Source of the DNA: a virus
IMG/VR virus record: IMGVR_UViG_3300042863_002514
Span: 55,064 to 119,063 of that record
Length of the DNA: 64,000 bases
Reading direction: 5' to 3' (one strand)
Shown here: piece after piece, positions 1-64,000 of the stretch
Numbering within the stretch: the stretch's first letter is position 1
Layout of the letters: every line of letters starts with the position of its first letter
Notes under the pieces: generated by a model
Seen by the model: the letters and a program-made list of their open reading frames with translations, nothing else
Told to the model about the DNA's origin: nothing
Databases searched by the model: none
Translations under genes and position numbers: made by a program

Positions 1-59
1 GATCCTGAGATCAATTTTTCAGCATGTTTGATTGAACTCAGCAGTGTGGCAAATGAGGG

Positions 60-484
60 CTAAGCCCTCACTATCAAGTTCCAATTACCCACAAGTGGCA
101 GAAAACTTGTTAAATCAATTGAACATGCGCTGGTACTTGTGAGCGTAATGCTATCAGGTGTTATTACTTGGCTCAAATTGTTGCTTACCTGCACCAAAAC
201 TATTTTCTGTCCCAGGTTATGAGCTACTGGGAGCACACCTCCCACTAAGTCCGCAGCTACAAAACTTTGACGAAACACCAAACCCACTGTGGAGATAATT
301 ACTGGACTTGTGCCTGAATCAATAAGCACTGGTCCAGATACTACATCGCCAGTAATCAAGATTGTTTTGCCTTGAAGATTTTCAATCTCTGTTTTGATAG
401 TGGAGAAATTGTCTCGAAAGCCTTTTGAGCTTTGATCAATACCAGGAACTGGAAAATTGGGATTTACTCTGCTGATTACTGCCA

Positions 485-485
<1 letters not shown>
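60..485 (-). CDS. short fibre/receptor-tip protein
   Basis: 141 residues. The N-terminus (FPVPGIDQSSKGFRDNF, residues 11-27) is nearly the same as that of the next gene upstream ([17 protein letters not shown]), so both probably attach to the same virion site through this region. The rest is beta-rich, with a HNLGQKIVLVQV stretch like the small sandwich domains that end phage fibres. Its ATG overlaps the TAA of the upstream collagen-like gene (TAATG), so the two are co-translated. The attachment and tip roles are inferred from sequence character; no catalytic motif is seen. Confidence 0.6.
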
Positions 486-2728
<2,243 letters not shown>

Positions 2729-2760
2729 TCACAAAAATATCTGCGCTATTTAACGGATCA

Positions 2761-5700
2761 TTATTGCCAAGGTTTCCCAAAATTCAAAACCCATGTCCTA
2801 GAGAACCTGCTTGCTGTCACTGAGGCCCTTTGATTGAACACAGTGCTATAATAATCAAAAATAGTCTTGTTTTCATCAAATATTACCTGGCTAAAGGGAA
2901 TATTAGTGTTGTTCACAAAGTCAAACTCAGTTGTAAACTCGTCAAAATAAGTTGTATTGTTATCAAACACTGTCTCGCTAGCGGGTTCATACTCTACCAA
3001 GGCTGTTTGGCCAACATCCCAAGTCATAGTATCCTCATCAAAAGTTGTAGATCCAGTCCAAACAATGCCTTGAACAGTCAACTCCACTTGTTTGACTTCA
3101 ATCAAGTTACCATCGTAAGGATTTACAGGAAAAGGATTGTTTTTAAACCACTCTGCTCCAGAATCTGAGACTTCCGCCAACGGAACTGATAATACAAAAT
3201 TGTCTGCCCAAACTTCTTGCCAAGAAGGCAGTAATTCTGTTCCTGAAAAATCAATAAATGCTCCTGACTGATATCCTTGCCCAGGGCTCAATATAGAGAC
3301 TGTTGATACCCCTAAATCAAATAATACTGCAAAGTTTTTTGTACCATTGAAAAATGTAATGTTCCCTTTGGGAAAATGCGAAAAAAGTCCAGGAACTGTT
3401 ACTTGAATACTGGTTACTACACCTATGTTGTTTACGCTGACTATTTTTATTTTGCCAAATTGTTGATTTACTGCTGAGCCGACTTTCACTTCAAACTCTT
3501 GGTCAGCTAAGAATCCAGGTGTTGAGCTTTCAATAGTACCGCTCTGCAAACCTAGATATCCCACTACTTGTGCGCCCGAGCCTTGTCCAATAACAGAGAT
3601 TTTGGGTTGACTATAATATCCTGTTCCAGAGGAATTTACTGCTATGTTTGTCAATGCACCACTGCTCAAGTTCACTGATGCAGTTGCTTGTGCCCCAGAG
3701 CCTTTGGCGTTGGAAAACCCAAACAATCTTTCTGTTGTTTGCCGGATATTATAGACACTGGCTGGAAAAGCTTGATTAGGACCTTGTTTGTTTTGTTTGA
3801 GCCAAACAACTTGATTATCTATTATGGGAATGGCTGTTCCTGAAGGTCCTAGCCCACCTGCTGACCAACCAGTGGTTTGTGCAGTCAAAAGTAGGTCTTG
3901 ATTTACAATTGTTTGTTGTGTTTGATATCTGTGCTGGGGATACCAAGGCAATGGTAACAAACGGCTAGTAGCGATGTTAGGGAAGGCAACCAGCTGCCAA
4001 ACTACTGATCCATCAGCACCAGGTGTGGTGGGTTCAGGAAAATCTCCACTCTTTCCACTAACACTAGCTACAAGTTGCAGTCCGGTGCTAGTGCTTACTC
4101 TTTCATTACTATGATAAAATGAAAAGGGAGTCCAAGTCCTATTACTGTTCGCATCTTTTACAGCAACAAATAATGTTTGATACGGCAGTTGATTGCCTTC
4201 ACTTACATAAACGTTGCCATAACCCAGCTTAAACTCTGTCAAATAATTGCTAATAGCATCTCTAACAGTTGAAACATTTTGATAATTTAAACCATTTATA
4301 ATAGAGACTGCTGGACTGTCATTTCGACTCCAATTTTTATCAGCCTCTCTAAACAGATATTCAGGTGGCATTAGGCTGGTGCTGTTATTGATAATAAAGT
4401 CCAGTTTGTTTGTGCCTGTTATGGGAATCTGTATGCTCATATAATGTTCAAGATTCTGACTTTGGACTGTTAGACGGAACCATTGAATAGCTACATCTAC
4501 ACCGTCTCCAGCACTTACTTCAAAATAATATGTTTTGGAAACAGCATGATACTCCACAAAACCACTTAGCATGCCGGTTTCACTCACTACTATAGTGTAG
4601 GGAGGTATATTGCCACCCCTGAGACCGTATTGTATGCTAGCTCCAGGCCTAGTTGTAATGGCTTGAAATTGTATGCTACTGAATTCACCGTCATTTACGG
4701 AGCCCAAATCATTTGGTGTTATCCAAGTGATTTGTTTGGCATCTTGTGCCACTGTAACAAAAAAGTTTTGCGGTATTGCATTTGTACCATCACTTGCAAT
4801 CACTGTAAACGAATACACAGTGGTAATAGAGACATTAGGCGCCTGCCCCCAGAGCTCTCCAAGAATGCTGAGATTTAACCAAGGAGGCAGGTTTACGCTA
4901 GAGAAAGCTACGCTCTGCAAGTCTGGTTCAAATACTATCAAAGGAAAATTAAAATTAGTGCCAGGCGCAATAGTGCCTAAGCTTCCTGAGGGAGTAATCC
5001 AAATAGGCGCATGTGGGGGACTTATCAACCCTACTGAAAACACCTGAGAAATGGTTTTAGTGTTGGTTGATGCAATAATTGTGAAATCAAGCGAGTCAAT
5101 TGTGCCAGGTGTTACTTGGTCCCACACAGCAGCTTGGGCAATGTATTGCCAGGCAGTAGGGTATCCGTCAGGAATATATCCTCCTGTGCCTGTGGGACCA
5201 CCAGCAGGTGCACTGAACCCACTTGCCAAACACACGTAGAGTTTTCCAGTGTCATTTGACACAATTTGGTTTATTACATAATAAGTATTGGGCTGCCAAG
5301 GCGGGTCAATGCTGTCTACTATATTCAGTCCAGAAACATAAGGACCATTGGCTATCCCGCTCTTTCCAGGCACTGTACACTTATACAAATAGCCATTGTT
5401 AAAAACATAATCAATTATTGAATACAACGAAGTGGGTTTCCAAGACAGGTCAACAGTGACCAAGCCTGTTTGCGCTTCAATAGAAACTCCTTGGCTCCAG
5501 GTAATAACAGGAGGAAAGCTGTAGGTAATGGATTTCAAAGGTGTATTTTGGGCAGCCACTACGAATTCTTGTGGTTCAGATTGATAATAGTAGCCCAAAA
5601 CACTTGTATTGGTGGTCTGCCATTCCAGAATGTCAACACTATTTGTAGCAGTTATGTAAAATGTGCGATCAGTTGAAAATGTGCCGTTGTTTAGTCGGAG

Positions 5701-5970
5701 TGTAAAACTAAAAGTTTGTGTGCCCACAACTCCTGAAATCTGTCCTAAAATCTCAATTTGACTGTTGATAAATTCCAAACGTGTGCCAGGAGGCAAACTT
5801 CCATTTATTGGAGGAATGCTTACATTGCAGGGAAGATCTAGAGTTTCTCCATAAGACAGTATTTCTGGGTTACTGCTGTAGCTATAGCCCTCACTTCTGC
5901 TTGGTAGCAGACCTTCTGTAACCCAAAAAGGATAAGACGTCATTGGTAATCCATTATTTTTGATTACCAA
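2761..5970 (-). CDS. large Ig-like fibre/baseplate structural protein
   Basis: 1,069 residues, beta-rich, with several segments resembling putative Ig (He_PIG-type) folds, for example PPGTRLEFINSQIEILGQISG near residue 60, and repeats of the LPPWLNLS type. There is no signal peptide and no enzyme motif. It heads a minus-strand run with the collagen-like fibre and tip gene, so a tail or baseplate-attached structural protein is likely. A second in-frame ATG (MTSYPFW) ten codons in is an alternative start. A CCTTAAATA late-promoter-like element precedes it. Confidence 0.65.
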   Translation of the reverse strand: MVIKNNGLPMTSYPFWVTEGLLPSRSEGYSYSSNPEILSYGETLDLPCNVSIPPINGSLPPGTRLEFINSQIEILGQISGVVGTQTFSFTLRLNNGTFSTDRTFYITATNSVDILEWQTTNTSVLGYYYQSEPQEFVVAAQNTPLKSITYSFPPVITWSQGVSIEAQTGLVTVDLSWKPTSLYSIIDYVFNNGYLYKCTVPGKSGIANGPYVSGLNIVDSIDPPWQPNTYYVINQIVSNDTGKLYVCLASGFSAPAGGPTGTGGYIPDGYPTAWQYIAQAAVWDQVTPGTIDSLDFTIIASTNTKTISQVFSVGLISPPHAPIWITPSGSLGTIAPGTNFNFPLIVFEPDLQSVAFSSVNLPPWLNLSILGELWGQAPNVSITTVYSFTVIASDGTNAIPQNFFVTVAQDAKQITWITPNDLGSVNDGEFSSIQFQAITTRPGASIQYGLRGGNIPPYTIVVSETGMLSGFVEYHAVSKTYYFEVSAGDGVDVAIQWFRLTVQSQNLEHYMSIQIPITGTNKLDFIINNSTSLMPPEYLFREADKNWSRNDSPAVSIINGLNYQNVSTVRDAISNYLTEFKLGYGNVYVSEGNQLPYQTLFVAVKDANSNRTWTPFSFYHSNERVSTSTGLQLVASVSGKSGDFPEPTTPGADGSVVWQLVAFPNIATSRLLPLPWYPQHRYQTQQTIVNQDLLLTAQTTGWSAGGLGPSGTAIPIIDNQVVWLKQNKQGPNQAFPASVYNIRQTTERLFGFSNAKGSGAQATASVNLSSGALTNIAVNSSGTGYYSQPKISVIGQGSGAQVVGYLGLQSGTIESSTPGFLADQEFEVKVGSAVNQQFGKIKIVSVNNIGVVTSIQVTVPGLFSHFPKGNITFFNGTKNFAVLFDLGVSTVSILSPGQGYQSGAFIDFSGTELLPSWQEVWADNFVLSVPLAEVSDSGAEWFKNNPFPVNPYDGNLIEVKQVELTVQGIVWTGSTTFDEDTMTWDVGQTALVEYEPASETVFDNNTTYFDEFTTEFDFVNNTNIPFSQVIFDENKTIFDYYSTVFNQRASVTASRFSRTWVLNFGKPWQ

Positions 5971-5996
5971 TATTTAAGGCTATTGTGAAAACAGGT

Positions 5997-6602
5997 TTAG
6001 GGCAGTAACTCTACAGATTTGATGTAATCAATGCGTTCCTGCCACATGAGTTTCAAACTCATGAGGTGAGTGTCATCAGTCAAATAAATTCGGGGCCAAA
6101 CTGGGTATGAGGTTATATCATTAGAGCTAGGCACAAGCTTGTAATCAGTTTCATCTTGGAAAAAGTTTTTGAGCCAGTCCCAAGTTTCATGAGTTGGGTC
6201 ATATTTGAAGTAGACACTATATTTGTATTTGTTGAACAGGAGATTTTTTCTGACTACCACAAGATTTCTTACATCGAGAGATTTTTCGTGATCCAAGTTC
6301 AACGGTTGTGTTATTTCAAGTATCCTGGTTCCAAATTCCAAAATTAATTTGTTTTTGTCCACAAGGCTAGACGTATAAACCATTTGATGATATTGAAGAT
6401 CATTGGTGGTCTTGATGAAATGATCTTTTATTAGATAGCTTTCTTCAAAGTTATCTTTGCACCAGTCGTGTATAACAAAAACCTCAGGTGGTTTTGGATA
6501 TCCATAATTATATCTTTTTTTGCTGGGTACAACAGTTGACACCGTAATTTTGGTGCTATACTTTCCAAAAAACAGTTTACTGGAATAGTTTGTTTTGATC
6601 AT
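5997..6602 (-). CDS. hypothetical phage protein
   Basis: 201 residues, acidic and aromatic, not recognised. It contains VIHDWCKDNFEESYLIKDHF and a C-terminal stretch LKLMWQERIDYIKSVELLP. No membrane segment or catalytic motif is visible. It sits between the large structural gene and the Fe-S carrier gene on the same strand with short gaps, so it is probably co-transcribed. A virion-associated or accessory role is possible but unsupported. Confidence 0.55.
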   Translation of the reverse strand: MIKTNYSSKLFFGKYSTKITVSTVVPSKKRYNYGYPKPPEVFVIHDWCKDNFEESYLIKDHFIKTTNDLQYHQMVYTSSLVDKNKLILEFGTRILEITQPLNLDHEKSLDVRNLVVVRKNLLFNKYKYSVYFKYDPTHETWDWLKNFFQDETDYKLVPSSNDITSYPVWPRIYLTDDTHLMSLKLMWQERIDYIKSVELLP

Positions 6603-6607
6603 CTAAG

Positions 6608-6940
6608 TTAAAAACTCACACTTTTGCCACAGCCACAGGTGTTAGATACATGAGGATTGGTCCAAACAAACTTTTTGCCAAATAAATCGCTTTCCAAGCC
6701 CAATGTGCTGCCCAATAATTTCATTACACTATCAGCTTTGATGGCAATAGTGCCATTTGTAATTTCAATAGTTTCATCAAATTTAGATAGTTGATCATTA
6801 TTACACAGTTCATAAACGTAACTATGTCCGGAACAGCCTTTGTTGTCAAGGCCTATTACGAACACTGTTTGGACTGCCTCAGACAATATGAGATCTATGT
6901 GCTGCTCAGCTGATGGTGTTAAGTTTATTACAGATTTCAT
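6608..6940 (-). CDS. A-type Fe-S cluster carrier (HesB/IscA family)
   Basis: 110 residues from the ATG that overlaps the TGA of the upstream SOD gene (ATGA). Longer upstream starts are less likely. The three cysteines of the family are present: GCSGHSYVYEL near the centre and a C-terminal CGCGKSV. IscA/SufA/ErpA proteins hold and pass on Fe-S clusters or iron. In a phage this could supply clusters to viral or host enzymes late in infection. Coupling to a superoxide dismutase suggests a response to oxidative damage of Fe-S proteins. Confidence 0.85.
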   Translation of the reverse strand: MKSVINLTPSAEQHIDLILSEAVQTVFVIGLDNKGCSGHSYVYELCNNDQLSKFDETIEITNGTIAIKADSVMKLLGSTLGLESDLFGKKFVWTNPHVSNTCGCGKSVSF

Positions 6941-7482
6941 TTGATTTTGAGTTCCAAGTGATCCCAGTTCACTACATTCCAAAACTCCGTGAAAAACTTT
7001 TCCCGATTGAAATCGTAATCAACTGTAGTGTGTTCCCAAAGGTCTATTGCCATGGCAATTCCAGGTTTCAAAACATGGTTCTGGATGGTTTGTATTTGTA
7101 AATCTTCCATTATCAATACCCAACCATTGCCTTGGATAGTCAACGCTGCATCTACCACAGCTTTCTTGAACGCATCTAAGGTTCCGTGCGTTGATGAGAT
7201 CTTTTTTTCCAATGCATTACCGGGTTGGTTGTTTTTTGAATAAGGTTGCATTAGTGGCCAAAAGAAGTCATTGTGTAATAGGGCACCTGCTTTTTGAAAC
7301 AAGTCACCAGTGGCTTTGTACTTCTTGAAGTAGTTTTTTGTTAAAATATTGTAATGCACATCTACGCTGTGCTCACTCATTGCTGGTTCAAGATCTTTCA
7401 ATCCATAAGGCAGCTTAGTGATCTTGATAGGCTCTATGAGAGATGCAGCCTCTACTAAACAAATATGATTTCGTAAGCTCAT
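6937..7482 (-). CDS. Fe/Mn superoxide dismutase-like protein
   Basis: 181 residues from an ATG with an AAAAGGA ribosome site 6 nt upstream and a TTTAAATA late-type element before it. An in-frame start 17 codons earlier lacks this. Fe/Mn-SOD features in order: KLPYGLKDLEPAMSEHSVDVHYN, ALLHNDFFWPL, GNGWVLI, and DLWEHTTVDYDF. The four metal ligands (His, His, Asp, His) are all present at these places. The protein is slightly shorter than cellular enzymes (~195-200). Expected reaction: superoxide to oxygen and peroxide. Metal choice cannot be read from the sequence. Confidence 0.8.
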   Translation of the reverse strand: MSLRNHICLVEAASLIEPIKITKLPYGLKDLEPAMSEHSVDVHYNILTKNYFKKYKATGDLFQKAGALLHNDFFWPLMQPYSKNNQPGNALEKKISSTHGTLDAFKKAVVDAALTIQGNGWVLIMEDLQIQTIQNHVLKPGIAMAIDLWEHTTVDYDFNREKFFTEFWNVVNWDHLELKIK

Positions 7483-7502
7483 GGGGTATCCTTTTCTTGT
7501 AT

Positions 7503-7814
7503 TTAAATTGCAGAGCTCAGCAATTTGTGCCAAGTGAATCTTTCCAACATCATAGTGGGAAATTCAGGCCAGTCTTTGACAACTTCCTGGTAGTCAATTG
7601 TTTTGTAACCTTTTTTCAACTTAGTGTTTTTGGATCGCTGTGAGCCAATCATACCTTCCCAGCCAACACCATGTGTTTTGAAACTGCTGCTGCCTTTCCA
7701 GGCACACCAGAATACATGCCAAGTATCATCGTCAAGTTGAAAACGACCCCACAGTTTGTCACTTCGTTCCTCTCTGAACTGCAATACTTCCAAAAACGTT
7801 ATTGATTCAAACAT
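7503..7814 (-). CDS. small protein, possibly WGR-like
   Basis: 103 residues from ATG 7814, two bases after the speD stop. The pattern KLWGRFQLDDDTWHVFWCAWKG followed by KLKKGYKTIDYQEV resembles the WGR fold (a strand pair then a K-x-K-K-G-Y strand). The match is weak and read by eye. It is co-transcribed between speD and the SOD gene. No other function can be proposed. Confidence 0.5.
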   Translation of the reverse strand: MFESITFLEVLQFREERSDKLWGRFQLDDDTWHVFWCAWKGSSSFKTHGVGWEGMIGSQRSKNTKLKKGYKTIDYQEVVKDWPEFPTMMLERFTWHKLLSSAI

Positions 7815-7816
7815 AA

Positions 7817-8230
7817 TTATGTATGAGGACAAAACTGCTTTATGTCAACAGGCAGTTTATTTGGCTTCACAATGCCCCGCAATTCCATCTTGATTGAAGA
7901 ATATGCTGGCTTGAACCATTTCTGTAGTATAGGTACTGCCTGATGCGGATCACAATTGCCGCACACAAAAATATCCAAGCTAACGAATTTTGATTCAGGC
8001 CAGGTATGGATGGATTCATGGGATTCAGCTAATATCACAGCACCACTTACCCCTCCTCCATCAAAGGGGTGCAGATATGAAAACAGCACAGTTGCGCCTG
8101 TAGCCTTACAACTGTCTTCCATAACTTCTTGAATTTCGTTAAGGGTACCATGCTGTTGACAGTCATACAAGTCAATCAAAAGATGCTGTCCTGCATATGA
8201 AATACCATTGTTTGTTACAAACCCTACCAT
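7817..8230 (-). CDS. speD: S-adenosylmethionine decarboxylase proenzyme
   Basis: 137 residues, the size of bacterial/archaeal class 1 SpeD. The self-cleavage site is clear: AESHESIHTWPE, where the serine after AE becomes the pyruvoyl cofactor. HPFDGGGVSG and DIFVCGNCDP are the other family blocks. Product: decarboxylated AdoMet, the aminopropyl donor for spermidine. A homospermidine synthase is encoded at 19.2-20.6 kb, so the phage touches two polyamine routes. Polyamines neutralise packaged DNA, a plausible benefit. Confidence 0.92.
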   Translation of the reverse strand: MVGFVTNNGISYAGQHLLIDLYDCQQHGTLNEIQEVMEDSCKATGATVLFSYLHPFDGGGVSGAVILAESHESIHTWPESKFVSLDIFVCGNCDPHQAVPILQKWFKPAYSSIKMELRGIVKPNKLPVDIKQFCPHT

Positions 8231-8276
8231 AATGCCTGCTTTCCCTAGGATAATTTACAGTTATTATTTAAGTAGA

Positions 8277-8768
8277 TTATTTGTTCAAAATGCTCAAGGC
8301 TTTTGCTAAGCTGGCTTTGTCAAAACCATGATCAGGATGTGTTCTCACATAATTGGTTTTCAAATACAAGATGGCTGGGTTGTCATCTATTGCTACCCAA
8401 GTGTCAATCTCAGGATGATCAGCAATCCAGTTCAAAACTTCTTGACCCCGATTTGACCCTTGCTGTCTAGGAGTCATGTAATTGCCTTCACTGGGATCAT
8501 CGTATTCAAATATACAGGAAGGATCAATACCATTGCGCATGAGACAATTGCTGACTTCACTAACACTGTGTCCCTCAGCCCAACTTGTGCTGAGAACTAT
8601 TTCAGCATGAGTTGCCTTGAGCAAGGCATTCAAATTTTTCACACAACTGGGATTGAATACAACTTTAGAGAGATAGTTATTGGTAGTCAGTCCCTGCTCT
8701 GCTTGCTCTCTAGCATCAGGATCAGGTAATAACACGCCGTCAAAGTCTAAAAACACTATCTTGGTCAT
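8277..8768 (-). CDS. HAD-superfamily phosphatase-like protein
   Basis: 163 residues. HAD motif I is FLDFDGVLLP at the N-terminus, motif II is VLSTSW, then RGQEVLNWI and motif IV AIDDN. The layout fits the HAD domain first described in 'Swiss army knife' RNA-repair proteins (HAD_SAK_2 type). It would be a small phosphatase, perhaps acting on nucleotides or RNA ends. A CTTAAATACG late-type element lies ~25 nt upstream of the ATG. Substrate unknown. Confidence 0.75.
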   Translation of the reverse strand: MTKIVFLDFDGVLLPDPDAREQAEQGLTTNNYLSKVVFNPSCVKNLNALLKATHAEIVLSTSWAEGHSVSEVSNCLMRNGIDPSCIFEYDDPSEGNYMTPRQQGSNRGQEVLNWIADHPEIDTWVAIDDNPAILYLKTNYVRTHPDHGFDKASLAKALSILNK

Positions 8769-8833
8769 CTCAAAGGGCCTTGCACTAGGGACGTATTTAA
8801 GTTAAGCTCATATGATATAGGGATATTTGCGTT

Positions 8834-9307
8834 ATGTCACATAAATGGAATCAAAGATGGTTAAGGTTGGCACATGAGGTAGCCAGCTGGAGCAAAGATG
8901 AGATCAAAGTTGGCGCTGTAATTTTTGACAAGAATCGCAATCCTCGTGGCTTTGGTTACAATGGCCCACCACGCAACATTGATGACAGTGACCCCCATGT
9001 GTGGCAAAAACCTCAAAAGAACTGGCTGTTTGAGCATGCGGAGAGGAATGTAGTTTATGCGTGTGCACGCAACGGCATCAGTTGTGACGATTGTACATTG
9101 GTTGTAACACACTGGCCCTGTTGTGATTGCACTCGAGCAATCATCCAAAGCGGCATAACACACTTGATTGTGGACCAAGCTTGTTTAGACTCCACAGGAA
9201 TATTCTTTACCAAATGGAGTGAACAAATTCAAGTCAGTCAAAGCATGCTCAAGGCTGCGGGTGTGAACTATGAAACAACCCTTATAAATAGGGAAAACGA
9301 TGACTGA
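8834..9307 (+). CDS. dCMP/cytidine deaminase family protein
   Basis: 157 residues. The zinc-deaminase motifs are FEHAERNVVY (HAE, catalytic Glu) and HWPCCDCTRAII (PCxxC). The N-terminal part GAVIFDKNRNPRGFGYNGPPR is typical of ComEB/dCMP deaminases. Expected reaction: dCMP to dUMP, feeding dTMP synthesis. The gene is divergent from the HAD gene and ends by overlapping an ATG in front of the Dps-like gene. Confidence 0.88.
   Translation: MSHKWNQRWLRLAHEVASWSKDEIKVGAVIFDKNRNPRGFGYNGPPRNIDDSDPHVWQKPQKNWLFEHAERNVVYACARNGISCDDCTLVVTHWPCCDCTRAIIQSGITHLIVDQACLDSTGIFFTKWSEQIQVSQSMLKAAGVNYETTLINRENDD
9283..9290 (+). promoter_or_regulatory. late promoter TATAAATA
   Basis: Exact match to the T4 late consensus, inside the 3' end of the deaminase gene. 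Transcription should start near 9297 and serve the Dps-like gene, whose GAGGA ribosome site (9306-9310) then lies in the leader. Confidence 0.75.
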
Positions 9308-9317
9308 GGAAAACCAA

Positions 9318-9764
9318 ATGAGCGATTTAGGCAACGCAATGAAAGTTGTATTGGCCGACACTTTCACCATGTATATGATAGCACACAAGTATCATTTCAA
9401 TGTGGAAGGCAGAGATTTTTATGAATACCACAAGTTGTTTCAAAAAATCTACGAAGAGCTTTGGGCATCAGTGGATGATATTGCTGAAAAGATCCGTGCA
9501 CTAGATGAATATGTGCCATTCAATTTTGGTCGTTTGGGAGAATTGGCTACAGTTGAAGATGACAGCAAGATTCCCACCAGCAGTGCTATGGTCAGCAAGT
9601 TGCTGGAAACCAACGATCGTGTAATTGACAGCCTGAAAAAAGCTGTTGAGCAAGCCAAAATCTCCAATGATGAAGGTCTTATCAACTTCCTAGGAGGACG
9701 TCTAGAGAGGCATGCCAAGCACGGTTGGATGTTACGTGCGACAACAAAACAAAACAGAGAATAA
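9318..9764 (+). CDS. Dps/ferritin-like protein
   Basis: 148 residues from ATG 9318, chosen because GAGGA sits 7 nt upstream and the late promoter just precedes it; ATG 9300 is the alternative. HKYHFNVEGRDFYEYHKLFQKIYEELWASVDDIAEKIRAL is the Dps signature: His and Asp/Glu ferroxidase ligands in helices A and B. Dps proteins oxidise and store iron and protect DNA. The gene ends at a strong terminator. It fits with the other iron and oxygen genes in the window. Confidence 0.85.
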   Translation: MSDLGNAMKVVLADTFTMYMIAHKYHFNVEGRDFYEYHKLFQKIYEELWASVDDIAEKIRALDEYVPFNFGRLGELATVEDDSKIPTSSAMVSKLLETNDRVIDSLKKAVEQAKISNDEGLINFLGGRLERHAKHGWMLRATTKQNRE

Positions 9765-9791
9765 CCCAGCTAGGACTCAAGACCAGGATAT

Positions 9792-9829
9792 GTTGGCTTG
9801 GAGAACTAGATTCCAAGCCAACTTTTTTT
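9792..9829 (+). terminator. rho-independent terminator
   Basis: An 11-bp perfect stem (GTTGGCTTGGA with TCCAAGCCAAC) followed by seven T. It ends the Dps-like transcript. Confidence 0.9.
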
Positions 9830-9874
9830 GACTATTCCTACACTACCAGTTCACTATCCTTGCCTTTTGGATAG

Positions 9875-10078
9875 TTAACCCTTCAAATAAACTACTAGCC
9901 TTACAAAGTAGCCTACTACAACCATAGGCAACATCAAGACACTCATTGCTTGTAGAGAGATTTCTCCAAACAATGCAAGAATTGCCAAAACAAAACAAAC
10001 AACAAGCCAACAATCATAGACCTTTTTGATCCAATTTTGTTGAGAGAAAGTCTCTTTGAGTTCGTGTAGTAAATGCAT
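9875..10078 (-). CDS. small two-helix membrane protein
   Basis: 67 residues with two predicted membrane segments (WLVVCFVLAILALFG and MSVLMLPMVVVGYFVRLVVYL) and a charged N-terminus. A GTAAATATC late-type element lies ~25 nt before the ATG. Not recognised; a holin-like or membrane accessory role is possible, but the canonical holin is at 61.3 kb. Confidence 0.55.
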   Translation of the reverse strand: MHLLHELKETFSQQNWIKKVYDCWLVVCFVLAILALFGEISLQAMSVLMLPMVVVGYFVRLVVYLKG

Positions 10079-10099
10079 TGTGGGCCCAAGTGGTTGTAG

Positions 10100-11767
<1,668 letters not shown>

Positions 11768-11771
11768 AGCG

Positions 11772-12194
11772 TCATGGACGACGCTTACCCAGCTCTGTCA
11801 TCTTGAGATTGCCTGAATATTGAAGACCGCCTTTGTTGAAAAGGGGCATCACACGATTCTTCTTTTCTTGAGCAGCACGAAGTGCCGCCTTCTCGCGTTC
11901 AGCCATAGCAGGATCATTATCATAACGATTTTGCCATTCGTTATCAAACACTGACCGCTTGGCGCCACCTGGGGCAAAACCATTGCTGCATTTAGCACTG
12001 CTCTTGTCCTTGACAAGATCTAGCTTCAGCTTGCGGCTTTTAGTTTGAGTCTTGCTGGCCAATTGTTCAGGGTGAACGCCATTCTTTTTCAGCCACTTTT
12101 CATGTTCCTGTTGAGCTTTCACCTGCTGCGGTGTTTTCTTCCGCTTGGTGTTGCCATTTGTGTTGATGAAGGCAGGGAGAAGATGCATTGTCAT
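11772..12194 (-). CDS. basic hypothetical protein
   Basis: 140 residues, Lys/Arg-rich and largely hydrophilic, with KRKKTPQQVKAQQEHEKWLKKNG near the N-terminus and NEWQNRYDNDPAMAEREKAALRAAQEKK later. A second ATG two codons in is possible. Probably nucleic-acid binding or virion-internal; no family recognised. It is convergent with the fibre gene and separated from the HTH gene by a terminator. Confidence 0.55.
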   Translation of the reverse strand: MTMHLLPAFINTNGNTKRKKTPQQVKAQQEHEKWLKKNGVHPEQLASKTQTKSRKLKLDLVKDKSSAKCSNGFAPGGAKRSVFDNEWQNRYDNDPAMAEREKAALRAAQEKKNRVMPLFNKGGLQYSGNLKMTELGKRRP

Positions 12195-12230
12195 AAATCA
12201 ACTATACACTATCCTTCCCACCCGTCAAAC

Positions 12231-12263
12231 AAAAAAGTGGGTTGAGAAAAACTCTCAACCCAC
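12231..12263 (-). terminator. rho-independent terminator (minus strand)
   Basis: An 11-bp perfect stem (GTGGGTTGAGA with TCTCAACCCAC); on the minus strand it is followed by six T. It ends transcripts from the small HTH gene. Confidence 0.85.
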
Positions 12264-12354
12264 CCAGTTATTTTTAAAAAACCAGTGTTCAGTGTAAGTG
12301 ACACCAGCTGTAATTTAATTAGACAGTCTATTTGTGCAACTGCCTATTTAGCTA

Positions 12355-12582
12355 TCAAGCTCGAGAAACACGCTTTGTGGCGCGGGTAATGAGTTGATAT
12401 TTTACTGCTCGCTGACCATTCTTTCGAATATAAGGAACAGTGGTAATATTAGCCCCATCTTCACGCAGCTCATGTACTCGAGCACGAAGATTTTGAATAC
12501 CAAAGCGAGCTCGAGCTTCTGGAGCAGTTAGCGTGCGACCAGCCTCAAGATAGTTAAAAACCTTTTCAGTTTGCGTCAGCAT
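12355..12582 (-). CDS. winged helix-turn-helix regulator, small
   Basis: 75 residues with an HTH_39-like layout: LTQTEKVFNYLEAGRTLTAPEARARFGIQNLRARVHELREDG gives helix, recognition helix and an R-x-x-E-L-R wing entry, then a strand pair ending VKYQLI. A DNA-binding regulator is likely; the target is unknown. Its ribosome site is buried in a 15-bp hairpin (12587-12631), so translation may be conditional. Confidence 0.7.
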   Translation of the reverse strand: MLTQTEKVFNYLEAGRTLTAPEARARFGIQNLRARVHELREDGANITTVPYIRKNGQRAVKYQLITRATKRVSRA

Positions 12583-12586
12583 AAGT

Positions 12587-12631
12587 GTCTCCCTGTGTAT
12601 ATGCTAGTTCAAAGTCTATACACAGGGAGAC
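12587..12631 (-). promoter_or_regulatory. hairpin sequestering the ribosome site of the HTH gene
   Basis: The two 15-nt arms (12587-12601 and 12617-12631) are perfect inverted repeats, GTCTCCCTGTGTATA and its complement, with a 15-nt loop. In the minus-strand RNA the 3' arm contains GGGAGA, the ribosome site of the ATG at 12582. Translation would need this stem to open. A protein-binding operator is an alternative reading. Confidence 0.6.
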
Positions 12632-12646
12632 GTATGTCAAAGGCTT

Positions 12647-12910
12647 TTAAGCCTCAGTTTCCTCAGCCTCTTGACTCACAGGTGCCTTGGGCAAGGAAAA
12701 GTTATGGCGTTGAGCCATTTCCTGTGCCGCAATTGAATTCTTGGCATCAGCTTTGGTCATGGGACCTGGAAGCCCCACAAACTCAATGTTTGTGAAACCC
12801 AGCCGCTGCATGCTCTTGACCCGCGCATCAATGCTGCCGTTGGCATATTTGAACTTGGTGCGATTTTTCATTGTGGCAATGCCCACATAGGTGAAAGTCT
12901 TTTCAGTCAT
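12647..12910 (-). CDS. small hypothetical phage protein
   Basis: 87 residues: FTYVGIATMKNRTKFKYANG then SIDARVKSMQRLGFTNIEFVGLP and an Ala/Glu-rich tail. Not recognised. It has its own TTGACA-type promoter and lies upstream of the HTH gene on the same strand, so both may be early genes. Confidence 0.6.
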   Translation of the reverse strand: MTEKTFTYVGIATMKNRTKFKYANGSIDARVKSMQRLGFTNIEFVGLPGPMTKADAKNSIAAQEMAQRHNFSLPKAPVSQEAEETEA

Positions 12911-12951
12911 TTGAGAATAAACTCCCGTTTTCTGTTTCAGCTATGTGTGCA

Positions 12952-12979
12952 ATATAGCACCAAAAAAATTGGTGTCAAC
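12952..12979 (-). promoter_or_regulatory. sigma70-type promoter
   Basis: TTGACA, 16-nt spacer, TATATT on the minus strand, reading toward the gene at 12647-12910. Confidence 0.7.
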
Positions 12980-13152
12980 AATTTTTTCTAGGGCTGCAAC
13001 TGGGTAATTTACCTTGCGTCAATTCGGAAGGCATGCTATATGTGAAGTATGAAAAACGATGAAGGCTACTCCTACGTGCTGATGTGAAACGTTTGCTGTC
13101 TCCAATTCTGGGAGACTTGCCTTGATGAGCAACATGTGTTGGAACAAAAGTG

Positions 13153-13365
13153 ATGAGCACGCCAGCAGCTGATCCTCACAGGCCTCATTTAGTAAGAGTC
13201 ACTAGAGACGTCTACGGAGCCTATTGGTGGTGCCTACGCACGCTGGGCGATCCTGGCCCCACTAGGCATCTATGGAGAAGTGCTGGTGCCAACTTCTATT
13301 TCAAACATCAATCAGATGCTATAGCCTTTCGCCTAGTTTGGGTTGACAATGAGCAACACTATTGA
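13153..13365 (+). CDS. tiny paralogue of the F-x-L-x-W family (copy 1)
   Basis: 70 residues from ATG 13153 (a GTG one codon earlier also exists). It ends FYFKHQSDAIAFRLVWVDN, matching the C-terminal pattern of five other small proteins in the window: a hydrophobic strand, an acidic turn, then F-x-L-x-(W/Y). Its 3' end overlaps copy 2. Function unknown. Confidence 0.6.
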   Translation: MSTPAADPHRPHLVRVTRDVYGAYWWCLRTLGDPGPTRHLWRSAGANFYFKHQSDAIAFRLVWVDNEQHY

Positions 13366-13522
13366 GATGAGCGAACAGCGTTGGTTGCAGATCTCAGGGA
13401 AGGTCTATACCTGGTTGATGAGCATACCACTTAATAGGTTCGAGTACACTAACGAGCGCACATTTTTGATTGAGTTTGAGAATAGTGAACACTACTCAGA
13501 ATTTGTACTGACTTGGCTATGA
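13349..13522 (+). CDS. tiny paralogue of the F-x-L-x-W family (copy 2)
   Basis: 57 residues, starting MSNTIEMSEQRWLQ and ending FLIEFENSEHYSEFVLTWL. It overlaps copy 1 by 17 nt, and its TGA overlaps the ATG of copy 3 (ATGA). The overlaps and the shared C-terminal pattern support it as real despite its size. Confidence 0.65.
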   Translation: MSNTIEMSEQRWLQISGKVYTWLMSIPLNRFEYTNERTFLIEFENSEHYSEFVLTWL

Positions 13523-13710
13523 ACTGCTCTATTTCCATTCCATGGAGCAAATGGTATGAAATGTCACGTGATGCTAAAATTGTGCCATCAATGCTGCTTT
13601 TGAAATTGGAGAATGATCATGCAGCAGGAGTGTATTTTGGGAACGGGTCTATCACCATCTCATTCCCTTCTTTGGAAGAAAAAACCCAGTTTGTTTTGAC
13701 TTATCTATAA
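13519..13710 (+). CDS. tiny paralogue of the F-x-L-x-W family (copy 3)
   Basis: 63 residues, starting MNCSISIPWSKWYEMS at the ATGA overlap with copy 2 and ending ITISFPSLEEKTQFVLTYL. Same C-terminal pattern as its neighbours. It is convergent with the ADP-ribosyltransferase gene that ends at 13715. Confidence 0.65.
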   Translation: MNCSISIPWSKWYEMSRDAKIVPSMLLLKLENDHAAGVYFGNGSITISFPSLEEKTQFVLTYL

Positions 13711-13714
13711 CCAG

Positions 13715-14680
13715 CTAACTTTTCACAGCCACATTCCGCACAAGTTCAATTCTTGAACTGGGAATACGCCCGCGGTATGCAAAACTGCCCAACTGCCTCC
13801 CACTGCTGCGTAAGGCTTGTTGACTGCCTCCTCGCCGCAATTGAGCACTGGGGCTAGGCGGTATCACTCTTTGTTCTTTCTCGCTCCATTGGCCAGAAGG
13901 GATCCACTCATCATCGCTCAGTAACCTAGCAGGATCAGGCACTGTTACTTTAAGTATTACACCTGACGAACTGCCATCTTTCTTGGCCTGTCTTTTGGCA
14001 TAAAACTCTGCTACTTTGGGATTAGTTGCCAAATAAACATTGTGTTCACTATATCCAGGACGCAGATCCGCATAAGCTTCTCCAGTGTGTCCTGGCTGCA
14101 ACCCCTTTTGTTGTATTTGTTCCCACCTGTCACTACTTGTGCCGTGATACATGACAGGAGAGTCTCCTCTGAGCACAATACTAGTGGGATCTGTTTGGGC
14201 CAATACTTTGCCTACAGTTTTAGCAACATGTGATGGAACTCCAGCTACCTTGAAATCTTCACCTAAACCATAACGCATCAAAACTATGAATGCATCTTGT
14301 AATTCTTTAAGATTGCTGATGGCTCTTTGGCGTGACGTGTTATTTGTATATTCCTTGAGTATGGTAACTGTACGATTATTGAAATCCACCTTGCCATTTA
14401 AGGTGTTCCAAAGTTCTCCCAAAGGCTGCTTTGTTTCCGTTGAGTCGCGCAAGCCCAACAATTGGGTCATTTTCCAACTGTAGTGCTCATTTCTCTCACT
14501 GTGTAGCAAAAGTTTGCCTTCACTCCAGTGCCAAAAATATCCATCTTGAGGATGAATATACTCTTTGGGCTCACTCCCCCAGTGCTTTAGCACTTTCTTG
14601 GGGTCAGCGGGTTCTTCATATCGAAGGTCAACTACGGTTAGAGGCCGCTTGACTTCACTCAAAAGTTCACGTATTAGCAT
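13715..14680 (-). CDS. ADP-ribosyltransferase-like protein
   Basis: 321 residues. The C-terminal half fits the diphtheria/PARP-like transferase fold with NAD-binding His: VMYHGTSSDRWEQIQQKGLQPG (residues ~177-198), VYLATNPKVAEFYAKR (~215-230) and GVILKVTVPDPARLLSDDEW. The N-terminal 140 residues are unassigned, and the start MLIRELLSEVKRP resembles capsid-targeting peptides. It probably moves ADP-ribose from NAD+ to a host macromolecule. The late promoter is only 4 nt from the ATG, so the mRNA should be leaderless. The target cannot be told. Confidence 0.65.
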   Translation of the reverse strand: MLIRELLSEVKRPLTVVDLRYEEPADPKKVLKHWGSEPKEYIHPQDGYFWHWSEGKLLLHSERNEHYSWKMTQLLGLRDSTETKQPLGELWNTLNGKVDFNNRTVTILKEYTNNTSRQRAISNLKELQDAFIVLMRYGLGEDFKVAGVPSHVAKTVGKVLAQTDPTSIVLRGDSPVMYHGTSSDRWEQIQQKGLQPGHTGEAYADLRPGYSEHNVYLATNPKVAEFYAKRQAKKDGSSSGVILKVTVPDPARLLSDDEWIPSGQWSEKEQRVIPPSPSAQLRRGGSQQALRSSGRQLGSFAYRGRIPSSRIELVRNVAVKS

Positions 14681-14684
14681 ACTC

Positions 14685-14692
14685 TATTTAAG
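14685..14692 (-). promoter_or_regulatory. late-type promoter CTTAAATA, leaderless
   Basis: Lies 4 nt before the ATG of the ADP-ribosyltransferase gene. With T4 geometry transcription would begin at about the A of the start codon. Confidence 0.6.
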
Positions 14693-14744
14693 CAACAGAA
14701 TGTGAATCTTTTGAACCCATCACTCTCCAAGAATCGCACACTCT

Positions 14745-14975
14745 ATGAGTGCTAGCCTACCTATGACTCATGCGTGTTGTCTTTTTGTTGTGCCGCGCAG
14801 CAATTGGTGGCGAGACTTTATTGCCACTGTTGACGCCAGCACGTATGAAGGCTTGAGAAATTTTCTGCAGGAAAAATACGGTGTGGCTATGGTAGAGCAT
14901 TCGGATGTGTTGATCTTGTGTTTTCCTGATGCTGATACCAAAGTTCAATTTCAACTCTCGTGGGCAAGTGAATGA
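14745..14975 (+). CDS. tiny paralogue of the F-x-L-x-W family (copy 4)
   Basis: 76 residues ending LILCFPDADTKVQFQLSWASE, the same terminal pattern as copies 1-3. Its TGA overlaps the ATG of copy 5. Divergent from the ADP-ribosyltransferase gene. An inner start (MTHACCLF) is possible. Confidence 0.6.
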   Translation: MSASLPMTHACCLFVVPRSNWWRDFIATVDASTYEGLRNFLQEKYGVAMVEHSDVLILCFPDADTKVQFQLSWASE

Positions 14976-15178
14976 CAGACTCAGTATTAGTGACTCGCAA
15001 CAGCCTTTGGTGGCCCCTTCTCTGGCGCTCGCAGGGATTTGTCAGTTGGAACGACGCACACGATTGGTTGTTTGACCTCTATGAGGCTAAGGCTATCAAA
15101 ACCCCCACTGGCAACTTTTTGATATACTTTCCTAACAATGAGTTGAAAACAGCGTTCATGCTGGCTTGGATGAGTTAA
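14972..15178 (+). CDS. tiny paralogue of the F-x-L-x-W family (copy 5)
   Basis: 68 residues, Trp-rich (SLWWPLLWRSQGFVSWNDAHDW), ending FLIYFPNNELKTAFMLAWMS. Translation is coupled to copy 4 by an ATGA overlap, and its end overlaps the convergent gene at 15175. Confidence 0.65.
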   Translation: MTDSVLVTRNSLWWPLLWRSQGFVSWNDAHDWLFDLYEAKAIKTPTGNFLIYFPNNELKTAFMLAWMS

Positions 15179-15723
15179 CCGCCCTCGTCATCATCGTCAA
15201 TCCATTCATTCCCTGCGCTATCATAACCTCTATACAATGGCTCGTTGGGCTGTAGCCTTCTGAATTTTCCCCAAAGTGCCAATTCCATCTGCACTACATC
15301 ACTATTGCTCAACACATCAGTTATCCAATAGCTGCTGCCACATCCTCCAAGGAGATTTTTCCATTCGGTGGTAGCAATTTCATTCTTCTGCAAAAACTCC
15401 TTCATCACATTGTGGTCCAATCCCAACCAGCCCACTCTAACCAGGCATTCTCCTTTCAAACGTGCCTTGTCCGCTGAGGTCGCTGGTCGCAAGGTTGCCT
15501 CATTGAAATCATTGATGATTAGTAGTGCGTTCTTAACTTTTATTGATCCTTTAGTAGATTGGTTATCAGGTGTTTCCTTGGTGGTCCAAGGACACTCGCA
15601 ACTAACGTGGCTCACATATAGTGACTGGCCCTTGGTTTTCAAGGTCCACATTGGTACAGCGGGATCTTCCAAGTTCTTTTTGTTAAAATGGAAGACAATT
15701 TCTTCGCAGAAAATCTCAGTCAT
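15175..15723 (-). CDS. hypothetical phage protein
   Basis: 182 residues from MTEIFCEEIVFHFN, chosen for the AAGGAA site 7 nt upstream. It carries a pair of cysteines (SHVSCECPWTT), a block RLKGECLVRVGWLGLDHNVMKEFLQKNEI, and ends in acidic residues (WIDDDDEGG). Not recognised. It is preceded by a terminator-like hairpin that separates it from the suppressor tRNA. Confidence 0.6.
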   Translation of the reverse strand: MTEIFCEEIVFHFNKKNLEDPAVPMWTLKTKGQSLYVSHVSCECPWTTKETPDNQSTKGSIKVKNALLIINDFNEATLRPATSADKARLKGECLVRVGWLGLDHNVMKEFLQKNEIATTEWKNLLGGCGSSYWITDVLSNSDVVQMELALWGKFRRLQPNEPLYRGYDSAGNEWIDDDDEGG

Positions 15724-15749
15724 GTTTTTGTTCCTTCTTGTTGAGTTGA

Positions 15750-15789
15750 TATGAAGAAACCCGCAAGGGCACAGAGGCCGCTTGCGGGT
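15750..15789 (-). terminator. probable terminator after suppressor tRNA
   Basis: Stem of ACCCGCAAG and CTTGCGGGT; on the minus strand it is followed by TTTCTTC. It would end the tRNA(CUA) transcript. Confidence 0.55.
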
Positions 15790-15860
15790 CAAAGAAAAGT
15801 TCAAACTTGTGTGAAACCTAGGTCATTATTTTGTTTGAAAACCTTTTTGTAAACTTTTGG

Positions 15861-15931
15861 TGGCACCAGTGAGATTTGAACTCACACCACTGGATTTAGA
15901 GTCCAGCTGACTACCTTTGTCTTATGGGGCC
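15861..15931 (-). tRNA. tRNA with CUA anticodon (amber suppressor)
   Basis: 71 nt. Acceptor GGCCCCA/TGGTGCC has one C-U mismatch; the D stem has 3 bp; the anticodon arm is CTGGA-CTCTAAA-TCCAG, anticodon CUA; the T arm is GTGAG-TTCAAAT-CTCAC; discriminator A. It has its own sigma70-type promoter 12 nt upstream. The amino acid is not obvious. It should read UAG. Confidence 0.75.
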
Positions 15932-15942
15932 GTACTAGACAT

Positions 15943-15971
15943 TGTATAGCAGACTCGAAACACAACGTCAA
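15943..15971 (-). promoter_or_regulatory. sigma70-type promoter of tRNA(CUA)
   Basis: TTGACG, 17-nt spacer, TATACA on the minus strand, ending 12 nt before the tRNA 5' end. Confidence 0.75.
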
Positions 15972-16408
15972 GAGAGGGCGTATTCAAAATTCACAGTTGT
16001 GGAATTTACTTGCAATTCAAATGCCCCATTCCGGAGATGAAACTTGCGTGCCATAGCTGTGGGCGGACTGAGTGTTACTGCACGCTGAATATGTGGATAA
16101 GCGTGTTTCAAACGTTTTTGCGCTTCCTGGATCATCTTTTGCCCGGCGCCTGGTGAGAGACTCCACACCGTGTAAAACACAGCCACACTTGGGCTCACTC
16201 CACTGCATTGGAACAACTCACTTTCACTCTCGGGCACAAAATCCTGCCAACTTACACACAACACAGCCGCAACATCATCTTGCTCATTGCACAGCATCCA
16301 AACTTCGCCATTGGTGAATCGAGTTTCAATTGGAATATGAGGTCGAACAGGATCTCCCAGGATGAGCTCGGCTAATGGACTGTGTGGCGTGTTGAGCACA
16401 ACGATCAA
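15968..16408 (-). CDS. GNAT-like acetyltransferase
   Basis: 146 residues from a TTG start with GGGAG upstream. VAVFYTVWSLSPGAGQKMIQEAQKRL resembles the acyl-CoA-binding strand and helix of GNAT enzymes (the PGAG turn replaces the usual Q/RxxGxG/A), followed by AVTLSPPTAMARKFHLRNGAFEL. Substrate unknown. The family call is read by eye and moderate. Confidence 0.55.
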   Translation of the reverse strand: MIVVLNTPHSPLAELILGDPVRPHIPIETRFTNGEVWMLCNEQDDVAAVLCVSWQDFVPESESELFQCSGVSPSVAVFYTVWSLSPGAGQKMIQEAQKRLKHAYPHIQRAVTLSPPTAMARKFHLRNGAFELQVNSTTVNFEYALS

Positions 16409-16466
16409 ACTCTGTCTCCCAAAATAAAGCAGCTAGTTTATTTAAACAGAATTTTCATCACAAATC

Positions 16467-16474
16467 AGTAAATA
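16467..16474 (+). promoter_or_regulatory. late-type promoter AGTAAATA, leaderless
   Basis: Ends 4 nt before the ATG of the kinase-fold gene at 16479, so the transcript would start at the initiation codon. Confidence 0.55.
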
Positions 16475-16478
16475 TCAT

Positions 16479-17057
16479 ATGCAATTAGCTGAACTACAAC
16501 TGAAGCGTGAGCTCAAAGCCATTGGCAAATTGAATTATGGGTTTGGAACAGAACTGTCAAACCTGTTGCGAGAGCGTGGCTGGACTGTGTTGGGTAGAGG
16601 AAGTGAGGCGGCTGTGGCCGAGCATCCCAGCAAGCTTTATGTGCTGAAAATCTACCCCACAGGGAGCCTCTACACCAAGTTTGTGGATTTGGCGCAAAGA
16701 GTGCCTCAAAACCCACATTTTCCCAAATTCAGTAGAGAGCAGAGAAAGATTCCTGGCACGCTTTTCAGTTATGTGAGAATGGAAAAACTAGCCCGAGTGA
16801 CTGAATTTGATATAAAAATTGAAATGCCTGAGGCATTTTGTGTGGCCAAACAACTGTATGCTAATCTTGGCCAAACATTATATTGGACAAACATAGACAA
16901 AGACGTTATTGAGTGTTCATCTCTCAGCAGAGATGCAGAGGAAGTGGTTCAGCTGATGACACGCCAATTGAAAAAGATTGGTCCTAGACTGGACCTGCAT
17001 CCCCTCAACATCATGCGACGCGGAACGGTTTGGGTTATAACAGATCCATATTTTTGA
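16479..17057 (+). CDS. protein-kinase-fold phage protein (copy 1)
   Basis: 192 residues. The glycine loop is LGRGSEAAVAE (residues ~38-48), the ATP lysine region is KLYVLKIYP, then HFPKFSRE and YVRMEKL. A catalytic-loop-like DLHPLNIMRRG and a DFG-like TDPYF end the chain. It is minimal for a kinase, so activity is uncertain. It is paralogous to the gene at 36769-37254. N-terminus MQLAELQLKRE is CTS-like. It faces the tyrosine phosphatase gene and overlaps it by 23 bp. Confidence 0.6.
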   Translation: MQLAELQLKRELKAIGKLNYGFGTELSNLLRERGWTVLGRGSEAAVAEHPSKLYVLKIYPTGSLYTKFVDLAQRVPQNPHFPKFSREQRKIPGTLFSYVRMEKLARVTEFDIKIEMPEAFCVAKQLYANLGQTLYWTNIDKDVIECSSLSRDAEEVVQLMTRQLKKIGPRLDLHPLNIMRRGTVWVITDPYF

Positions 17058-17622
17058 TGCTCTTGCGCTGACTCATTTGAGAGTAATACTCTCGAGCATT
17101 GCGCTCAAGCTCAGCTGAGAAGTTTCGTGGCATGCGATTCACCAGCCTTCCGTTTTGAGTCACACTCCAGCTCCGATAACTGTCCATCAAACCCAACTTC
17201 AATCCCAACAGGCTGTCAAAGTGAAATAGAATCAGTTCATTTGGATCTAACCCTGCGGTAGCTTGTTCAACCAACACAACTGCATCAGTTGGAGAGATTT
17301 GATGTTGGCATAATACCCCAATTGCTGTTGCAGTGCTTCTGCTTATTCCGGCGAAACAATGAAACAACACTCGATCAGTTGGCTCAAAACCTTTTGAGAA
17401 TTTCAAAATAGTATCAACATGGAATGTTGAAGGTGTGTTCCAGCCAGGAGCAGGATAGGTGATGTCATCAACAGAGACAGTGAGATGATGACTTCCCTCG
17501 CTGGGCACACCATTGGGATATTCTTGCCCCAAGAGAGTGATGATTTTTGTTGGCCATTGGTTTTTAATAAGTGTTTGTGCGGTGACTACATCAGTCACCT
17601 TGAATTCAAATGGAGGCTGCAT
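17035..17622 (-). CDS. dual-specificity/tyrosine phosphatase
   Basis: 195 residues. The CX5R signature is HCFAGISRSTATAIGVL, with the general-acid region in the preceding SVDDITYPAPGW part. Expected to remove phosphate from proteins or other phospho-substrates. It overlaps the convergent kinase-fold gene, so the pair may act on the same target. It lies upstream of nothing else on its strand until the suppressor tRNA region. Confidence 0.8.
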   Translation of the reverse strand: MQPPFEFKVTDVVTAQTLIKNQWPTKIITLLGQEYPNGVPSEGSHHLTVSVDDITYPAPGWNTPSTFHVDTILKFSKGFEPTDRVLFHCFAGISRSTATAIGVLCQHQISPTDAVVLVEQATAGLDPNELILFHFDSLLGLKLGLMDSYRSWSVTQNGRLVNRMPRNFSAELERNAREYYSQMSQRKSIKNMDLL

Positions 17623-17673
17623 AGGCTGATTATAATGGTGCAGGAGACGGAGGTCAAAATGTTAGGGGGTTAC

Positions 17674-17747
17674 TGGACACACCAGGGCTCGAACCTGGAA
17701 CAAGACCGTTATGAGCGGCCGACTCTAACCAATTGAGCTATGCGTCC
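17674..17747 (-). tRNA. tRNA with CAU anticodon (Ile2 likely)
   Basis: 74 nt, no encoded CCA beyond the discriminator A. Acceptor GGACGCA/TGTGTCC; anticodon arm GGCCG-CTCATAA-CGGTC. CAU serves Met, or Ile when C34 is lysidine. The adjacent tilS gene favours Ile2 (AUA codons). Confidence 0.9.
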
Positions 17748-17762
17748 TTATCAACTGCTCAT

Positions 17763-17791
17763 ATAATATGCGCTAAATCGCAGTCTGTCAA
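17763..17791 (-). promoter_or_regulatory. sigma70-type promoter of tRNA(CAU)
   Basis: TTGACA, 17-nt spacer, TATTAT on the minus strand; the -35 box overlaps the tilS stop region. Confidence 0.8.
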
Positions 17792-18396
17792 CTATTTTCT
17801 GTTTGCATGCTTTGAAGAACCAGCCGCTTGACCACCTTCCTCAAGCCTGGATTGACCTTGAGTGCCTCCGGTACAATCTTATGACGAATGTGATTCCGCA
17901 TATACTTCAAATCTTTATTGCTCTCATCCTCAACCCAAGGCACCTCATGTCTCACACACCAACTTTCAAACACACTCTTGGGTGTGGTGAGAAAGGGTCG
18001 CACCACATTGTTCCGCCACATGGGAATGGTGTGTGTTTTCCCATGCAAACAGTTGAAGAGATAGGTCTCCACACAATCATCTAGATGATGCCCTGTTACC
18101 ACAACTCCTTCGATGCTGTGCAAAAACTCATATCGACTGTTGCGCCAATGTTCTTCCATTGAAACCCCTTTGGGGCACGCATCAACCAAAAAATCCACTC
18201 GCATGGGAATGGAGTTCTCATAACAGTATGTGCTGAGAAAGCTCAACGCTTTTGAACTTGTTTCGGTGTCATGATGAAAAAAACACACAGTGACGTTGTG
18301 CCGGAGGCGCAAAAAATCCAGCACCGCCATGCTGTCTACACCACCGCTACACGCTACCCCCAGTTCTCGAGGCAACTTGGCCAGCAACTTGAACAC
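17788..18396 (-). CDS. tilS: tRNA(Ile)-lysidine synthetase, short form
   Basis: 202 residues, roughly the catalytic N-terminal domain only (cellular TilS is longer). PP-loop SGGVDSMAVLDFL at residues ~17-29, then NSRYEFL, GHHLDDCVETYLF, RPFLTTPKS, EDESNKDLKYMRNHIRHKIVPE and NPGLRK, the full family order. It attaches lysine to C34 of tRNA(Ile2) so that CAU reads AUA. The gene starts with GTG directly after the TAG of the ATP-grasp gene, in the same frame, with GGAG 8 nt upstream. A tRNA(CAU) follows immediately. Confidence 0.92.
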   Translation of the reverse strand: MFKLLAKLPRELGVACSGGVDSMAVLDFLRLRHNVTVCFFHHDTETSSKALSFLSTYCYENSIPMRVDFLVDACPKGVSMEEHWRNSRYEFLHSIEGVVVTGHHLDDCVETYLFNCLHGKTHTIPMWRNNVVRPFLTTPKSVFESWCVRHEVPWVEDESNKDLKYMRNHIRHKIVPEALKVNPGLRKVVKRLVLQSMQTENS

Positions 18397-19197
18397 CTAA
18401 AACTCCATGTTTTCAATGGCCATAATCCATTTCTGCACATCAATCTCATAAAACCCTGCACAATTGCAGCAGTTGTATTCAATAATCTTGTTGTATCCAT
18501 CATCAGCATCGTCAGTAAGAGCCAGGTCAATCACATAGGCTCGAGCTGGTCCCCACTTTCCAGCCATGCGTTGAGCATATTCCCACATTGTGGGTGGCAC
18601 TTCTGCTGTTGGACAAACGCGGCTTCCAATCTTGTAGGTGCTGCCTGTGATGACTTCTCCATCTACTACAAAAAATCGGGCCTCCCGATATATCTGTTTG
18701 AGTTCACTCACCACAACTGGAGTGTTCTCATCAAGAGTAGTATAGGTCTCACGCAATCCAATCACCTTACGTTGCCAAGATAGGAACGCCTGCCAGTCTA
18801 TTATCTGCCCGTTGAAGCTCTTGGTGTCTTCTGTGGGTCGGATAAAAAAGCGATCCCACAAATGGGGCACATCACCAAACTTGCACACCACTGCCTCCTC
18901 ATTGAGGAGATGACCTTTCATGTGTTCACGCCACACTTGAAAGTCATGGTTCTCATTGTGAAAGCTGCCTGGGGTCCAACCACGATCAGTAGCCAGTGTA
19001 GCCAGGCTGATGCTCCCACTCACCATCACGTGTCCTTGAGGGTCTACCAGGGGAGTAATTCGCTCTTCCCATGGCAACCCACTTGTGAACGGAATCACCT
19101 TGACAATGTCATGAGGGATTTGAAGACGAACTAGAGCTTCCAGAAGGCTGCTATAGTTGCGCTCATTGAGCAGGTTGTCCTGAATAATCCAATGCAT
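18397..19197 (-). CDS. R2K-type ATP-grasp protein
   Basis: 266 residues. ATP-grasp features: FFIRPTEDTKSFNG (~115-130), VVVSELKQIYREARFFVVDGEVITGSTYKIG (~160-190), and Mg-binding IIEYNCCNCAGFY near the end. This is the layout of R2K-family ATP-grasp enzymes found in phages, predicted to ligate peptides or modify proteins. Start ATG with GGAG. The stop codon is TAG and is followed in frame by tilS, so amber read-through would give a fusion protein. Confidence 0.75.
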   Translation of the reverse strand: MHWIIQDNLLNERNYSSLLEALVRLQIPHDIVKVIPFTSGLPWEERITPLVDPQGHVMVSGSISLATLATDRGWTPGSFHNENHDFQVWREHMKGHLLNEEAVVCKFGDVPHLWDRFFIRPTEDTKSFNGQIIDWQAFLSWQRKVIGLRETYTTLDENTPVVVSELKQIYREARFFVVDGEVITGSTYKIGSRVCPTAEVPPTMWEYAQRMAGKWGPARAYVIDLALTDDADDGYNKIIEYNCCNCAGFYEIDVQKWIMAIENMEF

Positions 19198-19218
19198 CTG
19201 CTACTCCTCTAATAATAG

Positions 19219-19246
19219 AGCATAACATGCATTGGCTGTCTGTCAA
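19219..19246 (-). promoter_or_regulatory. sigma70-type promoter
   Basis: TTGACA, 16-nt spacer, TATGCT on the minus strand, ahead of the ATP-grasp/tilS pair. Confidence 0.6.
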
Positions 19247-20622
19247 CTGACTCTAAAGTTTAGGAACTGCCAAGGATCACTTGAGTCAACCTCTTCCGGA
19301 AACAAAAGTCCGCGATCCTCCAGTGGAGTCCAGTTTGTGTAGGCGCCAACCAAATTTCCCATATAGGGATCAGTGACCTTGGTAATCTCTTGGAAAGGCA
19401 GCTCATCAGCTTCCAGGATGCCCTCATTGGGATGCTCAATGGCCCACAAAATTCCTGCCAGCACTGGTGCCACCACTTGCAAGCTTGTGGCATTGTTGTG
19501 GGGAGCCAGTTTCCTTGCCTCTTGAATGCTGAGATGGCTGCCATACCAATAGGCCCCAAATGTTCCCATGAGCAACACCCCCAGCTCATCTACCCCACTT
19601 TCTACTTCATCCACAATGAGTCTTTGAGAGGTTTGTTGAGTGTAGTTTTTGCCAGCCAGCTCGTGCATGCTCATTACTGCTGAGTCACAGGGATGATATG
19701 CGTAATGCACTGTGGGACGATACTCACTGTTGCTGAAGTAGTCAGAGATGCTGATGCTTTCATTGTGTGTTACCAACCAACCTTGATACGCCCCTTCGCC
19801 AGGTGTCCAACTCCGTACCTTGGTAACACAACCTGGTCGGTTCAAGTAGATCGCAGACTGACAACCAAAGCTGAAACGTTGGGCATCCTGGGGTAAACTT
19901 TTCTCATGAGTTCCCCAGCCCAACTCACTGGGTTGCAAGCCCTCACTCACAAAGCCATCCACACTCCAGGTGTTCACAAACTCGCCGCGAGCTTTTGGAC
20001 TCTTGGGAGTTTGAGTATCGCGTTCAGCAATGTGGATCACTTTCAAGCCCAGTGTTTGGGAGAGAGTGGTCCAATCAGCTCGTGTTTTTGGGTTTAGGTT
20101 GCTTCCCAGTTTGTATGCAATGTTCAAAAGCGCACGCTTCACAAAATGATTCACTAGGCCTGGATTGGCACCGTGTGCCATAATGGCTGTAGGGCCTTTG
20201 TTTCCGTTGGGCAGGTTGGCTCTGTAGTCCAACATCTCTTGGCGTAGTGCATAATTGCTCCTACGCTCTACTGGAAGGCTTGTGTCAGTATAAAAACCTT
20301 CCCAGGGCTCAATACAAGTGTCTTGGTAGAGAACTTGGTTCAGTTGGCACCACTCAACTAGGGCCTTGCTACTCACATTTACACTGAGATTGACCAAAAA
20401 ATCACCCGGTTGAGTATAGCGAGCCAGCACACTTTGATAATTACCAGGAAGCACTGGCTCAATAATGTGAGCCACACTGTATTTGGCGGAGATGTTGATG
20501 TTTCGGTCATCAGCACCAATAACTAAAATCTTTTCCGGCTGAAAATGTTTGAGCAACAATGGTAAAAGTCCACTGCCAATGCTGCCAAATCCCAAAATAA
20601 CAATTTTACCTTTGTAACTCAA
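19243..20622 (-). CDS. hss: homospermidine synthase
   Basis: 459 residues, near the usual ~475. Rossmann motif ILGFGSIGSGLLPLL at the N-terminus, then DTCIEPWEGFY, MAHGANPGLVNHFVKRALL, SWTPGEGAYQGWLVTHNESISISDYF and YAYHPCDSAVMSMHEL, all characteristic of bacterial homospermidine synthase. It joins putrescine-derived units with NAD+ as bound cofactor. Start TTG with GGAG 8 nt upstream. With speD it shows that the phage influences host polyamine pools. Confidence 0.9.
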   Translation of the reverse strand: MSYKGKIVILGFGSIGSGLLPLLLKHFQPEKILVIGADDRNINISAKYSVAHIIEPVLPGNYQSVLARYTQPGDFLVNLSVNVSSKALVEWCQLNQVLYQDTCIEPWEGFYTDTSLPVERRSNYALRQEMLDYRANLPNGNKGPTAIMAHGANPGLVNHFVKRALLNIAYKLGSNLNPKTRADWTTLSQTLGLKVIHIAERDTQTPKSPKARGEFVNTWSVDGFVSEGLQPSELGWGTHEKSLPQDAQRFSFGCQSAIYLNRPGCVTKVRSWTPGEGAYQGWLVTHNESISISDYFSNSEYRPTVHYAYHPCDSAVMSMHELAGKNYTQQTSQRLIVDEVESGVDELGVLLMGTFGAYWYGSHLSIQEARKLAPHNNATSLQVVAPVLAGILWAIEHPNEGILEADELPFQEITKVTDPYMGNLVGAYTNWTPLEDRGLLFPEEVDSSDPWQFLNFRVS

Positions 20623-20659
20623 CTCTAGTTCTCCAAATTTTTAGTTGGAGTATACAATA

Positions 20660-21616
20660 CTAGTGATTTTTATCCAAATCTGTCCACTGTCTGCCCCGGA
20701 TCATGCCTTGAACTTGGCGTACATAATCCTTGCCCTTGGTGCTGTATTTTTCCAACCCAGTAGCCAATACATCGCCTGTCAAGGGCTTGTTGGCTTTCCT
20801 AAGCTGTGCTCGAGTTTGTCGCAAACTTTGATAAGCAGGATGACTGTTCAAATTTTGAATGTAACTTCGTATGCTTTGGGCGGGATTGTCAAAGGTTTGA
20901 TAGCGTTCACCACCAGGTGCAATAACAGCATTTTTGTCTCCCCAAGTTTTTTGACCAAAAAAGGCATTGAATTGGCGGGCAATGTCTGATGTTCCCCAGC
21001 CGCTTTCCAAGCCTGCTTGGCTCAATACCAAGCTGGGAGGAATCACATCCATCTTTTGCAACAGCTCACGAACATTACTAGCTCTGTAACGGGTCATCTT
21101 GTCTTCCAGCCATGTTTGTTGTGCTGGTGTGAGACTTTGCCTCTGCATAATAGATTTCAACGTCGTCCTGTCACGTAATATTTCTTGATTTATCTCACGA
21201 ATACTAGGCAACAAGTTTTGTACAAAGCTGTTGATTTTGTCGCCAGGAGCTGCTGTAGGCTGAGATTGTAGGGCTGGCGGAAAATTGGGATGCACATCTT
21301 TGCCACTGGGTTTCACTGTTGGCACAACTTTTGGCGGAATTGGGGGTAGGGGAAGGTCGGTTGCGGGCTTGGGCGCAACGGTTTGTGGTGTGGATGCTGT
21401 TGGTGGCACAGCCAGTGGAGGAATTGATGGAGAAACCACTCGCTCTTGGCCAGGTGCACTTTTGCCCAAAAGGCTTTTGGCTAATGCACTTCCTTGAGCA
21501 GAGCCACCATAGGCACCCAAAGCTGCACTCAAGCCCAGTGCCCCCAGCGTGCCCCACTTGCCCAATGCCTCTGTAAGGTTTTGATTTTCTTGTGCTAATA
21601 CTTGATCCAGTTGCAT
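20660..21616 (-). CDS. glucosaminidase (Bax/GH73-like), virion-associated lysin
   Basis: 318 residues. The N-terminal third is a Gly/Ala segment (LGALGLSAALGAYGG) and a Pro-rich linker. The C-terminal domain has IPPSLVLSQAGLESGWGTS with the catalytic Glu, NAFFGQKTWG, ERYQTFDNPAQSIRSYIQNLNSHPAYQ, as in Bax-type beta-N-acetylglucosaminidases. A TTAAATAC late element and AGGAGA precede it. It probably cuts peptidoglycan at the tail tip; the N-terminus MQLDQVLAQEN resembles other capsid-directed starts here. Confidence 0.85.
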   Translation of the reverse strand: MQLDQVLAQENQNLTEALGKWGTLGALGLSAALGAYGGSAQGSALAKSLLGKSAPGQERVVSPSIPPLAVPPTASTPQTVAPKPATDLPLPPIPPKVVPTVKPSGKDVHPNFPPALQSQPTAAPGDKINSFVQNLLPSIREINQEILRDRTTLKSIMQRQSLTPAQQTWLEDKMTRYRASNVRELLQKMDVIPPSLVLSQAGLESGWGTSDIARQFNAFFGQKTWGDKNAVIAPGGERYQTFDNPAQSIRSYIQNLNSHPAYQSLRQTRAQLRKANKPLTGDVLATGLEKYSTKGKDYVRQVQGMIRGRQWTDLDKNH

Positions 21617-21645
21617 TCTCTACGTCTCCTAGGTCGAGTATTTAA

Positions 21646-21684
21646 CCAAAGAAAGTCCTGACCCAGAGTTTCCAGGTCAGGACT
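21646..21684 (-). terminator. terminator (minus strand)
   Basis: A 10-bp stem AGTCCTGACC/GGTCAGGACT followed by TTTCTTT on the minus strand. It ends the transcript of the gene at 21712-21957 and separates it from the late glucosaminidase gene. Confidence 0.8.
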
Positions 21685-21711
21685 AAATTATTGACTATAA
21701 TCAGTTGTGTT

Positions 21712-21957
21712 TCACACAGACTTTTTGAGACCAGCCTTCATTTCCTGCAACACACGCACAGCAGCAGAACTAGAGCGAATGCGAGGATTGTTGATTAGCG
21801 CGCCAAACAATTGGTCCTTGCTGACCTTTTGTCCTTGTAGGCTCTCTAGAATCATTTGTGCTGTTGATTGGGTATTTTCTGTCAACCTCTTTTTGCCTGA
21901 TACATTAGCGTGTGATTGTTCCACAATGGCTCTGTATTTTTTGATGTCGTCGCTCAT
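21712..21957 (-). CDS. small hypothetical protein
   Basis: 81 residues, charged and helical (SDDIKKYRAIVEQSHANVSGKK, then RSSSAAVRVLQEMKAGLKK). Not recognised. It ends at a strong terminator. Confidence 0.55.
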   Translation of the reverse strand: MSDDIKKYRAIVEQSHANVSGKKRLTENTQSTAQMILESLQGQKVSKDQLFGALINNPRIRSSSAAVRVLQEMKAGLKKSV

Positions 21958-22051
21958 AGAGTATTCCTTAAGATTTTAAATTATTTATATCTCTAGGAGA
22001 TTCTTTAAATAACCATATGCAACATCAGCAAGAGATAGCGAGGGCGTAAGG

Positions 22052-22843
22052 CTAGCCCACAGCCCTCTCTAGGGCCCGTATCCCTTCTAACCCACCGGCA
22101 GAGATTCCTAAATCACTTGTACGTGAAGTTTCAAACTCATGTGGATTGATGCGAATCAAGTTAGTGGTGCGTTCTTGACCAAAGATCCTAATGCTGGGGA
22201 TTCCAGTTCCTGCACCAATTTCAATACCCAAAACCTCCATCTTTGATGCTGCCCAATTCCGAAAATTTTCTTGACCTTGATCAATTTGTGTCCAAACAAT
22301 CCCTGGGTCGTTGAACATCAGCACATTTGGTCGAGCATTCTTGTTGCAGTAGGGGCATTTGGGGATTTCCTGTTCTGAGGTGAGCAGGGAAGAAAATTTT
22401 GGCATAGAGGGTAAGTTTCGGCAACAGGGTTGAGTGCACTGAATTTTTCGCAGATTGCCATGTATCTCATAGAGATATTGTGGGTCATAACCAGCTTTCA
22501 AAAAATGGCCATCAACATTACTGGTTACTACAAAACTTTTTTTGTTGTGTGATTGTAGGAGATCCAGGAGGATCTTGTAACCCTCATGTGGGACAGTGTC
22601 TTGATATTTAATCATGCGGCCAACGTAAAAGTTCCAAGCCTCAAGGGGATTGGTGTCAAAACTTTTGGCTGTAGCTTTCTTGAGAAAGTTTTCTTTGGCC
22701 TCGGTCCACAAGCCTGTGGCGCCTCGAAAATCTGGCAAGCCACTGTCTACACTCATGCCGGCACCAGCCAAGATCACAATTCCTTCGGCTTGATGCCATA
22801 ATTCTTTTATGCGTTGGGTTTGATCGGGGGTGAGTGGTTGCAT
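22052..22843 (-). CDS. Sir2-family NAD-dependent deacylase
   Basis: 263 residues from MQPLTPDQTQ; an earlier start would run into the tRNA. Sirtuin motifs in order: ILAGAGMSVDSGLPDFRG (residues ~24-41), VTSNVDGHFLKAG, catalytic His in YEIHGNL, a CTQPCC/CPYC zinc pair, VLMFNDPGI, and GIEIGAGTGIPSIR. It would use NAD+ to deacylate proteins, or possibly act as an NADase. It sits after a tRNA-Arg and belongs with the NAD+ genes of this phage. Confidence 0.88.
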   Translation of the reverse strand: MQPLTPDQTQRIKELWHQAEGIVILAGAGMSVDSGLPDFRGATGLWTEAKENFLKKATAKSFDTNPLEAWNFYVGRMIKYQDTVPHEGYKILLDLLQSHNKKSFVVTSNVDGHFLKAGYDPQYLYEIHGNLRKIQCTQPCCRNLPSMPKFSSLLTSEQEIPKCPYCNKNARPNVLMFNDPGIVWTQIDQGQENFRNWAASKMEVLGIEIGAGTGIPSIRIFGQERTTNLIRINPHEFETSRTSDLGISAGGLEGIRALERAVG

Positions 22844-22875
22844 TAGGTTGGGTTCTTTTATAAGAGTGTAGTAAG

Positions 22876-22999
22876 TGGCGGACCCGGAGGGATTCGAACC
22901 CCCATCGAAGAGCTTAGGAGCGGTCCCCAAGGATTCGAACCTTGAATGCTACCTGCGGGACCGGAAGGCTCTTGCCTTATCCAATTAGACCACGGATCC
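22876..22999 (-). tRNA. tRNA-Arg(CCU) with 47-nt insertion in the anticodon loop
   Basis: 124 nt with encoded CCA. The outer tRNA is complete: acceptor GGATCCG/CGGGTCC, D stem GTCT/AGGC, anticodon stem AAGAGC/GCTCTT, T arm GGGGG-TTCGAAT-CCCTC. Removing 47 nt from the 54-nt loop (22914-22967) gives CTCCTAA, anticodon CCU. The insertion itself forms a 7-bp acceptor-like stem (22921-22927 with 22957-22963) and a perfect T arm CAAGG-TTCGAAT-CCTTG (22928-22944). Confidence 0.75.
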
Positions 23000-23014
23000 T
23001 TAACTTGTAGTTTT

Positions 23015-23042
23015 ACTATATTGATCTTTTCTGCAACGTCAA
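23015..23042 (-). promoter_or_regulatory. sigma70-type promoter of tRNA-Arg
   Basis: TTGACG, 16-nt spacer, TATAGT on the minus strand, 16 nt before the tRNA. Confidence 0.75.
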
Positions 23043-23129
23043 CTACGAATGTTTGTAGTAATTTTAAGTTTAACACAATCAAAAACAAACACGATAGTAT
23101 GCGTCTCAAAAACTGTTAGTAAGTTTAAA

Positions 23130-23215
23130 TGGAGCGGCGTATCGGATTCGAACCGATGGAACCTATTCGCCTCAAGTTTGGAAGACTTGTGCTCTAACCC
23201 CTGAGCTAACGCCGC
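23130..23215 (-). tRNA. tRNA-Gly(UCC), enlarged variable region
   Basis: 86 nt with encoded CCA and U73. Acceptor GCGGCGT/ACGCCGC, D arm GCTC/GAGC, anticodon arm CAAGT-CTTCCAA-ACTTG. The variable region is 15 nt instead of the usual 5 for Gly. Confidence 0.8.
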
Positions 23216-23225
23216 TTACACATCT

Positions 23226-23254
23226 ATATTACACTATCATATCAACACTGTCAA
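23226..23254 (-). promoter_or_regulatory. sigma70-type promoter of tRNA-Gly
   Basis: TTGACA, 17-nt spacer, TAATAT on the minus strand. Confidence 0.75.
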
Positions 23255-23970
23255 GCTTTCTTGGAAACCGCAGCAAGAAAATACCCATTGTGCCAATCAC
23301 TGTTTTCACTATGATTGTTGGGATGACTGCCATCTGGTGTGGTCATAATTGTGATATAGCTGACCTCAGCCCCCAATTCTCTCAAGGCTCGATGTGTTCC
23401 TTCTCTAGCAGGCGGCCAGTTCCAATCATCTACCACAAGAAGATAATCAGGATCTAGAGCGGGTTGGGCCATCATCAAGCCATCATATTGATCTTGTGCA
23501 GTGTGTGGACCATCAAACAAATACATGTTGAACTTGCCTAGAGTGCTATAGTCAATTGAACGAAAATCCTTTTCCAACACTGTGAGTTGGGTTCCCAGCT
23601 GGATTGTCTTGTCTACATTGGCAAAAAATTCATCCCTGGGGCCATCAAACTGACTCCAATTGTCAATGGCTGTGGCTTGCACCCTATTGTTGCTCAACAC
23701 GCTGCAAAGTGTGCTGCCTTTCCAACTGCCTATTTCCAAGTAGCGAGCTTCCTCCAAGCTGCTGGAAATTTTGTTCATGAGATAGCGATACTTTTTTCCA
23801 CTCATGCCTGGGATTTGGAGATAATATTCCTTAGCTGTGAGCTCCCGGGAGTAGACTTCATTGAACCAGGTGAACAGCAGATTCTTGAAAGGATGTTTAT
23901 GATTTGGCTTGTGATGTTGTTGTATATCTAGGTATGTCATATAGGAATTATAGCTGGTGTTCCAAGACAT
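23251..23970 (-). CDS. class I SAM methyltransferase
   Basis: 239 residues from ATG 23970; other starts are possible (MTYLDIQ). YLEIGSWKGSTLCSVL is the SAM-binding glycine loop, AIDNWSQF the acidic ribose-binding turn, and YLFDGPHTAQDQYDG plus YLLVVDDWNW follow, as in the Methyltransf_24 type. Such enzymes often act on sugars or small molecules in surface-polysaccharide clusters. The target is unknown. Flanked by tRNA genes on both sides. Confidence 0.75.
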   Translation of the reverse strand: MSWNTSYNSYMTYLDIQQHHKPNHKHPFKNLLFTWFNEVYSRELTAKEYYLQIPGMSGKKYRYLMNKISSSLEEARYLEIGSWKGSTLCSVLSNNRVQATAIDNWSQFDGPRDEFFANVDKTIQLGTQLTVLEKDFRSIDYSTLGKFNMYLFDGPHTAQDQYDGLMMAQPALDPDYLLVVDDWNWPPAREGTHRALRELGAEVSYITIMTTPDGSHPNNHSENSDWHNGYFLAAVSKKA

Positions 23971-24039
23971 ACACAATAACAGGGAAAATAATTGAAAAAT
24001 ATAATCTCCGAACCGGAGAACCTATCCTATAAGGGAATA

Positions 24040-24113
24040 TGGCCCCAGAGGGATTCGAACCCTCAACTAACAGATTTTAAGTCTGTCTCCTCTGCCAATT
24101 GGGATACAGGGCC
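24040..24113 (-). tRNA. tRNA-Leu(UAA)-like, short variable arm
   Basis: 74 nt. Acceptor GGCCCTG/TGGGGCC, anticodon arm ACAGA-CTTAAAA-TCTGT (UAA, codon UUA), T arm GAGGG-TTCGAAT-CCCTC. The variable region is only 5 nt, unlike bacterial Leu tRNAs, so charging by LeuRS is uncertain. Confidence 0.8.
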
Positions 24114-24135
24114 ACATGGTACAAGTCTTAAAAGT

Positions 24136-24211
24136 TGGTAGGGGAGGTGGGGTACGATCCCACGGCCTTCCGATTCAAAGTCGGATGCTCCACCAATTGA
24201 GCTACTCCCCA
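24136..24211 (-). tRNA. tRNA-Gln(UUG)
   Basis: 76 nt with CCA. Anticodon arm TCCGA-CTTTGAA-TCGGA. U1-U72 mismatch in the acceptor, consistent with the weak first pair typical of Gln. T arm GTGGG/CCCAC. Confidence 0.85.
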
Positions 24212-24232
24212 TCAAAGTCACTTCCAAAATTT

Positions 24233-24319
24233 TGGTGCCCTAGGGGAGATTCGAACTCCCAACCTCGTAAGAGGAGATGATTTTGAGTCATCCGCGTAGA
24301 CCGTTCCGCCACCAGGGCA
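24233..24319 (-). tRNA. tRNA-Leu(CAA)
   Basis: 87 nt with CCA and a long variable arm, as normal for Leu. Anticodon arm GATGA-CTCAAAA-TCATC. Confidence 0.9.
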
Positions 24320-24380
24320 TCCAGTAGTATATAGTCTCCTTTTGTTTGCCACACACCGTGTAGTGCGCTTCAACATCATT

Positions 24381-24409
24381 GTTATACGCGGTTTTTTCGC
24401 CACCGTCAA
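24381..24409 (-). promoter_or_regulatory. sigma70-type promoter of the Leu-Gln-Leu tRNA cluster
   Basis: TTGACG, 17-nt spacer, TATAAC on the minus strand. A divergent late-type element GATAAATA (24415-24422) serves the plus-strand gene beside it. Confidence 0.8.
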
Positions 24410-24445
24410 CCTTTGATAAATAGGAAAAACCTCAAGGACTTTCTG

Positions 24446-24766
24446 ATGCGTCTCCCCATTTTGTCTCTAGCTTTTTCTCTGCTAACCATATCATGTGCCC
24501 AAGCTTGGACCCCTGTTGACAGCAAAAAACTTTGCACAACCACAAGCCAAGCTTTTGCTATGTTTAAGAAGGAAAATTACCAGCCTGTTATTGTAAGTCA
24601 GTTTCAAACCCAGATGGTGTCAGTATGGATCAACCCTCAAAAAGAAATCTTAGTAACAAATACTCTCAGCGTGCCTGGACAAAGTGAGAGCCTCACTTGT
24701 ATAATGACCTCAGGCACAGACAAAACTTTTGTGGATGTGGACACCTTGAATGAGTTGGGCAAATAA
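24446..24766 (+). CDS. secreted small protein
   Basis: 106 residues from MRLPILSLAFSLLTISCAQA, with AAGGA 8 nt upstream and GATAAATA before that. The N-terminus is a signal peptide with a likely AQA cleavage site. The mature part contains two or three cysteines (KLCTTTSQ, LTCIM). It should reach the periplasm. Function unknown; superinfection exclusion or lysis control are possible. Its TAA overlaps the ATG of the first tagged gene of the array. Confidence 0.6.
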   Translation: MRLPILSLAFSLLTISCAQAWTPVDSKKLCTTTSQAFAMFKKENYQPVIVSQFQTQMVSVWINPQKEILVTNTLSVPGQSESLTCIMTSGTDKTFVDVDTLNELGK

Positions 24767-24909
24767 TGCCTCAGCCCATTGAAGATTTTGAGAGCTGGTT
24801 CAATGTTTTTGGCACCTACAATGTTGATTCAGAGAGTGGCAAACGTGCTTTGTTTGCCTGCCAAAAAGAGTTGGAAGACTCTGGCGTAGGACTGCATGCA
24901 AGATGGTAA
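24766..24909 (+). CDS. tag-only member of the tagged array
   Basis: 47 residues: MPQPIEDFESWFNVFGTYN then GKRALFACQKELEDSG and a final ARW. It holds only the C-terminal tag shared by all following genes and no LRR-like repeat. Its start overlaps the secreted-protein gene (TAATG) and its end gives the start of the next gene (ATGGTAAG). Either a deletion remnant or a free-standing tag. Confidence 0.6.
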   Translation: MPQPIEDFESWFNVFGTYNVDSESGKRALFACQKELEDSGVGLHARW

Positions 24910-25559
24910 GTGATGTGGAATATGAACAAACCAAAACCATCTTGAGCCAGAACTTCAAGATAGAGAGCAATGCCTTATATCCAGCTGGTTGGATGTTTGA
25001 TCAAGATGGTAAGATTGTTGTGGCTGGTGACTTACACCTAACGCGGCCTCAATCTCAGTTACCTTTGCGTTTCAGTAAGGTGCATGGTACCTTCACCTGC
25101 AACAACAAGAATCTAAGAACCTTGGAAGGATGCCCATTTGAGATTGAAGGAGATTTCGACGCCAGCTTCAACTTGCTATCAAAGTTAACCAGTTTTCCGC
25201 ATTGGGTCAGTGGCAGTATCCTTCTCAATAGCAACAAGTTGACTTCTCTACAAGGTTTGCCGGACACAGTATCTGACAATCTGGAGATTCAAGACAACCC
25301 ACTGGAGTCACTTGACCACTTGCCCAAGAGCATTGCTTGGGTAACATTGACGTATAGTCCCACAATACCACTGTTGAGAACATTAGGAGCCTTGCATGTG
25401 GACCTTATTGTGCCTATGCAATATAAGCGAGGAAACGAAGGAAAATTCCAGCAGTTACATAAAATTTTGAACAGTTATGCAGGCAAAGGCAAACGTGCTT
25501 TGTTTGACTGCCAAAAAGAATTGGAAGATGCGGGTTTTGAGGAAAATGCACGATGGTAA
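24903..25559 (+). CDS. LRR-like repeat protein with conserved C-terminal tag (array 1, no. 2)
   Basis: 218 residues. Central repeats of ~20 residues follow the pattern L-x-x-L-E-G-x-P-x-x-V-x-G-x-F-x-C-x-x-N (for example NKNLRTLEGCPFEIEGDF). A LP(L)LRTL stretch follows. The tag is GKGKRALFDCQKELEDAG ending ARW. It may form a small solenoid for binding. The ATG overlaps the previous stop, so translation is coupled. Confidence 0.75.
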   Translation: MVSDVEYEQTKTILSQNFKIESNALYPAGWMFDQDGKIVVAGDLHLTRPQSQLPLRFSKVHGTFTCNNKNLRTLEGCPFEIEGDFDASFNLLSKLTSFPHWVSGSILLNSNKLTSLQGLPDTVSDNLEIQDNPLESLDHLPKSIAWVTLTYSPTIPLLRTLGALHVDLIVPMQYKRGNEGKFQQLHKILNSYAGKGKRALFDCQKELEDAGFEENARW

Positions 25560-26374
25560 ACCAGGAATTCCCACAAGACAAAACAACTGTTCGTCAGTTA
25601 CTGAATGAATACTTTGGTTGGGAAAGTACCCTTTTCACTATACATGATACAGGTGTTGTAGATGCTCATGGATCAATTTTGTTGAGCAAAGAGACCTCTC
25701 GATTGCCTGTGAGATTTGGAGTGGTGGAAGGCAATTTTCTCTGTCACAGGAACAAGTTGGAAACACTTGAAGGCTGTCCTCACACTGTCTTGGACACATT
25801 TGATTGCAGTGAAAACCAGTTGATCAGCTTGGTTGGTGGCCCAAAAACAGTAAAAGGACAATATTCTTGCCAGAATAATAAACTCTCAGATTTGTTGGGA
25901 AGTCCACGAGACTTTACACAAGAATACATTGCATACAACAACAATTTAGTGAGTTTGCGAGGTGCTCCCCTGCAAATAGGTGGTATGTTTGATGTCAGTA
26001 AAAATCTCTTGACTGATCTTCAAGACGCACCACAGACCGTGGAATATTTTTGGGCAACCAACAACAAGCTCACAACACTCAAAGGTGCCTCTTTGAATAT
26101 TTCCAAGCAGTTTATTTTTGATCACAATCCCTTGGAAAATCTTGAGGGGTTAGGCTCCCAAACTCCTGATTTGATTGAAGTCAGTTACAAATCCGATTTG
26201 CCCTTGTTACGGCTTTTGGTAGCCCAGAAGGTCAATTTTTGGCCTGTGCTGTGGGGCAAGTATATTCAAGTGGAAACCATCTTGAAAAAATACGCAGGCC
26301 AGGGCAAACGAGCCCTGTTTGACTGTCAAAAAGAATTGGAAGACGCAGGATTTGAAAGGAACGCCAAATGGTAG
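25553..26374 (+). CDS. LRR-like tagged protein (array 1, no. 3)
   Basis: 273 residues, the longest of the first array, with about seven LRR-like repeats (CHRNKLETLEGCPHTV and so on), then SDLPLLRLL and the tag GQGKRALFDCQKELEDAG. Start overlaps the preceding stop (ATGGTAA). The divergence between copies is high outside the tag, which suggests selection for variety in the repeat part. Confidence 0.75.
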   Translation: MVNQEFPQDKTTVRQLLNEYFGWESTLFTIHDTGVVDAHGSILLSKETSRLPVRFGVVEGNFLCHRNKLETLEGCPHTVLDTFDCSENQLISLVGGPKTVKGQYSCQNNKLSDLLGSPRDFTQEYIAYNNNLVSLRGAPLQIGGMFDVSKNLLTDLQDAPQTVEYFWATNNKLTTLKGASLNISKQFIFDHNPLENLEGLGSQTPDLIEVSYKSDLPLLRLLVAQKVNFWPVLWGKYIQVETILKKYAGQGKRALFDCQKELEDAGFERNAKW

Positions 26375-26967
26375 ACAAAAGGGAAATTTTGGAACTGTTG
26401 GCAGAGTATTTTTTCTTTGAGCCAAATGACGCTGTGAAATTTGACATAGGTCCTGAGGGCTTGGTTAATGTGCTTGAGCTGACTCCTGGTCGCGGCCATC
26501 TCCGCACTATTAAGGACAAACCCTTCCCTGGAGGTCAGTTGCCTGTGAGATTTGGCTTGTTCAAAGCCAGCTTAAAATTGGACCGGAATCAAATCGTGGA
26601 CTTGGTTGGTTGTCCCCCTGTAATCCAAGGCAATTTTGTTGCACTTGGCAATCAATTGAAAAATTTCAAGGGTGGGCCCAAAGAAGTCACAGGTAGGTTT
26701 TGGCTTGGGATGCAGAAAAACCTATTAGAGAGTTTGGATGGTTTTCCTGATAGGGTGGGTGACTATGCTAAACTGCCTTACCATGACAAGTTGCCGCTGC
26801 TGCGCACGTTAGCTTGCCAAGATGGTGTAATATTGAGCTCATCATCCTTTAACACTAATCCCATTGAAGAAATAATTGAAAAATACAAAGGACAGGGCAA
26901 GCGTGCCCTGTTTGAATGTCAAAAAGATCTAGAGGATGCTGGATTTGAAGGAAATGCAAGATGGTAG
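26368..26967 (+). CDS. LRR-like tagged protein (array 1, no. 4)
   Basis: 199 residues. Repeats are fewer and partly degenerate (LDRNQIVDLVGCPPVIQGNF). N-terminal block MVDKREILELLAEYF and the VNVLELTPGRGHL segment are shared with the next gene, so these two are closest relatives. Tag GQGKRALFECQKDLEDAG at the C-terminus. Confidence 0.7.
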   Translation: MVDKREILELLAEYFFFEPNDAVKFDIGPEGLVNVLELTPGRGHLRTIKDKPFPGGQLPVRFGLFKASLKLDRNQIVDLVGCPPVIQGNFVALGNQLKNFKGGPKEVTGRFWLGMQKNLLESLDGFPDRVGDYAKLPYHDKLPLLRTLACQDGVILSSSSFNTNPIEEIIEKYKGQGKRALFECQKDLEDAGFEGNARW

Positions 26968-27566
26968 ACAAACAAGAAGTTCAGCACATGTTGAACACTT
27001 ATTTTCGTAATGGTGAGGCAGACAACCGGGTGCGCTTTCAAATTGAAGATAGTGGTATAGTAAATGTGCAGGAGATCACACCAGGATATGGTGTGCTCTT
27101 GGCCATACAAGGACCGTTTCCCAATGGAAAACTGCCTGTAAAATTTGGCGTTTGCCATGCCAGTTTGATTTTAGACAGATGTGGACTCTCCAGTCTTGAA
27201 GGTTGTCCGCAGATTGTGGGAGGCAGATTCACTGCCAACAAAAATCCTTTGAAAGACATGACAGGTGGGCCCCTTGAGGTTTCAGGTCGTGTGGGATTTA
27301 GACAAGAGGTTCCAGTGTTGAGTCTTGCTGGGTTTCCCCAACGAGTAGGCCAACACTTGAGCATAAATTATCACAATAAATTGCCCTTGCTTCGAGCTTT
27401 GAACTGCCAACAGGGCCTAATGCTGTATGCCCACAATGTTATGCAAAGCAAACTTCTAACAATTGAAGGAATATTTTACAAATACGCAGGACAAGGCAAA
27501 CGTGCCCTGTTTGATTGCCAAAAAGAACTGGAAGATGCGGGCTTTGAAGGAAATGCAAGATGGTAG
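26961..27566 (+). CDS. LRR-like tagged protein (array 1, no. 5)
   Basis: 201 residues, sister of the preceding gene (VNVQEITPGYGVL, LDRCGLSSLEGCPQIVGG). Ends with the GQGKRALFDCQKELEDAG tag. Coupled to both neighbours through ATGGTAG overlaps. Confidence 0.7.
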   Translation: MVDKQEVQHMLNTYFRNGEADNRVRFQIEDSGIVNVQEITPGYGVLLAIQGPFPNGKLPVKFGVCHASLILDRCGLSSLEGCPQIVGGRFTANKNPLKDMTGGPLEVSGRVGFRQEVPVLSLAGFPQRVGQHLSINYHNKLPLLRALNCQQGLMLYAHNVMQSKLLTIEGIFYKYAGQGKRALFDCQKELEDAGFEGNARW

Positions 27567-28219
27567 ACGTCAAACAGCATGTGTTGAACACGCTAACTCA
27601 ACATTTCATGGTAGATGGGGACCCCATTGTTGATCCAGCTGGCAAAGTCAGTGTCATGGGAGACGTTGTGTTATACAACAAATTTCACAGTTCTTTTCAA
27701 GAACTACCGGTGAAATTTTCTCACATTGAAGGCAGTATGATGCTCAGCATCAACCAACTCAAGACACTAGAGGGTTGTCCAGAAACTGTTGGTAAGAATT
27801 TTGAGTGTGACAATAATGAACTCAAAAGTTTGAAGTTTGGACCCAAAACAATAGGCACGACACAAACACCCACATTTGGCGGCAGTTATAATTGCAGTAA
27901 AAATCAATTGAAGGATTTGGAAGGGGCACCTAGAGAAATCCCCAGTGTGTTCAATTGTTCAGCCAATCCTCTAGAGAGCTTGCAGGGCTTTCCTCAAAAA
28001 ATTGGAGATAGTTTGTATATCACTTATGATACTCAGCTGCCTTTGTTGCGCACATTGGTGGCACCAGAGATTATTTTTTGGCCGTATCAAAGCGAGGGCA
28101 GCGATGCCTGGAAGGTGTTATACATTTTGGAAAAATATTTGGGGCAAGGAAAACGTGTTATGTTTGATTGTCAAAAAGAATTGGAAGATGCCGGATTTGA
28201 GGACAACGCCAGATGGTAA
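27560..28219 (+). CDS. LRR-like tagged protein (array 1, no. 6)
   Basis: 219 residues with repeats such as SINQLKTLEGCPETVGKNFEC and SKNQLKDLEGAPREIPSVFNC, then TQLPLLRTLV and the tag. An internal TIGTTQTPTFGGSYNC insert lengthens one repeat. Confidence 0.75.
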   Translation: MVDVKQHVLNTLTQHFMVDGDPIVDPAGKVSVMGDVVLYNKFHSSFQELPVKFSHIEGSMMLSINQLKTLEGCPETVGKNFECDNNELKSLKFGPKTIGTTQTPTFGGSYNCSKNQLKDLEGAPREIPSVFNCSANPLESLQGFPQKIGDSLYITYDTQLPLLRTLVAPEIIFWPYQSEGSDAWKVLYILEKYLGQGKRVMFDCQKELEDAGFEDNARW

Positions 28220-28851
28220 ACAAACGAGAAATCTTGCAGTTATTGAAAGACCATTTCAGCTTTGACTACAACAGTGCAAAAGTTTCATCAGATGGACTGG
28301 TAACAGTAAATGGCGATATTCAATTGTTGAATCTCCACTATACACGTTTTGAAAAACTGCCAGTTGCCTTCAAAGCTGTAACTGAAAATCTATCGTTAGA
28401 TGAGAACGCACTAGTAACCTTGGAAGGCTGTCCCCCTGAAGTGGGCGTGAGTTTTGACTGTTCACGTAACATGCTCAAAAGCCTTAGTGGGGGGCCAGAA
28501 ATTGTAGGTTGGAACTACTACTGTGACCATAATCAACTTGTTGATTTGAAGGGGGCACCTGTCCAGATACCCAATAATTTCAATTGCATTGGTAATCCGT
28601 TGAAAAGCTTGGATGGATTTCCGTTGAAAGTGGAAAATGCAGCTTGGTTACCGTATCTACCACATTTGCCTCTCTTACGTACCTTGGCAGCAAGGCATAT
28701 ATTTTTAGAGCCTGCTGACGACACTCACACTGTGGAGAAGGGAAAAGTGCAGACAATTTTGAACAAATATGCTGGCCAAGGCAAACGTGCCATGTTTGAT
28801 TGCCAAAAAGATTTGGAAGACGCTGGATTTGAGGATCATGCAAAATGGTAG
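28213..28851 (+). CDS. LRR-like tagged protein (array 1, no. 7)
   Basis: 212 residues. N-terminus MVNKREILQLLKDHF; four clear repeats (DENALVTLEGCPPEVGVSFDC onward); LPHLPLLRTLA; tag GQGKRAMFDCQKDLEDAG. Confidence 0.75.
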   Translation: MVNKREILQLLKDHFSFDYNSAKVSSDGLVTVNGDIQLLNLHYTRFEKLPVAFKAVTENLSLDENALVTLEGCPPEVGVSFDCSRNMLKSLSGGPEIVGWNYYCDHNQLVDLKGAPVQIPNNFNCIGNPLKSLDGFPLKVENAAWLPYLPHLPLLRTLAARHIFLEPADDTHTVEKGKVQTILNKYAGQGKRAMFDCQKDLEDAGFEDHAKW

Positions 28852-29462
28852 ACGTTGATAACATCAAAAAAACTTTTGATGATTATTTTCAATGTAATGA
28901 AAGCATTGTAATCAATTCTGATGGAACAATAAGCACAAAAGGTTACGTAACGCTTATGTTGCATGTTAAGAAGTTGCCAGTTGGCTTTTATGAAGTGGAA
29001 GGATTTGATGTGGGGGGCATGGGGCTCACAAGCCTTCAAGGATCTCCCAAATATGTCTACAATGAATTTCGTTGTACTGAGAACAATTTACAAACTCTTG
29101 AAGGCGGTCCTGATGCTGTTGGCGAACACTACTTATGTGGGTTCAACCAGCTCAAGAGCTTGCAAGGTGCACCCAAAAAAGTTCTTGGATCTTTGAGTTG
29201 TGTGGGCAATCCACTTGAAAGTCTTGAAGGCATACCGCAAGAAGGTTTAGGGCGACTAGTGTTACAATATTCGCCCACTTTGCCTTTGCTACGTGCATTG
29301 GTTGCCAAAAAAATTGTATTCATGCATAGGGTTGATGAATCGGAGCCACCCCAGAAGGTTCAAGAAATCATGAACAAATATGCAGGTCAAGGCAAAGCTG
29401 CCATGTTTGACTGCCAAAAAGATTTGGAAGACTCTGGATTTGAAGGAAATGCACGATGGTAG
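28845..29462 (+). CDS. LRR-like tagged protein (array 1, no. 8)
   Basis: 205 residues. Repeats begin at GLTSLQGSPKYVYNEFRC. The tag differs slightly (GQGKAAMFDCQKDLEDSG). Coupled to neighbours by stop-start overlap. Confidence 0.75.
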   Translation: MVDVDNIKKTFDDYFQCNESIVINSDGTISTKGYVTLMLHVKKLPVGFYEVEGFDVGGMGLTSLQGSPKYVYNEFRCTENNLQTLEGGPDAVGEHYLCGFNQLKSLQGAPKKVLGSLSCVGNPLESLEGIPQEGLGRLVLQYSPTLPLLRALVAKKIVFMHRVDESEPPQKVQEIMNKYAGQGKAAMFDCQKDLEDSGFEGNARW

Positions 29463-30208
29463 ATCTAGCCGGGATCAAAAAAACTTTTGACAAATATTAC
29501 TCTCACACAGGTAAACTCTCTGTTGATCCCAACACAGGATTGATATCCTGCACAGGCAGTGTCAAGAGCAAGGAGAAATCTTACCTTGATGGTAAGCCAG
29601 GTATAAAAACCTTGCGGGTAAGGTTTGGAAAAATACGCTACGATTTTGCTGTACAGCATACCGATCTGGTGAGTCTAGAAGGCGCACCCTCTTGGGTAGG
29701 TAGAGATTTCAAGTGTGGCCACAACCAACTCACCAGTTTGTTGGGTTCGCCTCAACATGTGGGCGGAGATTTCAAATGCGATAATAACAACATAGAAAGC
29801 CTTGAACACTGTCCCAAATCAGTTGGTGCCAATTTCTCTTGTATGACAAATCAACTCTCATCACTGGAACATGTTCCTGAGAAAGTGCATGATTTGTTTT
29901 GCATGGAAAACAAACTAGTCTCACTACACGGTGCACCAAAAACCATCACTGGCGAGTTGAGAGCATGGGGTAATCAGCTAGAGTCACTTGAAGGAATGCC
30001 TACTGAAGTAAGGGTTTTATGGATTGACTACAGCCCCACTCTGCCGCTCTTGCGTTGTTTAAATGCTAAAAAACTGTGGTCGGGTATGGGATGGCCACAC
30101 GAGGTGCGGGCTATTCTGCAAAAGTATATGGGTCAAGGCAAACGTGCCATGTTTGACTGCCAAAAAGAACTGGAAGATGCTGGATTTGAAGGGAATGCAA
30201 GATGGTAG
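29456..30208 (+). CDS. LRR-like tagged protein (array 1, no. 9)
   Basis: 250 residues with six repeats (GHNQLTSLLGSPQHVGGDFKC and similar), YSPTLPLLRCL, then the tag GQGKRAMFDCQKELEDAG. Its N-terminus MVDLAGIKKTFDKYY is shared with the preceding copy. Confidence 0.75.
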   Translation: MVDLAGIKKTFDKYYSHTGKLSVDPNTGLISCTGSVKSKEKSYLDGKPGIKTLRVRFGKIRYDFAVQHTDLVSLEGAPSWVGRDFKCGHNQLTSLLGSPQHVGGDFKCDNNNIESLEHCPKSVGANFSCMTNQLSSLEHVPEKVHDLFCMENKLVSLHGAPKTITGELRAWGNQLESLEGMPTEVRVLWIDYSPTLPLLRCLNAKKLWSGMGWPHEVRAILQKYMGQGKRAMFDCQKELEDAGFEGNARW

Positions 30209-30807
30209 ACAAAAAAGAAGTAATGGCTTTGTTGAAAGCTAATTTCAAAACAACAGGCCAAGTCACAATAGATCCTGAGGGGTTGATCACTTGCCAGGGT
30301 AATGTTATACTTAAAAGACAATTACCCCAGTTCCCTGTGCGTTTCAAGAGTGTTCTTGGACACTTCCAGTGCGATTACAACCAACTAACCACACTGGACG
30401 GGGCGCCAGAGAGTGTTGGTGGAAGTTTCTTAGGCTCAAGTAACCAACTTATTTCACTTAAAGCTGCACCCAAGAATGTGGTTGGAAGTTTCGTATGCTT
30501 CAACAACCAACTGACTTCACTGGAAGGTGCTCCCAGCAGTGTTGGTGATCTTTTTAGTTGTCACCTCAACCCATTAACCTCACTCCAAGGTATGCCTTCA
30601 GAGCTCAATTACTTGGCTATACCTTACACGCCTACTCTTCCACTGCTCCGTTGTTTGGCAGCCAAAAGTATCTCGTTGCGGTCAGCAATGAATCACACGA
30701 CTGTTGAAACAATCTTGAACAAATACGCAGGACAAGGCAAACGTGCCATGTTTGATTGTCAAAAAGAACTAGAAGATGCTGGATTTGAGGATAATGCAAG
30801 ATGGTAA
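30202..30807 (+). CDS. LRR-like tagged protein (array 1, no. 10)
   Basis: 201 residues. Its N-terminus MVDKKEVMALLKANFKTTG is almost the same as the genes at 63075 and 63866, showing that the two arrays share recent ancestry. Repeats DYNQLTTLDGAPESVGGSF and others; tag GQGKRAMFDCQKELEDAG. Last gene of the first array, facing the endolysin gene. Confidence 0.75.
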   Translation: MVDKKEVMALLKANFKTTGQVTIDPEGLITCQGNVILKRQLPQFPVRFKSVLGHFQCDYNQLTTLDGAPESVGGSFLGSSNQLISLKAAPKNVVGSFVCFNNQLTSLEGAPSSVGDLFSCHLNPLTSLQGMPSELNYLAIPYTPTLPLLRCLAAKSISLRSAMNHTTVETILNKYAGQGKRAMFDCQKELEDAGFEDNARW

Positions 30808-30822
30808 GACCAGTAGCGTTGC

Positions 30823-31371
30823 TTACGGCAACGTTACTGGCCGAGCCTCAGCAACTTCTTCCAGTCGAATAAAAACATGTGCACCAATGGCTGTTTTTTC
30901 CCGAGCTCGTGAAGCCCAAACAGGACGTATGGTTTTTTCGTGAAAATACGTTGCACCTTTTGTGATGTCGTGAGTTTTGGTGTAGAGAACGCTGTAGGCA
31001 ATTTCTTGTGCCCGGTCCCAACTTTCAATCTCAAGACGCTTTTGTTTGGCACCTGGTTTGTTGCTCCAGGAAAATTGAGCTGACGCCCCTTTTCTTTCAA
31101 ACACTACGTCACAAATGCTCATTTTCTTTTGTTTGTGCCGGTTTCTGGTTACATGTGCAACGCCAATTTGATTGGCAAGGCTTGTGCCCCGGGCCTCATG
31201 GTAAATGTTGAGGCTCATGCAAATGATTTCCTTGACACTATTGGGATCAGCTGTCAAAGGCTGAACACTTGTAAGTTGTGCTGTATAACTGTTGAAACCG
31301 TATGTTTGTGCGGTTACTGGCTTGATGATCAACAGCAGCCCTGCAAAGGCTAGCCATAAGATAGTTTTCAA
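30823..31371 (-). CDS. SleB-type cell wall hydrolase (endolysin)
   Basis: 182 residues from TTG 31371 with AAGGAG upstream. Signal peptide MKTILWLAFAGLLLIIKPVTAQ, then the Hydrolase_2 domain: CMSLNIYHEARGTSLANQIGVAHVTRNR with the catalytic Glu, ICDVVFE, AQFSWSN, GATYFHEKTIRPVWA, IGAHVFIR. It probably cuts peptidoglycan from the periplasm after Sec export. The holin and spanin genes are 30 kb away. A TTTAAATA late element lies far upstream at 31591. Confidence 0.88.
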   Translation of the reverse strand: MKTILWLAFAGLLLIIKPVTAQTYGFNSYTAQLTSVQPLTADPNSVKEIICMSLNIYHEARGTSLANQIGVAHVTRNRHKQKKMSICDVVFERKGASAQFSWSNKPGAKQKRLEIESWDRAQEIAYSVLYTKTHDITKGATYFHEKTIRPVWASRAREKTAIGAHVFIRLEEVAEARPVTLP

Positions 31372-31622
31372 AGCAATGCTCCTTCTTTTCTTGGATTGCC
31401 GCAGTCAAAATGACAGAGACAACTTTTGCATGAAAGCACAAGACTTTCACGCCAAAATACGAAGTTGACATTTTTGTCAATCTCGATTTTGATTTTGGAG
31501 AGAGAACAATTTGATCACTCTCACAGGACAAGCTCAAAATCCCAGCTTGCCCTCACAAACGCAGGTTACTGGCGTCTGTGCATCAAAGGTATTTAAATTC
31601 CTTCCTGCAATGGATATCTATA

Positions 31623-31652
31623 CTATTATTACACAGTTTCCGTTTGTGTCAA
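31623..31652 (-). promoter_or_regulatory. possible sigma70-type promoter toward the endolysin
   Basis: TTGACA starts at the discriminator base of the tRNA-Arg; TAATAG lies 18 nt further. Reads toward the SleB-type gene. Confidence 0.4.
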
Positions 31653-31725
31653 CGTCCTGGCGAGATTCAAACTCGCAACCTTTTGACTAGGATTCAAATG
31701 CTCTATTCAGTTGAGCTACAGGACG
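31652..31725 (-). tRNA. tRNA-Arg(CCU), uninterrupted
   Basis: 74 nt. Acceptor CGTCCTG/CAGGACG, anticodon arm TTTGA-ATCCTAG-TCAAA (CCU), T arm GCGAG-TTTGAAT-CTCGC. Same anticodon as the interrupted tRNA-Arg at 22.9 kb. Confidence 0.85.
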
Positions 31726-31733
31726 AAAACCTT

Positions 31734-32360
31734 TTATGAGCCTGTTGGCCCCATAATGTCTCGTTCAACTCGGGTTTGCAACCAAGCCAACAGCACACCA
31801 TAAATGGGCAGAATCACTGCTGCTGATACCAGCACCTTGGCTCCAGTTTGATTCAATGCAAGAATGTGCCAGTTGGCTGCCATATAGGCGTTAGCACTGT
31901 TGTAAAAGGCTACAGCAAAGAACACAAAGGTGTCTACAATGTTGGCAAACACAGCTGAGATGGCAGGTGCCCAAAACCACATTTGAAGTCGCTCTCTCAC
32001 CTTTTGAAACACAAACACGTCCATAAGGTTACTGAAGAGGTAAGCAACACCAGATGCAAGGCCAATACGCCAAGCCACACTTGAGGGAGCACCGCTGAGA
32101 TACACAACAGCAATGCTGGCAATAATTGCTGGCACAAAAGCTGCACTAACAATAGCTCGTGCATTTTCTTTGTTAACCAACCGCACAGTTAAGTCAGTTG
32201 CCACCACAATAAGTGGGAAAGTAAATGCAGCCCAGGTTAGCGGCAATCCAAACATTGAAAATTTGATTGTCACTAGATAATTGCTGAGAGCAATTACAAA
32301 TGTGTGGAAACACACCAGCTTCCACAACAAACTTCGATCAATAGCTTGTAAATTGAACAA
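31734..32360 (-). CDS. yhhQ: queuosine precursor transporter (YhhQ family)
   Basis: 208 residues, six or so membrane segments. TFPLIVVATDLTVRLVNKENARAIV, then RIGLASGVAYLFSNLMDVFVFQKVRE, and NIVDTFVFFAVAF are the family blocks. Cellular YhhQ imports preQ0/preQ1. In a phage it may feed tRNA queuosine or 7-deazaguanine DNA modification; no deazaguanine synthesis gene is in this window. Start TTG with GGAG 8 nt upstream, the GGAG lying in a 10-bp stem. Confidence 0.85.
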   Translation of the reverse strand: MFNLQAIDRSLLWKLVCFHTFVIALSNYLVTIKFSMFGLPLTWAAFTFPLIVVATDLTVRLVNKENARAIVSAAFVPAIIASIAVVYLSGAPSSVAWRIGLASGVAYLFSNLMDVFVFQKVRERLQMWFWAPAISAVFANIVDTFVFFAVAFYNSANAYMAANWHILALNQTGAKVLVSAAVILPIYGVLLAWLQTRVERDIMGPTGS

Positions 32361-32367
32361 AAAACTT

Positions 32368-32412
32368 CTCCTTTTGTAAGTTCAGAGTTGAAGTCTAAAC
32401 AAACAAAAGGAG
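32368..32412 (-). promoter_or_regulatory. hairpin over the yhhQ ribosome site
   Basis: Perfect 10-bp arms (CTCCTTTTGT and ACAAAAGGAG), 25-nt loop. On the minus-strand RNA the 3' arm holds AAGGAG of yhhQ. It is followed by GAAGTTTTTT, so it could instead be a terminator for the gene upstream. Confidence 0.5.
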
Positions 32413-32425
32413 TCGTGCAACCAAC

Positions 32426-32818
32426 TTATTTTACAGTGAGCCAAATTTCTCCCTTGTGGGCCTGCAATCGTGAAAACAACTTGTCAAAAGCCACTCGGCT
32501 TGATCCAATGCTGTTGCTAGTTTTGGTTTGACCCACCAATATGCATCCATCAGTGTCAGCTGCTGTGTTGCCTGGATGTATTCTCACACCCTCAAAGTTT
32601 GGTACGTTTTCCAACAGTGGCAACACAATCTTGAATCTGTTGCTCATGGTCAGCTTGATTTGATAGCGACCCTCAGGGATAGCAGTTTGGCCATAGACTT
32701 TTTCTCCGTTGGGACGAACCACATCCTCTAGAGTGTAGCATTCAAATGCTCCGTCAATGTTCATGGTGCCAATTGTGCAGCCATTGGCTGAGGGTTGACG
32801 CGTTACAACTATTTCCAT
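32426..32818 (-). CDS. DUF5675-family protein
   Basis: 130 residues. TLEDVVRP, TAIPEGRYQIKLTMSNRFKIVLPLLENVP, GVRIHPGNTAADTDGCILVG are the family pattern. The H-x-G-N ... G-C-I motif recalls L,D-transpeptidase-type active sites, but no enzymatic role is established. Location near an endolysin hints at the cell wall. Confidence 0.7.
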   Translation of the reverse strand: MEIVVTRQPSANGCTIGTMNIDGAFECYTLEDVVRPNGEKVYGQTAIPEGRYQIKLTMSNRFKIVLPLLENVPNFEGVRIHPGNTAADTDGCILVGQTKTSNSIGSSRVAFDKLFSRLQAHKGEIWLTVK

Positions 32819-32866
32819 TTTTTTGTCCTTTCTGTAAACAGTTTGGGATATTTACAGAAGGAAGTT

Positions 32867-32940
32867 TGGAGCAGGTAGCCGGTAACGCTCCGGCGACTGT
32901 GCGTTGGCAACGCACTGAGTTCCTATTACACCATACCTGC
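32867..32940 (-). tRNA. tRNA-Gly(GCC)
   Basis: 74 nt with CCA and U73. Acceptor GCAGGTA/TACCTGC; anticodon arm GTGCG-TTGCCAA-CGCAC; T arm GCCGG-AGCGTTA-CCGGC with a non-standard T loop that recurs in other tRNAs here. It abuts the Smr gene stop. Confidence 0.85.
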
Positions 32941-33291
32941 TTATTTTTTCTTGAGATACACCCGGAAGGCCCCACCACCTGGCAAACTTTCCACACGCTG
33001 CACAGCTGGATTCTTCTCCAACCAATGTGAAAATTCCTGTTGCATCAATCCACTTTTGCCAGTGATGAAGGTTAGACTGGGAAAATGTTTGTTTGACACT
33101 TGTTCAATAGTTCTTTGATAGGCTTCGCTCAAGGTCATGCCATGTAAATCCCAAGTGTGAAGGGGATTATGGTATGACGAACTTGTTTTTGGGAGAGACT
33201 GAGGCAAGGGGACTTGAGTTGCAGTGGTTAATGGCTTAACCCCTTGCATCACCTGTTGCCACAGCTTCTTGTCCTCGTCTCGTAGTGGCAT
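32941..33291 (-). CDS. Smr-domain protein
   Basis: 116 residues. The Smr core is complete: DLHGMTLSEAYQRTIEQV (DLHG), LTFITGKSG (TGxG-like) and LPGGGAFRVYLKK (G-x-G-A). Smr domains are endonucleases, several acting on mRNA at stalled ribosomes or on branched DNA. Among a tRNA cluster and with a release factor in the genome, a translation-linked role is possible. Confidence 0.85.
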   Translation of the reverse strand: MPLRDEDKKLWQQVMQGVKPLTTATQVPLPQSLPKTSSSYHNPLHTWDLHGMTLSEAYQRTIEQVSNKHFPSLTFITGKSGLMQQEFSHWLEKNPAVQRVESLPGGGAFRVYLKKK

Positions 33292-33300
33292 GAGTTGAAG

Positions 33301-33882
33301 TCAAGTGCGCTCAAGAGCGTAGGGATCAGTTGCGAACCAAATACTTAACGTAAATCTGTTCCCACCCTCAACAGGTGTGACACCATGCGTGCAACGGTCA
33401 TCACTGGCAAAAATCACTATCCGCCCCTTACGAGGTGCTGAGCTATAGTATTCACCACGTTCATTTTTTATAAACGTCACTCCGCCTTGATAGTCGTCGT
33501 TGAGATAGGTAACAGATGACCAAACTCGAGGACGGAGATTGCTGTCGTCAGTGTAACCATTGTCTTTGTGTTCATGCATTTGTCGTCCAGGCCGCCACAG
33601 CACTAAGTCAGTGTAGTTGGGGTAGGCAAATTGCCTTGTGACTTGATATACCAACTGACTACAGGTGAAGCGATACGCCTCTATAGCACGTTTGACTGTG
33701 ATGTCTTGTATTTGGTTATAAGGCAAGTCGTCTTGGTCTTCCCAAGGCATGCGACCATCAATACTGGGTTGATTACTGAATTTTAAAAGGCTCATGTGGT
33801 CCTGTAACAGACTGCAAAGACTGTCGCTCATAGCCCCATCAAAACTCCAAATGAGATTGCTGTAGGTTTGAAGCTGTTGCAT
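33301..33882 (-). CDS. 2OG-Fe(II) oxygenase (prolyl 4-hydroxylase-like)
   Basis: 193 residues. Iron ligands are in MHEHKDN (H-x-D) and DDRCTHGVTPV (distal His); 2-oxoglutarate is bound by the Arg in GNRFTLSIWFATD. SSVTYLNDDYQGGVTFI is typical of the P4H family. It could hydroxylate prolines in the phage collagen-like fibres, which contain X-Pro-Gly sites such as GTPG. That substrate is an inference. Confidence 0.82.
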   Translation of the reverse strand: MQQLQTYSNLIWSFDGAMSDSLCSLLQDHMSLLKFSNQPSIDGRMPWEDQDDLPYNQIQDITVKRAIEAYRFTCSQLVYQVTRQFAYPNYTDLVLWRPGRQMHEHKDNGYTDDSNLRPRVWSSVTYLNDDYQGGVTFIKNERGEYYSSAPRKGRIVIFASDDRCTHGVTPVEGGNRFTLSIWFATDPYALERT

Positions 33883-33901
33883 TGTTGCTGCCTTTCAATT
33901 A

Positions 33902-34064
33902 TGGTGCCGGATGTCAGTTTCGAACTGACCACCTATTGATTACCATTTGGCGTACTGGCTTTAGGCCAGTGTTGCCCACAAACAACTGGTAAATTTATTC
34001 ACCAGTTGGTGGCATTATCCCGCCACGGAAAAATCAATTGCTCTACCAAATGAGCTAATCCGGC
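33902..34064 (-). tRNA. tRNA-Lys(UUU)-like with 87-nt insertion in the anticodon loop
   Basis: 163 nt with CCA. Acceptor GCCGGAT/ATCCGGC is perfect; D arm GCTC/GAGC; anticodon stem ATTGA/TCAAT; T arm GTCAG-TTCGAAA-CTGAC. The 94-nt loop (33940-34033) starts TTTTT and ends AA; removing 87 nt leaves TTTTTAA, anticodon UUU. The insertion has an outer TGGCG/CGCCA stem, an 11-bp hairpin and a 5-bp/7-nt arm ACTGG-CCTAAAG-CCAGT. An uninterrupted tRNA-Lys(UUU) is at 38454. Confidence 0.7.
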
Positions 34065-34116
34065 ACAGTACATAGTATATAGCAGCATCTTGCTAGCTGC
34101 AAATGATCCATGCAGG

Positions 34117-34371
34117 CTATTCGTCCCATTTTCCCCAGCTGAGTAAAAATGCTGCTCGATCTTCTTCTGTTTTAAACAACACTTCTGGCTCAAGATAGGT
34201 CCAGCAGACGTCACAAGGACCAAAAGTTTCTTCCATGAACCTGAACATCAAATGGCCTTGTCCTGGACTATACGATGGCGCAAGTGCATAGGGAAACTGT
34301 TTTCGAACCCATTTTCTTGCAGCAGTGATTTCCTCACTTGTGGGAGCCACTCTAGTAGAAGTGATATTCAT
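34117..34371 (-). CDS. small paralogue of the F-x-L-x-W family (copy 6)
   Basis: 84 residues from MNITSTRVAPTSEE. It ends VLFKTEEDRAAFLLSWGKWDE, matching the C-terminal pattern of the five tiny genes at 13-15 kb. Unlike them it lies among tRNA genes on the minus strand. Function unknown. Confidence 0.6.
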   Translation of the reverse strand: MNITSTRVAPTSEEITAARKWVRKQFPYALAPSYSPGQGHLMFRFMEETFGPCDVCWTYLEPEVLFKTEEDRAAFLLSWGKWDE

Positions 34372-34410
34372 TCTCAATTATATGGGCGTCCACTAGGCTG
34401 TGTCAACGAA

Positions 34411-34500
34411 CGGAAGTGGTGGGATTCGAACCCACGGAAGACATTCCTGCCTTCGCTGGTTTTCAAGACCAGTGCATTAGAGCCGCTCTGCCACACTTCC
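34411..34500 (-). tRNA. tRNA-Ser(UGA)
   Basis: 90 nt with long variable arm. Anticodon arm CTGGT-CTTGAAA-ACCAG; acceptor GGAAGTG/CACTTCC, G73. Confidence 0.92.
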
Positions 34501-34818
34501 TTAAACTTTGGTGTGAACCATTGCACGTATCTCCGTCAGCAATTGATTGTTTTGCCGCTCCAGACTTTTGATACGCTCGTCCATTTCTTTGATGCCTCTA
34601 TTGCCAGTGTTCTGCAATAGGAACACCATCAAAAACGTAACAATGGTTGTGCTGGTATTGATTACCAGCTGCCATGTGTCACTGAATCCAAACACTGGCC
34701 CCAGCAAGGCCCATAATACAACTGAACCTGCTGCGCTCAAAAACGCATATGGGTGACCCAAATTGGCGCTGATCCACTCAGCCAAAATCTCAAACCTATT
34801 CTTGATAAATTTACGCAT
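34501..34818 (-). CDS. low-affinity iron permease family protein
   Basis: 105 residues, two membrane segments followed by a coiled-coil. LGHPYAFLSAAGSVVLWALLGPVFGFSDTWQLVINTSTTIVTFLMVFLLQNTGNR is the PF04120-type signature. Bacterial members are poorly characterised despite the name. The leader carries two mutually exclusive stems that hide or free the ribosome site (34823-34875), so expression may be switched. Confidence 0.8.
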   Translation of the reverse strand: MRKFIKNRFEILAEWISANLGHPYAFLSAAGSVVLWALLGPVFGFSDTWQLVINTSTTIVTFLMVFLLQNTGNRGIKEMDERIKSLERQNNQLLTEIRAMVHTKV

Positions 34819-34822
34819 AGCT

Positions 34823-34875
34823 GTCTCCTACTATTGCCGTCAACTTAGGAGACTTGAGAACCCTAAATTGACGGC
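34823..34875 (-). promoter_or_regulatory. two-state RNA leader of the iron-permease-like gene
   Basis: On the minus-strand RNA, stem B pairs GTCTCCTA (34846-34853) with TAGGAGAC (34823-34830) and buries AGGAG just before the ATG at 34818. Stem A pairs 34862-34875 with 34836-34849 (13 of 14 bp). The two share 34846-34849 and cannot coexist. This is the architecture of a translational riboswitch or protein-responsive leader; the ligand is unknown. Confidence 0.6.
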
Positions 34876-34959
34876 TGTATACTGCCACTTGGCATTTTAG
34901 GTTTCCTTTGATTTTTCAAATGTTTGTAGATACCTTATCTACAAGGCTATTTAGAGTTT

Positions 34960-35048
34960 TGAGCAACCAGGGTAACTCTCCCCTCGCCTCAATTCCCCAC
35001 TGTTTTGAAAGGCGTCGGTTTTACAGACCGGTGTGGGGGAAGCTGCTC
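34960..35048 (-). tRNA. tRNA-Thr(UGU)-like, no D arm
   Basis: 89 nt. Acceptor GAGCAGC/GTTGCTC; anticodon hairpin CGGT-CTGTAAA-ACCG (UGU); T arm GGGG-AGAGTTA-CCCT; discriminator A. The D arm is replaced by TTCCCCCACA, which can pair with GTGGGGAA inside a ~30-nt variable region closed by CGCCT/AGGCG. Confidence 0.5.
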
Positions 35049-35060
35049 ATAGGTAAAAAG

Positions 35061-35135
35061 TGGTCCGGGTGAGGAATTTCGCAATCCTGGCCTCTGGTTC
35101 CCAAAACCAGCGCTCTGCTTCTGAGCTACACCCAG
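35061..35135 (-). tRNA. tRNA-Pro(UGG)
   Basis: 75 nt with CCA. Acceptor CTGGGTG/CACCCGG; anticodon arm CTGGT-TTTGGGA-ACCAG. Confidence 0.9.
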
Positions 35136-35238
35136 TAACTCGTAAATGAAAACTTAGTGGACCACCTGGGAGATGATCCCAGACCCCGTCATCGTCCACT
35201 GTGGGTTTTCCAGTGGGGTGTCCAACATGGCCCTAAAT

Positions 35239-35433
35239 CTAGTGACAGCGTCGGACAGTGACGTGGCGACGCTGATATCTGTCATAATAGCTAGTGTAAT
35301 GACACACTGGTGTTGGAGGACCATAGTGTCGCGGGTATGTGCTGTAGCCAGATCGGTGATCGGAATAGTAGGGTGCGGGTGCACAGCCAATCAATAGGCC
35401 CAACAAAGCAACAATTGGTAACAGTCGTGTCAT
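35239..35433 (-). CDS. small lipoprotein
   Basis: 64 residues from MTRLLPIVALLGLLIGC, with GGAAGGAA 7 nt upstream. LIGC is a lipobox, so the mature chain starts at the Cys and is Tyr/His/Arg-rich. Probably outer-membrane anchored. Function unknown. A TTGACA-type promoter lies ~170 nt upstream. Confidence 0.65.
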   Translation of the reverse strand: MTRLLPIVALLGLLIGCAPAPYYSDHRSGYSTYPRHYGPPTPVCHYTSYYDRYQRRHVTVRRCH

Positions 35434-35606
35434 TTTGAGTTCCTTCCACTCAAACAAAAATCTCTCAGGGAGGTTGCACACTCCCCTTCCTGCCCAAAAC
35501 CCACAAATTCATTTGAATTTGTGTACGGTGCAACGCTTTTGGGCAGAGCACTCAATACCTGCTGTAGGACTGCATATAAAGCAGGCCAAATATCTATCTA
35601 TTTTCA

Positions 35607-35634
35607 ATTATATATGAGAGAAGGAAACTGTCAA
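35607..35634 (-). promoter_or_regulatory. sigma70-type promoter
   Basis: TTGACA, 16-nt spacer, TATAAT on the minus strand, toward the lipoprotein gene. Confidence 0.75.
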
Positions 35635-35997
35635 CTACACACGCAGTTCTGGACTGGGATTTTTAACGTTATACAAATTGGGGTCAATAGTAGCCAGCAC
35701 ATAATCACCGTGTGTGTTTTTGACTACCACCAAGCCAGTTTTATCTGTTTTCCGCAATATGATTCTGTTGTTTGTTCCCAGTTCAGCCAACGGGCGATTG
35801 TGGAATCGAAAAGCTTTTTTTACCATAGCTGCAACATTACTGGCACGAATATTGTATTGTAACATTTTATCTAGAAGATGTTTGGTTAACTTGACCCGGC
35901 TGTTTTCTGGACCACGCACAGCATCTAAAATACTTTGTAGTTGTTTTCCCAATTCCAGTCTTGTGTTCGCTGGCGCCAAAACTTCAAATATCAACAT
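35635..35997 (-). CDS. hypothetical late protein, leaderless
   Basis: 120 residues from MLIFEVLAPANTRLELGKQLQ. The N-terminus resembles the start of the ADP-ribosyltransferase (MLIREL). The body has VKLTKHLLDKMLQYNIRASNVAAMVKKAF and a beta-rich end GLVVVKNTHGDYVLATIDP. An exact TATAAATA lies 5 nt before the ATG. Possibly packaged in the virion; not otherwise recognised. Confidence 0.65.
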   Translation of the reverse strand: MLIFEVLAPANTRLELGKQLQSILDAVRGPENSRVKLTKHLLDKMLQYNIRASNVAAMVKKAFRFHNRPLAELGTNNRIILRKTDKTGLVVVKNTHGDYVLATIDPNLYNVKNPSPELRV

Positions 35998-36002
35998 AAG
36001 GA

Positions 36003-36010
36003 TATTTATA
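36003..36010 (-). promoter_or_regulatory. late promoter TATAAATA, leaderless
   Basis: Exact T4 late consensus, 5 nt from ATG 35997. Confidence 0.75.
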
Positions 36011-36078
36011 GTTTGACGCTGGCTGCACACGTCTCTAGACTTGAATGACACCCCAGTAAAGAGTAGGTAACAACAAAT

Positions 36079-36225
36079 ACTCCGGCTTTTCGTCTTAACC
36101 GGCTGACTATCTACGAGTTACACGTAGCACCAGAGACCTCTGTAAATTTCAAACATTGTTACTACCTAGGCGATAAACTCCAGGCATGTTCTCAAACCTT
36201 TTCAGGAGGACCATGGGCAGTCCTA
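36079..36225 (-). ncRNA. structured repeat A (candidate RNA)
   Basis: ~147 nt, with a diverged copy at 36353-36504. Shared parts include CCGG-N13/14-CCGG, CTACG/CGTAG (CTGGG/CCCAG in the other copy: compensatory changes), and hairpin AGGAC/GTCCT. No open reading frame is shared. Strand is assumed from neighbouring tRNAs. It may be a degenerate tRNA pair or a distinct small RNA. Confidence 0.4.
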
Positions 36226-36230
36226 TTTGC

Positions 36231-36302
36231 TGGTGCGGAAACGGTTCACGTCTCATAAGTTGGCCAACCCTGGGCGTCGCGCTTGTCTATCCCTACACAC
36301 CA
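36231..36302 (-). other. tRNA-like element, anticodon unreadable
   Basis: Acceptor-like stem TGGTGTG/CGCACCA and a T-arm-like GAGAC-GTGAACC-GTTTC are in place, but no clean anticodon arm with U33 is found. Probably a decayed tRNA between the two structured repeats. Confidence 0.35.
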
Positions 36303-36352
36303 TTCTCTCAAAATGTTCCTTGTAGCAACCATGCAGCGCCGTGTCTGCGTAT

Positions 36353-36504
36353 GATATACCGGCTTGTTCGGCTTAACCGGCTGCCTATCTGGGCATTACA
36401 CCCAGCTCCAGAGGACGCTGTGATTTCGCACATTGCTGCAAGTTGGACGCTAACCCAACCATGTACTCGAACCCTTGAGGGAGGACCATCGTCAGTCCTA
36501 TCTT
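36353..36504 (-). ncRNA. structured repeat B (candidate RNA)
   Basis: ~152 nt copy of the element at 36079. The same order of hairpins is kept although the sequence has diverged, with base changes on both sides of the CTGGG/CCCAG stem. Confidence 0.4.
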
Positions 36505-36509
36505 GTTTT

Positions 36510-36586
36510 TGGCTCCCGGAGAAAGAATCGAACTTTCCTGATGAACAGATTAACAATCTGCTGGCACACCTTGCGCCCGTCCGGGA
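36510..36586 (-). tRNA. tRNA-Asn(GUU)
   Basis: 77 nt with CCA, G73. Acceptor TCCCGGA/TCCGGGA; anticodon arm GCAGA-TTGTTAA-TCTGT; T arm GAAAG-TTCGATT-CTTTC. Confidence 0.9.
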
Positions 36587-36633
36587 TAATCTCTATTTTT
36601 GTCTCTACCTCACCGCTCTCTATCAATACACAG

Positions 36634-36661
36634 ATTATAAGTGCGTTGAGGGGTCAGTCAA
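36634..36661 (-). promoter_or_regulatory. sigma70-type promoter of tRNA-Asn
   Basis: TTGACT, 16-nt spacer, TATAAT on the minus strand. Confidence 0.7.
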
Positions 36662-36673
36662 CTTATATTTTTA

Positions 36674-36745
36674 GTCCCAGGCAAAGGAGTTGCACCTTTT
36701 CACTCAGCCGTATGAAGGCCGGTGGAACGCTGGTTCAACCTGGGA
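36674..36745 (-). tRNA. tRNA-Met(CAU)
   Basis: 72 nt. Acceptor TCCCAGG/CCTGGGA; D stem GAAC/GTTC; anticodon arm CGGCC-TTCATAC-GGCTG; T arm AAAGG-TGCAACT-CCTTT. Confidence 0.75.
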
Positions 36746-36768
36746 TATTATCTCTTGGCGTCTGCTTT

Positions 36769-37254
36769 TTATTCTTTGCCCCAAACTGGGTCAATAAACA
36801 CAAGGGTATTTCCTCTCTGCATAATATTATCATTCTTGATATCGAGATTGTATTTTCCCAGCAAAGTCGTGATCAAATCGCATGCTTCTGCTAATTCTGG
36901 CCGATGCATGATTTCTTCTGTCTCGTCTTCTCCAAACAAGATGTAATCTCGGATATACCTGGAGTTTCCTTTATATGGTGAGAGTTTTTCCATTCTTATA
37001 CCATAAAAATCAGGAAAGCGAATCAATTTACCAAAAAACTTTGGAAAATGTTTGTTTGGATGTTTTCTTGCTAGATCAATAAATGCACGATATGCACTGT
37101 CTTCACTACCGAACAACTTTATAACATATGGGCGGCCAGGTTTTTCATAAACAGAAGCAAATGCTCCGCTGCCCAATCTCTTATATCCAGCTTTTACAAG
37201 AATACCATGTGCATCCCATCGCGTTTTTGGTAAGGTGATTTCACTTATTTTCAT
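36769..37254 (-). CDS. protein-kinase-fold phage protein (copy 2)
   Basis: 161 residues from MKISEITLPKTRWDAHG; longer starts would run through tRNA-His. Glycine loop LGSGAFASVYEK, ATP lysine in PYVIKLFG, HFPKFFGK and YGIRMEKL, then catalytic-loop-like NLDIKNDNIMQRGN and IDPVWG. Paralogue of the gene at 16479. An ATTAAATA element 5 nt before the ATG makes it leaderless. Minimal for an active kinase; could be a pseudokinase. Confidence 0.65.
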   Translation of the reverse strand: MKISEITLPKTRWDAHGILVKAGYKRLGSGAFASVYEKPGRPYVIKLFGSEDSAYRAFIDLARKHPNKHFPKFFGKLIRFPDFYGIRMEKLSPYKGNSRYIRDYILFGEDETEEIMHRPELAEACDLITTLLGKYNLDIKNDNIMQRGNTLVFIDPVWGKE

Positions 37255-37259
37255 AGTAA

Positions 37260-37267
37260 TATTTAAT
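37260..37267 (-). promoter_or_regulatory. late-type promoter ATTAAATA, leaderless
   Basis: Five nt before ATG 37254, directly against the 3' end of tRNA-His. Confidence 0.55.
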
Positions 37268-37341
37268 GGGTGTCTATCGGGTACTGCCCCCGACTGGCGG
37301 GTTCCACAGACCCGCGTCCACACTTGCTGACTCTAGACACC
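37268..37341 (-). tRNA. tRNA-His(GUG)
   Basis: 74 nt with the His-specific C73. Acceptor GGTGTCT/AGACACC; anticodon arm CGGGT-CTGTGGA-ACCCG; T arm TCGGG-GGCAGTA-CCCGA. The extra 5' G is not encoded. Confidence 0.88.
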
Positions 37342-37426
37342 ATAAACTTGGTACACGTCGCAGGCGTTACTTGTCTTGCCAAGACAGTTGAAAAGCTGCT
37401 ATACGATTTACCCAAAATGATTTATA

Positions 37427-37795
37427 TTAGGTAGTTGGAATATCTTCCACTGAATGGTGGCCATCGCCTTTCAACATGTTGATTTCTTGGATGAATCCTT
37501 TGGCATTCCTTATAAATTCATCATAGTCATCTACTGAACTAGAGTCCATAGTCTTAGTATATCTTCTACCGTTAAGATCATACTCTACAGTTGTTTCGTT
37601 GCCTCCTGGAAACACACGTACTATACCTGCATATTTTACGCCTCGGAGGACAAAACGAAATTTAGCTTCCATATATTCTTCTTCGCCATCTCCGTCGCCA
37701 TCATCTCTGTCATCTTCAAATTCTAACAGAGCGTTAGGCTTTTGGCTATTTTCTTGCAAGATATTGATGTATTTTCTAAGGTCATGCGTTCCCAT
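37427..37795 (-). CDS. hypothetical protein with capsid-targeting-like start
   Basis: 122 residues from MGTHDLRKYINILQENSQ, with AGGAG upstream; ATG 37825 lies only 1 nt from a TGTAAATA late element and is probably not in the transcript. After an acidic patch (FEDDRDDGDGDGEEE) comes a beta-rich domain YMEAKFRFVLRGVKYAGIVRVFPGG. LRKYINILQE resembles T4 internal-protein leader peptides. Function unknown. Confidence 0.6.
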   Translation of the reverse strand: MGTHDLRKYINILQENSQKPNALLEFEDDRDDGDGDGEEEYMEAKFRFVLRGVKYAGIVRVFPGGNETTVEYDLNGRRYTKTMDSSSVDDYDEFIRNAKGFIQEINMLKGDGHHSVEDIPTT

Positions 37796-37907
37796 ATAAC
37801 CCTGCTCCTGTCTTATTGTCTGCATTTATTTACATGGCTTTAAGAGGGTGTGGAGTCAACCTGACATTGATCCGTAGGATCTGCGTACAATTTCCCCAGG
37901 TATGACA

Positions 37908-37971
37908 GGAGTAAACCATCTCAACCTTGAGATCCAAAGTCTCACGCTCTATTCAGTTGAGCTACAGGCCC
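37908..37971 (-). other. tRNA-Gln(UUG) 5' two-thirds, decayed
   Basis: Acceptor 5' strand GGGCCTG, D arm GCTC/GAGC and anticodon arm TGAGA-CTTTGGA-TCTCA are intact, but no T arm or matching 3' acceptor strand follows. Confidence 0.45.
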
Positions 37972-37991
37972 TTATTGTCTTGACGTTAAAT

Positions 37992-38097
37992 CGCCATCGC
38001 CGGATGCCACTTCCGGATTTCTTCACCAGCTAGGTGATTGCTGCCGGCTAGTTACCATTCTCATGGTGTGTTGGGAGGCTGTTCCAACCTCGATGGC
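37992..38097 (-). other. tRNA-like element with enlarged centre
   Basis: Perfect acceptor GCCATCG/CGATGGC and T arm CCGGA-AGTGGCA-TCCGG, but 106 nt long. Between them lie a GTTGG/CCAAC arm and a CACCA/TGGTG stem enclosing 35 nt. The anticodon cannot be assigned. Confidence 0.45.
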
Positions 38098-38119
38098 AAT
38101 TGTTGGTTGAGAGAATAGT

Positions 38120-38193
38120 TGGCAGGCCACCCAGGTACCGCCCCCGGCACTTTGAGGTTGGAGCTCAACGTGATACTAATTCACCAGCGACCT
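38120..38193 (-). tRNA. tRNA-Trp(CCA)
   Basis: 74 nt with CCA and G73. Acceptor AGGTCGC/GTGGCCT; anticodon arm TTGAG-CTCCAAC-CTCAA; T arm CCGGG-GGCGGTA-CCTGG. Confidence 0.82.
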
Positions 38194-38198
38194 ACAAT

Positions 38199-38273
38199 TG
38201 GTGGAGCATATCGGTATCGCGCCGATCAGGCTAGGATCTTGCAAAGATCCTCCGGGTACCTTGCCCATGCCCC
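38199..38273 (-). tRNA. tRNA-Ala(UGC), copy 1
   Basis: 75 nt with CCA. Acceptor GGGGCAT/ATGCTCC; anticodon arm GGATC-TTTGCAA-GATCC; T arm ATCGG-CGCGATA-CCGAT. Confidence 0.85.
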
Positions 38274-38288
38274 ATTATATTCTTAACT

Positions 38289-38363
38289 TGGTGCGCACCG
38301 CAGGTACTGCCCCTGCCTCTCCACCCTTATCAAGGGTGTGCTTCCCTTCTCAGCCAGATGCGC
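38289..38363 (-). tRNA. tRNA-Ile(GAU)
   Basis: 75 nt with CCA. Acceptor GCGCATC/GGTGCGC; anticodon arm CACCC-TTGATAA-GGGTG; T arm GCAGG-GGCAGTA-CCTGC. Confidence 0.85.
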
Positions 38364-38369
38364 AAAATT

Positions 38370-38445
38370 TGGAGGACCGTCTGGGATTTGAACCCAGGAC
38401 TTCCAACTTAAGAGGATGGCACTCTTACCACTGAGTTAACGGTCC
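38370..38445 (-). tRNA. tRNA-Lys(CUU)
   Basis: 76 nt with CCA, U73. Anticodon arm CCATC-CTCTTAA-GTTGG with one U-U mismatch. Confidence 0.82.
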
Positions 38446-38453
38446 AAAAGTAT

Positions 38454-38532
38454 TGGAGGATCACCGGGGAATCGAACCCCGCAGAGGACGGTTTAAAAGA
38501 CCGTTGTACACACCAGTGAGTACATGTGATCC
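38454..38532 (-). tRNA. tRNA-Lys(UUU), uninterrupted
   Basis: 79 nt with CCA. Acceptor GGATCAC/GTGATCC; anticodon arm ACGGT-CTTTTAA-ACCGT. Confidence 0.88.
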
Positions 38533-38577
38533 ATAGTTTTTGTTGAGGACCAATTACTACCGGTCCTCAACATCGTA

Positions 38578-38605
38578 AATTTACAGTGCAAACTTACACT
38601 GTCAA
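38578..38605 (-). promoter_or_regulatory. sigma70-type promoter of the Lys-Lys-Ile-Ala-Trp tRNA cluster
   Basis: TTGACA, 16-nt spacer, TAAATT on the minus strand. A 9-bp hairpin TTGAGGACC/GGTCCTCAA lies between it and the first tRNA. Confidence 0.6.
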
Positions 38606-38617
38606 CTCCAAAAAGCG

Positions 38618-39079
38618 TTATTTCCGTTTCCGCTTTTTGCTATAGTAACTGCTCGCCTTTTTGAAATAACCTTCAGGGTCTTCAATCCGGTCCGCCACAG
38701 CACGATCTATTTCTCCACTTTTGGTGGTAGCACTCACAATAGTTGGCGCATTTTCCTTGAAGTTACTTTTCTTACCGCCTGTGAAAAAAGCCAAATGCCC
38801 ATAATGAGTATCTAAAACCAGTCTCATGTTTTGTGCCAATTGAGGTTTGGCTTCAACTTTGGCACACACATTTTTGATTTTGTCAACAGTGATTTTTTCA
38901 AGCTCATCCAAGCCGTCAGTGTTTAAGTGCAGCACAAATTCTGTTAACTCTTTCCACGAATCTAAGTCAGGTTGCTTCATGACTCTCTCAACCTTTTCTC
39001 GAAGAGTCAACAGTCTAGTATCATACCCACTGTTCTCTATCAAAAGAGAAAGCTTTCTCAAAAATTCAGATGAGCTCAT
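38618..39079 (-). CDS. hypothetical late protein
   Basis: 153 residues from MSSSEFLRKLSLLIENSGY, helical, with a Lys/Arg tail (YYSKKRKRK). AGAGGA and a GAATAAATAAG late-type element precede it. The amphipathic start LRKLSLLIEN resembles capsid-targeting peptides. Possibly an internal virion protein; not recognised. Confidence 0.55.
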   Translation of the reverse strand: MSSSEFLRKLSLLIENSGYDTRLLTLREKVERVMKQPDLDSWKELTEFVLHLNTDGLDELEKITVDKIKNVCAKVEAKPQLAQNMRLVLDTHYGHLAFFTGGKKSNFKENAPTIVSATTKSGEIDRAVADRIEDPEGYFKKASSYYSKKRKRK

Positions 39080-39241
39080 TCTAGTCCTCTGTATTAGACT
39101 TTTGACTTATTTATTCCCATGGTTGGGGGAGGAGGATTTACCCCAACACGTTGCGTGGCGAGATGCAATTGTGTTGCCAACATGTCCCTACGACTAAGCA
39201 TATGATGAAATTAGGGTTTTAGGCATGGTATATCTTTGAAA

Positions 39242-39317
39242 TGGTGCCAACCCCTGGGATTGAACCAGGCTCTTACCGTCTTCAGCGGTTTGTGTCGACC
39301 ACGATCACTAGGTTGGC
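39242..39317 (-). tRNA. tRNA-Phe(GAA)
   Basis: 76 nt with CCA. Acceptor GCCAACC/GGTTGGC; anticodon arm ACCG-CTGAAGA-CGGT. Confidence 0.85.
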
Positions 39318-39321
39318 ATAA

Positions 39322-39397
39322 TGGTACCAGCAGAGAGATTTGAACTCCCGACATCCTGCGTGTAAAGCAGATGCAACTACCGCTGTGCTATGCTGGC
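39322..39397 (-). tRNA. tRNA-Val(UAC)
   Basis: 76 nt with CCA. Acceptor GCCAGCA/TGCTGGT; anticodon arm TCTGC-TTTACAC-GCAGG. Confidence 0.88.
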
Positions 39398-39411
39398 ACA
39401 TTTATTTAAAT

Positions 39412-39487
39412 TGGTGGACCTACCTGGGTTCGAACCAGGCGCCTCTTGAATGCAAATCAAGCGCTCTCCCAAATGAGCTATAGGCCC
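39412..39487 (-). tRNA. tRNA-Ala(UGC), copy 2
   Basis: 76 nt with CCA. Acceptor GGGCCTA/TAGGTCC; anticodon arm CTTGA-TTTGCAT-TCAAG. Confidence 0.85.
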
Positions 39488-39498
39488 ATAGTGTAGTG

Positions 39499-40305
39499 TT
39501 AAGGCTCTAAAAAGTATTTTTGATACTTATCTGGATTTTGCCTCACGTAAGCGGGTAAATCCACAGAGTCAAAAGGCAAAAGCTGCCATCGACAATGTTC
39601 TCTACCCAAAATATCTTCCCCAGCCCTAGCTCGTTTGATGGGATCAATCTTGCTCAAAACGCCAGGAGTGTTGAACTCTTGATGAGCAAAGTTCTGGACT
39701 TTTTCAATTATTTGTTCCTTTGTCATCATATAGCTGAGATGCCATCCAGCATCGTGCCACCACCACATGTGAGAGAAATGTCCATCTCTAATGCCCATTC
39801 GATATTCTGTAGGAGTGGCATTTTTGAGTTCTTCAAAATATACCCCCACACTCCAAACTTGAGGACCACTGCCTGCTTCATTTTTGTTATTTAAAAACGT
39901 GAAATAACTCAACTGTTGAAATCCAAAAAGCTTGTATTCTTGGTTTTCAAGACAGGCTTGTATACAGTCAGGTCTAATGATTTCATCACAATCTGATATC
40001 AAGATCAAGCTGTTGGGCTCTGCATCCCACAATCCTCGGGTAATGGCATCTCTTTGAAAGACTTCGTTACCCCAAACGCTTTCATTGGGAAAATCCGTTA
40101 CTAAAATATATCGTATTTTGTGGGCAAAATCTGCAACTCTTGGGTCAGAGATATCAAATTTCAATTCCTTGGGGCGACCCACATGTGTGAAAATGCTTTC
40201 AACAATCACAAAATAGTCCACAACAGGGGTGTGTGTGTTCAAACGTAGCTCGAGTATGCTCCATTCACCATTGAAACAAAAACAGTCATAAACTTTCTTT
40301 TTCAT
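39499..40305 (-). CDS. family 17 glycosyltransferase (copy 1)
   Basis: 268 residues. VYDCFCFNGEWSILELRL, VDYFVIVESIFTHVGRPKELKF, KIRYILV, FQRDAITRGLWDAEPNSLILISDCDEIIRPD is the GT17 pattern (beta-N-acetylglucosaminyltransferase type). Its ATG overlaps the stop of the upstream paralogue, from which it arose by tandem duplication. Likely modifies a host surface glycan or virion protein. Confidence 0.85.
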   Translation of the reverse strand: MKKKVYDCFCFNGEWSILELRLNTHTPVVDYFVIVESIFTHVGRPKELKFDISDPRVADFAHKIRYILVTDFPNESVWGNEVFQRDAITRGLWDAEPNSLILISDCDEIIRPDCIQACLENQEYKLFGFQQLSYFTFLNNKNEAGSGPQVWSVGVYFEELKNATPTEYRMGIRDGHFSHMWWWHDAGWHLSYMMTKEQIIEKVQNFAHQEFNTPGVLSKIDPIKRARAGEDILGREHCRWQLLPFDSVDLPAYVRQNPDKYQKYFLEP

Positions 40306-41111
40306 TCTAATCCTGGTGACAAAAAGTGTTTTTCAAATTTGGTCCAATTTTTCCAAATATATGCTGGTAGGTCCAATTGATTTTTTTCCATCAATTTCCA
40401 ACTCATCCAGTCTCTGCCCAAAAGGTCGCGTCCTGCCAATGCAGCTTCAACTGGATCAATTGTGCTCAAAACTTTTGGGTTGTTGAACTCTTGATGAGTA
40501 AAATTCTGCACTTTCTCAATTATTTTTTCTTTGTCCATAAGATAACTGAAATGCCAACCACTGTTGGTGAAAATCCAAATGCCCTGATACTTGGCTCCGC
40601 GGATACCCCATCGGTAATCATCTGGCGTATGGTTTTTGAGTTCTTGGAAACGAACCCCAACCGATGCTATTTCTGGAGGATGCCCGTGAACATTCACATT
40701 GTTAATGTAACAGTAATACCAAGCTAGTTCAAAACCAAACAAGTTATAGCTGTGATCTCTAGCAACCCCTACTGCCTCTCGCCTTGGTAGTTCGTCACAG
40801 TCGCTTATAATGACCAAATCTTGTGGCTGTGCGTCCCACAAGCCTCTCATAGCGGCATTCCGCTGAAATCTATCATTGCCCCACGCATCTTGATTGGGCA
40901 TATCTGAAACCAGGATATAACGTATCTTGCGTGTGAATTTACTTAATCTGCTGTCACGAATATTGAACTGTAATTTTTTGGGTATGCCCATATGTGTGTG
41001 ATTGCTTTCAGCAATTACGAAATAATCAACCACAGGATCAAGAGTATTGAGCCTTAACTCCAGTAAATCCCATTCTCCGTTGAAACTGAAACAATCATAT
41101 ACTTTGTTCAT
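40302..41111 (-). CDS. family 17 glycosyltransferase (copy 2)
   Basis: 269 residues, same motifs as its neighbour (VYDCFSFNGEWDLLELRL, IISDCDELPRRE). About half of the residues look the same by eye. First gene of the two-gene unit, downstream of the Ser-Glu-Cys tRNAs. Confidence 0.85.
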   Translation of the reverse strand: MNKVYDCFSFNGEWDLLELRLNTLDPVVDYFVIAESNHTHMGIPKKLQFNIRDSRLSKFTRKIRYILVSDMPNQDAWGNDRFQRNAAMRGLWDAQPQDLVIISDCDELPRREAVGVARDHSYNLFGFELAWYYCYINNVNVHGHPPEIASVGVRFQELKNHTPDDYRWGIRGAKYQGIWIFTNSGWHFSYLMDKEKIIEKVQNFTHQEFNNPKVLSTIDPVEAALAGRDLLGRDWMSWKLMEKNQLDLPAYIWKNWTKFEKHFLSPGLE

Positions 41112-41129
41112 TTGATTCTCAAAAATTTC

Positions 41130-41219
41130 CGGAGCCGGAGGGATTCGAACCCTCGGTACACCTTTACAATGTACAACGGTTTAGCAAACCGTCGCCTTAA
41201 GCCTCTCGGCCACAGCTCC
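41130..41219 (-). tRNA. tRNA-Ser(GCU)
   Basis: 90 nt with long variable arm, G73. Acceptor GGAGCTG/CGGCTCC; anticodon arm ACGGT-TTGCTAA-ACCGT. Confidence 0.92.
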
Positions 41220-41227
41220 ATCAGTTG

Positions 41228-41256
41228 TATCTACAGGATATGTATCTTGGTGTCAA
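41228..41256 (-). promoter_or_regulatory. sigma70-type promoter of tRNA-Ser(GCU)
   Basis: TTGACA, 17-nt spacer, TAGATA on the minus strand. Confidence 0.6.
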
Positions 41257-41266
41257 TATAGGTGAA

Positions 41267-41339
41267 TAGCGCCAGGGATAATTGAAATCCCGTCTCTCCG
41301 GTGAAAACGGAGTGTTCTCGACCACTAAACTATGGCGCC
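41267..41339 (-). tRNA. tRNA-Glu(UUC)
   Basis: 73 nt. Acceptor GGCGCCA/TGGCGCT; anticodon arm CTCCG-TTTTCAC-CGGAG; T arm GGGAT-TTCAATT-ATCCC. Confidence 0.9.
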
Positions 41340-41348
41340 ACAAATATT

Positions 41349-41423
41349 TGGAGGTCAGTGAGGGATTTAAACCCCCGTGTAACGGATTTGCAGTCCGTTG
41401 CATAATCGCTCTGCCAACTGACC
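41349..41423 (-). tRNA. tRNA-Cys(GCA)
   Basis: 75 nt with CCA and U73. Acceptor GGTCAGT/ACTGACC; anticodon arm ACGGA-CTGCAAA-TCCGT. Confidence 0.9.
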
Positions 41424-41448
41424 AAATTCTATCCTTTTGTCTTAAAAC

Positions 41449-41568
41449 AATCGTAGATGAATAATATTACTGGCTGCATGGATTTGTCTACCATTATCAG
41501 CTCTAGACCGGGGACTTTCACCCAGTTGACCTTTGGGAGCGTTTAGCTCAATTGTTTCATCTACGATT
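41449..41568 (-). other. 13-bp stem closing a structured, tRNA-like segment
   Basis: AATCGTAGATGAA (41449-41461) and TTCATCTACGATT (41556-41568) are perfect inverted repeats. Inside are GAGC-TAAAC-GCTC, like a D arm, and CTGGG-TGAAAGT-CCCCG, like a T arm. No anticodon arm is clear. It lies between tRNA-Cys and a terminator; possible small RNA or decayed tRNA. Confidence 0.4.
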
Positions 41569-41632
41569 ATCTGTTTGTGCTTTCATATTTGTTTCTCGTT
41601 TTCCTCTCTCCTTGCATAAATGTCCAACCAAC

Positions 41633-41667
41633 AAAAAACCCTCCGAGACTTGTGATCTCTGGAGGGT
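41633..41667 (-). terminator. rho-independent terminator (minus strand)
   Basis: Stem ACCCTCC/GGAGGGT extended by AGA/TCT, followed on the minus strand by six T. It ends the 38-residue gene. Confidence 0.85.
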
Positions 41668-41693
41668 CCTGAAAAGTCTATATCAAAGTTGAT

Positions 41694-41810
41694 CTAGATC
41701 TTTTCACCTCCAGGTGCTGGGACTGGCTTGCGCACAATACCGGCGGGCTGATACTCATTGCTAAATGAGCAATCCCTTTCCCAAATATTATGCATCAGTT
41801 TTGAAAACAT
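41694..41810 (-). CDS. 38-residue small protein
   Basis: MFSKLMHNIWERDCSFSNEY then QPAGIVRKPVPAPGGEKI, stop TAG. It is a complete unit of its own: promoter at 41871-41899, this reading frame, and a terminator at 41633-41667. The ribosome site is weak (GGA 9 nt upstream). Unknown; size and placement recall early host-takeover peptides. Confidence 0.5.
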   Translation of the reverse strand: MFSKLMHNIWERDCSFSNEYQPAGIVRKPVPAPGGEKI

Positions 41811-41870
41811 TTTTATAGTTCCAGTCCTTTTGTGTTTGGGCAACATACTGTTGTTTGCTACCTTAAGTTA

Positions 41871-41899
41871 TTTATAGGAGAAGGTTCAAAAAATGTCAA
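41871..41899 (-). promoter_or_regulatory. sigma70-type promoter with TATAAATA -10
   Basis: TTGACA, 17-nt spacer, TATAAA; the -10 region also reads TATAAATA, so it matches both promoter classes. Confidence 0.7.
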
Positions 41900-41915
41900 C
41901 GGAAAAAAATTATTT

Positions 41916-42644
41916 TTAGATTTCAACCCCATAAAATTCATGTACCCCATGTTTGCCATGAAACCCCAAGCTTTTGCCCAGCCAAGGGCTTTCAAAGTTT
42001 CTTTCGATACTGAATTGATCAGCCAGCGCAAGGGGTGCAAATTTTATACCAAACTCTTTTTCCAATTTTTGTCGATACCATCTACAGATGATGTTGTCTT
42101 CTGGAATATAACGAAGTTGTTTGGCATAGCCTTGTGAGGCCAGCCAGTCTTTTTCCAATACTGTGCCAGGATAATCATCAACATCTGTAGGTAAATTCAA
42201 AGCGTCTAGAGCGGATAACAATTTTTTACTGCGAAGGCAAAAACCGCCATTGCCTACTAAATTTTCACACCACCAGGTCCATTTTTTCCAAACCGCGCCA
42301 GTGTAATCATAGTTCCAGAACTCATCTGTCCAGGCATCTTTGTTCACCGCATAGCCATCAGCGTGAATTATGAGGTTGAAATCTTCTTCCACCAGTTTTG
42401 GACACTGGCGCAACATTACTTCAGAGTAGACTTTCTGAAAACAAACCTCTTCAAGAGTGTTATCAATCTGAGGAATTTGTATATGTTGTATTGTTACACT
42501 AGTGTCTATCTGCAATGGCTGATCACTGAACCAATAGATTTTTTTGATATCAAGATGATTTAAGGTTTCCAAGGTTCGCTCTAGTGCAACCTTTGTTTTT
42601 GAATAAAATTTAGTGTCAACACATGTGATGCCTAGTGTGGGCAT
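41916..42644 (-). CDS. DUF5672 glycosyltransferase-like protein
   Basis: 242 residues. IIHADGYAVNKDAWTDEFWNYDYTGAVW, VGNGGFCLRSKKLLSAL, PEDNIICRWYRQKLEKEFGIKFAPLALADQFSIE and SLGFHGKHG match the DUF5672 pattern, a putative glycosyltransferase. It goes with the two GT17 genes nearby as a surface-glycan or fibre modification set. Confidence 0.78.
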   Translation of the reverse strand: MPTLGITCVDTKFYSKTKVALERTLETLNHLDIKKIYWFSDQPLQIDTSVTIQHIQIPQIDNTLEEVCFQKVYSEVMLRQCPKLVEEDFNLIIHADGYAVNKDAWTDEFWNYDYTGAVWKKWTWWCENLVGNGGFCLRSKKLLSALDALNLPTDVDDYPGTVLEKDWLASQGYAKQLRYIPEDNIICRWYRQKLEKEFGIKFAPLALADQFSIERNFESPWLGKSLGFHGKHGVHEFYGVEI

Positions 42645-42693
42645 GGAGATTTTTCCTTGTTCAACAAAACATTATAGCATCATTGCCCAGATA

Positions 42694-42701
42694 TATAAAT
42701 A
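42694..42701 (+). promoter_or_regulatory. late promoter TATAAATA
   Basis: Exact consensus, 33 nt before ATG 42734, with GGAG in the leader. Confidence 0.8.
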
Positions 42702-42733
42702 ATGCACAATTTGCACCCCTTTTGGAGACACCA

Positions 42734-43279
42734 ATGAACGACGAGTTCGCTACACCAACCCCAGCTATGCACATGCCAGATATGGGCTCCATGTCTTCCC
42801 CAACTTCCTCTATGCCAGAACCAGAGCATGTGGATGATGAAGTGCGTATGAGCCAATCTCAGCTCTACCGCGCAGCTAAGAACAGCATCGAACTGCACAA
42901 GATGTTGAAGTTTGTTAGCGAACTTGAAGGATGGGTGCAAGCTAAGATTACAATTGCTGCTGAAAATCTTGAGGCTGTGAAAAACTACATCGAGTATGAG
43001 ATGGTCAGCCAAACACTTGCTGAGAGCAATGCTACTAACGAGGGAATAGGCGATGTATTACAGGGTTTGAAAAAAGGCGCTAAGGAATTTTGGCGTGGCA
43101 GTCCTGAAGAACATGCAGCTGAGCATAAGGAACTTATGACCCGTTGGCTAACGGCATTATCAAAAGCAGGGGTAACTGGCAGGCAAGCCCGTGATATGGC
43201 TGAGAAGATGATAGCTCAAGGATTTGAGCCCAACCAACGCCATTTGAAAGAAGGTCGCAAGCTCAAGAAGAGAGCCTAA
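42734..43279 (+). CDS. late helical protein, head-related?
   Basis: 181 residues from MNDEFATPTPAM, with GGAG 8 nt upstream and an exact late promoter. A Pro/Met-rich N-terminus is followed by RMSQSQLYRAAKNSIELHKMLKFVSELEGWVQAKITIAAENLEAVKNYIEYEM, a pattern common in T4-like marine phage proteins of unknown role. The C-terminal part is Lys-rich. Probably virion assembly. Confidence 0.65.
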   Translation: MNDEFATPTPAMHMPDMGSMSSPTSSMPEPEHVDDEVRMSQSQLYRAAKNSIELHKMLKFVSELEGWVQAKITIAAENLEAVKNYIEYEMVSQTLAESNATNEGIGDVLQGLKKGAKEFWRGSPEEHAAEHKELMTRWLTALSKAGVTGRQARDMAEKMIAQGFEPNQRHLKEGRKLKKRA

Positions 43280-44081
43280 CCTCCAAAATCTTTCTTACAC
43301 TTTCTGCCAAATCAAAGTCATAACCAGGGTCATTCTCGCGCAGAATACCCTGGTTTTCCATGCTCCATAGATAATATTCTGTTGGAATACTCTCAAGAAC
43401 TTGGCCTTTGTGCTTGCCTGTAGGCCAGGTTTTCACTGGAACAGCTTTTTGTGTCAACTCCACAAGTTGAGGTCCAATTTCTCTATTGGGATCCAACACT
43501 CCTTGCTTGATTCCATCTTCAATCAATCGCTCAATCAAAGCCCCACACACTTCTACATCAGCGCCAGCTCGGTGCACACCAATGGTATCAGGCACTGGTA
43601 GATCCAAGCGATATCTGAGATAGTTTTGAGCATAACTTTTGTCTTGAAAGGTGGGGGAATAAATGTGCCTAGCCACACGCCAGGTGCAGATCCACAAATC
43701 CTGATTGGCAAACATGGCTGCCACATCACCTTGGTTCATTCTTTCAAAACTGCTGACCAAAACTGATCTATCATATTCTGCATAATGAGCTACAAAATAT
43801 TTTGGTGCACCCAGCATGTCTAAAACATCAAACAAGACACTTTGGTCAAAATAGGGAGACCCTTGCACCATCCTATTGCTGATTTGATTTTTGGCGCTGC
43901 TTTCAGGAGGAATGCCATTGGGTGTATTGAACAATTTTGTTGAGATCTTCCACTGACTGTCTTGGTATAAGGCAGTGGCAAATTCAATAATTTCTGCTGT
44001 CGTGGGATCAAGTCCTGTTGTCTCGGTGTCAAGAACAAGGGCTTGCTCTAGGAATCTTGTCTTCAAATTGCTCATGCGCAA
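43263..44081 (-). CDS. DnaQ-like 3'-5' exonuclease (ExoX type)
   Basis: 272 residues. DEDD motifs: VLDTETTGLDP (Exo I), FVAHYAEYDRSVL (Exo II) and HRAGADVEVCG (Exo III). A C-terminal TWPTGKHKGQVLESIPTEYYLWSM module resembles the DUF3820-like end of ExoX proteins. Acts on DNA or RNA 3' ends. Overlaps the convergent late gene by 17 bp. Confidence 0.85.
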   Translation of the reverse strand: MRMSNLKTRFLEQALVLDTETTGLDPTTAEIIEFATALYQDSQWKISTKLFNTPNGIPPESSAKNQISNRMVQGSPYFDQSVLFDVLDMLGAPKYFVAHYAEYDRSVLVSSFERMNQGDVAAMFANQDLWICTWRVARHIYSPTFQDKSYAQNYLRYRLDLPVPDTIGVHRAGADVEVCGALIERLIEDGIKQGVLDPNREIGPQLVELTQKAVPVKTWPTGKHKGQVLESIPTEYYLWSMENQGILRENDPGYDFDLAESVRKILEVRLSS

Positions 44082-44089
44082 CTGTAACT

Positions 44090-44500
44090 TTAAAATTCGC
44101 CAAAGTCTATCTTGAGATAAAAGCCGTTTTTCCTGTTTTCAACGTTGTCAATGTTGATGTAATAGGTGGTATCAGGTGCTAATCCATAGGCAAACAACAG
44201 GGTGTTGTCTTTGAAAATTCCGTTGGTTACATCATAAAATCCAAATTTTTGGGGCAGTTTCAACGGACTGACAAATCTTTGAGTTGACAGCGGGCTTCCT
44301 GTGAGACTGATACCAGATGGCTTTTCACTTGCCCACAATCTAATAGTCCAATTTTGGTTATTGTAAAATTTTGTGTGAGCAGATGTGAACGTCACAAAGC
44401 CTTTGGGGCTGATTTGAAATGGATGCCAAAGTGTTTCGCTGGCTTCAATTTCATAGTAGTCTGTTGGAGATAGTGTGAGTTGTCTTCTTTTGTCAAACAT
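44090..44500 (-). CDS. hypothetical beta-rich protein
   Basis: 136 residues (YYEIEASETLWHPFQISPKGFVTFTSA; TLLFAYGLAPDTTYYINIDNV). A GTTAAATAGG late-type element lies ~10 nt before the ATG. Probably a small virion structural protein; not recognised. Confidence 0.55.
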   Translation of the reverse strand: MFDKRRQLTLSPTDYYEIEASETLWHPFQISPKGFVTFTSAHTKFYNNQNWTIRLWASEKPSGISLTGSPLSTQRFVSPLKLPQKFGFYDVTNGIFKDNTLLFAYGLAPDTTYYINIDNVENRKNGFYLKIDFGEF

Positions 44501-44559
44501 TATAAATCCTATTTAACAATAGTCGTAGCTTGCATAAATATCCAAAACGTTGGTTATAA

Positions 44560-48651
<4,092 letters not shown>

Positions 48652-48666
48652 TGATTGGAAATATAA

Positions 48667-48993
48667 ATGGTAACATACAATTGGACGTCTTTAAATTTAC
48701 AAGTGAAACGACAGGACAGTAGCCTACACAATGTGATTGTGGCAGTGTTATGGGGATACAGTTGTTCAGATGCTGGTTACACTGTGTCAGAAACAGGACG
48801 GTGCATTTTACCTTTACCTGATCCTCTCAACTACATACCTTTTGATGAAATAACAGAAAGCGTATTGATTGGTTGGCTGGAAGCCAATTTGGACGTTGAA
48901 TTACTTAACGCATCTATGCAATCACGACTTTTGGCCAAAATACAACAAGACACCTATATGGTAACTTTCCCCGTTACATCAAATGTGCAGTGA
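48667..48993 (+). CDS. small structural protein
   Basis: 108 residues: MVTYNWTSLNLQVKRQDSSLHNVIVAVLWGYSCSD, then LPDPLNYIPFDEITESVLIGWLEANL. This N-terminal pattern is common in phage genes next to tail fibres. It follows the giant fibre by 15 nt with GGAA as ribosome site and overlaps the next gene. Confidence 0.6.
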   Translation: MVTYNWTSLNLQVKRQDSSLHNVIVAVLWGYSCSDAGYTVSETGRCILPLPDPLNYIPFDEITESVLIGWLEANLDVELLNASMQSRLLAKIQQDTYMVTFPVTSNVQ

Positions 48994-49327
48994 AACCGTT
49001 TACGATCCAGCATTGTTGGGAGGTGGTCAACCACTTCCAGGACAAAATCTAGTCATTGTAGTTGCTAGGCCTGAATATGGATATTATGTAAATGTAATTG
49101 TTACAAATGTAACGAGTACAACTATTGATTTTGCTAGAGTAGCAGTTTTGCCTGCAGGCCGTACGCTGGGTGATGAACATTGGGTCGCTTATGACACTGA
49201 ACTGCTGCCTAACCAATTCTTTATATTGCCAAATGTGGGGTTGGGCCCACAGGATCAAATTATTGGCAGTAGTCAACTTGGATTTGTCAGCATCAATGTC
49301 ACAGGCAATAAATTTTACGAAGTCTAG
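48983..49327 (+). CDS. small fibre-associated protein
   Basis: 114 residues, beta-rich (GQNLVIVVARPEYGYYVNVIVTNV), with FARVAVLPAGRTLGDEHWVAYDTELLPNQFF. Overlaps the preceding gene by 11 nt; stop TAG. Possibly a fibre tip or chaperone; not recognised. Confidence 0.55.
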   Translation: MCSETVYDPALLGGGQPLPGQNLVIVVARPEYGYYVNVIVTNVTSTTIDFARVAVLPAGRTLGDEHWVAYDTELLPNQFFILPNVGLGPQDQIIGSSQLGFVSINVTGNKFYEV

Positions 49328-49548
49328 CTGACTTCCCAGCCATCGCTAGTAAACTCCAGCATACCAACATGATGGATATATAATTTTCTTTTTGGCTTTC
49401 GAACCATGTGCATCTGATACCCACTGGGCAAGTCAAGGACCAATTGTTGTTCATCTTTTTGAACAATTAGGCCCTTGACTCGTTGATTTGTATCAGTACA
49501 TACCACATACGTTTTGTTTTTTGGCTTAAGCTTTTTTTCTTTTGTCAT
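49324..49548 (-). CDS. small hypothetical protein
   Basis: 74 residues from MTKEKKLKPKNKTYVVCTDT, with CAGGA upstream. It has an SH3-like strand pattern (RVKGLIVQKDEQQLVLDLPSGYQMHMVRKPKRKLYIHHVGML). Convergent with the fibre operon. Function unknown. Confidence 0.55.
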   Translation of the reverse strand: MTKEKKLKPKNKTYVVCTDTNQRVKGLIVQKDEQQLVLDLPSGYQMHMVRKPKRKLYIHHVGMLEFTSDGWEVS

Positions 49549-49610
49549 GATCCTGTACAAAAATCTTGGTGTGCAGTTGTATTATTGCACACTTAGATTT
49601 ACAATGCAAC

Positions 49611-50285
49611 TCACAACCAAAGCTTGTAAATTTCGCCTTTGAGATAACTTTCCGCAGTGCAACGTTTGCCTGTGCGATGGTCCACAGCTGAGTCATGTTG
49701 AATTTGGATAGTGCGTATTTTATCTCCGCGCTGGCCGCTACCAACCTGATGTTTTCTTTCTTGGCTGGTTTGAGAGGCTGCTTGGCTCTTGAACCTGTTT
49801 TGAAGTCGTGTCTCCAATTCCTGCCTAGCTTGTGCAAAGCTAGTGGTTCTGCTTCTTGTTTGGGCGGTAACGACTACCCCAGTTGGTGTGTGTCGCAATC
49901 TACAACTGGCCATTACCTTATTTCGATTTTGACCACCGGGACCAGTGCCAGAAAACCACTCTATTACTAGATCTTTGTCAAGTATTTCAATGGCTTGTTC
50001 TGAAGGATACTCTAGCACTGCTACTGTGACTGTACTGGTATGGACTCTTCCACGTCTTTCAGTTGGTGGAACCCTCTGTATCCTATGCCCACCTGCTTCT
50101 TGTGCCCACTGTGAAAGATCTTGTCCCTCTAGTTTGATAACACAGAAGCCTGGGACCGTTTTAACTACAGTAGTGAGTCAACCCAGCTTGCTGGCCATGC
50201 GAATATAGGCACGTGCCAAATCATCAACAAACAGTTGACTGTCTTCTCCGCCCTCAGCTTGGCGTATTTCAATGTATTGAATCAT
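49611..50285 (-). CDS. RF1-like release factor with in-frame UGA
   Basis: 224 residues if read through. Codon 36 (50178-50180) is TGA and the frame is open on both sides. Before it: EIRQAEGGEDSQLFVDDLARAYIRMASKLG; after it: a GHRIQRVPPTERRGRVHTS block with the RF1-type PxT, GTGPGGQNRNK with the GGQ catalytic loop, and LRHTPTGVVV. The stop falls where RF1/RF2 usually have Trp. Domain 1 is absent. Either UGA is read through, or this is a disrupted gene with a 135-residue GGQ fragment from GTG 50018. Confidence 0.75.
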
Positions 50286-50367
50286 TTGATTTCCCATTCC
50301 TAAAAATTATAGCGCCTGTATGCAACAGGCGTAAGCTTAACAACTCTATATTTTGAAGGAAATATCG

Positions 50368-50514
50368 TCAGCTTTCTGCAAGAAGCAGTGGACCAATACC
50401 AAAGGTGGGGGATCCCACGAGTGCGAAAAACACCGGACCCAAAACCAAGACTCTACTGAGCCTGCAAGCTGACAGCTTTGTCTTGGTTTTGGGTTTCAGT
50501 GCTGTTTTGTTCAT
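50368..50514 (-). CDS. 48-residue membrane peptide, leaderless
   Basis: MNKTALKPKTKTKLSACR then a hydrophobic stretch VLVLGPVFFALVGSP. An exact TATAAATA is 5 nt before the ATG. The coding region contains a 15-bp inverted repeat (50437-50451 with 50481-50495). It may instead be a structured non-coding transcript. Confidence 0.45.
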   Translation of the reverse strand: MNKTALKPKTKTKLSACRLSRVLVLGPVFFALVGSPTFGIGPLLLAES

Positions 50515-50519
50515 AAGAT

Positions 50520-50527
50520 TATTTATA
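50520..50527 (-). promoter_or_regulatory. late promoter TATAAATA
   Basis: Exact consensus directly after the sigma factor stop codon, reading away from it on the same strand. Confidence 0.7.
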
Positions 50528-50532
50528 GTGGA

Positions 50533-51942
50533 TTAGGTAAAAGCTTCTTGCAGCTTCTGAGCTAGTTCCGTACTCTTGAGCTTTTCCAGTGCTTTGCTTT
50601 CAATCTGGCGCACACGCTCACGAGTGACACCAAATTTGTTGCCAATGTCTTCCAGTGTGCTTTGTTCGTTTACACCAATACCAAAGCGCATCCTGATCAC
50701 ACGCTCTTCCTTGGGACTGAGATGTTTCAAGACCTCTGACACTGCATATGCGCTGTCAGCCTCAGCCAAGAGGTTAAACGCATTCACCCCTTCAGTGTCT
50801 TCAATAAGATGTGCAATGGTTTGATCTTCTTCACCGCCAATTGGCGTTTCCAGAGAGATTGTGCCCTGCGCAACACTGTAGACTTTGTCTACGTTTTCCA
50901 CATCAATTTCCAGCATCTCTGCAATTTCTTGCACACTGGGCTCAAAACCATTGTGATTTACAAACTCAGCTCGTGCTCGCGTTACCTTCTTGGCAAGGTC
51001 GCTCATGTGAGCTGGGATACGAATGATACGATGATGCTCATTCAAGGCTTTCAGCACACACTGCTTGATCCACCAAGTGGCGTAGGTGCTGAAACGAAAT
51101 CCCATCTTCCAATCAAACTTCTCAATAGCTTTCAAGAGACCAATGTTGCCTTCTTGAATGAGATCAAGAATGGGAGTTTGACTGATGTTGGTGTATTTCT
51201 TTGCCACACTCACCACGAGTCGAAGATTGCTCTTGAGCATAATCTCCACTGCCTCGTCCTTGTTTTTTTGCTCTTGCCGAATCTGGCGGCATTTTTCAAG
51301 GAGTGTGTCAAGTGGCATACCCGTGTTGGCAACAAAACTTGCTAGTTGCGACTCATGCTTTTCCACTTCGGCTTGGTGAACTGTTTTGAACCGCAGCCAA
51401 TTTTTGTCTTGTGACATGCTTTGGTATGCGGCTAGGAACAACTCACGAGAGACTCCTTTGCTTTGTGCAAAGCGCAGGTAAGCTCCTTGTGCGCTAATAA
51501 TGTCTTTCACCATGTCGTTGAAGGGCTGAACCATGCTGTCGTAAAAGCTGAGTTTGAAACTCAGCGAAGAACAGGTTTCAGCCACTCGTTGACAGAGTTC
51601 ACTATTGGGGCTGGTGCTTAACAGCATAATATCCTGTTGAATGTTTGCTAGATTTGTGAGCAGAGGGGCTAGTTCTGTTTCTTCAATGTCAAAAATGCTG
51701 TGGCTGTCAATTTCCCCTTTTACTACACCTTGAATCTTGGTATCAAACTGCCATACTGCCATAGGAATAGAGAACAGATTCAAGAGCAGGTTTTTCTTGC
51801 TGTTTTCAATTTGTTGACTAAATTGAATTTCCTGCTGATGTGTAAGCAACTTGTTTTTGGCAACCTGCTTGAGATACAGTTTGGTTGCATCCATATCACT
51901 GGATTTTTCAATAGTTTTGGCTGTCGTTGTAGCGGGTGTCAT
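50533..51942 (-). CDS. sigma70-family (primary-type) sigma factor
   Basis: 469 residues. Region 1.2 near DATKLYLKQVAKNKLLTHQQEIQ; region 2 is NLRLVVSVAKKYTN, DLIQEGNIGLLKAIEKFDW, FRFSTYATWWIKQCV (2.3-2.4); region 3 HMSDLAKKVTRARAEF; region 4.2 TLEDIGNKFGVTRERVRQIESKALEKL. All core-binding and promoter-recognition parts are present, so it should direct RNA polymerase to TTGACA/TATAAT-like sites. Many such sites lie before tRNAs and metabolic genes here. Start ATG with GGAG. Confidence 0.92.
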   Translation of the reverse strand: MTPATTTAKTIEKSSDMDATKLYLKQVAKNKLLTHQQEIQFSQQIENSKKNLLLNLFSIPMAVWQFDTKIQGVVKGEIDSHSIFDIEETELAPLLTNLANIQQDIMLLSTSPNSELCQRVAETCSSLSFKLSFYDSMVQPFNDMVKDIISAQGAYLRFAQSKGVSRELFLAAYQSMSQDKNWLRFKTVHQAEVEKHESQLASFVANTGMPLDTLLEKCRQIRQEQKNKDEAVEIMLKSNLRLVVSVAKKYTNISQTPILDLIQEGNIGLLKAIEKFDWKMGFRFSTYATWWIKQCVLKALNEHHRIIRIPAHMSDLAKKVTRARAEFVNHNGFEPSVQEIAEMLEIDVENVDKVYSVAQGTISLETPIGGEEDQTIAHLIEDTEGVNAFNLLAEADSAYAVSEVLKHLSPKEERVIRMRFGIGVNEQSTLEDIGNKFGVTRERVRQIESKALEKLKSTELAQKLQEAFT

Positions 51943-51998
51943 ACTCTACTCCATGCTTCAGTCTGAAAGATACTACAAGTATAGGGTGTGTCAATTCT

Positions 51999-52625
51999 TC
52001 ATATGGTTGGGAATAAAATATTTTCCACAAAATACTGGCCACGCTCTTCTCCCAGTATCTTCATGAGAACTCTAGTAGTATGAGTGTTTTGTCTTTGGTT
52101 CAAACTGTATTGATTTTGCTTCTTTATGACCATAGGTACATCTGTTGTGGTTTTTGTTCCCAACTGAGATAGATATTGTTCCAACAGTGTGCATGCCAAT
52201 GTGCTGATGGTTTCAGCTTCCGTATATGTGGGTCTGCAAGCGATCCAATGCTCGCTGAAAATTGTTCCCCATTCAGGTCTTTCACGTGGCTCACTCCATA
52301 GATGACTAGATATGATTCCATAACTTTCAACAGTGGGACTGAAATCAAAAAACAAACCTGTGGCCTTGGTGTCACTGGCAATGATATCAAACCCAAAAAT
52401 AGGGCTGGGATCAGTCAGGTGAGGAAAGATCACAGTGTGCAACACACTGAATTTTGGTTGCTGAAATCTTTCCACATGAGCAAGCCGAAACTGTTGGCTA
52501 TACCATCGGTTATTGGTCCAACCAAAATCCTCTGTTGGTATCTCCGTCAAGAGAGTGGTGTTGTTTTGGATCAGCTGCTCAAATTTATCAGCCGTTTGGT
52601 TGATGAGATTGATGAAGTTCGTCAT
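51999..52625 (-). CDS. ferredoxin-dependent bilin reductase
   Basis: 208 residues. FRLAHVERFQQPKFSVLHTVIFPHLTDPSPIFGFDIIASDTKATGLFFDFSP and PEWGTIFSEHWIACRP are the HY2/PcyA/PebS family blocks. It would reduce biliverdin made by the adjacent heme oxygenase. Which bilin is formed (PcyX, PebS or other) cannot be read directly. Its start overlaps the heme oxygenase gene by 38 nt. Confidence 0.85.
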   Translation of the reverse strand: MTNFINLINQTADKFEQLIQNNTTLLTEIPTEDFGWTNNRWYSQQFRLAHVERFQQPKFSVLHTVIFPHLTDPSPIFGFDIIASDTKATGLFFDFSPTVESYGIISSHLWSEPRERPEWGTIFSEHWIACRPTYTEAETISTLACTLLEQYLSQLGTKTTTDVPMVIKKQNQYSLNQRQNTHTTRVLMKILGEERGQYFVENILFPTI

Positions 52626-53115
52626 AGTACCTTGTTGTCATCTCAAAGCTGAGATTGGCCTCTTCAGCCAAACCAGCATGTGTTTTGTAGCGAATCTCAG
52701 CAATAGCTGCTTTGGGTGTTTCAAAACTCAGCATGTTTACCGGAAAACGAGGGCTCAAAATCTTCTTCAAGATTTGACCACCATAGAGCGGGGCAAGGTA
52801 GTGCACATACACATGCGCCCACAATTGGCTTTCAGACACAGTTTCCAGTCTCTCGTGAAATTCAAAAAAACTGGCAGGTAAAGTGGGACTGTGGGACCCC
52901 ATCTCTTTCCAGTCCTGGAACGCACAGCCTGCTCGAGGCAAGTCAGCACACTCAAAAGCAAGTCTGCTTTCAATAACAGAATACAACAAGTGTTTGCTGT
53001 ACACTAGATCAGAGTAGCATTCAGGTGTTATATCTCCAGAAAGCATAGCAGCCATCAAAGGAGTACTTTCGGCAAGCTTGTGATTTGCCCAAGTAAGTGT
53101 TTTTAAATCGCTCAT
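52588..53115 (-). CDS. heme oxygenase
   Basis: 175 residues. Proximal His in NHKLAEST (about residue 12), then PLMAAMLSGDITPECY, LLYSVIESRLAF, and LWAHVYVHYLAPLYGGQILKK. Opens heme to biliverdin, CO and iron. A TTGAAA-N17-TATATA promoter ends 5 nt before the ATG. With the reductase it forms a bilin unit like those of marine phages. Confidence 0.88.
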   Translation of the reverse strand: MSDLKTLTWANHKLAESTPLMAAMLSGDITPECYSDLVYSKHLLYSVIESRLAFECADLPRAGCAFQDWKEMGSHSPTLPASFFEFHERLETVSESQLWAHVYVHYLAPLYGGQILKKILSPRFPVNMLSFETPKAAIAEIRYKTHAGLAEEANLSFEMTTRYYDELHQSHQPNG

Positions 53116-53120
53116 ATAAC

Positions 53121-53149
53121 TATATAGTTGTAGTTTATGTGGGTTTCAA
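53121..53149 (-). promoter_or_regulatory. sigma70-type promoter of the bilin genes
   Basis: TTGAAA, 17-nt spacer, TATATA. The ATG at 53115 would be at or near the transcript start. Confidence 0.6.
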
Positions 53150-53194
53150 CATAGTTTGCACTTTTTTGACAAATCTTTTGGTGTTAAGCAGAAC

Positions 53195-53220
53195 AGAAAA
53201 GAGGGGCAAAAATGCCCCTC
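53195..53220 (-). terminator. terminator downstream of the displaced nadV tail
   Basis: GAGGGGC/GCCCCTC stem with a 6-nt loop, then TTTTCT on the minus strand. It probably was the original nadV terminator. Confidence 0.8.
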
Positions 53221-53239
53221 TTTGTCCCAATCGTTCGGC

Positions 53240-53512
53240 TTAATCTAGTGCAGCCTTGTCACTGTTGGCTCGAACCTCCTGGAAGGTCCAGTCCCGCAGC
53301 AGCTCTCCATTTCGATAGACTGGCAGGAGCATGTTGGCCCAATCAAATCCACTGTTGACAGGCAGTGTTTCCCACTTGCCACGTTCCCGAGTGAGGATCA
53401 GTCGGCCACGCTTGCTGGTCTTGCCCTTGTCGGTCACAGGGTCTTTGTAGACATCCTGCCACTCACCATTGATCTTGGCAGCAGAGGCTTTCATTGCAAA
53501 CTTCTGTGTGTC
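53240..53512 (-). pseudogene. nadV: displaced original 3' end of nadV
   Basis: About 90 codons matching the end of the intact nadV: DTQKFAMKASAAKINGEWQD (53453-53512) against DTNRFAMKASAACIDGEWRE, then VYKDPVTDKGKTSKRG and VYRNGELLRDWTFQEVR. It can be read from an internal ATG at 53494 as 84 residues but lacks the active site. It is more G+C-rich than the current tail, like the rest of nadV. Confidence 0.8.
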
Positions 53513-53585
53513 TATACTGATGGTAGGTCATGCAGAAAAGACGGACACTTATATAGCAGTAAGAATAGGTGAAGCCCTTCAAGTG

Positions 53586-53593
53586 TATAAATA
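53586..53593 (+). promoter_or_regulatory. late promoter TATAAATA of the endonuclease
   Basis: Exact consensus, 20 nt before ATG 53614, with AGGAG in the leader. Confidence 0.75.
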
Positions 53594-53613
53594 AACCAAA
53601 AGGAGAATAAAAT

Positions 53614-54648
53614 ATGAATTGCCACCGATGCGGGGGGCCTGCTACATATACAACTAAGGATGGCAAACACCTATGTCATCAAAATCCAGCAAAATGTCCC
53701 GCTTGTTCTACAAAAGGAAAGCCTCAAAAAAAGAAAATTCAACCCATTGAGTATGATGGTGATCATTTATGTGATTACGGGTGCAACAAAACAGCCAAAT
53801 GGAAATTCCGTAACAGCAAATATTGTTGTAATCGCAACAGTGCCAATTGTGAACATATAAGGATACAAGCCGGACAGAAAATCAGAAAGTCAAAATTTAT
53901 TGAGGTAGCTCCAGGAGTTACTTTGGGGACTCTTGCATCACAGAAAGCAGCCAAAACAAAAGCATCTGATATTGATGTCTATGGCAATAACGCTCACCAA
54001 AGAAATGCTGAAAAAGTAGCCAACATCAAAAGAAATAAAATTGACAACGATACTGGATTAAATGTCCATAAGCTAACAGCTAAAAAATACCAACAATGGC
54101 TTAAATCAGAAGAAGGACAAAAATGGATCACAAAGATAAGCGAAAAAAATCAGAAATCTATGAATACTGTAATTAATCCAGCCACCGGTGAAACAGAGGC
54201 TATGCGACGTGCCAGTATTATGGTAGAAACCAAATCCCAGAACATTGATGAACTTGGCTTAAATGGGTTTGAGCGAGCACACTGGAAATCCAACTCTAAA
54301 AATTCAGGCTTCATAGAAGGCATATTTTGGCAATACTCAAATGAACGGCGTTTTTTGGAACGGGCAAAAGCTGTAGGAATCATAGAGAATGTCACAAGAG
54401 GACCAATGATCAAATACACGTTTCACGGTAAGGAAAAAACCTTTTTTGCAGATTTCCGGATTGAACACAAAATCTTTGAGGTCAAGTCAAAATACACATT
54501 GTTTGGTCCCAAAAATTCATTCTTAGAACAAAATATAGCCAAGCTCTTTGCTGCGCAAAGAGCTGGCTACGACGTGTATCTTGTTATCGATGACGAGACA
54601 GTCTTATTAAAAGACTTTCTCAGATCGATCTCTAATGTCCTGGAATGA
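53614..54648 (+). CDS. homing endonuclease, PD-(D/E)xK-type, zinc-finger N-terminus
   Basis: 344 residues. Two Cys clusters (CHRCGG...CHQNPAKCPAC and CDYGCNKTAKWKF...CCNRNSANC) are the zinc motifs often at the start of phage homing endonucleases. The C-terminal domain has YSNERRFLERA, FFADFRIEHKIFEVKSK (D...E-x-K core) and AGYDVYLVIDD, as in Vsr-like/EDxHD nucleases. It lies opposite nadV between an intact and a displaced copy of the nadV tail, and overlaps the nadV 3' end by 42 bp. Confidence 0.82.
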   Translation: MNCHRCGGPATYTTKDGKHLCHQNPAKCPACSTKGKPQKKKIQPIEYDGDHLCDYGCNKTAKWKFRNSKYCCNRNSANCEHIRIQAGQKIRKSKFIEVAPGVTLGTLASQKAAKTKASDIDVYGNNAHQRNAEKVANIKRNKIDNDTGLNVHKLTAKKYQQWLKSEEGQKWITKISEKNQKSMNTVINPATGETEAMRRASIMVETKSQNIDELGLNGFERAHWKSNSKNSGFIEGIFWQYSNERRFLERAKAVGIIENVTRGPMIKYTFHGKEKTFFADFRIEHKIFEVKSKYTLFGPKNSFLEQNIAKLFAAQRAGYDVYLVIDDETVLLKDFLRSISNVLE

Positions 54649-56016
54649 TTGATCAATGAGAAGGCGTCCATTCCGGTAGACTGTCTGCAGAACGTCGGTC
54701 CACACCACACCATTCTCAAGACCGCGTAGAGGAGTGTTAACGCTTGTTTGAAATTGGTTACCTGACTGCCAAAGGGTAACTTTACCTTTCTTGGATGTTT
54801 TTCCTTTGTCTGTAATAGGATCCTTATATACCTCGCGCCATTCCCCATCAATACAGGCAGCTGAAGCTTTCATCGCAAATCGATTGGTGTCGCGAGTAAT
54901 ACCTTGCAAGAGTTGGCCGCCCATGCCCACAGCCACGTTTTCTGCACTCCAGCCGCGTGCTGTGAGGTTGTCATACAGGGTTTTGATGCTGTCAATGTTC
55001 ATGCCATCGCCCTGGATCACACGCACACTCTTGTTCAGCACCTTGTAGCCCTTGCTGTTGACGGTGTAGCCAAACCGCTCACCAAGTGCCTCAACCACAT
55101 CAACTGGCACCACAACTGGATCACCGCTGTCGGGACGAATCACAAGGGTGGCCCCACTGTCTAGCACACGGTCTCGCAGTGTTTCGCCCCAGATGTGGTT
55201 GACCGCGTTCATGATGTCGTAGCTGTCGCTCACCACTGCAAGGATGCTGCCTGGCCGGGCAAACTGCTTGAGCATGTTGCCATAGGCCTCAGCTTCGCCA
55301 TCGCGACCCCAACTGGTGATGGTGCTGTGCTCTGCTGCCGGAATGCTAAACCCTGCCATGGCCTCGGTGTAGTAGCGTCGGGCTGCAAGGAGGGCTGCAA
55401 CAGTGTCGGTGCCTCGGAAGTTCACTAGGTGAGCACTGCCACCCAGCTGAGCGCTTTCATCGCTGCTGACGCCACGAGCGCCAAAGTCGTGCAGTCGAAA
55501 CAGAAGCTCGCCTTCGGGGTTGTCGCTGCTCTTCCCCAGTGCAGCTCGAATGGTCTGCTTGGCATGCCAGCTGAGTGTGGCCACTGTGGTGGGGTACCAA
55601 ACAGCACGGAGTAGAGCTGTCTCTAGGAAGCTAGTGAGCCAGGGCACATTGGGATCGGTGTTCACCACAGTGGCTAGCACGTTGTGAGTGGGGATCACCA
55701 TGCCTTCGGGCACTGCTCGAATCTCTACTGGCAACCGGCCCTGGTGCTCACGCACAATGTATTCCCAGCCTTCCCGATGGAAAGGCACCATGTGTGCGGC
55801 TGCCAATCCAGCAGCCTCGTCCACGTCGCTCATGGTCACTGGAGTCACCAGCCGACGCTTGAGCCACATTTGGAGCCCGTAAAACAGTGTGCGAGGGAAG
55901 CGTCCGCCGCGACTTTCTACGTAGCTGTGAATGTGTGTGGTGTTTGGGGGAAGTTGCCACGGATGGCTGAATTTGTAGCTGTCGACGTCAAGAATGACGC
56001 TATCGTAATTGAACAT
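54607..56016 (-). CDS. nadV: nicotinamide phosphoribosyltransferase
   Basis: 469 residues from MFNYDSVILDVDSYKFSHPWQ with AAGGGAGA upstream. SYVESRGGRF, FRLHDFGARGVSSDESAQLGG, SIPAAEHSTITSWGRDGE, VVSDSYDIMNAV, LVIRPDSGDPVVVP, VIQGDGMNID and GMGGQLLQG are NAMPT motifs. Makes NMN from nicotinamide and PRPP; NadM then makes NAD+. The last ~95 codons (54607-54891) are visibly more A+T-rich and duplicate the displaced tail at 53240, so they came in with the endonuclease. Confidence 0.93.
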   Translation of the reverse strand: MFNYDSVILDVDSYKFSHPWQLPPNTTHIHSYVESRGGRFPRTLFYGLQMWLKRRLVTPVTMSDVDEAAGLAAAHMVPFHREGWEYIVREHQGRLPVEIRAVPEGMVIPTHNVLATVVNTDPNVPWLTSFLETALLRAVWYPTTVATLSWHAKQTIRAALGKSSDNPEGELLFRLHDFGARGVSSDESAQLGGSAHLVNFRGTDTVAALLAARRYYTEAMAGFSIPAAEHSTITSWGRDGEAEAYGNMLKQFARPGSILAVVSDSYDIMNAVNHIWGETLRDRVLDSGATLVIRPDSGDPVVVPVDVVEALGERFGYTVNSKGYKVLNKSVRVIQGDGMNIDSIKTLYDNLTARGWSAENVAVGMGGQLLQGITRDTNRFAMKASAACIDGEWREVYKDPITDKGKTSKKGKVTLWQSGNQFQTSVNTPLRGLENGVVWTDVLQTVYRNGRLLIDQSFQDIRDRSEKVF

Positions 56017-56044
56017 AACAAGTCTCCCTTGTTCAGTATGTGAA

Positions 56045-56065
56045 GGAAAAGGTCTATCCTTTTCC
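56045..56065 (-). promoter_or_regulatory. leader hairpin with nadV/nadM shared motif
   Basis: Contains AAAAGGATAGACCTT (56049-56063), also present before nadM at the same distance from the -10 box. Here the motif is extended to an 8-bp hairpin GGAAAAGG/CCTTTTCC. Confidence 0.6.
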
Positions 56066-56074
56066 TGTGTCATA

Positions 56075-56103
56075 TTTATAGGCTAGATGCCCAATTACGT
56101 CAA
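56075..56103 (-). promoter_or_regulatory. sigma70-type promoter of nadV
   Basis: TTGACG, 17-nt spacer, TATAAATA on the minus strand. Confidence 0.8.
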
Positions 56104-56106
56104 CTT

Positions 56107-56838
56107 TTAAATTTTTGAAAACAGCTCATCGTATGAGTTTTTCCTGCCCGCTATATGCCATTTTTCCATCAAATTGTTTCGTACTCGAAACTGGTAAAAT
56201 GCTGAGAACCAGCTTTTTTTGCTGTTCTTCCTTGAAGTTCTTTCAAGATAAATTCCGCCAGCAGTCGAAGTGAATTTCAAAGGCACTGTAATATTGGGCC
56301 TAGAATAGTATGCAATCAGCTCATCCCTAGCATTATCAAAAGCTTTTTGTAACGCCTCTTGTCTCCAAGGATGTCGGAAATCCACGATTTGATCGTCACA
56401 AACAACCATGTGTTGCGCATCCCACATCACTTGATAGTGGAGTTGACACTTTGTTTTGATATCAGATGTAAGCCATGAGTTTTGAATTATATCTGATAGT
56501 TTGAGAGACCCAAAAGTTTGTGGAGCTGTAGCGTGTTTTCTGCGAGTTCTGATCTCGATACTGTAGGGCGGTACGTCAATCCCTCTGCTGTGATTTATAG
56601 GATACCCTAAACTTCCAAGTTCTCCTTCAACCCACTGAGTCACTGCCCCAGTAAAGCCGGACGAATCAATTGGTTTTGCCCCAGAAAACATTGTTTCAAA
56701 GGAGGAGTCATCATCGTCAATAACTTGTTCACTTGCGAGTATTTTCTCCACCACATAATCTGGTAAAGGAGTTCCTGGGAGAATAATAGGCCTTTTTAGA
56801 TGTGTAACTGCAATGGGAGAGTCAGGAATTATAATCAT
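56107..56838 (-). CDS. hypothetical protein
   Basis: 243 residues, not recognised. An acidic stretch (IDDDDSSFETMF) precedes a central VPPYSIEIRTRRKHA block, then HYQVMWDAQHMVVCDDQIVDFRHPW and a basic C-terminal part (RTSRKNSKKSWFSAFYQF). Lies four bases after pyrE in the same unit. Confidence 0.55.
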   Translation of the reverse strand: MIIIPDSPIAVTHLKRPIILPGTPLPDYVVEKILASEQVIDDDDSSFETMFSGAKPIDSSGFTGAVTQWVEGELGSLGYPINHSRGIDVPPYSIEIRTRRKHATAPQTFGSLKLSDIIQNSWLTSDIKTKCQLHYQVMWDAQHMVVCDDQIVDFRHPWRQEALQKAFDNARDELIAYYSRPNITVPLKFTSTAGGIYLERTSRKNSKKSWFSAFYQFRVRNNLMEKWHIAGRKNSYDELFSKI

Positions 56839-56841
56839 AAT

Positions 56842-57399
56842 TTATGAATCCTCAAAATCAACTCGTGTGTAGAGGGGGATCAAGCGAATCTTTTCTGCTG
56901 ATAGATTCTCTCGCGCACCTTCCAGTCGGTCAACGACTGTGAGCACTGTGTCCACTTGGCAACCAATCTCCCGCACAGCCTCAACAGCCCGCATGATGCT
57001 GCCTCCAGTAGTAGTCACATCTTCCACCAGCACCACTCGGCTACCCGGAGTGCAGTGGCCATCAATCTTTGTTTGCACGCCGTGATCTTTCACTTCTTTT
57101 CGCACAAAGAAAGCTGGATAATGGCGACTGCGTAGGTAGCTTTTGGTGGCAATGCTGGTAACCAACGGAACGCTGCCCACAGCCATCCCTCCTACGCTGT
57201 CAAAATCCAATGTATCGAGAATATCCAGCATAGCATCAGCAATGAGATTGCTGCCCATGGGATCCAACATGGAGATCTTCATGTTGAAGAAGTAGTTGCT
57301 GGCTGCTCCACTGCTGAGAGTGAAGTTTTGATCTTGAATCAAACTTTTTTCCGAGATGAGATCGCGTAAATGCCGGTAGGCTCGTGCAGTCATAACCAT
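56842..57399 (-). CDS. pyrE: orotate phosphoribosyltransferase
   Basis: 185 residues from MVMTARAYRHLRDLI with AAGGAAA upstream. FTLSSGAASNYFFNMK, GGMAVGSVPLVTSIA, FFVRKEVKDHG and the PRPP motif VVLVEDVTTTGGS define PyrE. Uses PRPP to make OMP for pyrimidines, and so competes with NadV for PRPP. Confidence 0.9.
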   Translation of the reverse strand: MVMTARAYRHLRDLISEKSLIQDQNFTLSSGAASNYFFNMKISMLDPMGSNLIADAMLDILDTLDFDSVGGMAVGSVPLVTSIATKSYLRSRHYPAFFVRKEVKDHGVQTKIDGHCTPGSRVVLVEDVTTTGGSIMRAVEAVREIGCQVDTVLTVVDRLEGARENLSAEKIRLIPLYTRVDFEDS

Positions 57400-57409
57400 T
57401 GAAATTTCC

Positions 57410-57637
57410 TTATCGTTCCCAGGGGTATGTGTAGGTTTTCGGGTCAAGTCGTGAGATGATGCTGATCATGCGTGCAAATGTGCCACAGTTCACCATCACT
57501 GTATTGCTGTTGGCAATGTCAGCAGCATGCAAGAGCACCCCAAATTTGCCACTTTTCACATCTTCAATCAACTGTTTATCTCGCCGTAGACTTTGCTGAT
57601 AGTCGTCAAAATCACGTTGTTCGTCGTAGTGTCCCAT
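57410..57637 (-). CDS. small hypothetical protein
   Basis: 75 residues (MGHYDEQRDFDDYQQSLRRDKQLIEDVKSGKFGVLLHAADIANSN, split here only by context), hydrophilic, then a Cys (VNCGTFARMISI). Overlaps the gene upstream by 26 nt and ends just before pyrE. Unknown. Confidence 0.55.
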   Translation of the reverse strand: MGHYDEQRDFDDYQQSLRRDKQLIEDVKSGKFGVLLHAADIANSNTVMVNCGTFARMISIISRLDPKTYTYPWER

Positions 57638-57932
57638 TAGGTGTGCCTTTCAACAATGCATCAACAACTGATTCAGTTTGTTTGATGAGTTCTGCATTGT
57701 CAAACCGCCACACCCGCTGCCAACGGCTAGAGTTAGTGCCCGGTGGATCGTATTGCAAGCCGCAGCCATGCCAACCATTGAAGTTCAAGCCAAACCATAC
57801 CTTGCCGAATGTGCCTATGAAATAGCTGCCGTGAATCAAGCAGATATAGGTTGGTCCCACTGTTAGCTCATCACTGCCATGCCGTGTGGTTTTGCTGAGA
57901 TCAACTTCTGTGAACTGGGGAGTGTCACTCAC
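57612..57932 (-). CDS. small hypothetical protein
   Basis: 106 residues: MSDTPQFTEVDLSKTTRHGS, YICLIHGSYFIGTFGKVWFGLNFNGWHGCGL, and a helical end. Overlaps both neighbours, so it belongs to the nadM-pyrE unit. Unknown. Confidence 0.55.
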   Translation of the reverse strand: MSDTPQFTEVDLSKTTRHGSDELTVGPTYICLIHGSYFIGTFGKVWFGLNFNGWHGCGLQYDPPGTNSSRWQRVWRFDNAELIKQTESVVDALLKGTPNGTLRRTT

Positions 57933-58074
57933 TGTCTGTCCTTTCGCGGTAACGGAGCAGTTGTTCCAACAGGCTTGGCTCAGCAGGTTGCCACAGCTCG
58001 CCAGCCTGTTGCACCAAACATTCCGCTAGAGCGGCTTCAATTGTTGGGATCTTCTTTTTTGTTTTCTTTGTCAT
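57925..58074 (-). CDS. very small hypothetical protein
   Basis: 49 residues from MTKKTKKKIPTIEAAL, overlapping both neighbours in other frames. Unknown; kept because the chain of overlaps is continuous. Confidence 0.45.
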   Translation of the reverse strand: MTKKTKKKIPTIEAALAECLVQQAGELWQPAEPSLLEQLLRYRERTDSE

Positions 58075-58234
58075 TTTCTTGTTCCGTGATGGGCGCATCA
58101 ATACTGGGATCACCTGTGGGCCTAATCAACCCCTGCTTCTGTGAGATACGGAGAGTTTGTTTCAACTGCTCGAGACTGCTGGGGTCCACATTACTGATGG
58201 TGGTGCAAGTTTCAATCTTGATGCGCGTCATCAT
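58037..58234 (-). CDS. small hypothetical protein
   Basis: 65 residues (MMTRIKIETCTTISNVDPSS...ITEQENDKENKKEDPNN), hydrophilic. AAAGG precedes the ATG. Directly downstream of nadM. Confidence 0.5.
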   Translation of the reverse strand: MMTRIKIETCTTISNVDPSSLEQLKQTLRISQKQGLIRPTGDPSIDAPITEQENDKENKKEDPNN

Positions 58235-58244
58235 TACCTTTTTC

Positions 58245-59312
58245 CTAAATTGCCCCGACTAGTACAGAGATTAAATGATAGTGGTCCTCAAAACAGATTT
58301 CTGGCCGAAGATCTTTAAGGGCTACCCATTTGGCTGAGGCCGCATCATCTCCGCCCTTGACTGTGTCAAGTGGACCTGTGCCAAGATCAATGAGATAAGC
58401 TACTGTGAGCACTCGACCTCGGCTGCTGCGATTAGGATCGTCAAAAACTTCCTTCTTGACAATGCTGCCTTTAAGCACCGGAGCTGGGACTTTCAACCGA
58501 GTTTCCTCACGCAGCTCACGGATCATCCCGTCAACTACTCGCTCAGTTACATCTAGGTATCCACCAGGAAGTGCAAGCTGGCCTTTCCCTGGCATTGCTC
58601 CACGTTCCACCATTAGCACATGTCCGCTTTTGATCACCACAGCGTCTACGCACACTAGATTCACAGGGTAAGGCGCAGCCGCCCAACTGCTTTTGTACTT
58701 CAGCACAAACTCATACTCGTCACGGATCAGCTTGTGGTTGGGAGTATCAAGGAAACTGCTGAGAAACTTCTGCACATAGGGTGTCACCACTGCATCCTGA
58801 GGCAGGTCACCTGCTTGGTGGCCATCTGCATCTCTCACCCACATGTGGCCCATGTTGCTGAAGTAGCTGTTGCGAATGTTGGTACCGCTGATGTCGCGGA
58901 AGCTGCTGACCTCCACATTGCTCCATTGAGGAAACAGTTTCAGGTAATAGCTGGTGTTGTCTCGGCTGTGGCCCACTAGTGTGATCTTGGCTTTGGCTGG
59001 GTCAAGCCCAAAAAGCGTCGCCCCTTGGGCAGCCAGCGTCTGCACATTGTGGATCCACTTGCTGTCGTTGTAGGTGGCGTCCTCTAGAGGCAGAACTCGC
59101 ACTCTGTTTTTCAGCTCGGCAGGCAGGCTGCCTTCAATCATGTCCCGCCGTTCTTGAAAGGTAAACGGCACACGATAACTGCGCGGACTGCGGGCACTGC
59201 CCACCAAAATCACCAAATTGTCTGCGTGCTTGAGTGCTTCAGTTACCACATGGTGGTGACCTGAATGGTAAGGAGAAAACCTTCCGATAAAGATTCCTAG
59301 GTCAGCTTTGTT
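58245..59312 (-). CDS. nadM: bifunctional NMN adenylyltransferase/Nudix hydrolase
   Basis: 355 residues from MNKADLGIFIGRFSPYHSGHH with AAAGGA upstream. N-terminal nucleotidyltransferase: GRFSPYHSGHH, LVILVGSARSPRSYRVPFTFQERRDMI, SFRDISGTNIRNSYF. C-terminal Nudix box GGYLDVTERVVDGMIRELREETRL near residues 245-270. Makes NAD+ from NMN; the Nudix part may hydrolyse ADP-ribose. Completes the two-step nicotinamide-to-NAD+ path with NadV. Confidence 0.93.
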   Translation of the reverse strand, partial: NKADLGIFIGRFSPYHSGHHHVVTEALKHADNLVILVGSARSPRSYRVPFTFQERRDMIEGSLPAELKNRVRVLPLEDATYNDSKWIHNVQTLAAQGATLFGLDPAKAKITLVGHSRDNTSYYLKLFPQWSNVEVSSFRDISGTNIRNSYFSNMGHMWVRDADGHQAGDLPQDAVVTPYVQKFLSSFLDTPNHKLIRDEYEFVLKYKSSWAAAPYPVNLVCVDAVVIKSGHVLMVERGAMPGKGQLALPGGYLDVTERVVDGMIRELREETRLKVPAPVLKGSIVKKEVFDDPNRSSRGRVLTVAYLIDLGTGPLDTVKGGDDAASAKWVALKDLRPEICFEDHYHLISVLVGAI

Positions 59313-59343
59313 CATCGCAAAAATCCTTTGCTCAATCTGCCGC

Positions 59344-59358
59344 AAGGTCTATCCTTTT
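59344..59358 (-). promoter_or_regulatory. leader motif shared with nadV
   Basis: AAAAGGATAGACCTT, 11 nt downstream of the -10 box, exactly the spacing seen at nadV. No hairpin here. Confidence 0.6.
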
Positions 59359-59369
59359 GGCTATTCTCT

Positions 59370-59398
59370 TATATAGCAAGACATGGGGATTATGTCAA
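59370..59398 (-). promoter_or_regulatory. sigma70-type promoter of nadM
   Basis: TTGACA, 17-nt spacer, TATATA on the minus strand. Confidence 0.8.
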
Positions 59399-59550
59399 CT
59401 TTTTTGTACAAGGCGTATAATACACCCCGACACATCAATTTCCCACCAGCGTTCACCAAAATTCCATTTTTTAGGATTGGCATGATGATTGTTGTGCCAC
59501 CCTTCTCCCCAGTAGACCACAGCAAAAATCCAGTTGTTGGTGCTGTTGTC
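59395..59550 (-). pseudogene. C-terminal scrap of a fatty-acid desaturase
   Basis: About 50 codons reading DNSTNNWIFAVVYWGEGWHNNHHANPKKW then FGERWWEIDVSGC. This is the third His box and end of acyl-CoA/delta-9 desaturases; the two upstream His boxes and membrane part are missing. The open frame extends back to an ATG at 59658, but that part does not resemble a desaturase. Confidence 0.7.
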
Positions 59551-59704
59551 AGTTGTGATGTGGTATGCCACCAGGGGTTTCATCGTCACCAAAGCGTAAT
59601 GTTTGGGTGCCTTCTTGGAACCAAACTTCCCCAGTGGATCCAACATAAACATCAGCATCCTGTTGGATTTCCTTGCTGATGAGTTTGCGTGTGCCTGTAA
59701 TCAT
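59549..59704 (-). CDS. 51-residue fibre-type fragment
   Basis: MITGTRKLISKEIQQDADVY, then GEVWFQEGTQTLRFGDDETPGG. The last block is the W-F-x-x-x-x-x-T-L-R-x-G-D-x-x-T-P-G-G motif of phage fibre modules. It ends by TGA at the junction with the desaturase scrap. A late-type AGTAAATACG lies ~30 nt upstream. Probably a truncated gene. Confidence 0.45.
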   Translation of the reverse strand: MITGTRKLISKEIQQDADVYVGSTGEVWFQEGTQTLRFGDDETPGGIPHHN

Positions 59705-59733
59705 GCTTGATCTTCGTTATATAGACGTATTTA

Positions 59734-60861
59734 CTATATGCCCAATCTGCTTAACAGGCGCACCATCTCATCCTTGTAATGCTCAATGGCCTGCCTTTTC
59801 TCTTTTGGATCTTGTATTTTGTTGATGTCCTGAACTTTTTGATTCAATTGGGCTACTGCTGGCTTAATGGCTTTTCTTATAGCATCAATCACTCGGTTGT
59901 CCTGACTAATCCTACTCACCAGACCCAACTGTGCTGGGTTGAAATAAGTGGCATCAACTATAACACTCTCTATTACAGGCAGTGCTTGACTAATGATTTT
60001 TTTACCCAACAATCTGATCTTATTTGTTACTTCAGGAGTGAAAATTCCTTTTTCTGCCAACTCAAACAGCCGTATGTTTGGTATGTGATAGTCAAACGTC
60101 ACCTCAGGTTTTTTGGTAAAGTAATTTGTATGCTGATCAACAGAACTCTTGAACAAAGGTATACCAGTTTGAGGACCAAACAATTTCAACAAATGCTGCT
60201 GTGCTTTTGGACTCAATTCCTGGCCATGATGATGTATCACATAGTCAAAGAAGCTGTGCTCTGTAGATCGGCTGCGTAAGCTCTCTGCTGTTGTTTTCAA
60301 AATCACATCATCAACTGAGGTGTCGCCATCCTCAAGACTGTGTTTGTATTGTTTTACTTCTTGGTAAATCTCTGTTTGATAAGTGCCAGGAGGTAACACA
60401 ATTTCACTCTCATGTCCAACCCCAGTGGCGTCAACATCAATGCCCACTCCAGCAGAGACAGTGGTTTTCAAAATTACTCCTCTGTAACCACTAAGCCTTT
60501 CTCGACGTTTCATTTGTTGGTCATGAGCGGCTAACACAGCAGGATTCAATTGATAAGTGGGTTGAGTCAATGCAAATTGGTTAGCAGTGCTGGGATCACC
60601 ACTCCAGCTTGTGACCACATTGAACGTTAACTTGCCATTTGACTTGTTGAACAGTTCCATGAACTCTGTATAGGATTCTTCCCGAGTGAAATTCATTCCT
60701 CGATATATGACTCCAGCTTTGTTGGGATATTTCTTGATGAGAGTATCTAATACGTGCTTTTCGGGATTCTTTCCTTGATTCATATATGTGAATCTTCCAA
60801 GCCATCTTTTTGCTGGATCTTTTATCTGTTCCCAATCTTGGGCTTCATTAGTTTGCATCAT
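59734..60861 (-). CDS. R-S-E class ADP-ribosyltransferase
   Basis: 375 residues. Arg in VIYRGMNF (R54), the STS-like strand VTSWSGDPSTANQFA (83-97), and the catalytic E-x-E in GHESEIVLPPGTY (E151, E153), the pattern of arginine-specific toxins (VIP2/ExoS type) and T4 Alt/Mod enzymes. The C-terminal 200 residues are helical and unassigned. A TGTAAATA element 4 nt before the ATG makes the message leaderless. Likely injected or late enzyme using NAD+ on host proteins. Confidence 0.8.
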   Translation of the reverse strand: MMQTNEAQDWEQIKDPAKRWLGRFTYMNQGKNPEKHVLDTLIKKYPNKAGVIYRGMNFTREESYTEFMELFNKSNGKLTFNVVTSWSGDPSTANQFALTQPTYQLNPAVLAAHDQQMKRRERLSGYRGVILKTTVSAGVGIDVDATGVGHESEIVLPPGTYQTEIYQEVKQYKHSLEDGDTSVDDVILKTTAESLRSRSTEHSFFDYVIHHHGQELSPKAQQHLLKLFGPQTGIPLFKSSVDQHTNYFTKKPEVTFDYHIPNIRLFELAEKGIFTPEVTNKIRLLGKKIISQALPVIESVIVDATYFNPAQLGLVSRISQDNRVIDAIRKAIKPAVAQLNQKVQDINKIQDPKEKRQAIEHYKDEMVRLLSRLGI

Positions 60862-61255
60862 TCAGTATTTACAGGAAGACGCATCTCATTCTGGAGGATC
60901 GGTCATATTTCTCCCCTTGCGGGGAGAATGGTTGGAAAAAACCTCATTCCGGTTTCACAGTCTCAGTTCAGACCCTCTAGCACTGGCGGGGCACCTATTT
61001 CCAGCGCAGGATCTACCACTCAAGGCACATCATGCCTTTGCCCGGTTATGTTGGATATACCTATCCAACAAGCCCAACCTCCACCAGAACTGATGGCAGA
61101 AGTTGGTGAAAAACTCAAGGTTTTTCATCCTTTTTGTTCAATTTTGTGGCCAAGGCTTTTTGAACTAGAGACCTTGATACGCAGGTTCCCACCCTTCGCG
61201 GTGAGCGTTTGCGGATGGACACAACACCATCATTTGTTGCCACTATGTTGAGTGA
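60862..61255 (-). other. unassigned region
   Basis: About 390 nt between the ADP-ribosyltransferase start and the holin end. A plus-strand open frame 60928-61251 (107 codons, MVGKNLIPVSQSQF) exists but its ribosome site GGGGAG is too close to the ATG and it resembles nothing. A perfect TCTCCCC/GGGGAGA hairpin lies at 60910-60927. Confidence 0.4.
60866..60873 (-). promoter_or_regulatory. late-type promoter TGTAAATA, leaderless
   Basis: Four nt before ATG 60861 of the ADP-ribosyltransferase. Confidence 0.55.
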
Positions 61256-61624
61256 TTATGATGGAGAGTAATTGGGATTGTCAACGCTCTGGCGTGTGCT
61301 TTGTTGATTTACTTGAGCCTCTTGTACTCTGCCCCTAGTATAGGCAGCTACTCCAAGTATTGCGCCGAAACTCAGGTGGAACATTCCGGATTCCATAACA
61401 GTCAAGGGTTCCCAAGTGTTCTTTTTCATTAAGAGTGTTAGTGCGCCCAGTTTTTCACTGCCTTCAAATGTTGAGGAAACTTTGACTACGTCTTCCAATT
61501 TCAAATTAGTTTTAGCAACATATACAGGCATGATTACAAAATCAAATACACATATGGCCAAATAAATCCATGCAGCAGCAGGGCGCCAATACTTCACAAA
61601 CCACTTTTCTTGCGTATTACTCAT
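61256..61624 (-). CDS. holin
   Basis: 122 residues. KYWRPAAAWIYLAICVFDFVIMPVYV, then WEPLTVMESGMFHLSFGAILGVAAYTRGRVQEAQ is the GTA-type three-helix holin pattern. Forms the membrane lesion at lysis. Its ATG overlaps the o-spanin stop (ATGA). Confidence 0.8.
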   Translation of the reverse strand: MSNTQEKWFVKYWRPAAAWIYLAICVFDFVIMPVYVAKTNLKLEDVVKVSSTFEGSEKLGALTLLMKKNTWEPLTVMESGMFHLSFGAILGVAAYTRGRVQEAQVNQQSTRQSVDNPNYSPS

Positions 61625-62007
61625 TTTGTCTTTTCTGGAGTGGGTGTGTCTTGTGTAATGGTTTTTACCATATCGCGATAGTATTGCACAATGGCGCCCT
61701 GTTGCAGCATATAACGACGCATCTCTGCAATATTTGATGCTAGGTTTTCATAATCAGATGGGGTCATTACCAAGAACACACTCTTGGGATCTGCTTTTAA
61801 CTGAGCCTCAAGTTCTTTGAAATTTTCTGCTGTAACTACATTCACATTTAAGTTGCTGATAACCAACTCTCGCGGTGATGGAGGTTCACTCACTGTTATT
61901 TTTGTGTTGCTGGTTTTGATCTCCAGTTCTTTTACATTTGGTCCACAAGACACTAGAGACAAACAAAGTAAGCTAGCAGTAATAAATTTAAGGGGTAGTT
62001 GGCGCAT
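61621..62007 (-). CDS. o-spanin-like lipoprotein
   Basis: 128 residues from MRQLPLKFITASLLCLSLVSC, lipobox LVSC. The mature part has an alpha/beta segment VVTAENFKELEAQLKADPKSVFLVMTPSDYENLASNIAEMRRYM common in phage lysis cassettes. Start lies inside the end of the i-spanin-like gene. Confidence 0.7.
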   Translation of the reverse strand: MRQLPLKFITASLLCLSLVSCGPNVKELEIKTSNTKITVSEPPSPRELVISNLNVNVVTAENFKELEAQLKADPKSVFLVMTPSDYENLASNIAEMRRYMLQQGAIVQYYRDMVKTITQDTPTPEKTK

Positions 62008-62389
62008 TTTTTGTCCCTTCAACAGCTGAGTTGAACAACTCATTCAATTGATTGTTCAAGTTGATTTGAAGTTGTTTCCTATCAACCTGGGCATTGCCTA
62101 CAATATTCAAGTCTTTGATAGCTTTAGCTAGTTTGGCTCTATCAGCTTCAGCTTTGCTCATTCGTCCTTGCATCATCTCCATGGAGATCTTTTGATCTTG
62201 TGCAAAGTTCTCTAGTTGAGTGATAGCTTGTTTCTGTAAGTCAATAGCTATCTCAGCTTTGGCCACATTAGCAGCCATGATTTGCAGTTGTGTTTGTGTG
62301 TGTTTGAAATAAATGTAAAAAGTGCCAGACAACAGCACAAAGGCACCTACTCCAACCAGCAGCAACTTATTTGACAAAAATCCGAACAT
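61988..62389 (-). CDS. i-spanin-like protein
   Basis: 133 residues. One N-terminal membrane segment (LLLVGVGAFVLLSGTFYIYF) then a long coiled coil (MAANVAKAEIAIDLQKQAITQLEN onward), the i-spanin layout. Overlaps the lipoprotein gene by 20 nt. AGGAG precedes the ATG. Would join inner and outer membranes at lysis. Confidence 0.7.
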   Translation of the reverse strand: MFGFLSNKLLLVGVGAFVLLSGTFYIYFKHTQTQLQIMAANVAKAEIAIDLQKQAITQLENFAQDQKISMEMMQGRMSKAEADRAKLAKAIKDLNIVGNAQVDRKQLQINLNNQLNELFNSAVEGTKNAPTTP

Positions 62390-62398
62390 GTGATTTCT

Positions 62399-62415
62399 CC
62401 TAAATATTATTTAGG
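62399..62415. promoter_or_regulatory. palindromic divergent late promoter
   Basis: CCTAAATATTATTTAGG is a perfect palindrome with one central base and gives CTAAATA on both strands, between the lysis cassette (minus) and the second tagged array (plus). Confidence 0.55.
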
Positions 62416-62436
62416 TTTTTAGAGATTGAGAACATT

Positions 62437-63081
62437 ATGGCCTTAACCACTGAACAAAAAGAGATTTGGAACACATTCAAACTCTATTATGATTCCTCGC
62501 GTATTAGGCAAATACGCTTTGACGATGAAAACAAGCTGAATCTCACTGGAGATATACAATTCCTTATGGGATCATCAGGATTCAATGTAAGGTTTGGCGA
62601 GGTCAAAGGCATGTTCAATGTCAGCAGTATGGGATTGAAAAGTCTTGAAGGGGCGCCCACAAGCGTTACTGGGGTGTTTTCTGTGGCACGCAACAGTAAC
62701 CTTGAAAGTCTCAAGGGAGGACCAATTGAGGTGGGAGAAGACTACACTGCCTATAGTTGTAAGCTGACCAATCTCATTGGTGCGCCAAAAAAAGTTGGCG
62801 GTGCATTTATGGTGTTCAAAAATCCCCTCACTAGCCTTGAAGGCTGTCCTGACCACATTGCTGGTACCATGAGTTTGGATTACGAACCAGACTTGCCTCT
62901 GCTACGAACATTAGTAGCACTTCATGTTGATTTCACACCAGGCCAAGCCAAGGTAAGTTGGGACAAAGTAATTCAATGCCATGATATTTTGAACAAATAC
63001 GCAGGGCAAGGCAAACGAGCAATGTTTGACTGCCAAAAAGACTTGGAAGATGCAGGCTTTGAAGGAAATGCCAGATGGTAG
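62437..63081 (+). CDS. LRR-like tagged protein (array 2, no. 1)
   Basis: 214 residues. First gene of the second array; its start MALTTEQKEIWNTFKLYY differs from the ATGGTA-type starts. Repeats SMGLKSLEGAPTSVTGVF and others; DLPLLRTLV; tag GQGKRAMFDCQKDLEDAG. Driven by the palindromic late promoter. Confidence 0.75.
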   Translation: MALTTEQKEIWNTFKLYYDSSRIRQIRFDDENKLNLTGDIQFLMGSSGFNVRFGEVKGMFNVSSMGLKSLEGAPTSVTGVFSVARNSNLESLKGGPIEVGEDYTAYSCKLTNLIGAPKKVGGAFMVFKNPLTSLEGCPDHIAGTMSLDYEPDLPLLRTLVALHVDFTPGQAKVSWDKVIQCHDILNKYAGQGKRAMFDCQKDLEDAGFEGNARW

Positions 63082-63872
63082 ACAAAAAAGAAGTAATGGC
63101 TTTGTTGGAAAAATATTTCAAAACAACTGGTTCAATAACCATTGATGATAAGGGATTGGTTAGTTGTACAGGTATGGTAACTCCTAAAAAGAAGTTGAAG
63201 AGATTGCCTGTTGCTTTTGATAAGGTTGGTGGTAGTTTCAAGTGCGGCAACAACCAGCTCACCACACTTGAAGGTGGGCCCATTTCAGTTGGTGGTGATT
63301 TCTGGTGCTACAACAACCAGCTCACCACACTCCAAGGTGCACCCACTTCAGTTGGTGGTAGTTTCTCGTGCAGCGACCAGCAGCTCACCACACTTGAAGG
63401 TGCACCCACTTCAGTTGGTGGTGATTTCTTGTGCCACAACAACCAGCTCACCACACTTGAAGGTGGGCCCATTTCAGTTGGTGGTAGTTTATTGTGCTAT
63501 AACAACCAGCTCACCACACTTGAAGGTGGGCCCACTTCAGTTGGTCGTCATTACGATTGCTCCAACAACCAGCTCACTACACTTGAAGGTGCGCCCACTT
63601 CAATTGGTGGTAGTTTCGACTGCCACAACAACCAGCTCACCACACTTGAAGGAATGCCAACCATACCTGGAATCTTACATCTCTCCTATAGCTCCACTTT
63701 GCCACTGCTTCGTTGTTTGCTCGCAAAAGAGATTCAACTGTATCCTGAGAATGGGAAGCACAAAACAGCTGAAAAAATTCTCAATCGATACGCAGGAAAC
63801 GGCATACGATACTTGTTTGAATGCCAAAAAGACTTAGAAGATGCTGGATTTGAAGGAAATGCCAGATGGTAG
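63075..63872 (+). CDS. LRR-like tagged protein with near-identical repeats (array 2, no. 2)
   Basis: 265 residues. Start MVDKKEVMALLEKYFKTTG. Eight repeats of 21 residues, NNQLTTLEGAPTSVGGSF with few changes; the 63-nt DNA repeats are nearly the same, so they are recent or kept alike by recombination. Ends YSSTLPLLRCL and a variant tag (GNGIRYLFECQKDLEDAG). Confidence 0.8.
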   Translation: MVDKKEVMALLEKYFKTTGSITIDDKGLVSCTGMVTPKKKLKRLPVAFDKVGGSFKCGNNQLTTLEGGPISVGGDFWCYNNQLTTLQGAPTSVGGSFSCSDQQLTTLEGAPTSVGGDFLCHNNQLTTLEGGPISVGGSLLCYNNQLTTLEGGPTSVGRHYDCSNNQLTTLEGAPTSIGGSFDCHNNQLTTLEGMPTIPGILHLSYSSTLPLLRCLLAKEIQLYPENGKHKTAEKILNRYAGNGIRYLFECQKDLEDAGFEGNARW

Positions 63873-64000
63873 ACAAAAAAGAAGTAATGGCTTTGTTGAA
63901 AGCTAATTTCAAAACAACTGGTTCAATAACCATTGACGATAAGGGATTGGTTAGTTGTACAGGTATGGTAACTCCTAAAAAGAAGTTGAAGAGATTGCCT
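63866..64000 (+). CDS. LRR-like tagged protein (array 2, no. 3), cut by window end
   Basis: Start MVDKKEVMALLKANFKTTG, preceded by the same ATGGTAG overlap. The 135 nt present are nearly the same as the start of the previous gene. It continues beyond the window. Confidence 0.75.
   Translation, partial: MVDKKEVMALLKANFKTTGSITIDDKGLVSCTGMVTPKKKLKRLP

Follow-up and report, generated by a model that had tools for sequence, protein, structure and literature searches.

A tRNA-like insert in the anticodon loop of a phage tRNA-Arg gene, read from sequence as a minimal member of a recurrent class of putative introns

A phage tRNA gene that carries a miniature tRNA-like fold inside its anticodon loop raises the question of whether the insert is removed from the transcript, and by which enzymes, or whether the gene is dead or serves another role. 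The window analyzed here is a stretch of 64,000 nt, positions 55064-119063 of a 119,063-bp IMG/VR virus record; three further records of 148-310 kb carry the same insert. Ten proteins were compared with PHROG, and the families matched include those of tail fibre, sigma factor and nicotinamide phosphoribosyl transferase; the sigma-factor homolog makes a bacterial host likely. Pfam matches in nearby genes include SIR2, a methyltransferase and a PP-loop (TilS-like) protein; a protein of this last type (17674-18396, minus strand) adjoins a tRNA with anticodon CAU. Megablast of window positions 20000-44000 brought up no close annotated relative; it returned 9 records matching at tRNA-Gly or tRNA-Ala only. 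For other loci of this study the search gave no record (L344), one (L318) or three (L328), with all matches below 100 bases.

An earlier note, made from the letters of the window, had described a complete outer tRNA with CCA and a 54-nt anticodon loop; all of these are present, located on the minus strand (Table 1). Rfam RF00005 scores the outer tRNA at 43.8 bits (cut-off 29) and places the insert in the anticodon loop, and the gene was missed by ARAGORN in the window scan. The outer acceptor is GGATCCG/CGGGTCC, a D arm is present, and the anticodon stem AGAGC/GCTCT has 5 bp, followed by a variable loop of 5 nt, a T arm, G73 and a CCA encoded in the gene. In the register derived below, the 5' exon ends in loop CTTC (nt 32-35), and after its loop TAA the 3' exon runs through the 3' strand of the anticodon stem, variable loop, T arm and 3' acceptor strand to GCCA. 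The description of the 47-nt insert also held: an acceptor-like stem of 7 bp and, beyond a linker of 12 nt, a perfect T arm of 5 bp whose loop is TTCGAAT.

Table 1. Positions in the window of the interrupted tRNA gene, its parts and the uninterrupted tRNA genes compared with it
Feature	Position	Strand	Remark or basis
Interrupted tRNA gene, read as tRNA-Arg(UCU), CCA encoded	22876..22999	minus	Rfam RF00005, sequence, ARAGORN on joined exons
5' exon, 36 nt: acceptor 5' strand, D arm, anticodon stem 5' strand	22964..22999	minus	
tRNA-like putative intron, 47 nt, between nt 35 and 36	22917..22963	minus	
Inner acceptor 5' strand CGGTCCC	22957..22963	minus	RNase P cut predicted at its first base
Linker GCAGGTAGCATT, 12 nt, replaces D and anticodon arms	22945..22956	minus	
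Inner T arm CAAGG-TTCGAAT-CCTTG	22928..22944	minus	5/5 pairs
Inner acceptor 3' strand GGGACCG	22921..22927	minus	pairs 7/7 with CGGTCCC
Tail CTCC, 4 nt, at the N73-CCA place	22917..22920	minus	predicted 3' cut follows
3' exon, 41 nt	22876..22916	minus	begins with loop TAA (nt 36-38)
Uninterrupted tRNA with UAA anticodon, loop CTTAAAA	24039..24114	minus	L126 counterpart (3135-3262) has an insert
Uninterrupted tRNA-Leu(CAA), loop CTCAAAA	24233..24318	minus	L126 counterpart (2880-3027) has an insert with inner T arm
Separate uninterrupted tRNA-Arg(CCU)	31652..31725	minus	ARAGORN

The exact edges of the insert, and with them the identity of the tRNA, were read by comparison with a diverged relative, IMGVR_UViG_3300016665_000978 (L126), which has the same interrupted tRNA at 5166-5290 and also holds inserts in two tRNAs whose window counterparts are empty. 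The insert in the UAA tRNA of L126 has an inner T arm, and CTTA|AAA is the only split that restores the empty loop; 35|36 is the sole register turning the filled UAA loop of L126 into the window's own empty one. The same register also fits Leu(CAA) as CTCA|AAA and the Arg gene as CTTC|TAA. Because this comparison fixes the register at 35|36, the Arg gene is read as tRNA-Arg(UCU): the loop of 54 nt is 7 + 47, the joined loop is CTTCTAA, and ARAGORN calls tRNA-Arg(tct) on the exons joined at this point. ARAGORN missed two of the three interrupted genes of L126 and called the third one Leu. In the scans described below, the two Leu inserts of L126 were left uncounted; they fit only with a C-A mismatch allowed at the first inner pair.

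The joined exons used as a query, which itself contained UCU (a bias of one base), matched phage tRNA-Arg genes, and the anticodon is UCU in 4/4 uninterrupted phage homologs fetched. In G003, a more distant relative, the Arg(UCU) gene is uninterrupted and its loop reads CTTCTAA. The identity Arg(CCU), assigned in the earlier note, would need a cut at 33|34 or earlier and was rejected, since register and homologs give UCU. That note had also pointed to an uninterrupted tRNA-Arg(CCU) at 31652 and taken the interrupted copy to be free for another role. The uninterrupted copy is indeed called, but the interrupted gene is not itself CCU; no other tRNA-Arg(UCU) is among the ARAGORN calls in the window, so the interrupted gene is not redundant and the suggestion of a free copy is not supported. 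From sequence, the gene is better read as Arg(UCU) than as a redundant Arg(CCU).

The fold, whose retention in relatives had been proposed as a check, is kept in L126, where the neighboring protein is 82% identical. Between the window and L126 each outer helix is altered in sequence with pairing retained; the inserts agree in 39 of 49 aligned columns and the exons in 50 of 81, that is, the diverged relative keeps the putative intron better than the exons. L143 (54%) and L144 (38%), which hold relatives of the neighboring 266-aa protein, showed no such intron in the scan.

Other unusual tRNA genes were seen in the window. A second interrupted tRNA with CCA lies at 33902-34064 (minus strand), with a 94-nt anticodon loop, uncalled by ARAGORN or by Rfam at gathering scores. 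It has a homolog in L281 with the common motif TTCCGTRGCGGG, and a cut at 33|34 gives Thr(GGU) in both; its insert does not fit the tRNA-core rule described below and may represent another type of small intron. A scan for this motif with the window's spacing returned three near-identical records of the window phage only. At 38120-38420 (minus strand) there are tandem tRNA-like genes with 7-nt T loops lacking TTCRA (GGCAGTA, CGCGATA, CGGTACC); they are uncalled by ARAGORN, and by eye their loops can be read as Ile(GAU), Ala-like(UGC) and Trp(CCA). The insert of L280 shows the same unusual T loop GGCAGTA. A skipping-rope RNA (Rfam, 44.5 bits) lies within the tRNA cluster at 37992-38098 (minus strand), and a tRNA with anticodon CUA, a possible amber suppressor, is at 15858-15931 (minus strand).

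Folded alone, the 47-mer takes the acceptor plus T-arm shape, and its linker forms an additional mini-hairpin of 2 bp. When the 54-nt loop was dinucleotide-shuffled 200,000 times, 3 shuffles gave a 7/7 plus 5/5 fold that had a T-like loop, and none of these left a 7-nt residual; a chance fold was rejected on these shuffles and the reversed-sequence control given below. The folding energy of the whole transcript is not unusual (z = -0.66), and its minimum-energy fold at -45.6 kcal/mol breaks the nested shape, which stands at -41.1 kcal/mol; the case therefore rests on comparison. An artefact of a single assembly was rejected: G000 and another three IMG/VR records carry the same insert, and L126 carries a diverged form.

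Bacterial tRNA genes can be interrupted in the anticodon loop by group I introns, which may also bear a homing endonuclease. The insert of the window differs from them in its length of 47 nt, its tRNA-like core and the lack of an Rfam group I match. There was no group I match anywhere in the window at gathering scores, and within the interval 22800-23100 Rfam gave neither an intron nor a ribozyme at E values up to 1. A group I or other Rfam intron was rejected on this result; the length is, as the earlier note had rightly judged, too short for group I.

To place the insert among other phage tRNAs, a custom cloverleaf scanner that finds tRNAs with long anticodon loops was run over 479 loci (4.25 Mb), taken from pattern scans of IMG/VR (for one scan, from among the matches listed) and one scan of genome contigs. 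An inner fold was scored as an acceptor with at least 6/7 pairs plus a T arm. The 479 loci gave 212 distinct long-loop candidates, and an inner acceptor and T arm were found in 59 rows, representing 57 distinct inserts; in the control with reversed sequences there were 0 inner folds among 15 candidates vs. 57 of 209 in the forward direction. When the inner fold and a 4-nt tail are subtracted from the loop, exactly 7 nt remain in 42 of the 59 rows (40 of 57 distinct inserts), although the cloverleaf scan did not require a residual of 7 nt. The ends of these putative introns therefore coincide with the ends of a mature tRNA. The window insert, scored through the identical locus L140, gives 54 - 47 = 7.

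The inner acceptor is fully paired (7/7) in 42/42 rule-obeying rows. Insertion points of the 40 distinct inserts are 34|35 (n = 21), 35|36 (n = 18) and 36|37 (n = 1). T33 is found in 40/40 joined loops, which are ordinary ones (CTTTTAA, CTTATAA, CTTCTAA, CTGTTAA and others). The tails are ACCA in 24, TCCA in 6, GCCA in 5, and CCCA, ACCC and ACTA in 1 each; the remaining two are TCCC in L126 and CTCC in the window, neither of which ends in CCA. With A/G/T-CCA in 35/40 distinct members, the NCCA tail is common and not defining.

These counts depend partly on how the loci were found. Patterns built on the outer tRNA only, which fixed T33 and nothing inside the insert, yielded 8/13 distinct inserts that obey the rule, plus L131, also matched by one of them. 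Since CCA, AA at 37-38 and the 3' offset were set by the CCA pattern, its 29/30 is an independent test of the 5' edge and T33 only. The 40 distinct inserts include near-copies and thus do not represent 40 independent origins; their loops occur in 61 of the loci, with the window phage and its overlapping loci counted several times. The rule is broken by 17 of the 57 distinct folds, among them forms with a 5' leader (L150 twice, L181), near misses (L178, L216, L421, L343) and spans of neighboring tRNAs in Aeromonas contigs. A relaxed test of 74 further CCA-pattern matches passed 12, of which 8 are copies of inserts already counted, 2 are apparent neighboring-tRNA spans (L358, L388) and 2 are new (L385, L386). 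Applied to genome contigs, the CCA pattern gave 79 stretches, one of which, a 12.7-kb MAG contig (L436), obeys the rule. By these comparisons, the window insert is a member of a widespread and sharply bounded class of putative phage introns. Both the membership in this large family and the coincidence of the edges with mature tRNA ends were overlooked in the earlier note.

Rule-obeying inserts range from 44 to 115 nt; the tRNA-like frame recurs among the 40 distinct ones and both sequence and size vary, the inner folds spanning 44-nt minihelices to a complete tRNA. L185 has a complete tRNA with a GAA anticodon and CCA end inside tRNA-Arg(UCU), and L175 and L179 have full-length (77-nt) tRNA-like inserts with a CCA end. 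Mini forms with CCA include L179 (Lys), L227 (Asn), L205 and L310. A 5' leader precedes the tRNA-like part in the inserts of G004 (L150) and L181. In L329 and L352, the inner acceptor and D arm abut the 5' exon (CTTC|GTTTTAT.. and CTTC|GTTAAAT..), and are followed by a long ORF with in-frame TAG codons, the inner T arm, the acceptor, ACCA or TCCA, and the 3' exon. With TAG read as Q, the two ORFs match GIY-YIG (E 7e-10 and 1.2e-7). L329 was found by a scan that imposes the residual rule; L352 was found via its outer acceptor and read by eye, with one base pair of the outer anticodon stem mismatched. By these matches, a homing-type endonuclease occupies the place of the tRNA anticodon arm in both.

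Arrangements of other kinds were also noted. By eye, L260 (2351-2453) and L276 (2312-2418) are tRNA-Thr-like with loop inserts of 28 and 32 nt that form simple hairpins without a T arm. Apparently a second endonuclease-bearing arrangement occurs in L342 (1597-2210), L321 (599-1160), L351 (1453-2215) and L374 (minus strand), in the order tRNA 5' half, probable endonuclease ORF, complete tRNA ending in CCA, and 3' half with a matching acceptor. The putative splice edges of these four could not be fixed, and Pfam HNH support was obtained for L321 only, with scores short of the curated cut-offs. In seven loci (L041, L043, L055, L086, L363, L370, L394) the 3' half of a different tRNA begins directly after a complete tRNA with CCA, and the upstream ranges searched contained no 5' half; these are possibly remnants or split tRNAs.

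The earlier note had allowed that the tRNA-like minihelix might be a spliced element with its own recognition fold, and by sequence it reads best as a removable element. RNase P and the tRNA 3'-end endonuclease leave a 3'-OH and a 5'-phosphate. We propose that the insert folds in the precursor as a tRNA-like minihelix of acceptor and T arm. Because the edges fall at mature tRNA ends, RNase P is the candidate for the 5' edge and a 3'-end endonuclease for the 3' edge. Host RNase P would cut at the first base of the inner acceptor, releasing a 5' exon with a 3'-OH, and an RNase Z-type endonuclease would cut four bases beyond the inner acceptor stem, the position of the CCA end in a mature tRNA, leaving a 5'-phosphate on the 3' exon. 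With such ends, an ATP-dependent ligase could join the halves without healing; a phage enzyme of the Rnl1 type would seal them in the anticodon loop to give tRNA-Arg(UCU). The RNase Z of T. maritima cuts directly past CCA, and that of E. coli is able to act on CA, CU, CCU or CCA ends (excerpts of PMC7479834). T4 Rnl1 rejoins tRNA halves cleaved in the anticodon loop (excerpts of PMC3400036). The mini form of the window has no endonuclease and would be the minimal version of a mobile intron; in the fuller versions a homing endonuclease takes the position of the anticodon arm. Excision, the enzymes responsible and mobility are what we infer from sequence, and we lean, with modest confidence, towards this reading of a tRNA-cored intron excised by RNase P and an RNase Z-type enzyme, ligated by an Rnl1-type enzyme and representing a mobile intron in its minimal state.

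The 309,756-bp record of the window phage encodes a PF09511 (Rnl1-type) ligase, at G001 210664-211245 (E 2.3e-27), and a second ligase matching PF09414; it gave no match to RtcB. Ligase genes were compared in preset records of at least 100 kb, 16 intron-bearing and 24 controls; the records are fragmentary and not independent in every case. PF09414 at E<=0.001 occurred in 14/16 intron-bearing records vs. 10/24 controls (Fisher p = 0.007), and at curated cut-offs in 11/16 vs. 9/24 (p = 0.105); PF09511 was found in 7/16 vs. 4/24 (p = 0.08) and RtcB in 0/16 vs. 4/24 (p = 0.14). Two controls proved to be intron-bearing after all, L345 (a copy of the insert of L343) and L386 (from the relaxed scan), and moving them changes the PF09414 counts to 16/18 vs. 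8/22 (p = 0.001). Another control, L197, has a long-loop candidate without an inner fold. The ligase association is supportive of the splicing route and not decisive.

The same ligase data bear on an unlikely but serious alternative, that the intron is excised but cut by an anticodon-loop endonuclease from the phage or the host, and that the ends are healed or joined by RtcB-type ligation, the fold being a recognition or spacing device. G004 (L016) is consistent with this, having leader-type folds with residuals of 36 and 39, an RtcB match and no PF09414 or PF09511 match, as are the hairpin-only inserts without a T arm in L260 and L276. Against it, RtcB is absent from all 16 intron-bearing records compared, and edges at mature tRNA ends with NCCA in 35/40 would go unexplained, CCA being imposed for the CCA-pattern set. 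It is quite improbable that a tRNA-derived insertion merely disrupts the gene and that the tRNA is dead or being lost: the phage does have another Arg tRNA (CCU), but the outer helices of L126 are all paired despite extensive change and its insert is better kept than its exons, the exact 7-nt residual recurs in 40/57 distinct inserts, and the joined loops resemble normal anticodon loops. Slightly less credible than a dead gene is that the nested RNA stays unspliced and serves some other purpose, such as that of a decoy for tRNA-binding enzymes or for anticodon nucleases, which phages do encounter (excerpts of PMC3400036); the inner minihelix is stable, but a decoy would have no need for exactly 7 residual bases and an ordinary loop across several anticodons. 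The least probable of all is a self-splicing RNA of unknown type: L126 and the window have most of the insert sequence in common, but the Rfam search of the interval found no intron or ribozyme, and what the 40 distinct inserts have in common is the tRNA-like frame, their sequence and size (44-115 nt) being variable.

The closest described case that we recognized is that of the Lak megaphages, in which tRNA introns were reported, one in tRNA-Thr(TGT) possibly encoding a tRNA (Devoto et al., 2019; PMC6784885, in excerpts). They were termed enigmatic and highly conserved in sequence there, and are mentioned as known in a 2021 follow-up (PMC8346664, in excerpts). Like the Lak introns, the window insert interrupts a phage tRNA, and it has an inner tRNA-like fold as one of the Lak introns may have. 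The excerpted Lak account, with which ours is compared by description only, differs in giving no boundary rule, splicing route, endonuclease or spread beyond Lak. No further phage tRNA introns of the tRNA-like kind were recognized in open-license PMC literature, preprints excluded; excerpts of a crAss-phage review, consulted for tRNA introns, describe group I introns in protein genes (PMC10136315). The enzymatic tRNA introns of archaea and eukaryotes are likewise small, located in the anticodon loop and enzyme-removed (removal being only proposed here), but the edges of the phage class lie at 34|35 to 36|37 and follow the inner tRNA-like fold, and the sigma-factor homolog of the window phage points to a bacterial host. 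Repair by T4 Pnkp/Rnl1 also involves a phage ATP-dependent ligase sealing an anticodon-loop break (excerpts of PMC3400036), whereas the breaks proposed for the phage introns would come from tRNA end-processing enzymes and need no end healing. Whether these inserts make up an undescribed class of mobile phage introns, with a tRNA-like core, borrowed RNase P, tRNA 3'-end nuclease and phage ligase, room for a homing endonuclease and the window insert as its minimal member, we regard as evenly balanced.

If such inserts are indeed excised, phage tRNA repertoires can be undercounted: ARAGORN missed the window gene and two of the three in L126. If excision by the proposed route is true, tRNA end-processing enzymes and a phage ligase would carry out a splicing unlike that of ribozyme introns or of the tRNA splicing endonuclease, which would suggest a constitutive use of phage RNA ligases besides the repair of anticodon breaks. 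It would also offer a possible explanation for the 'enigmatic' tRNA introns of the Lak phages.
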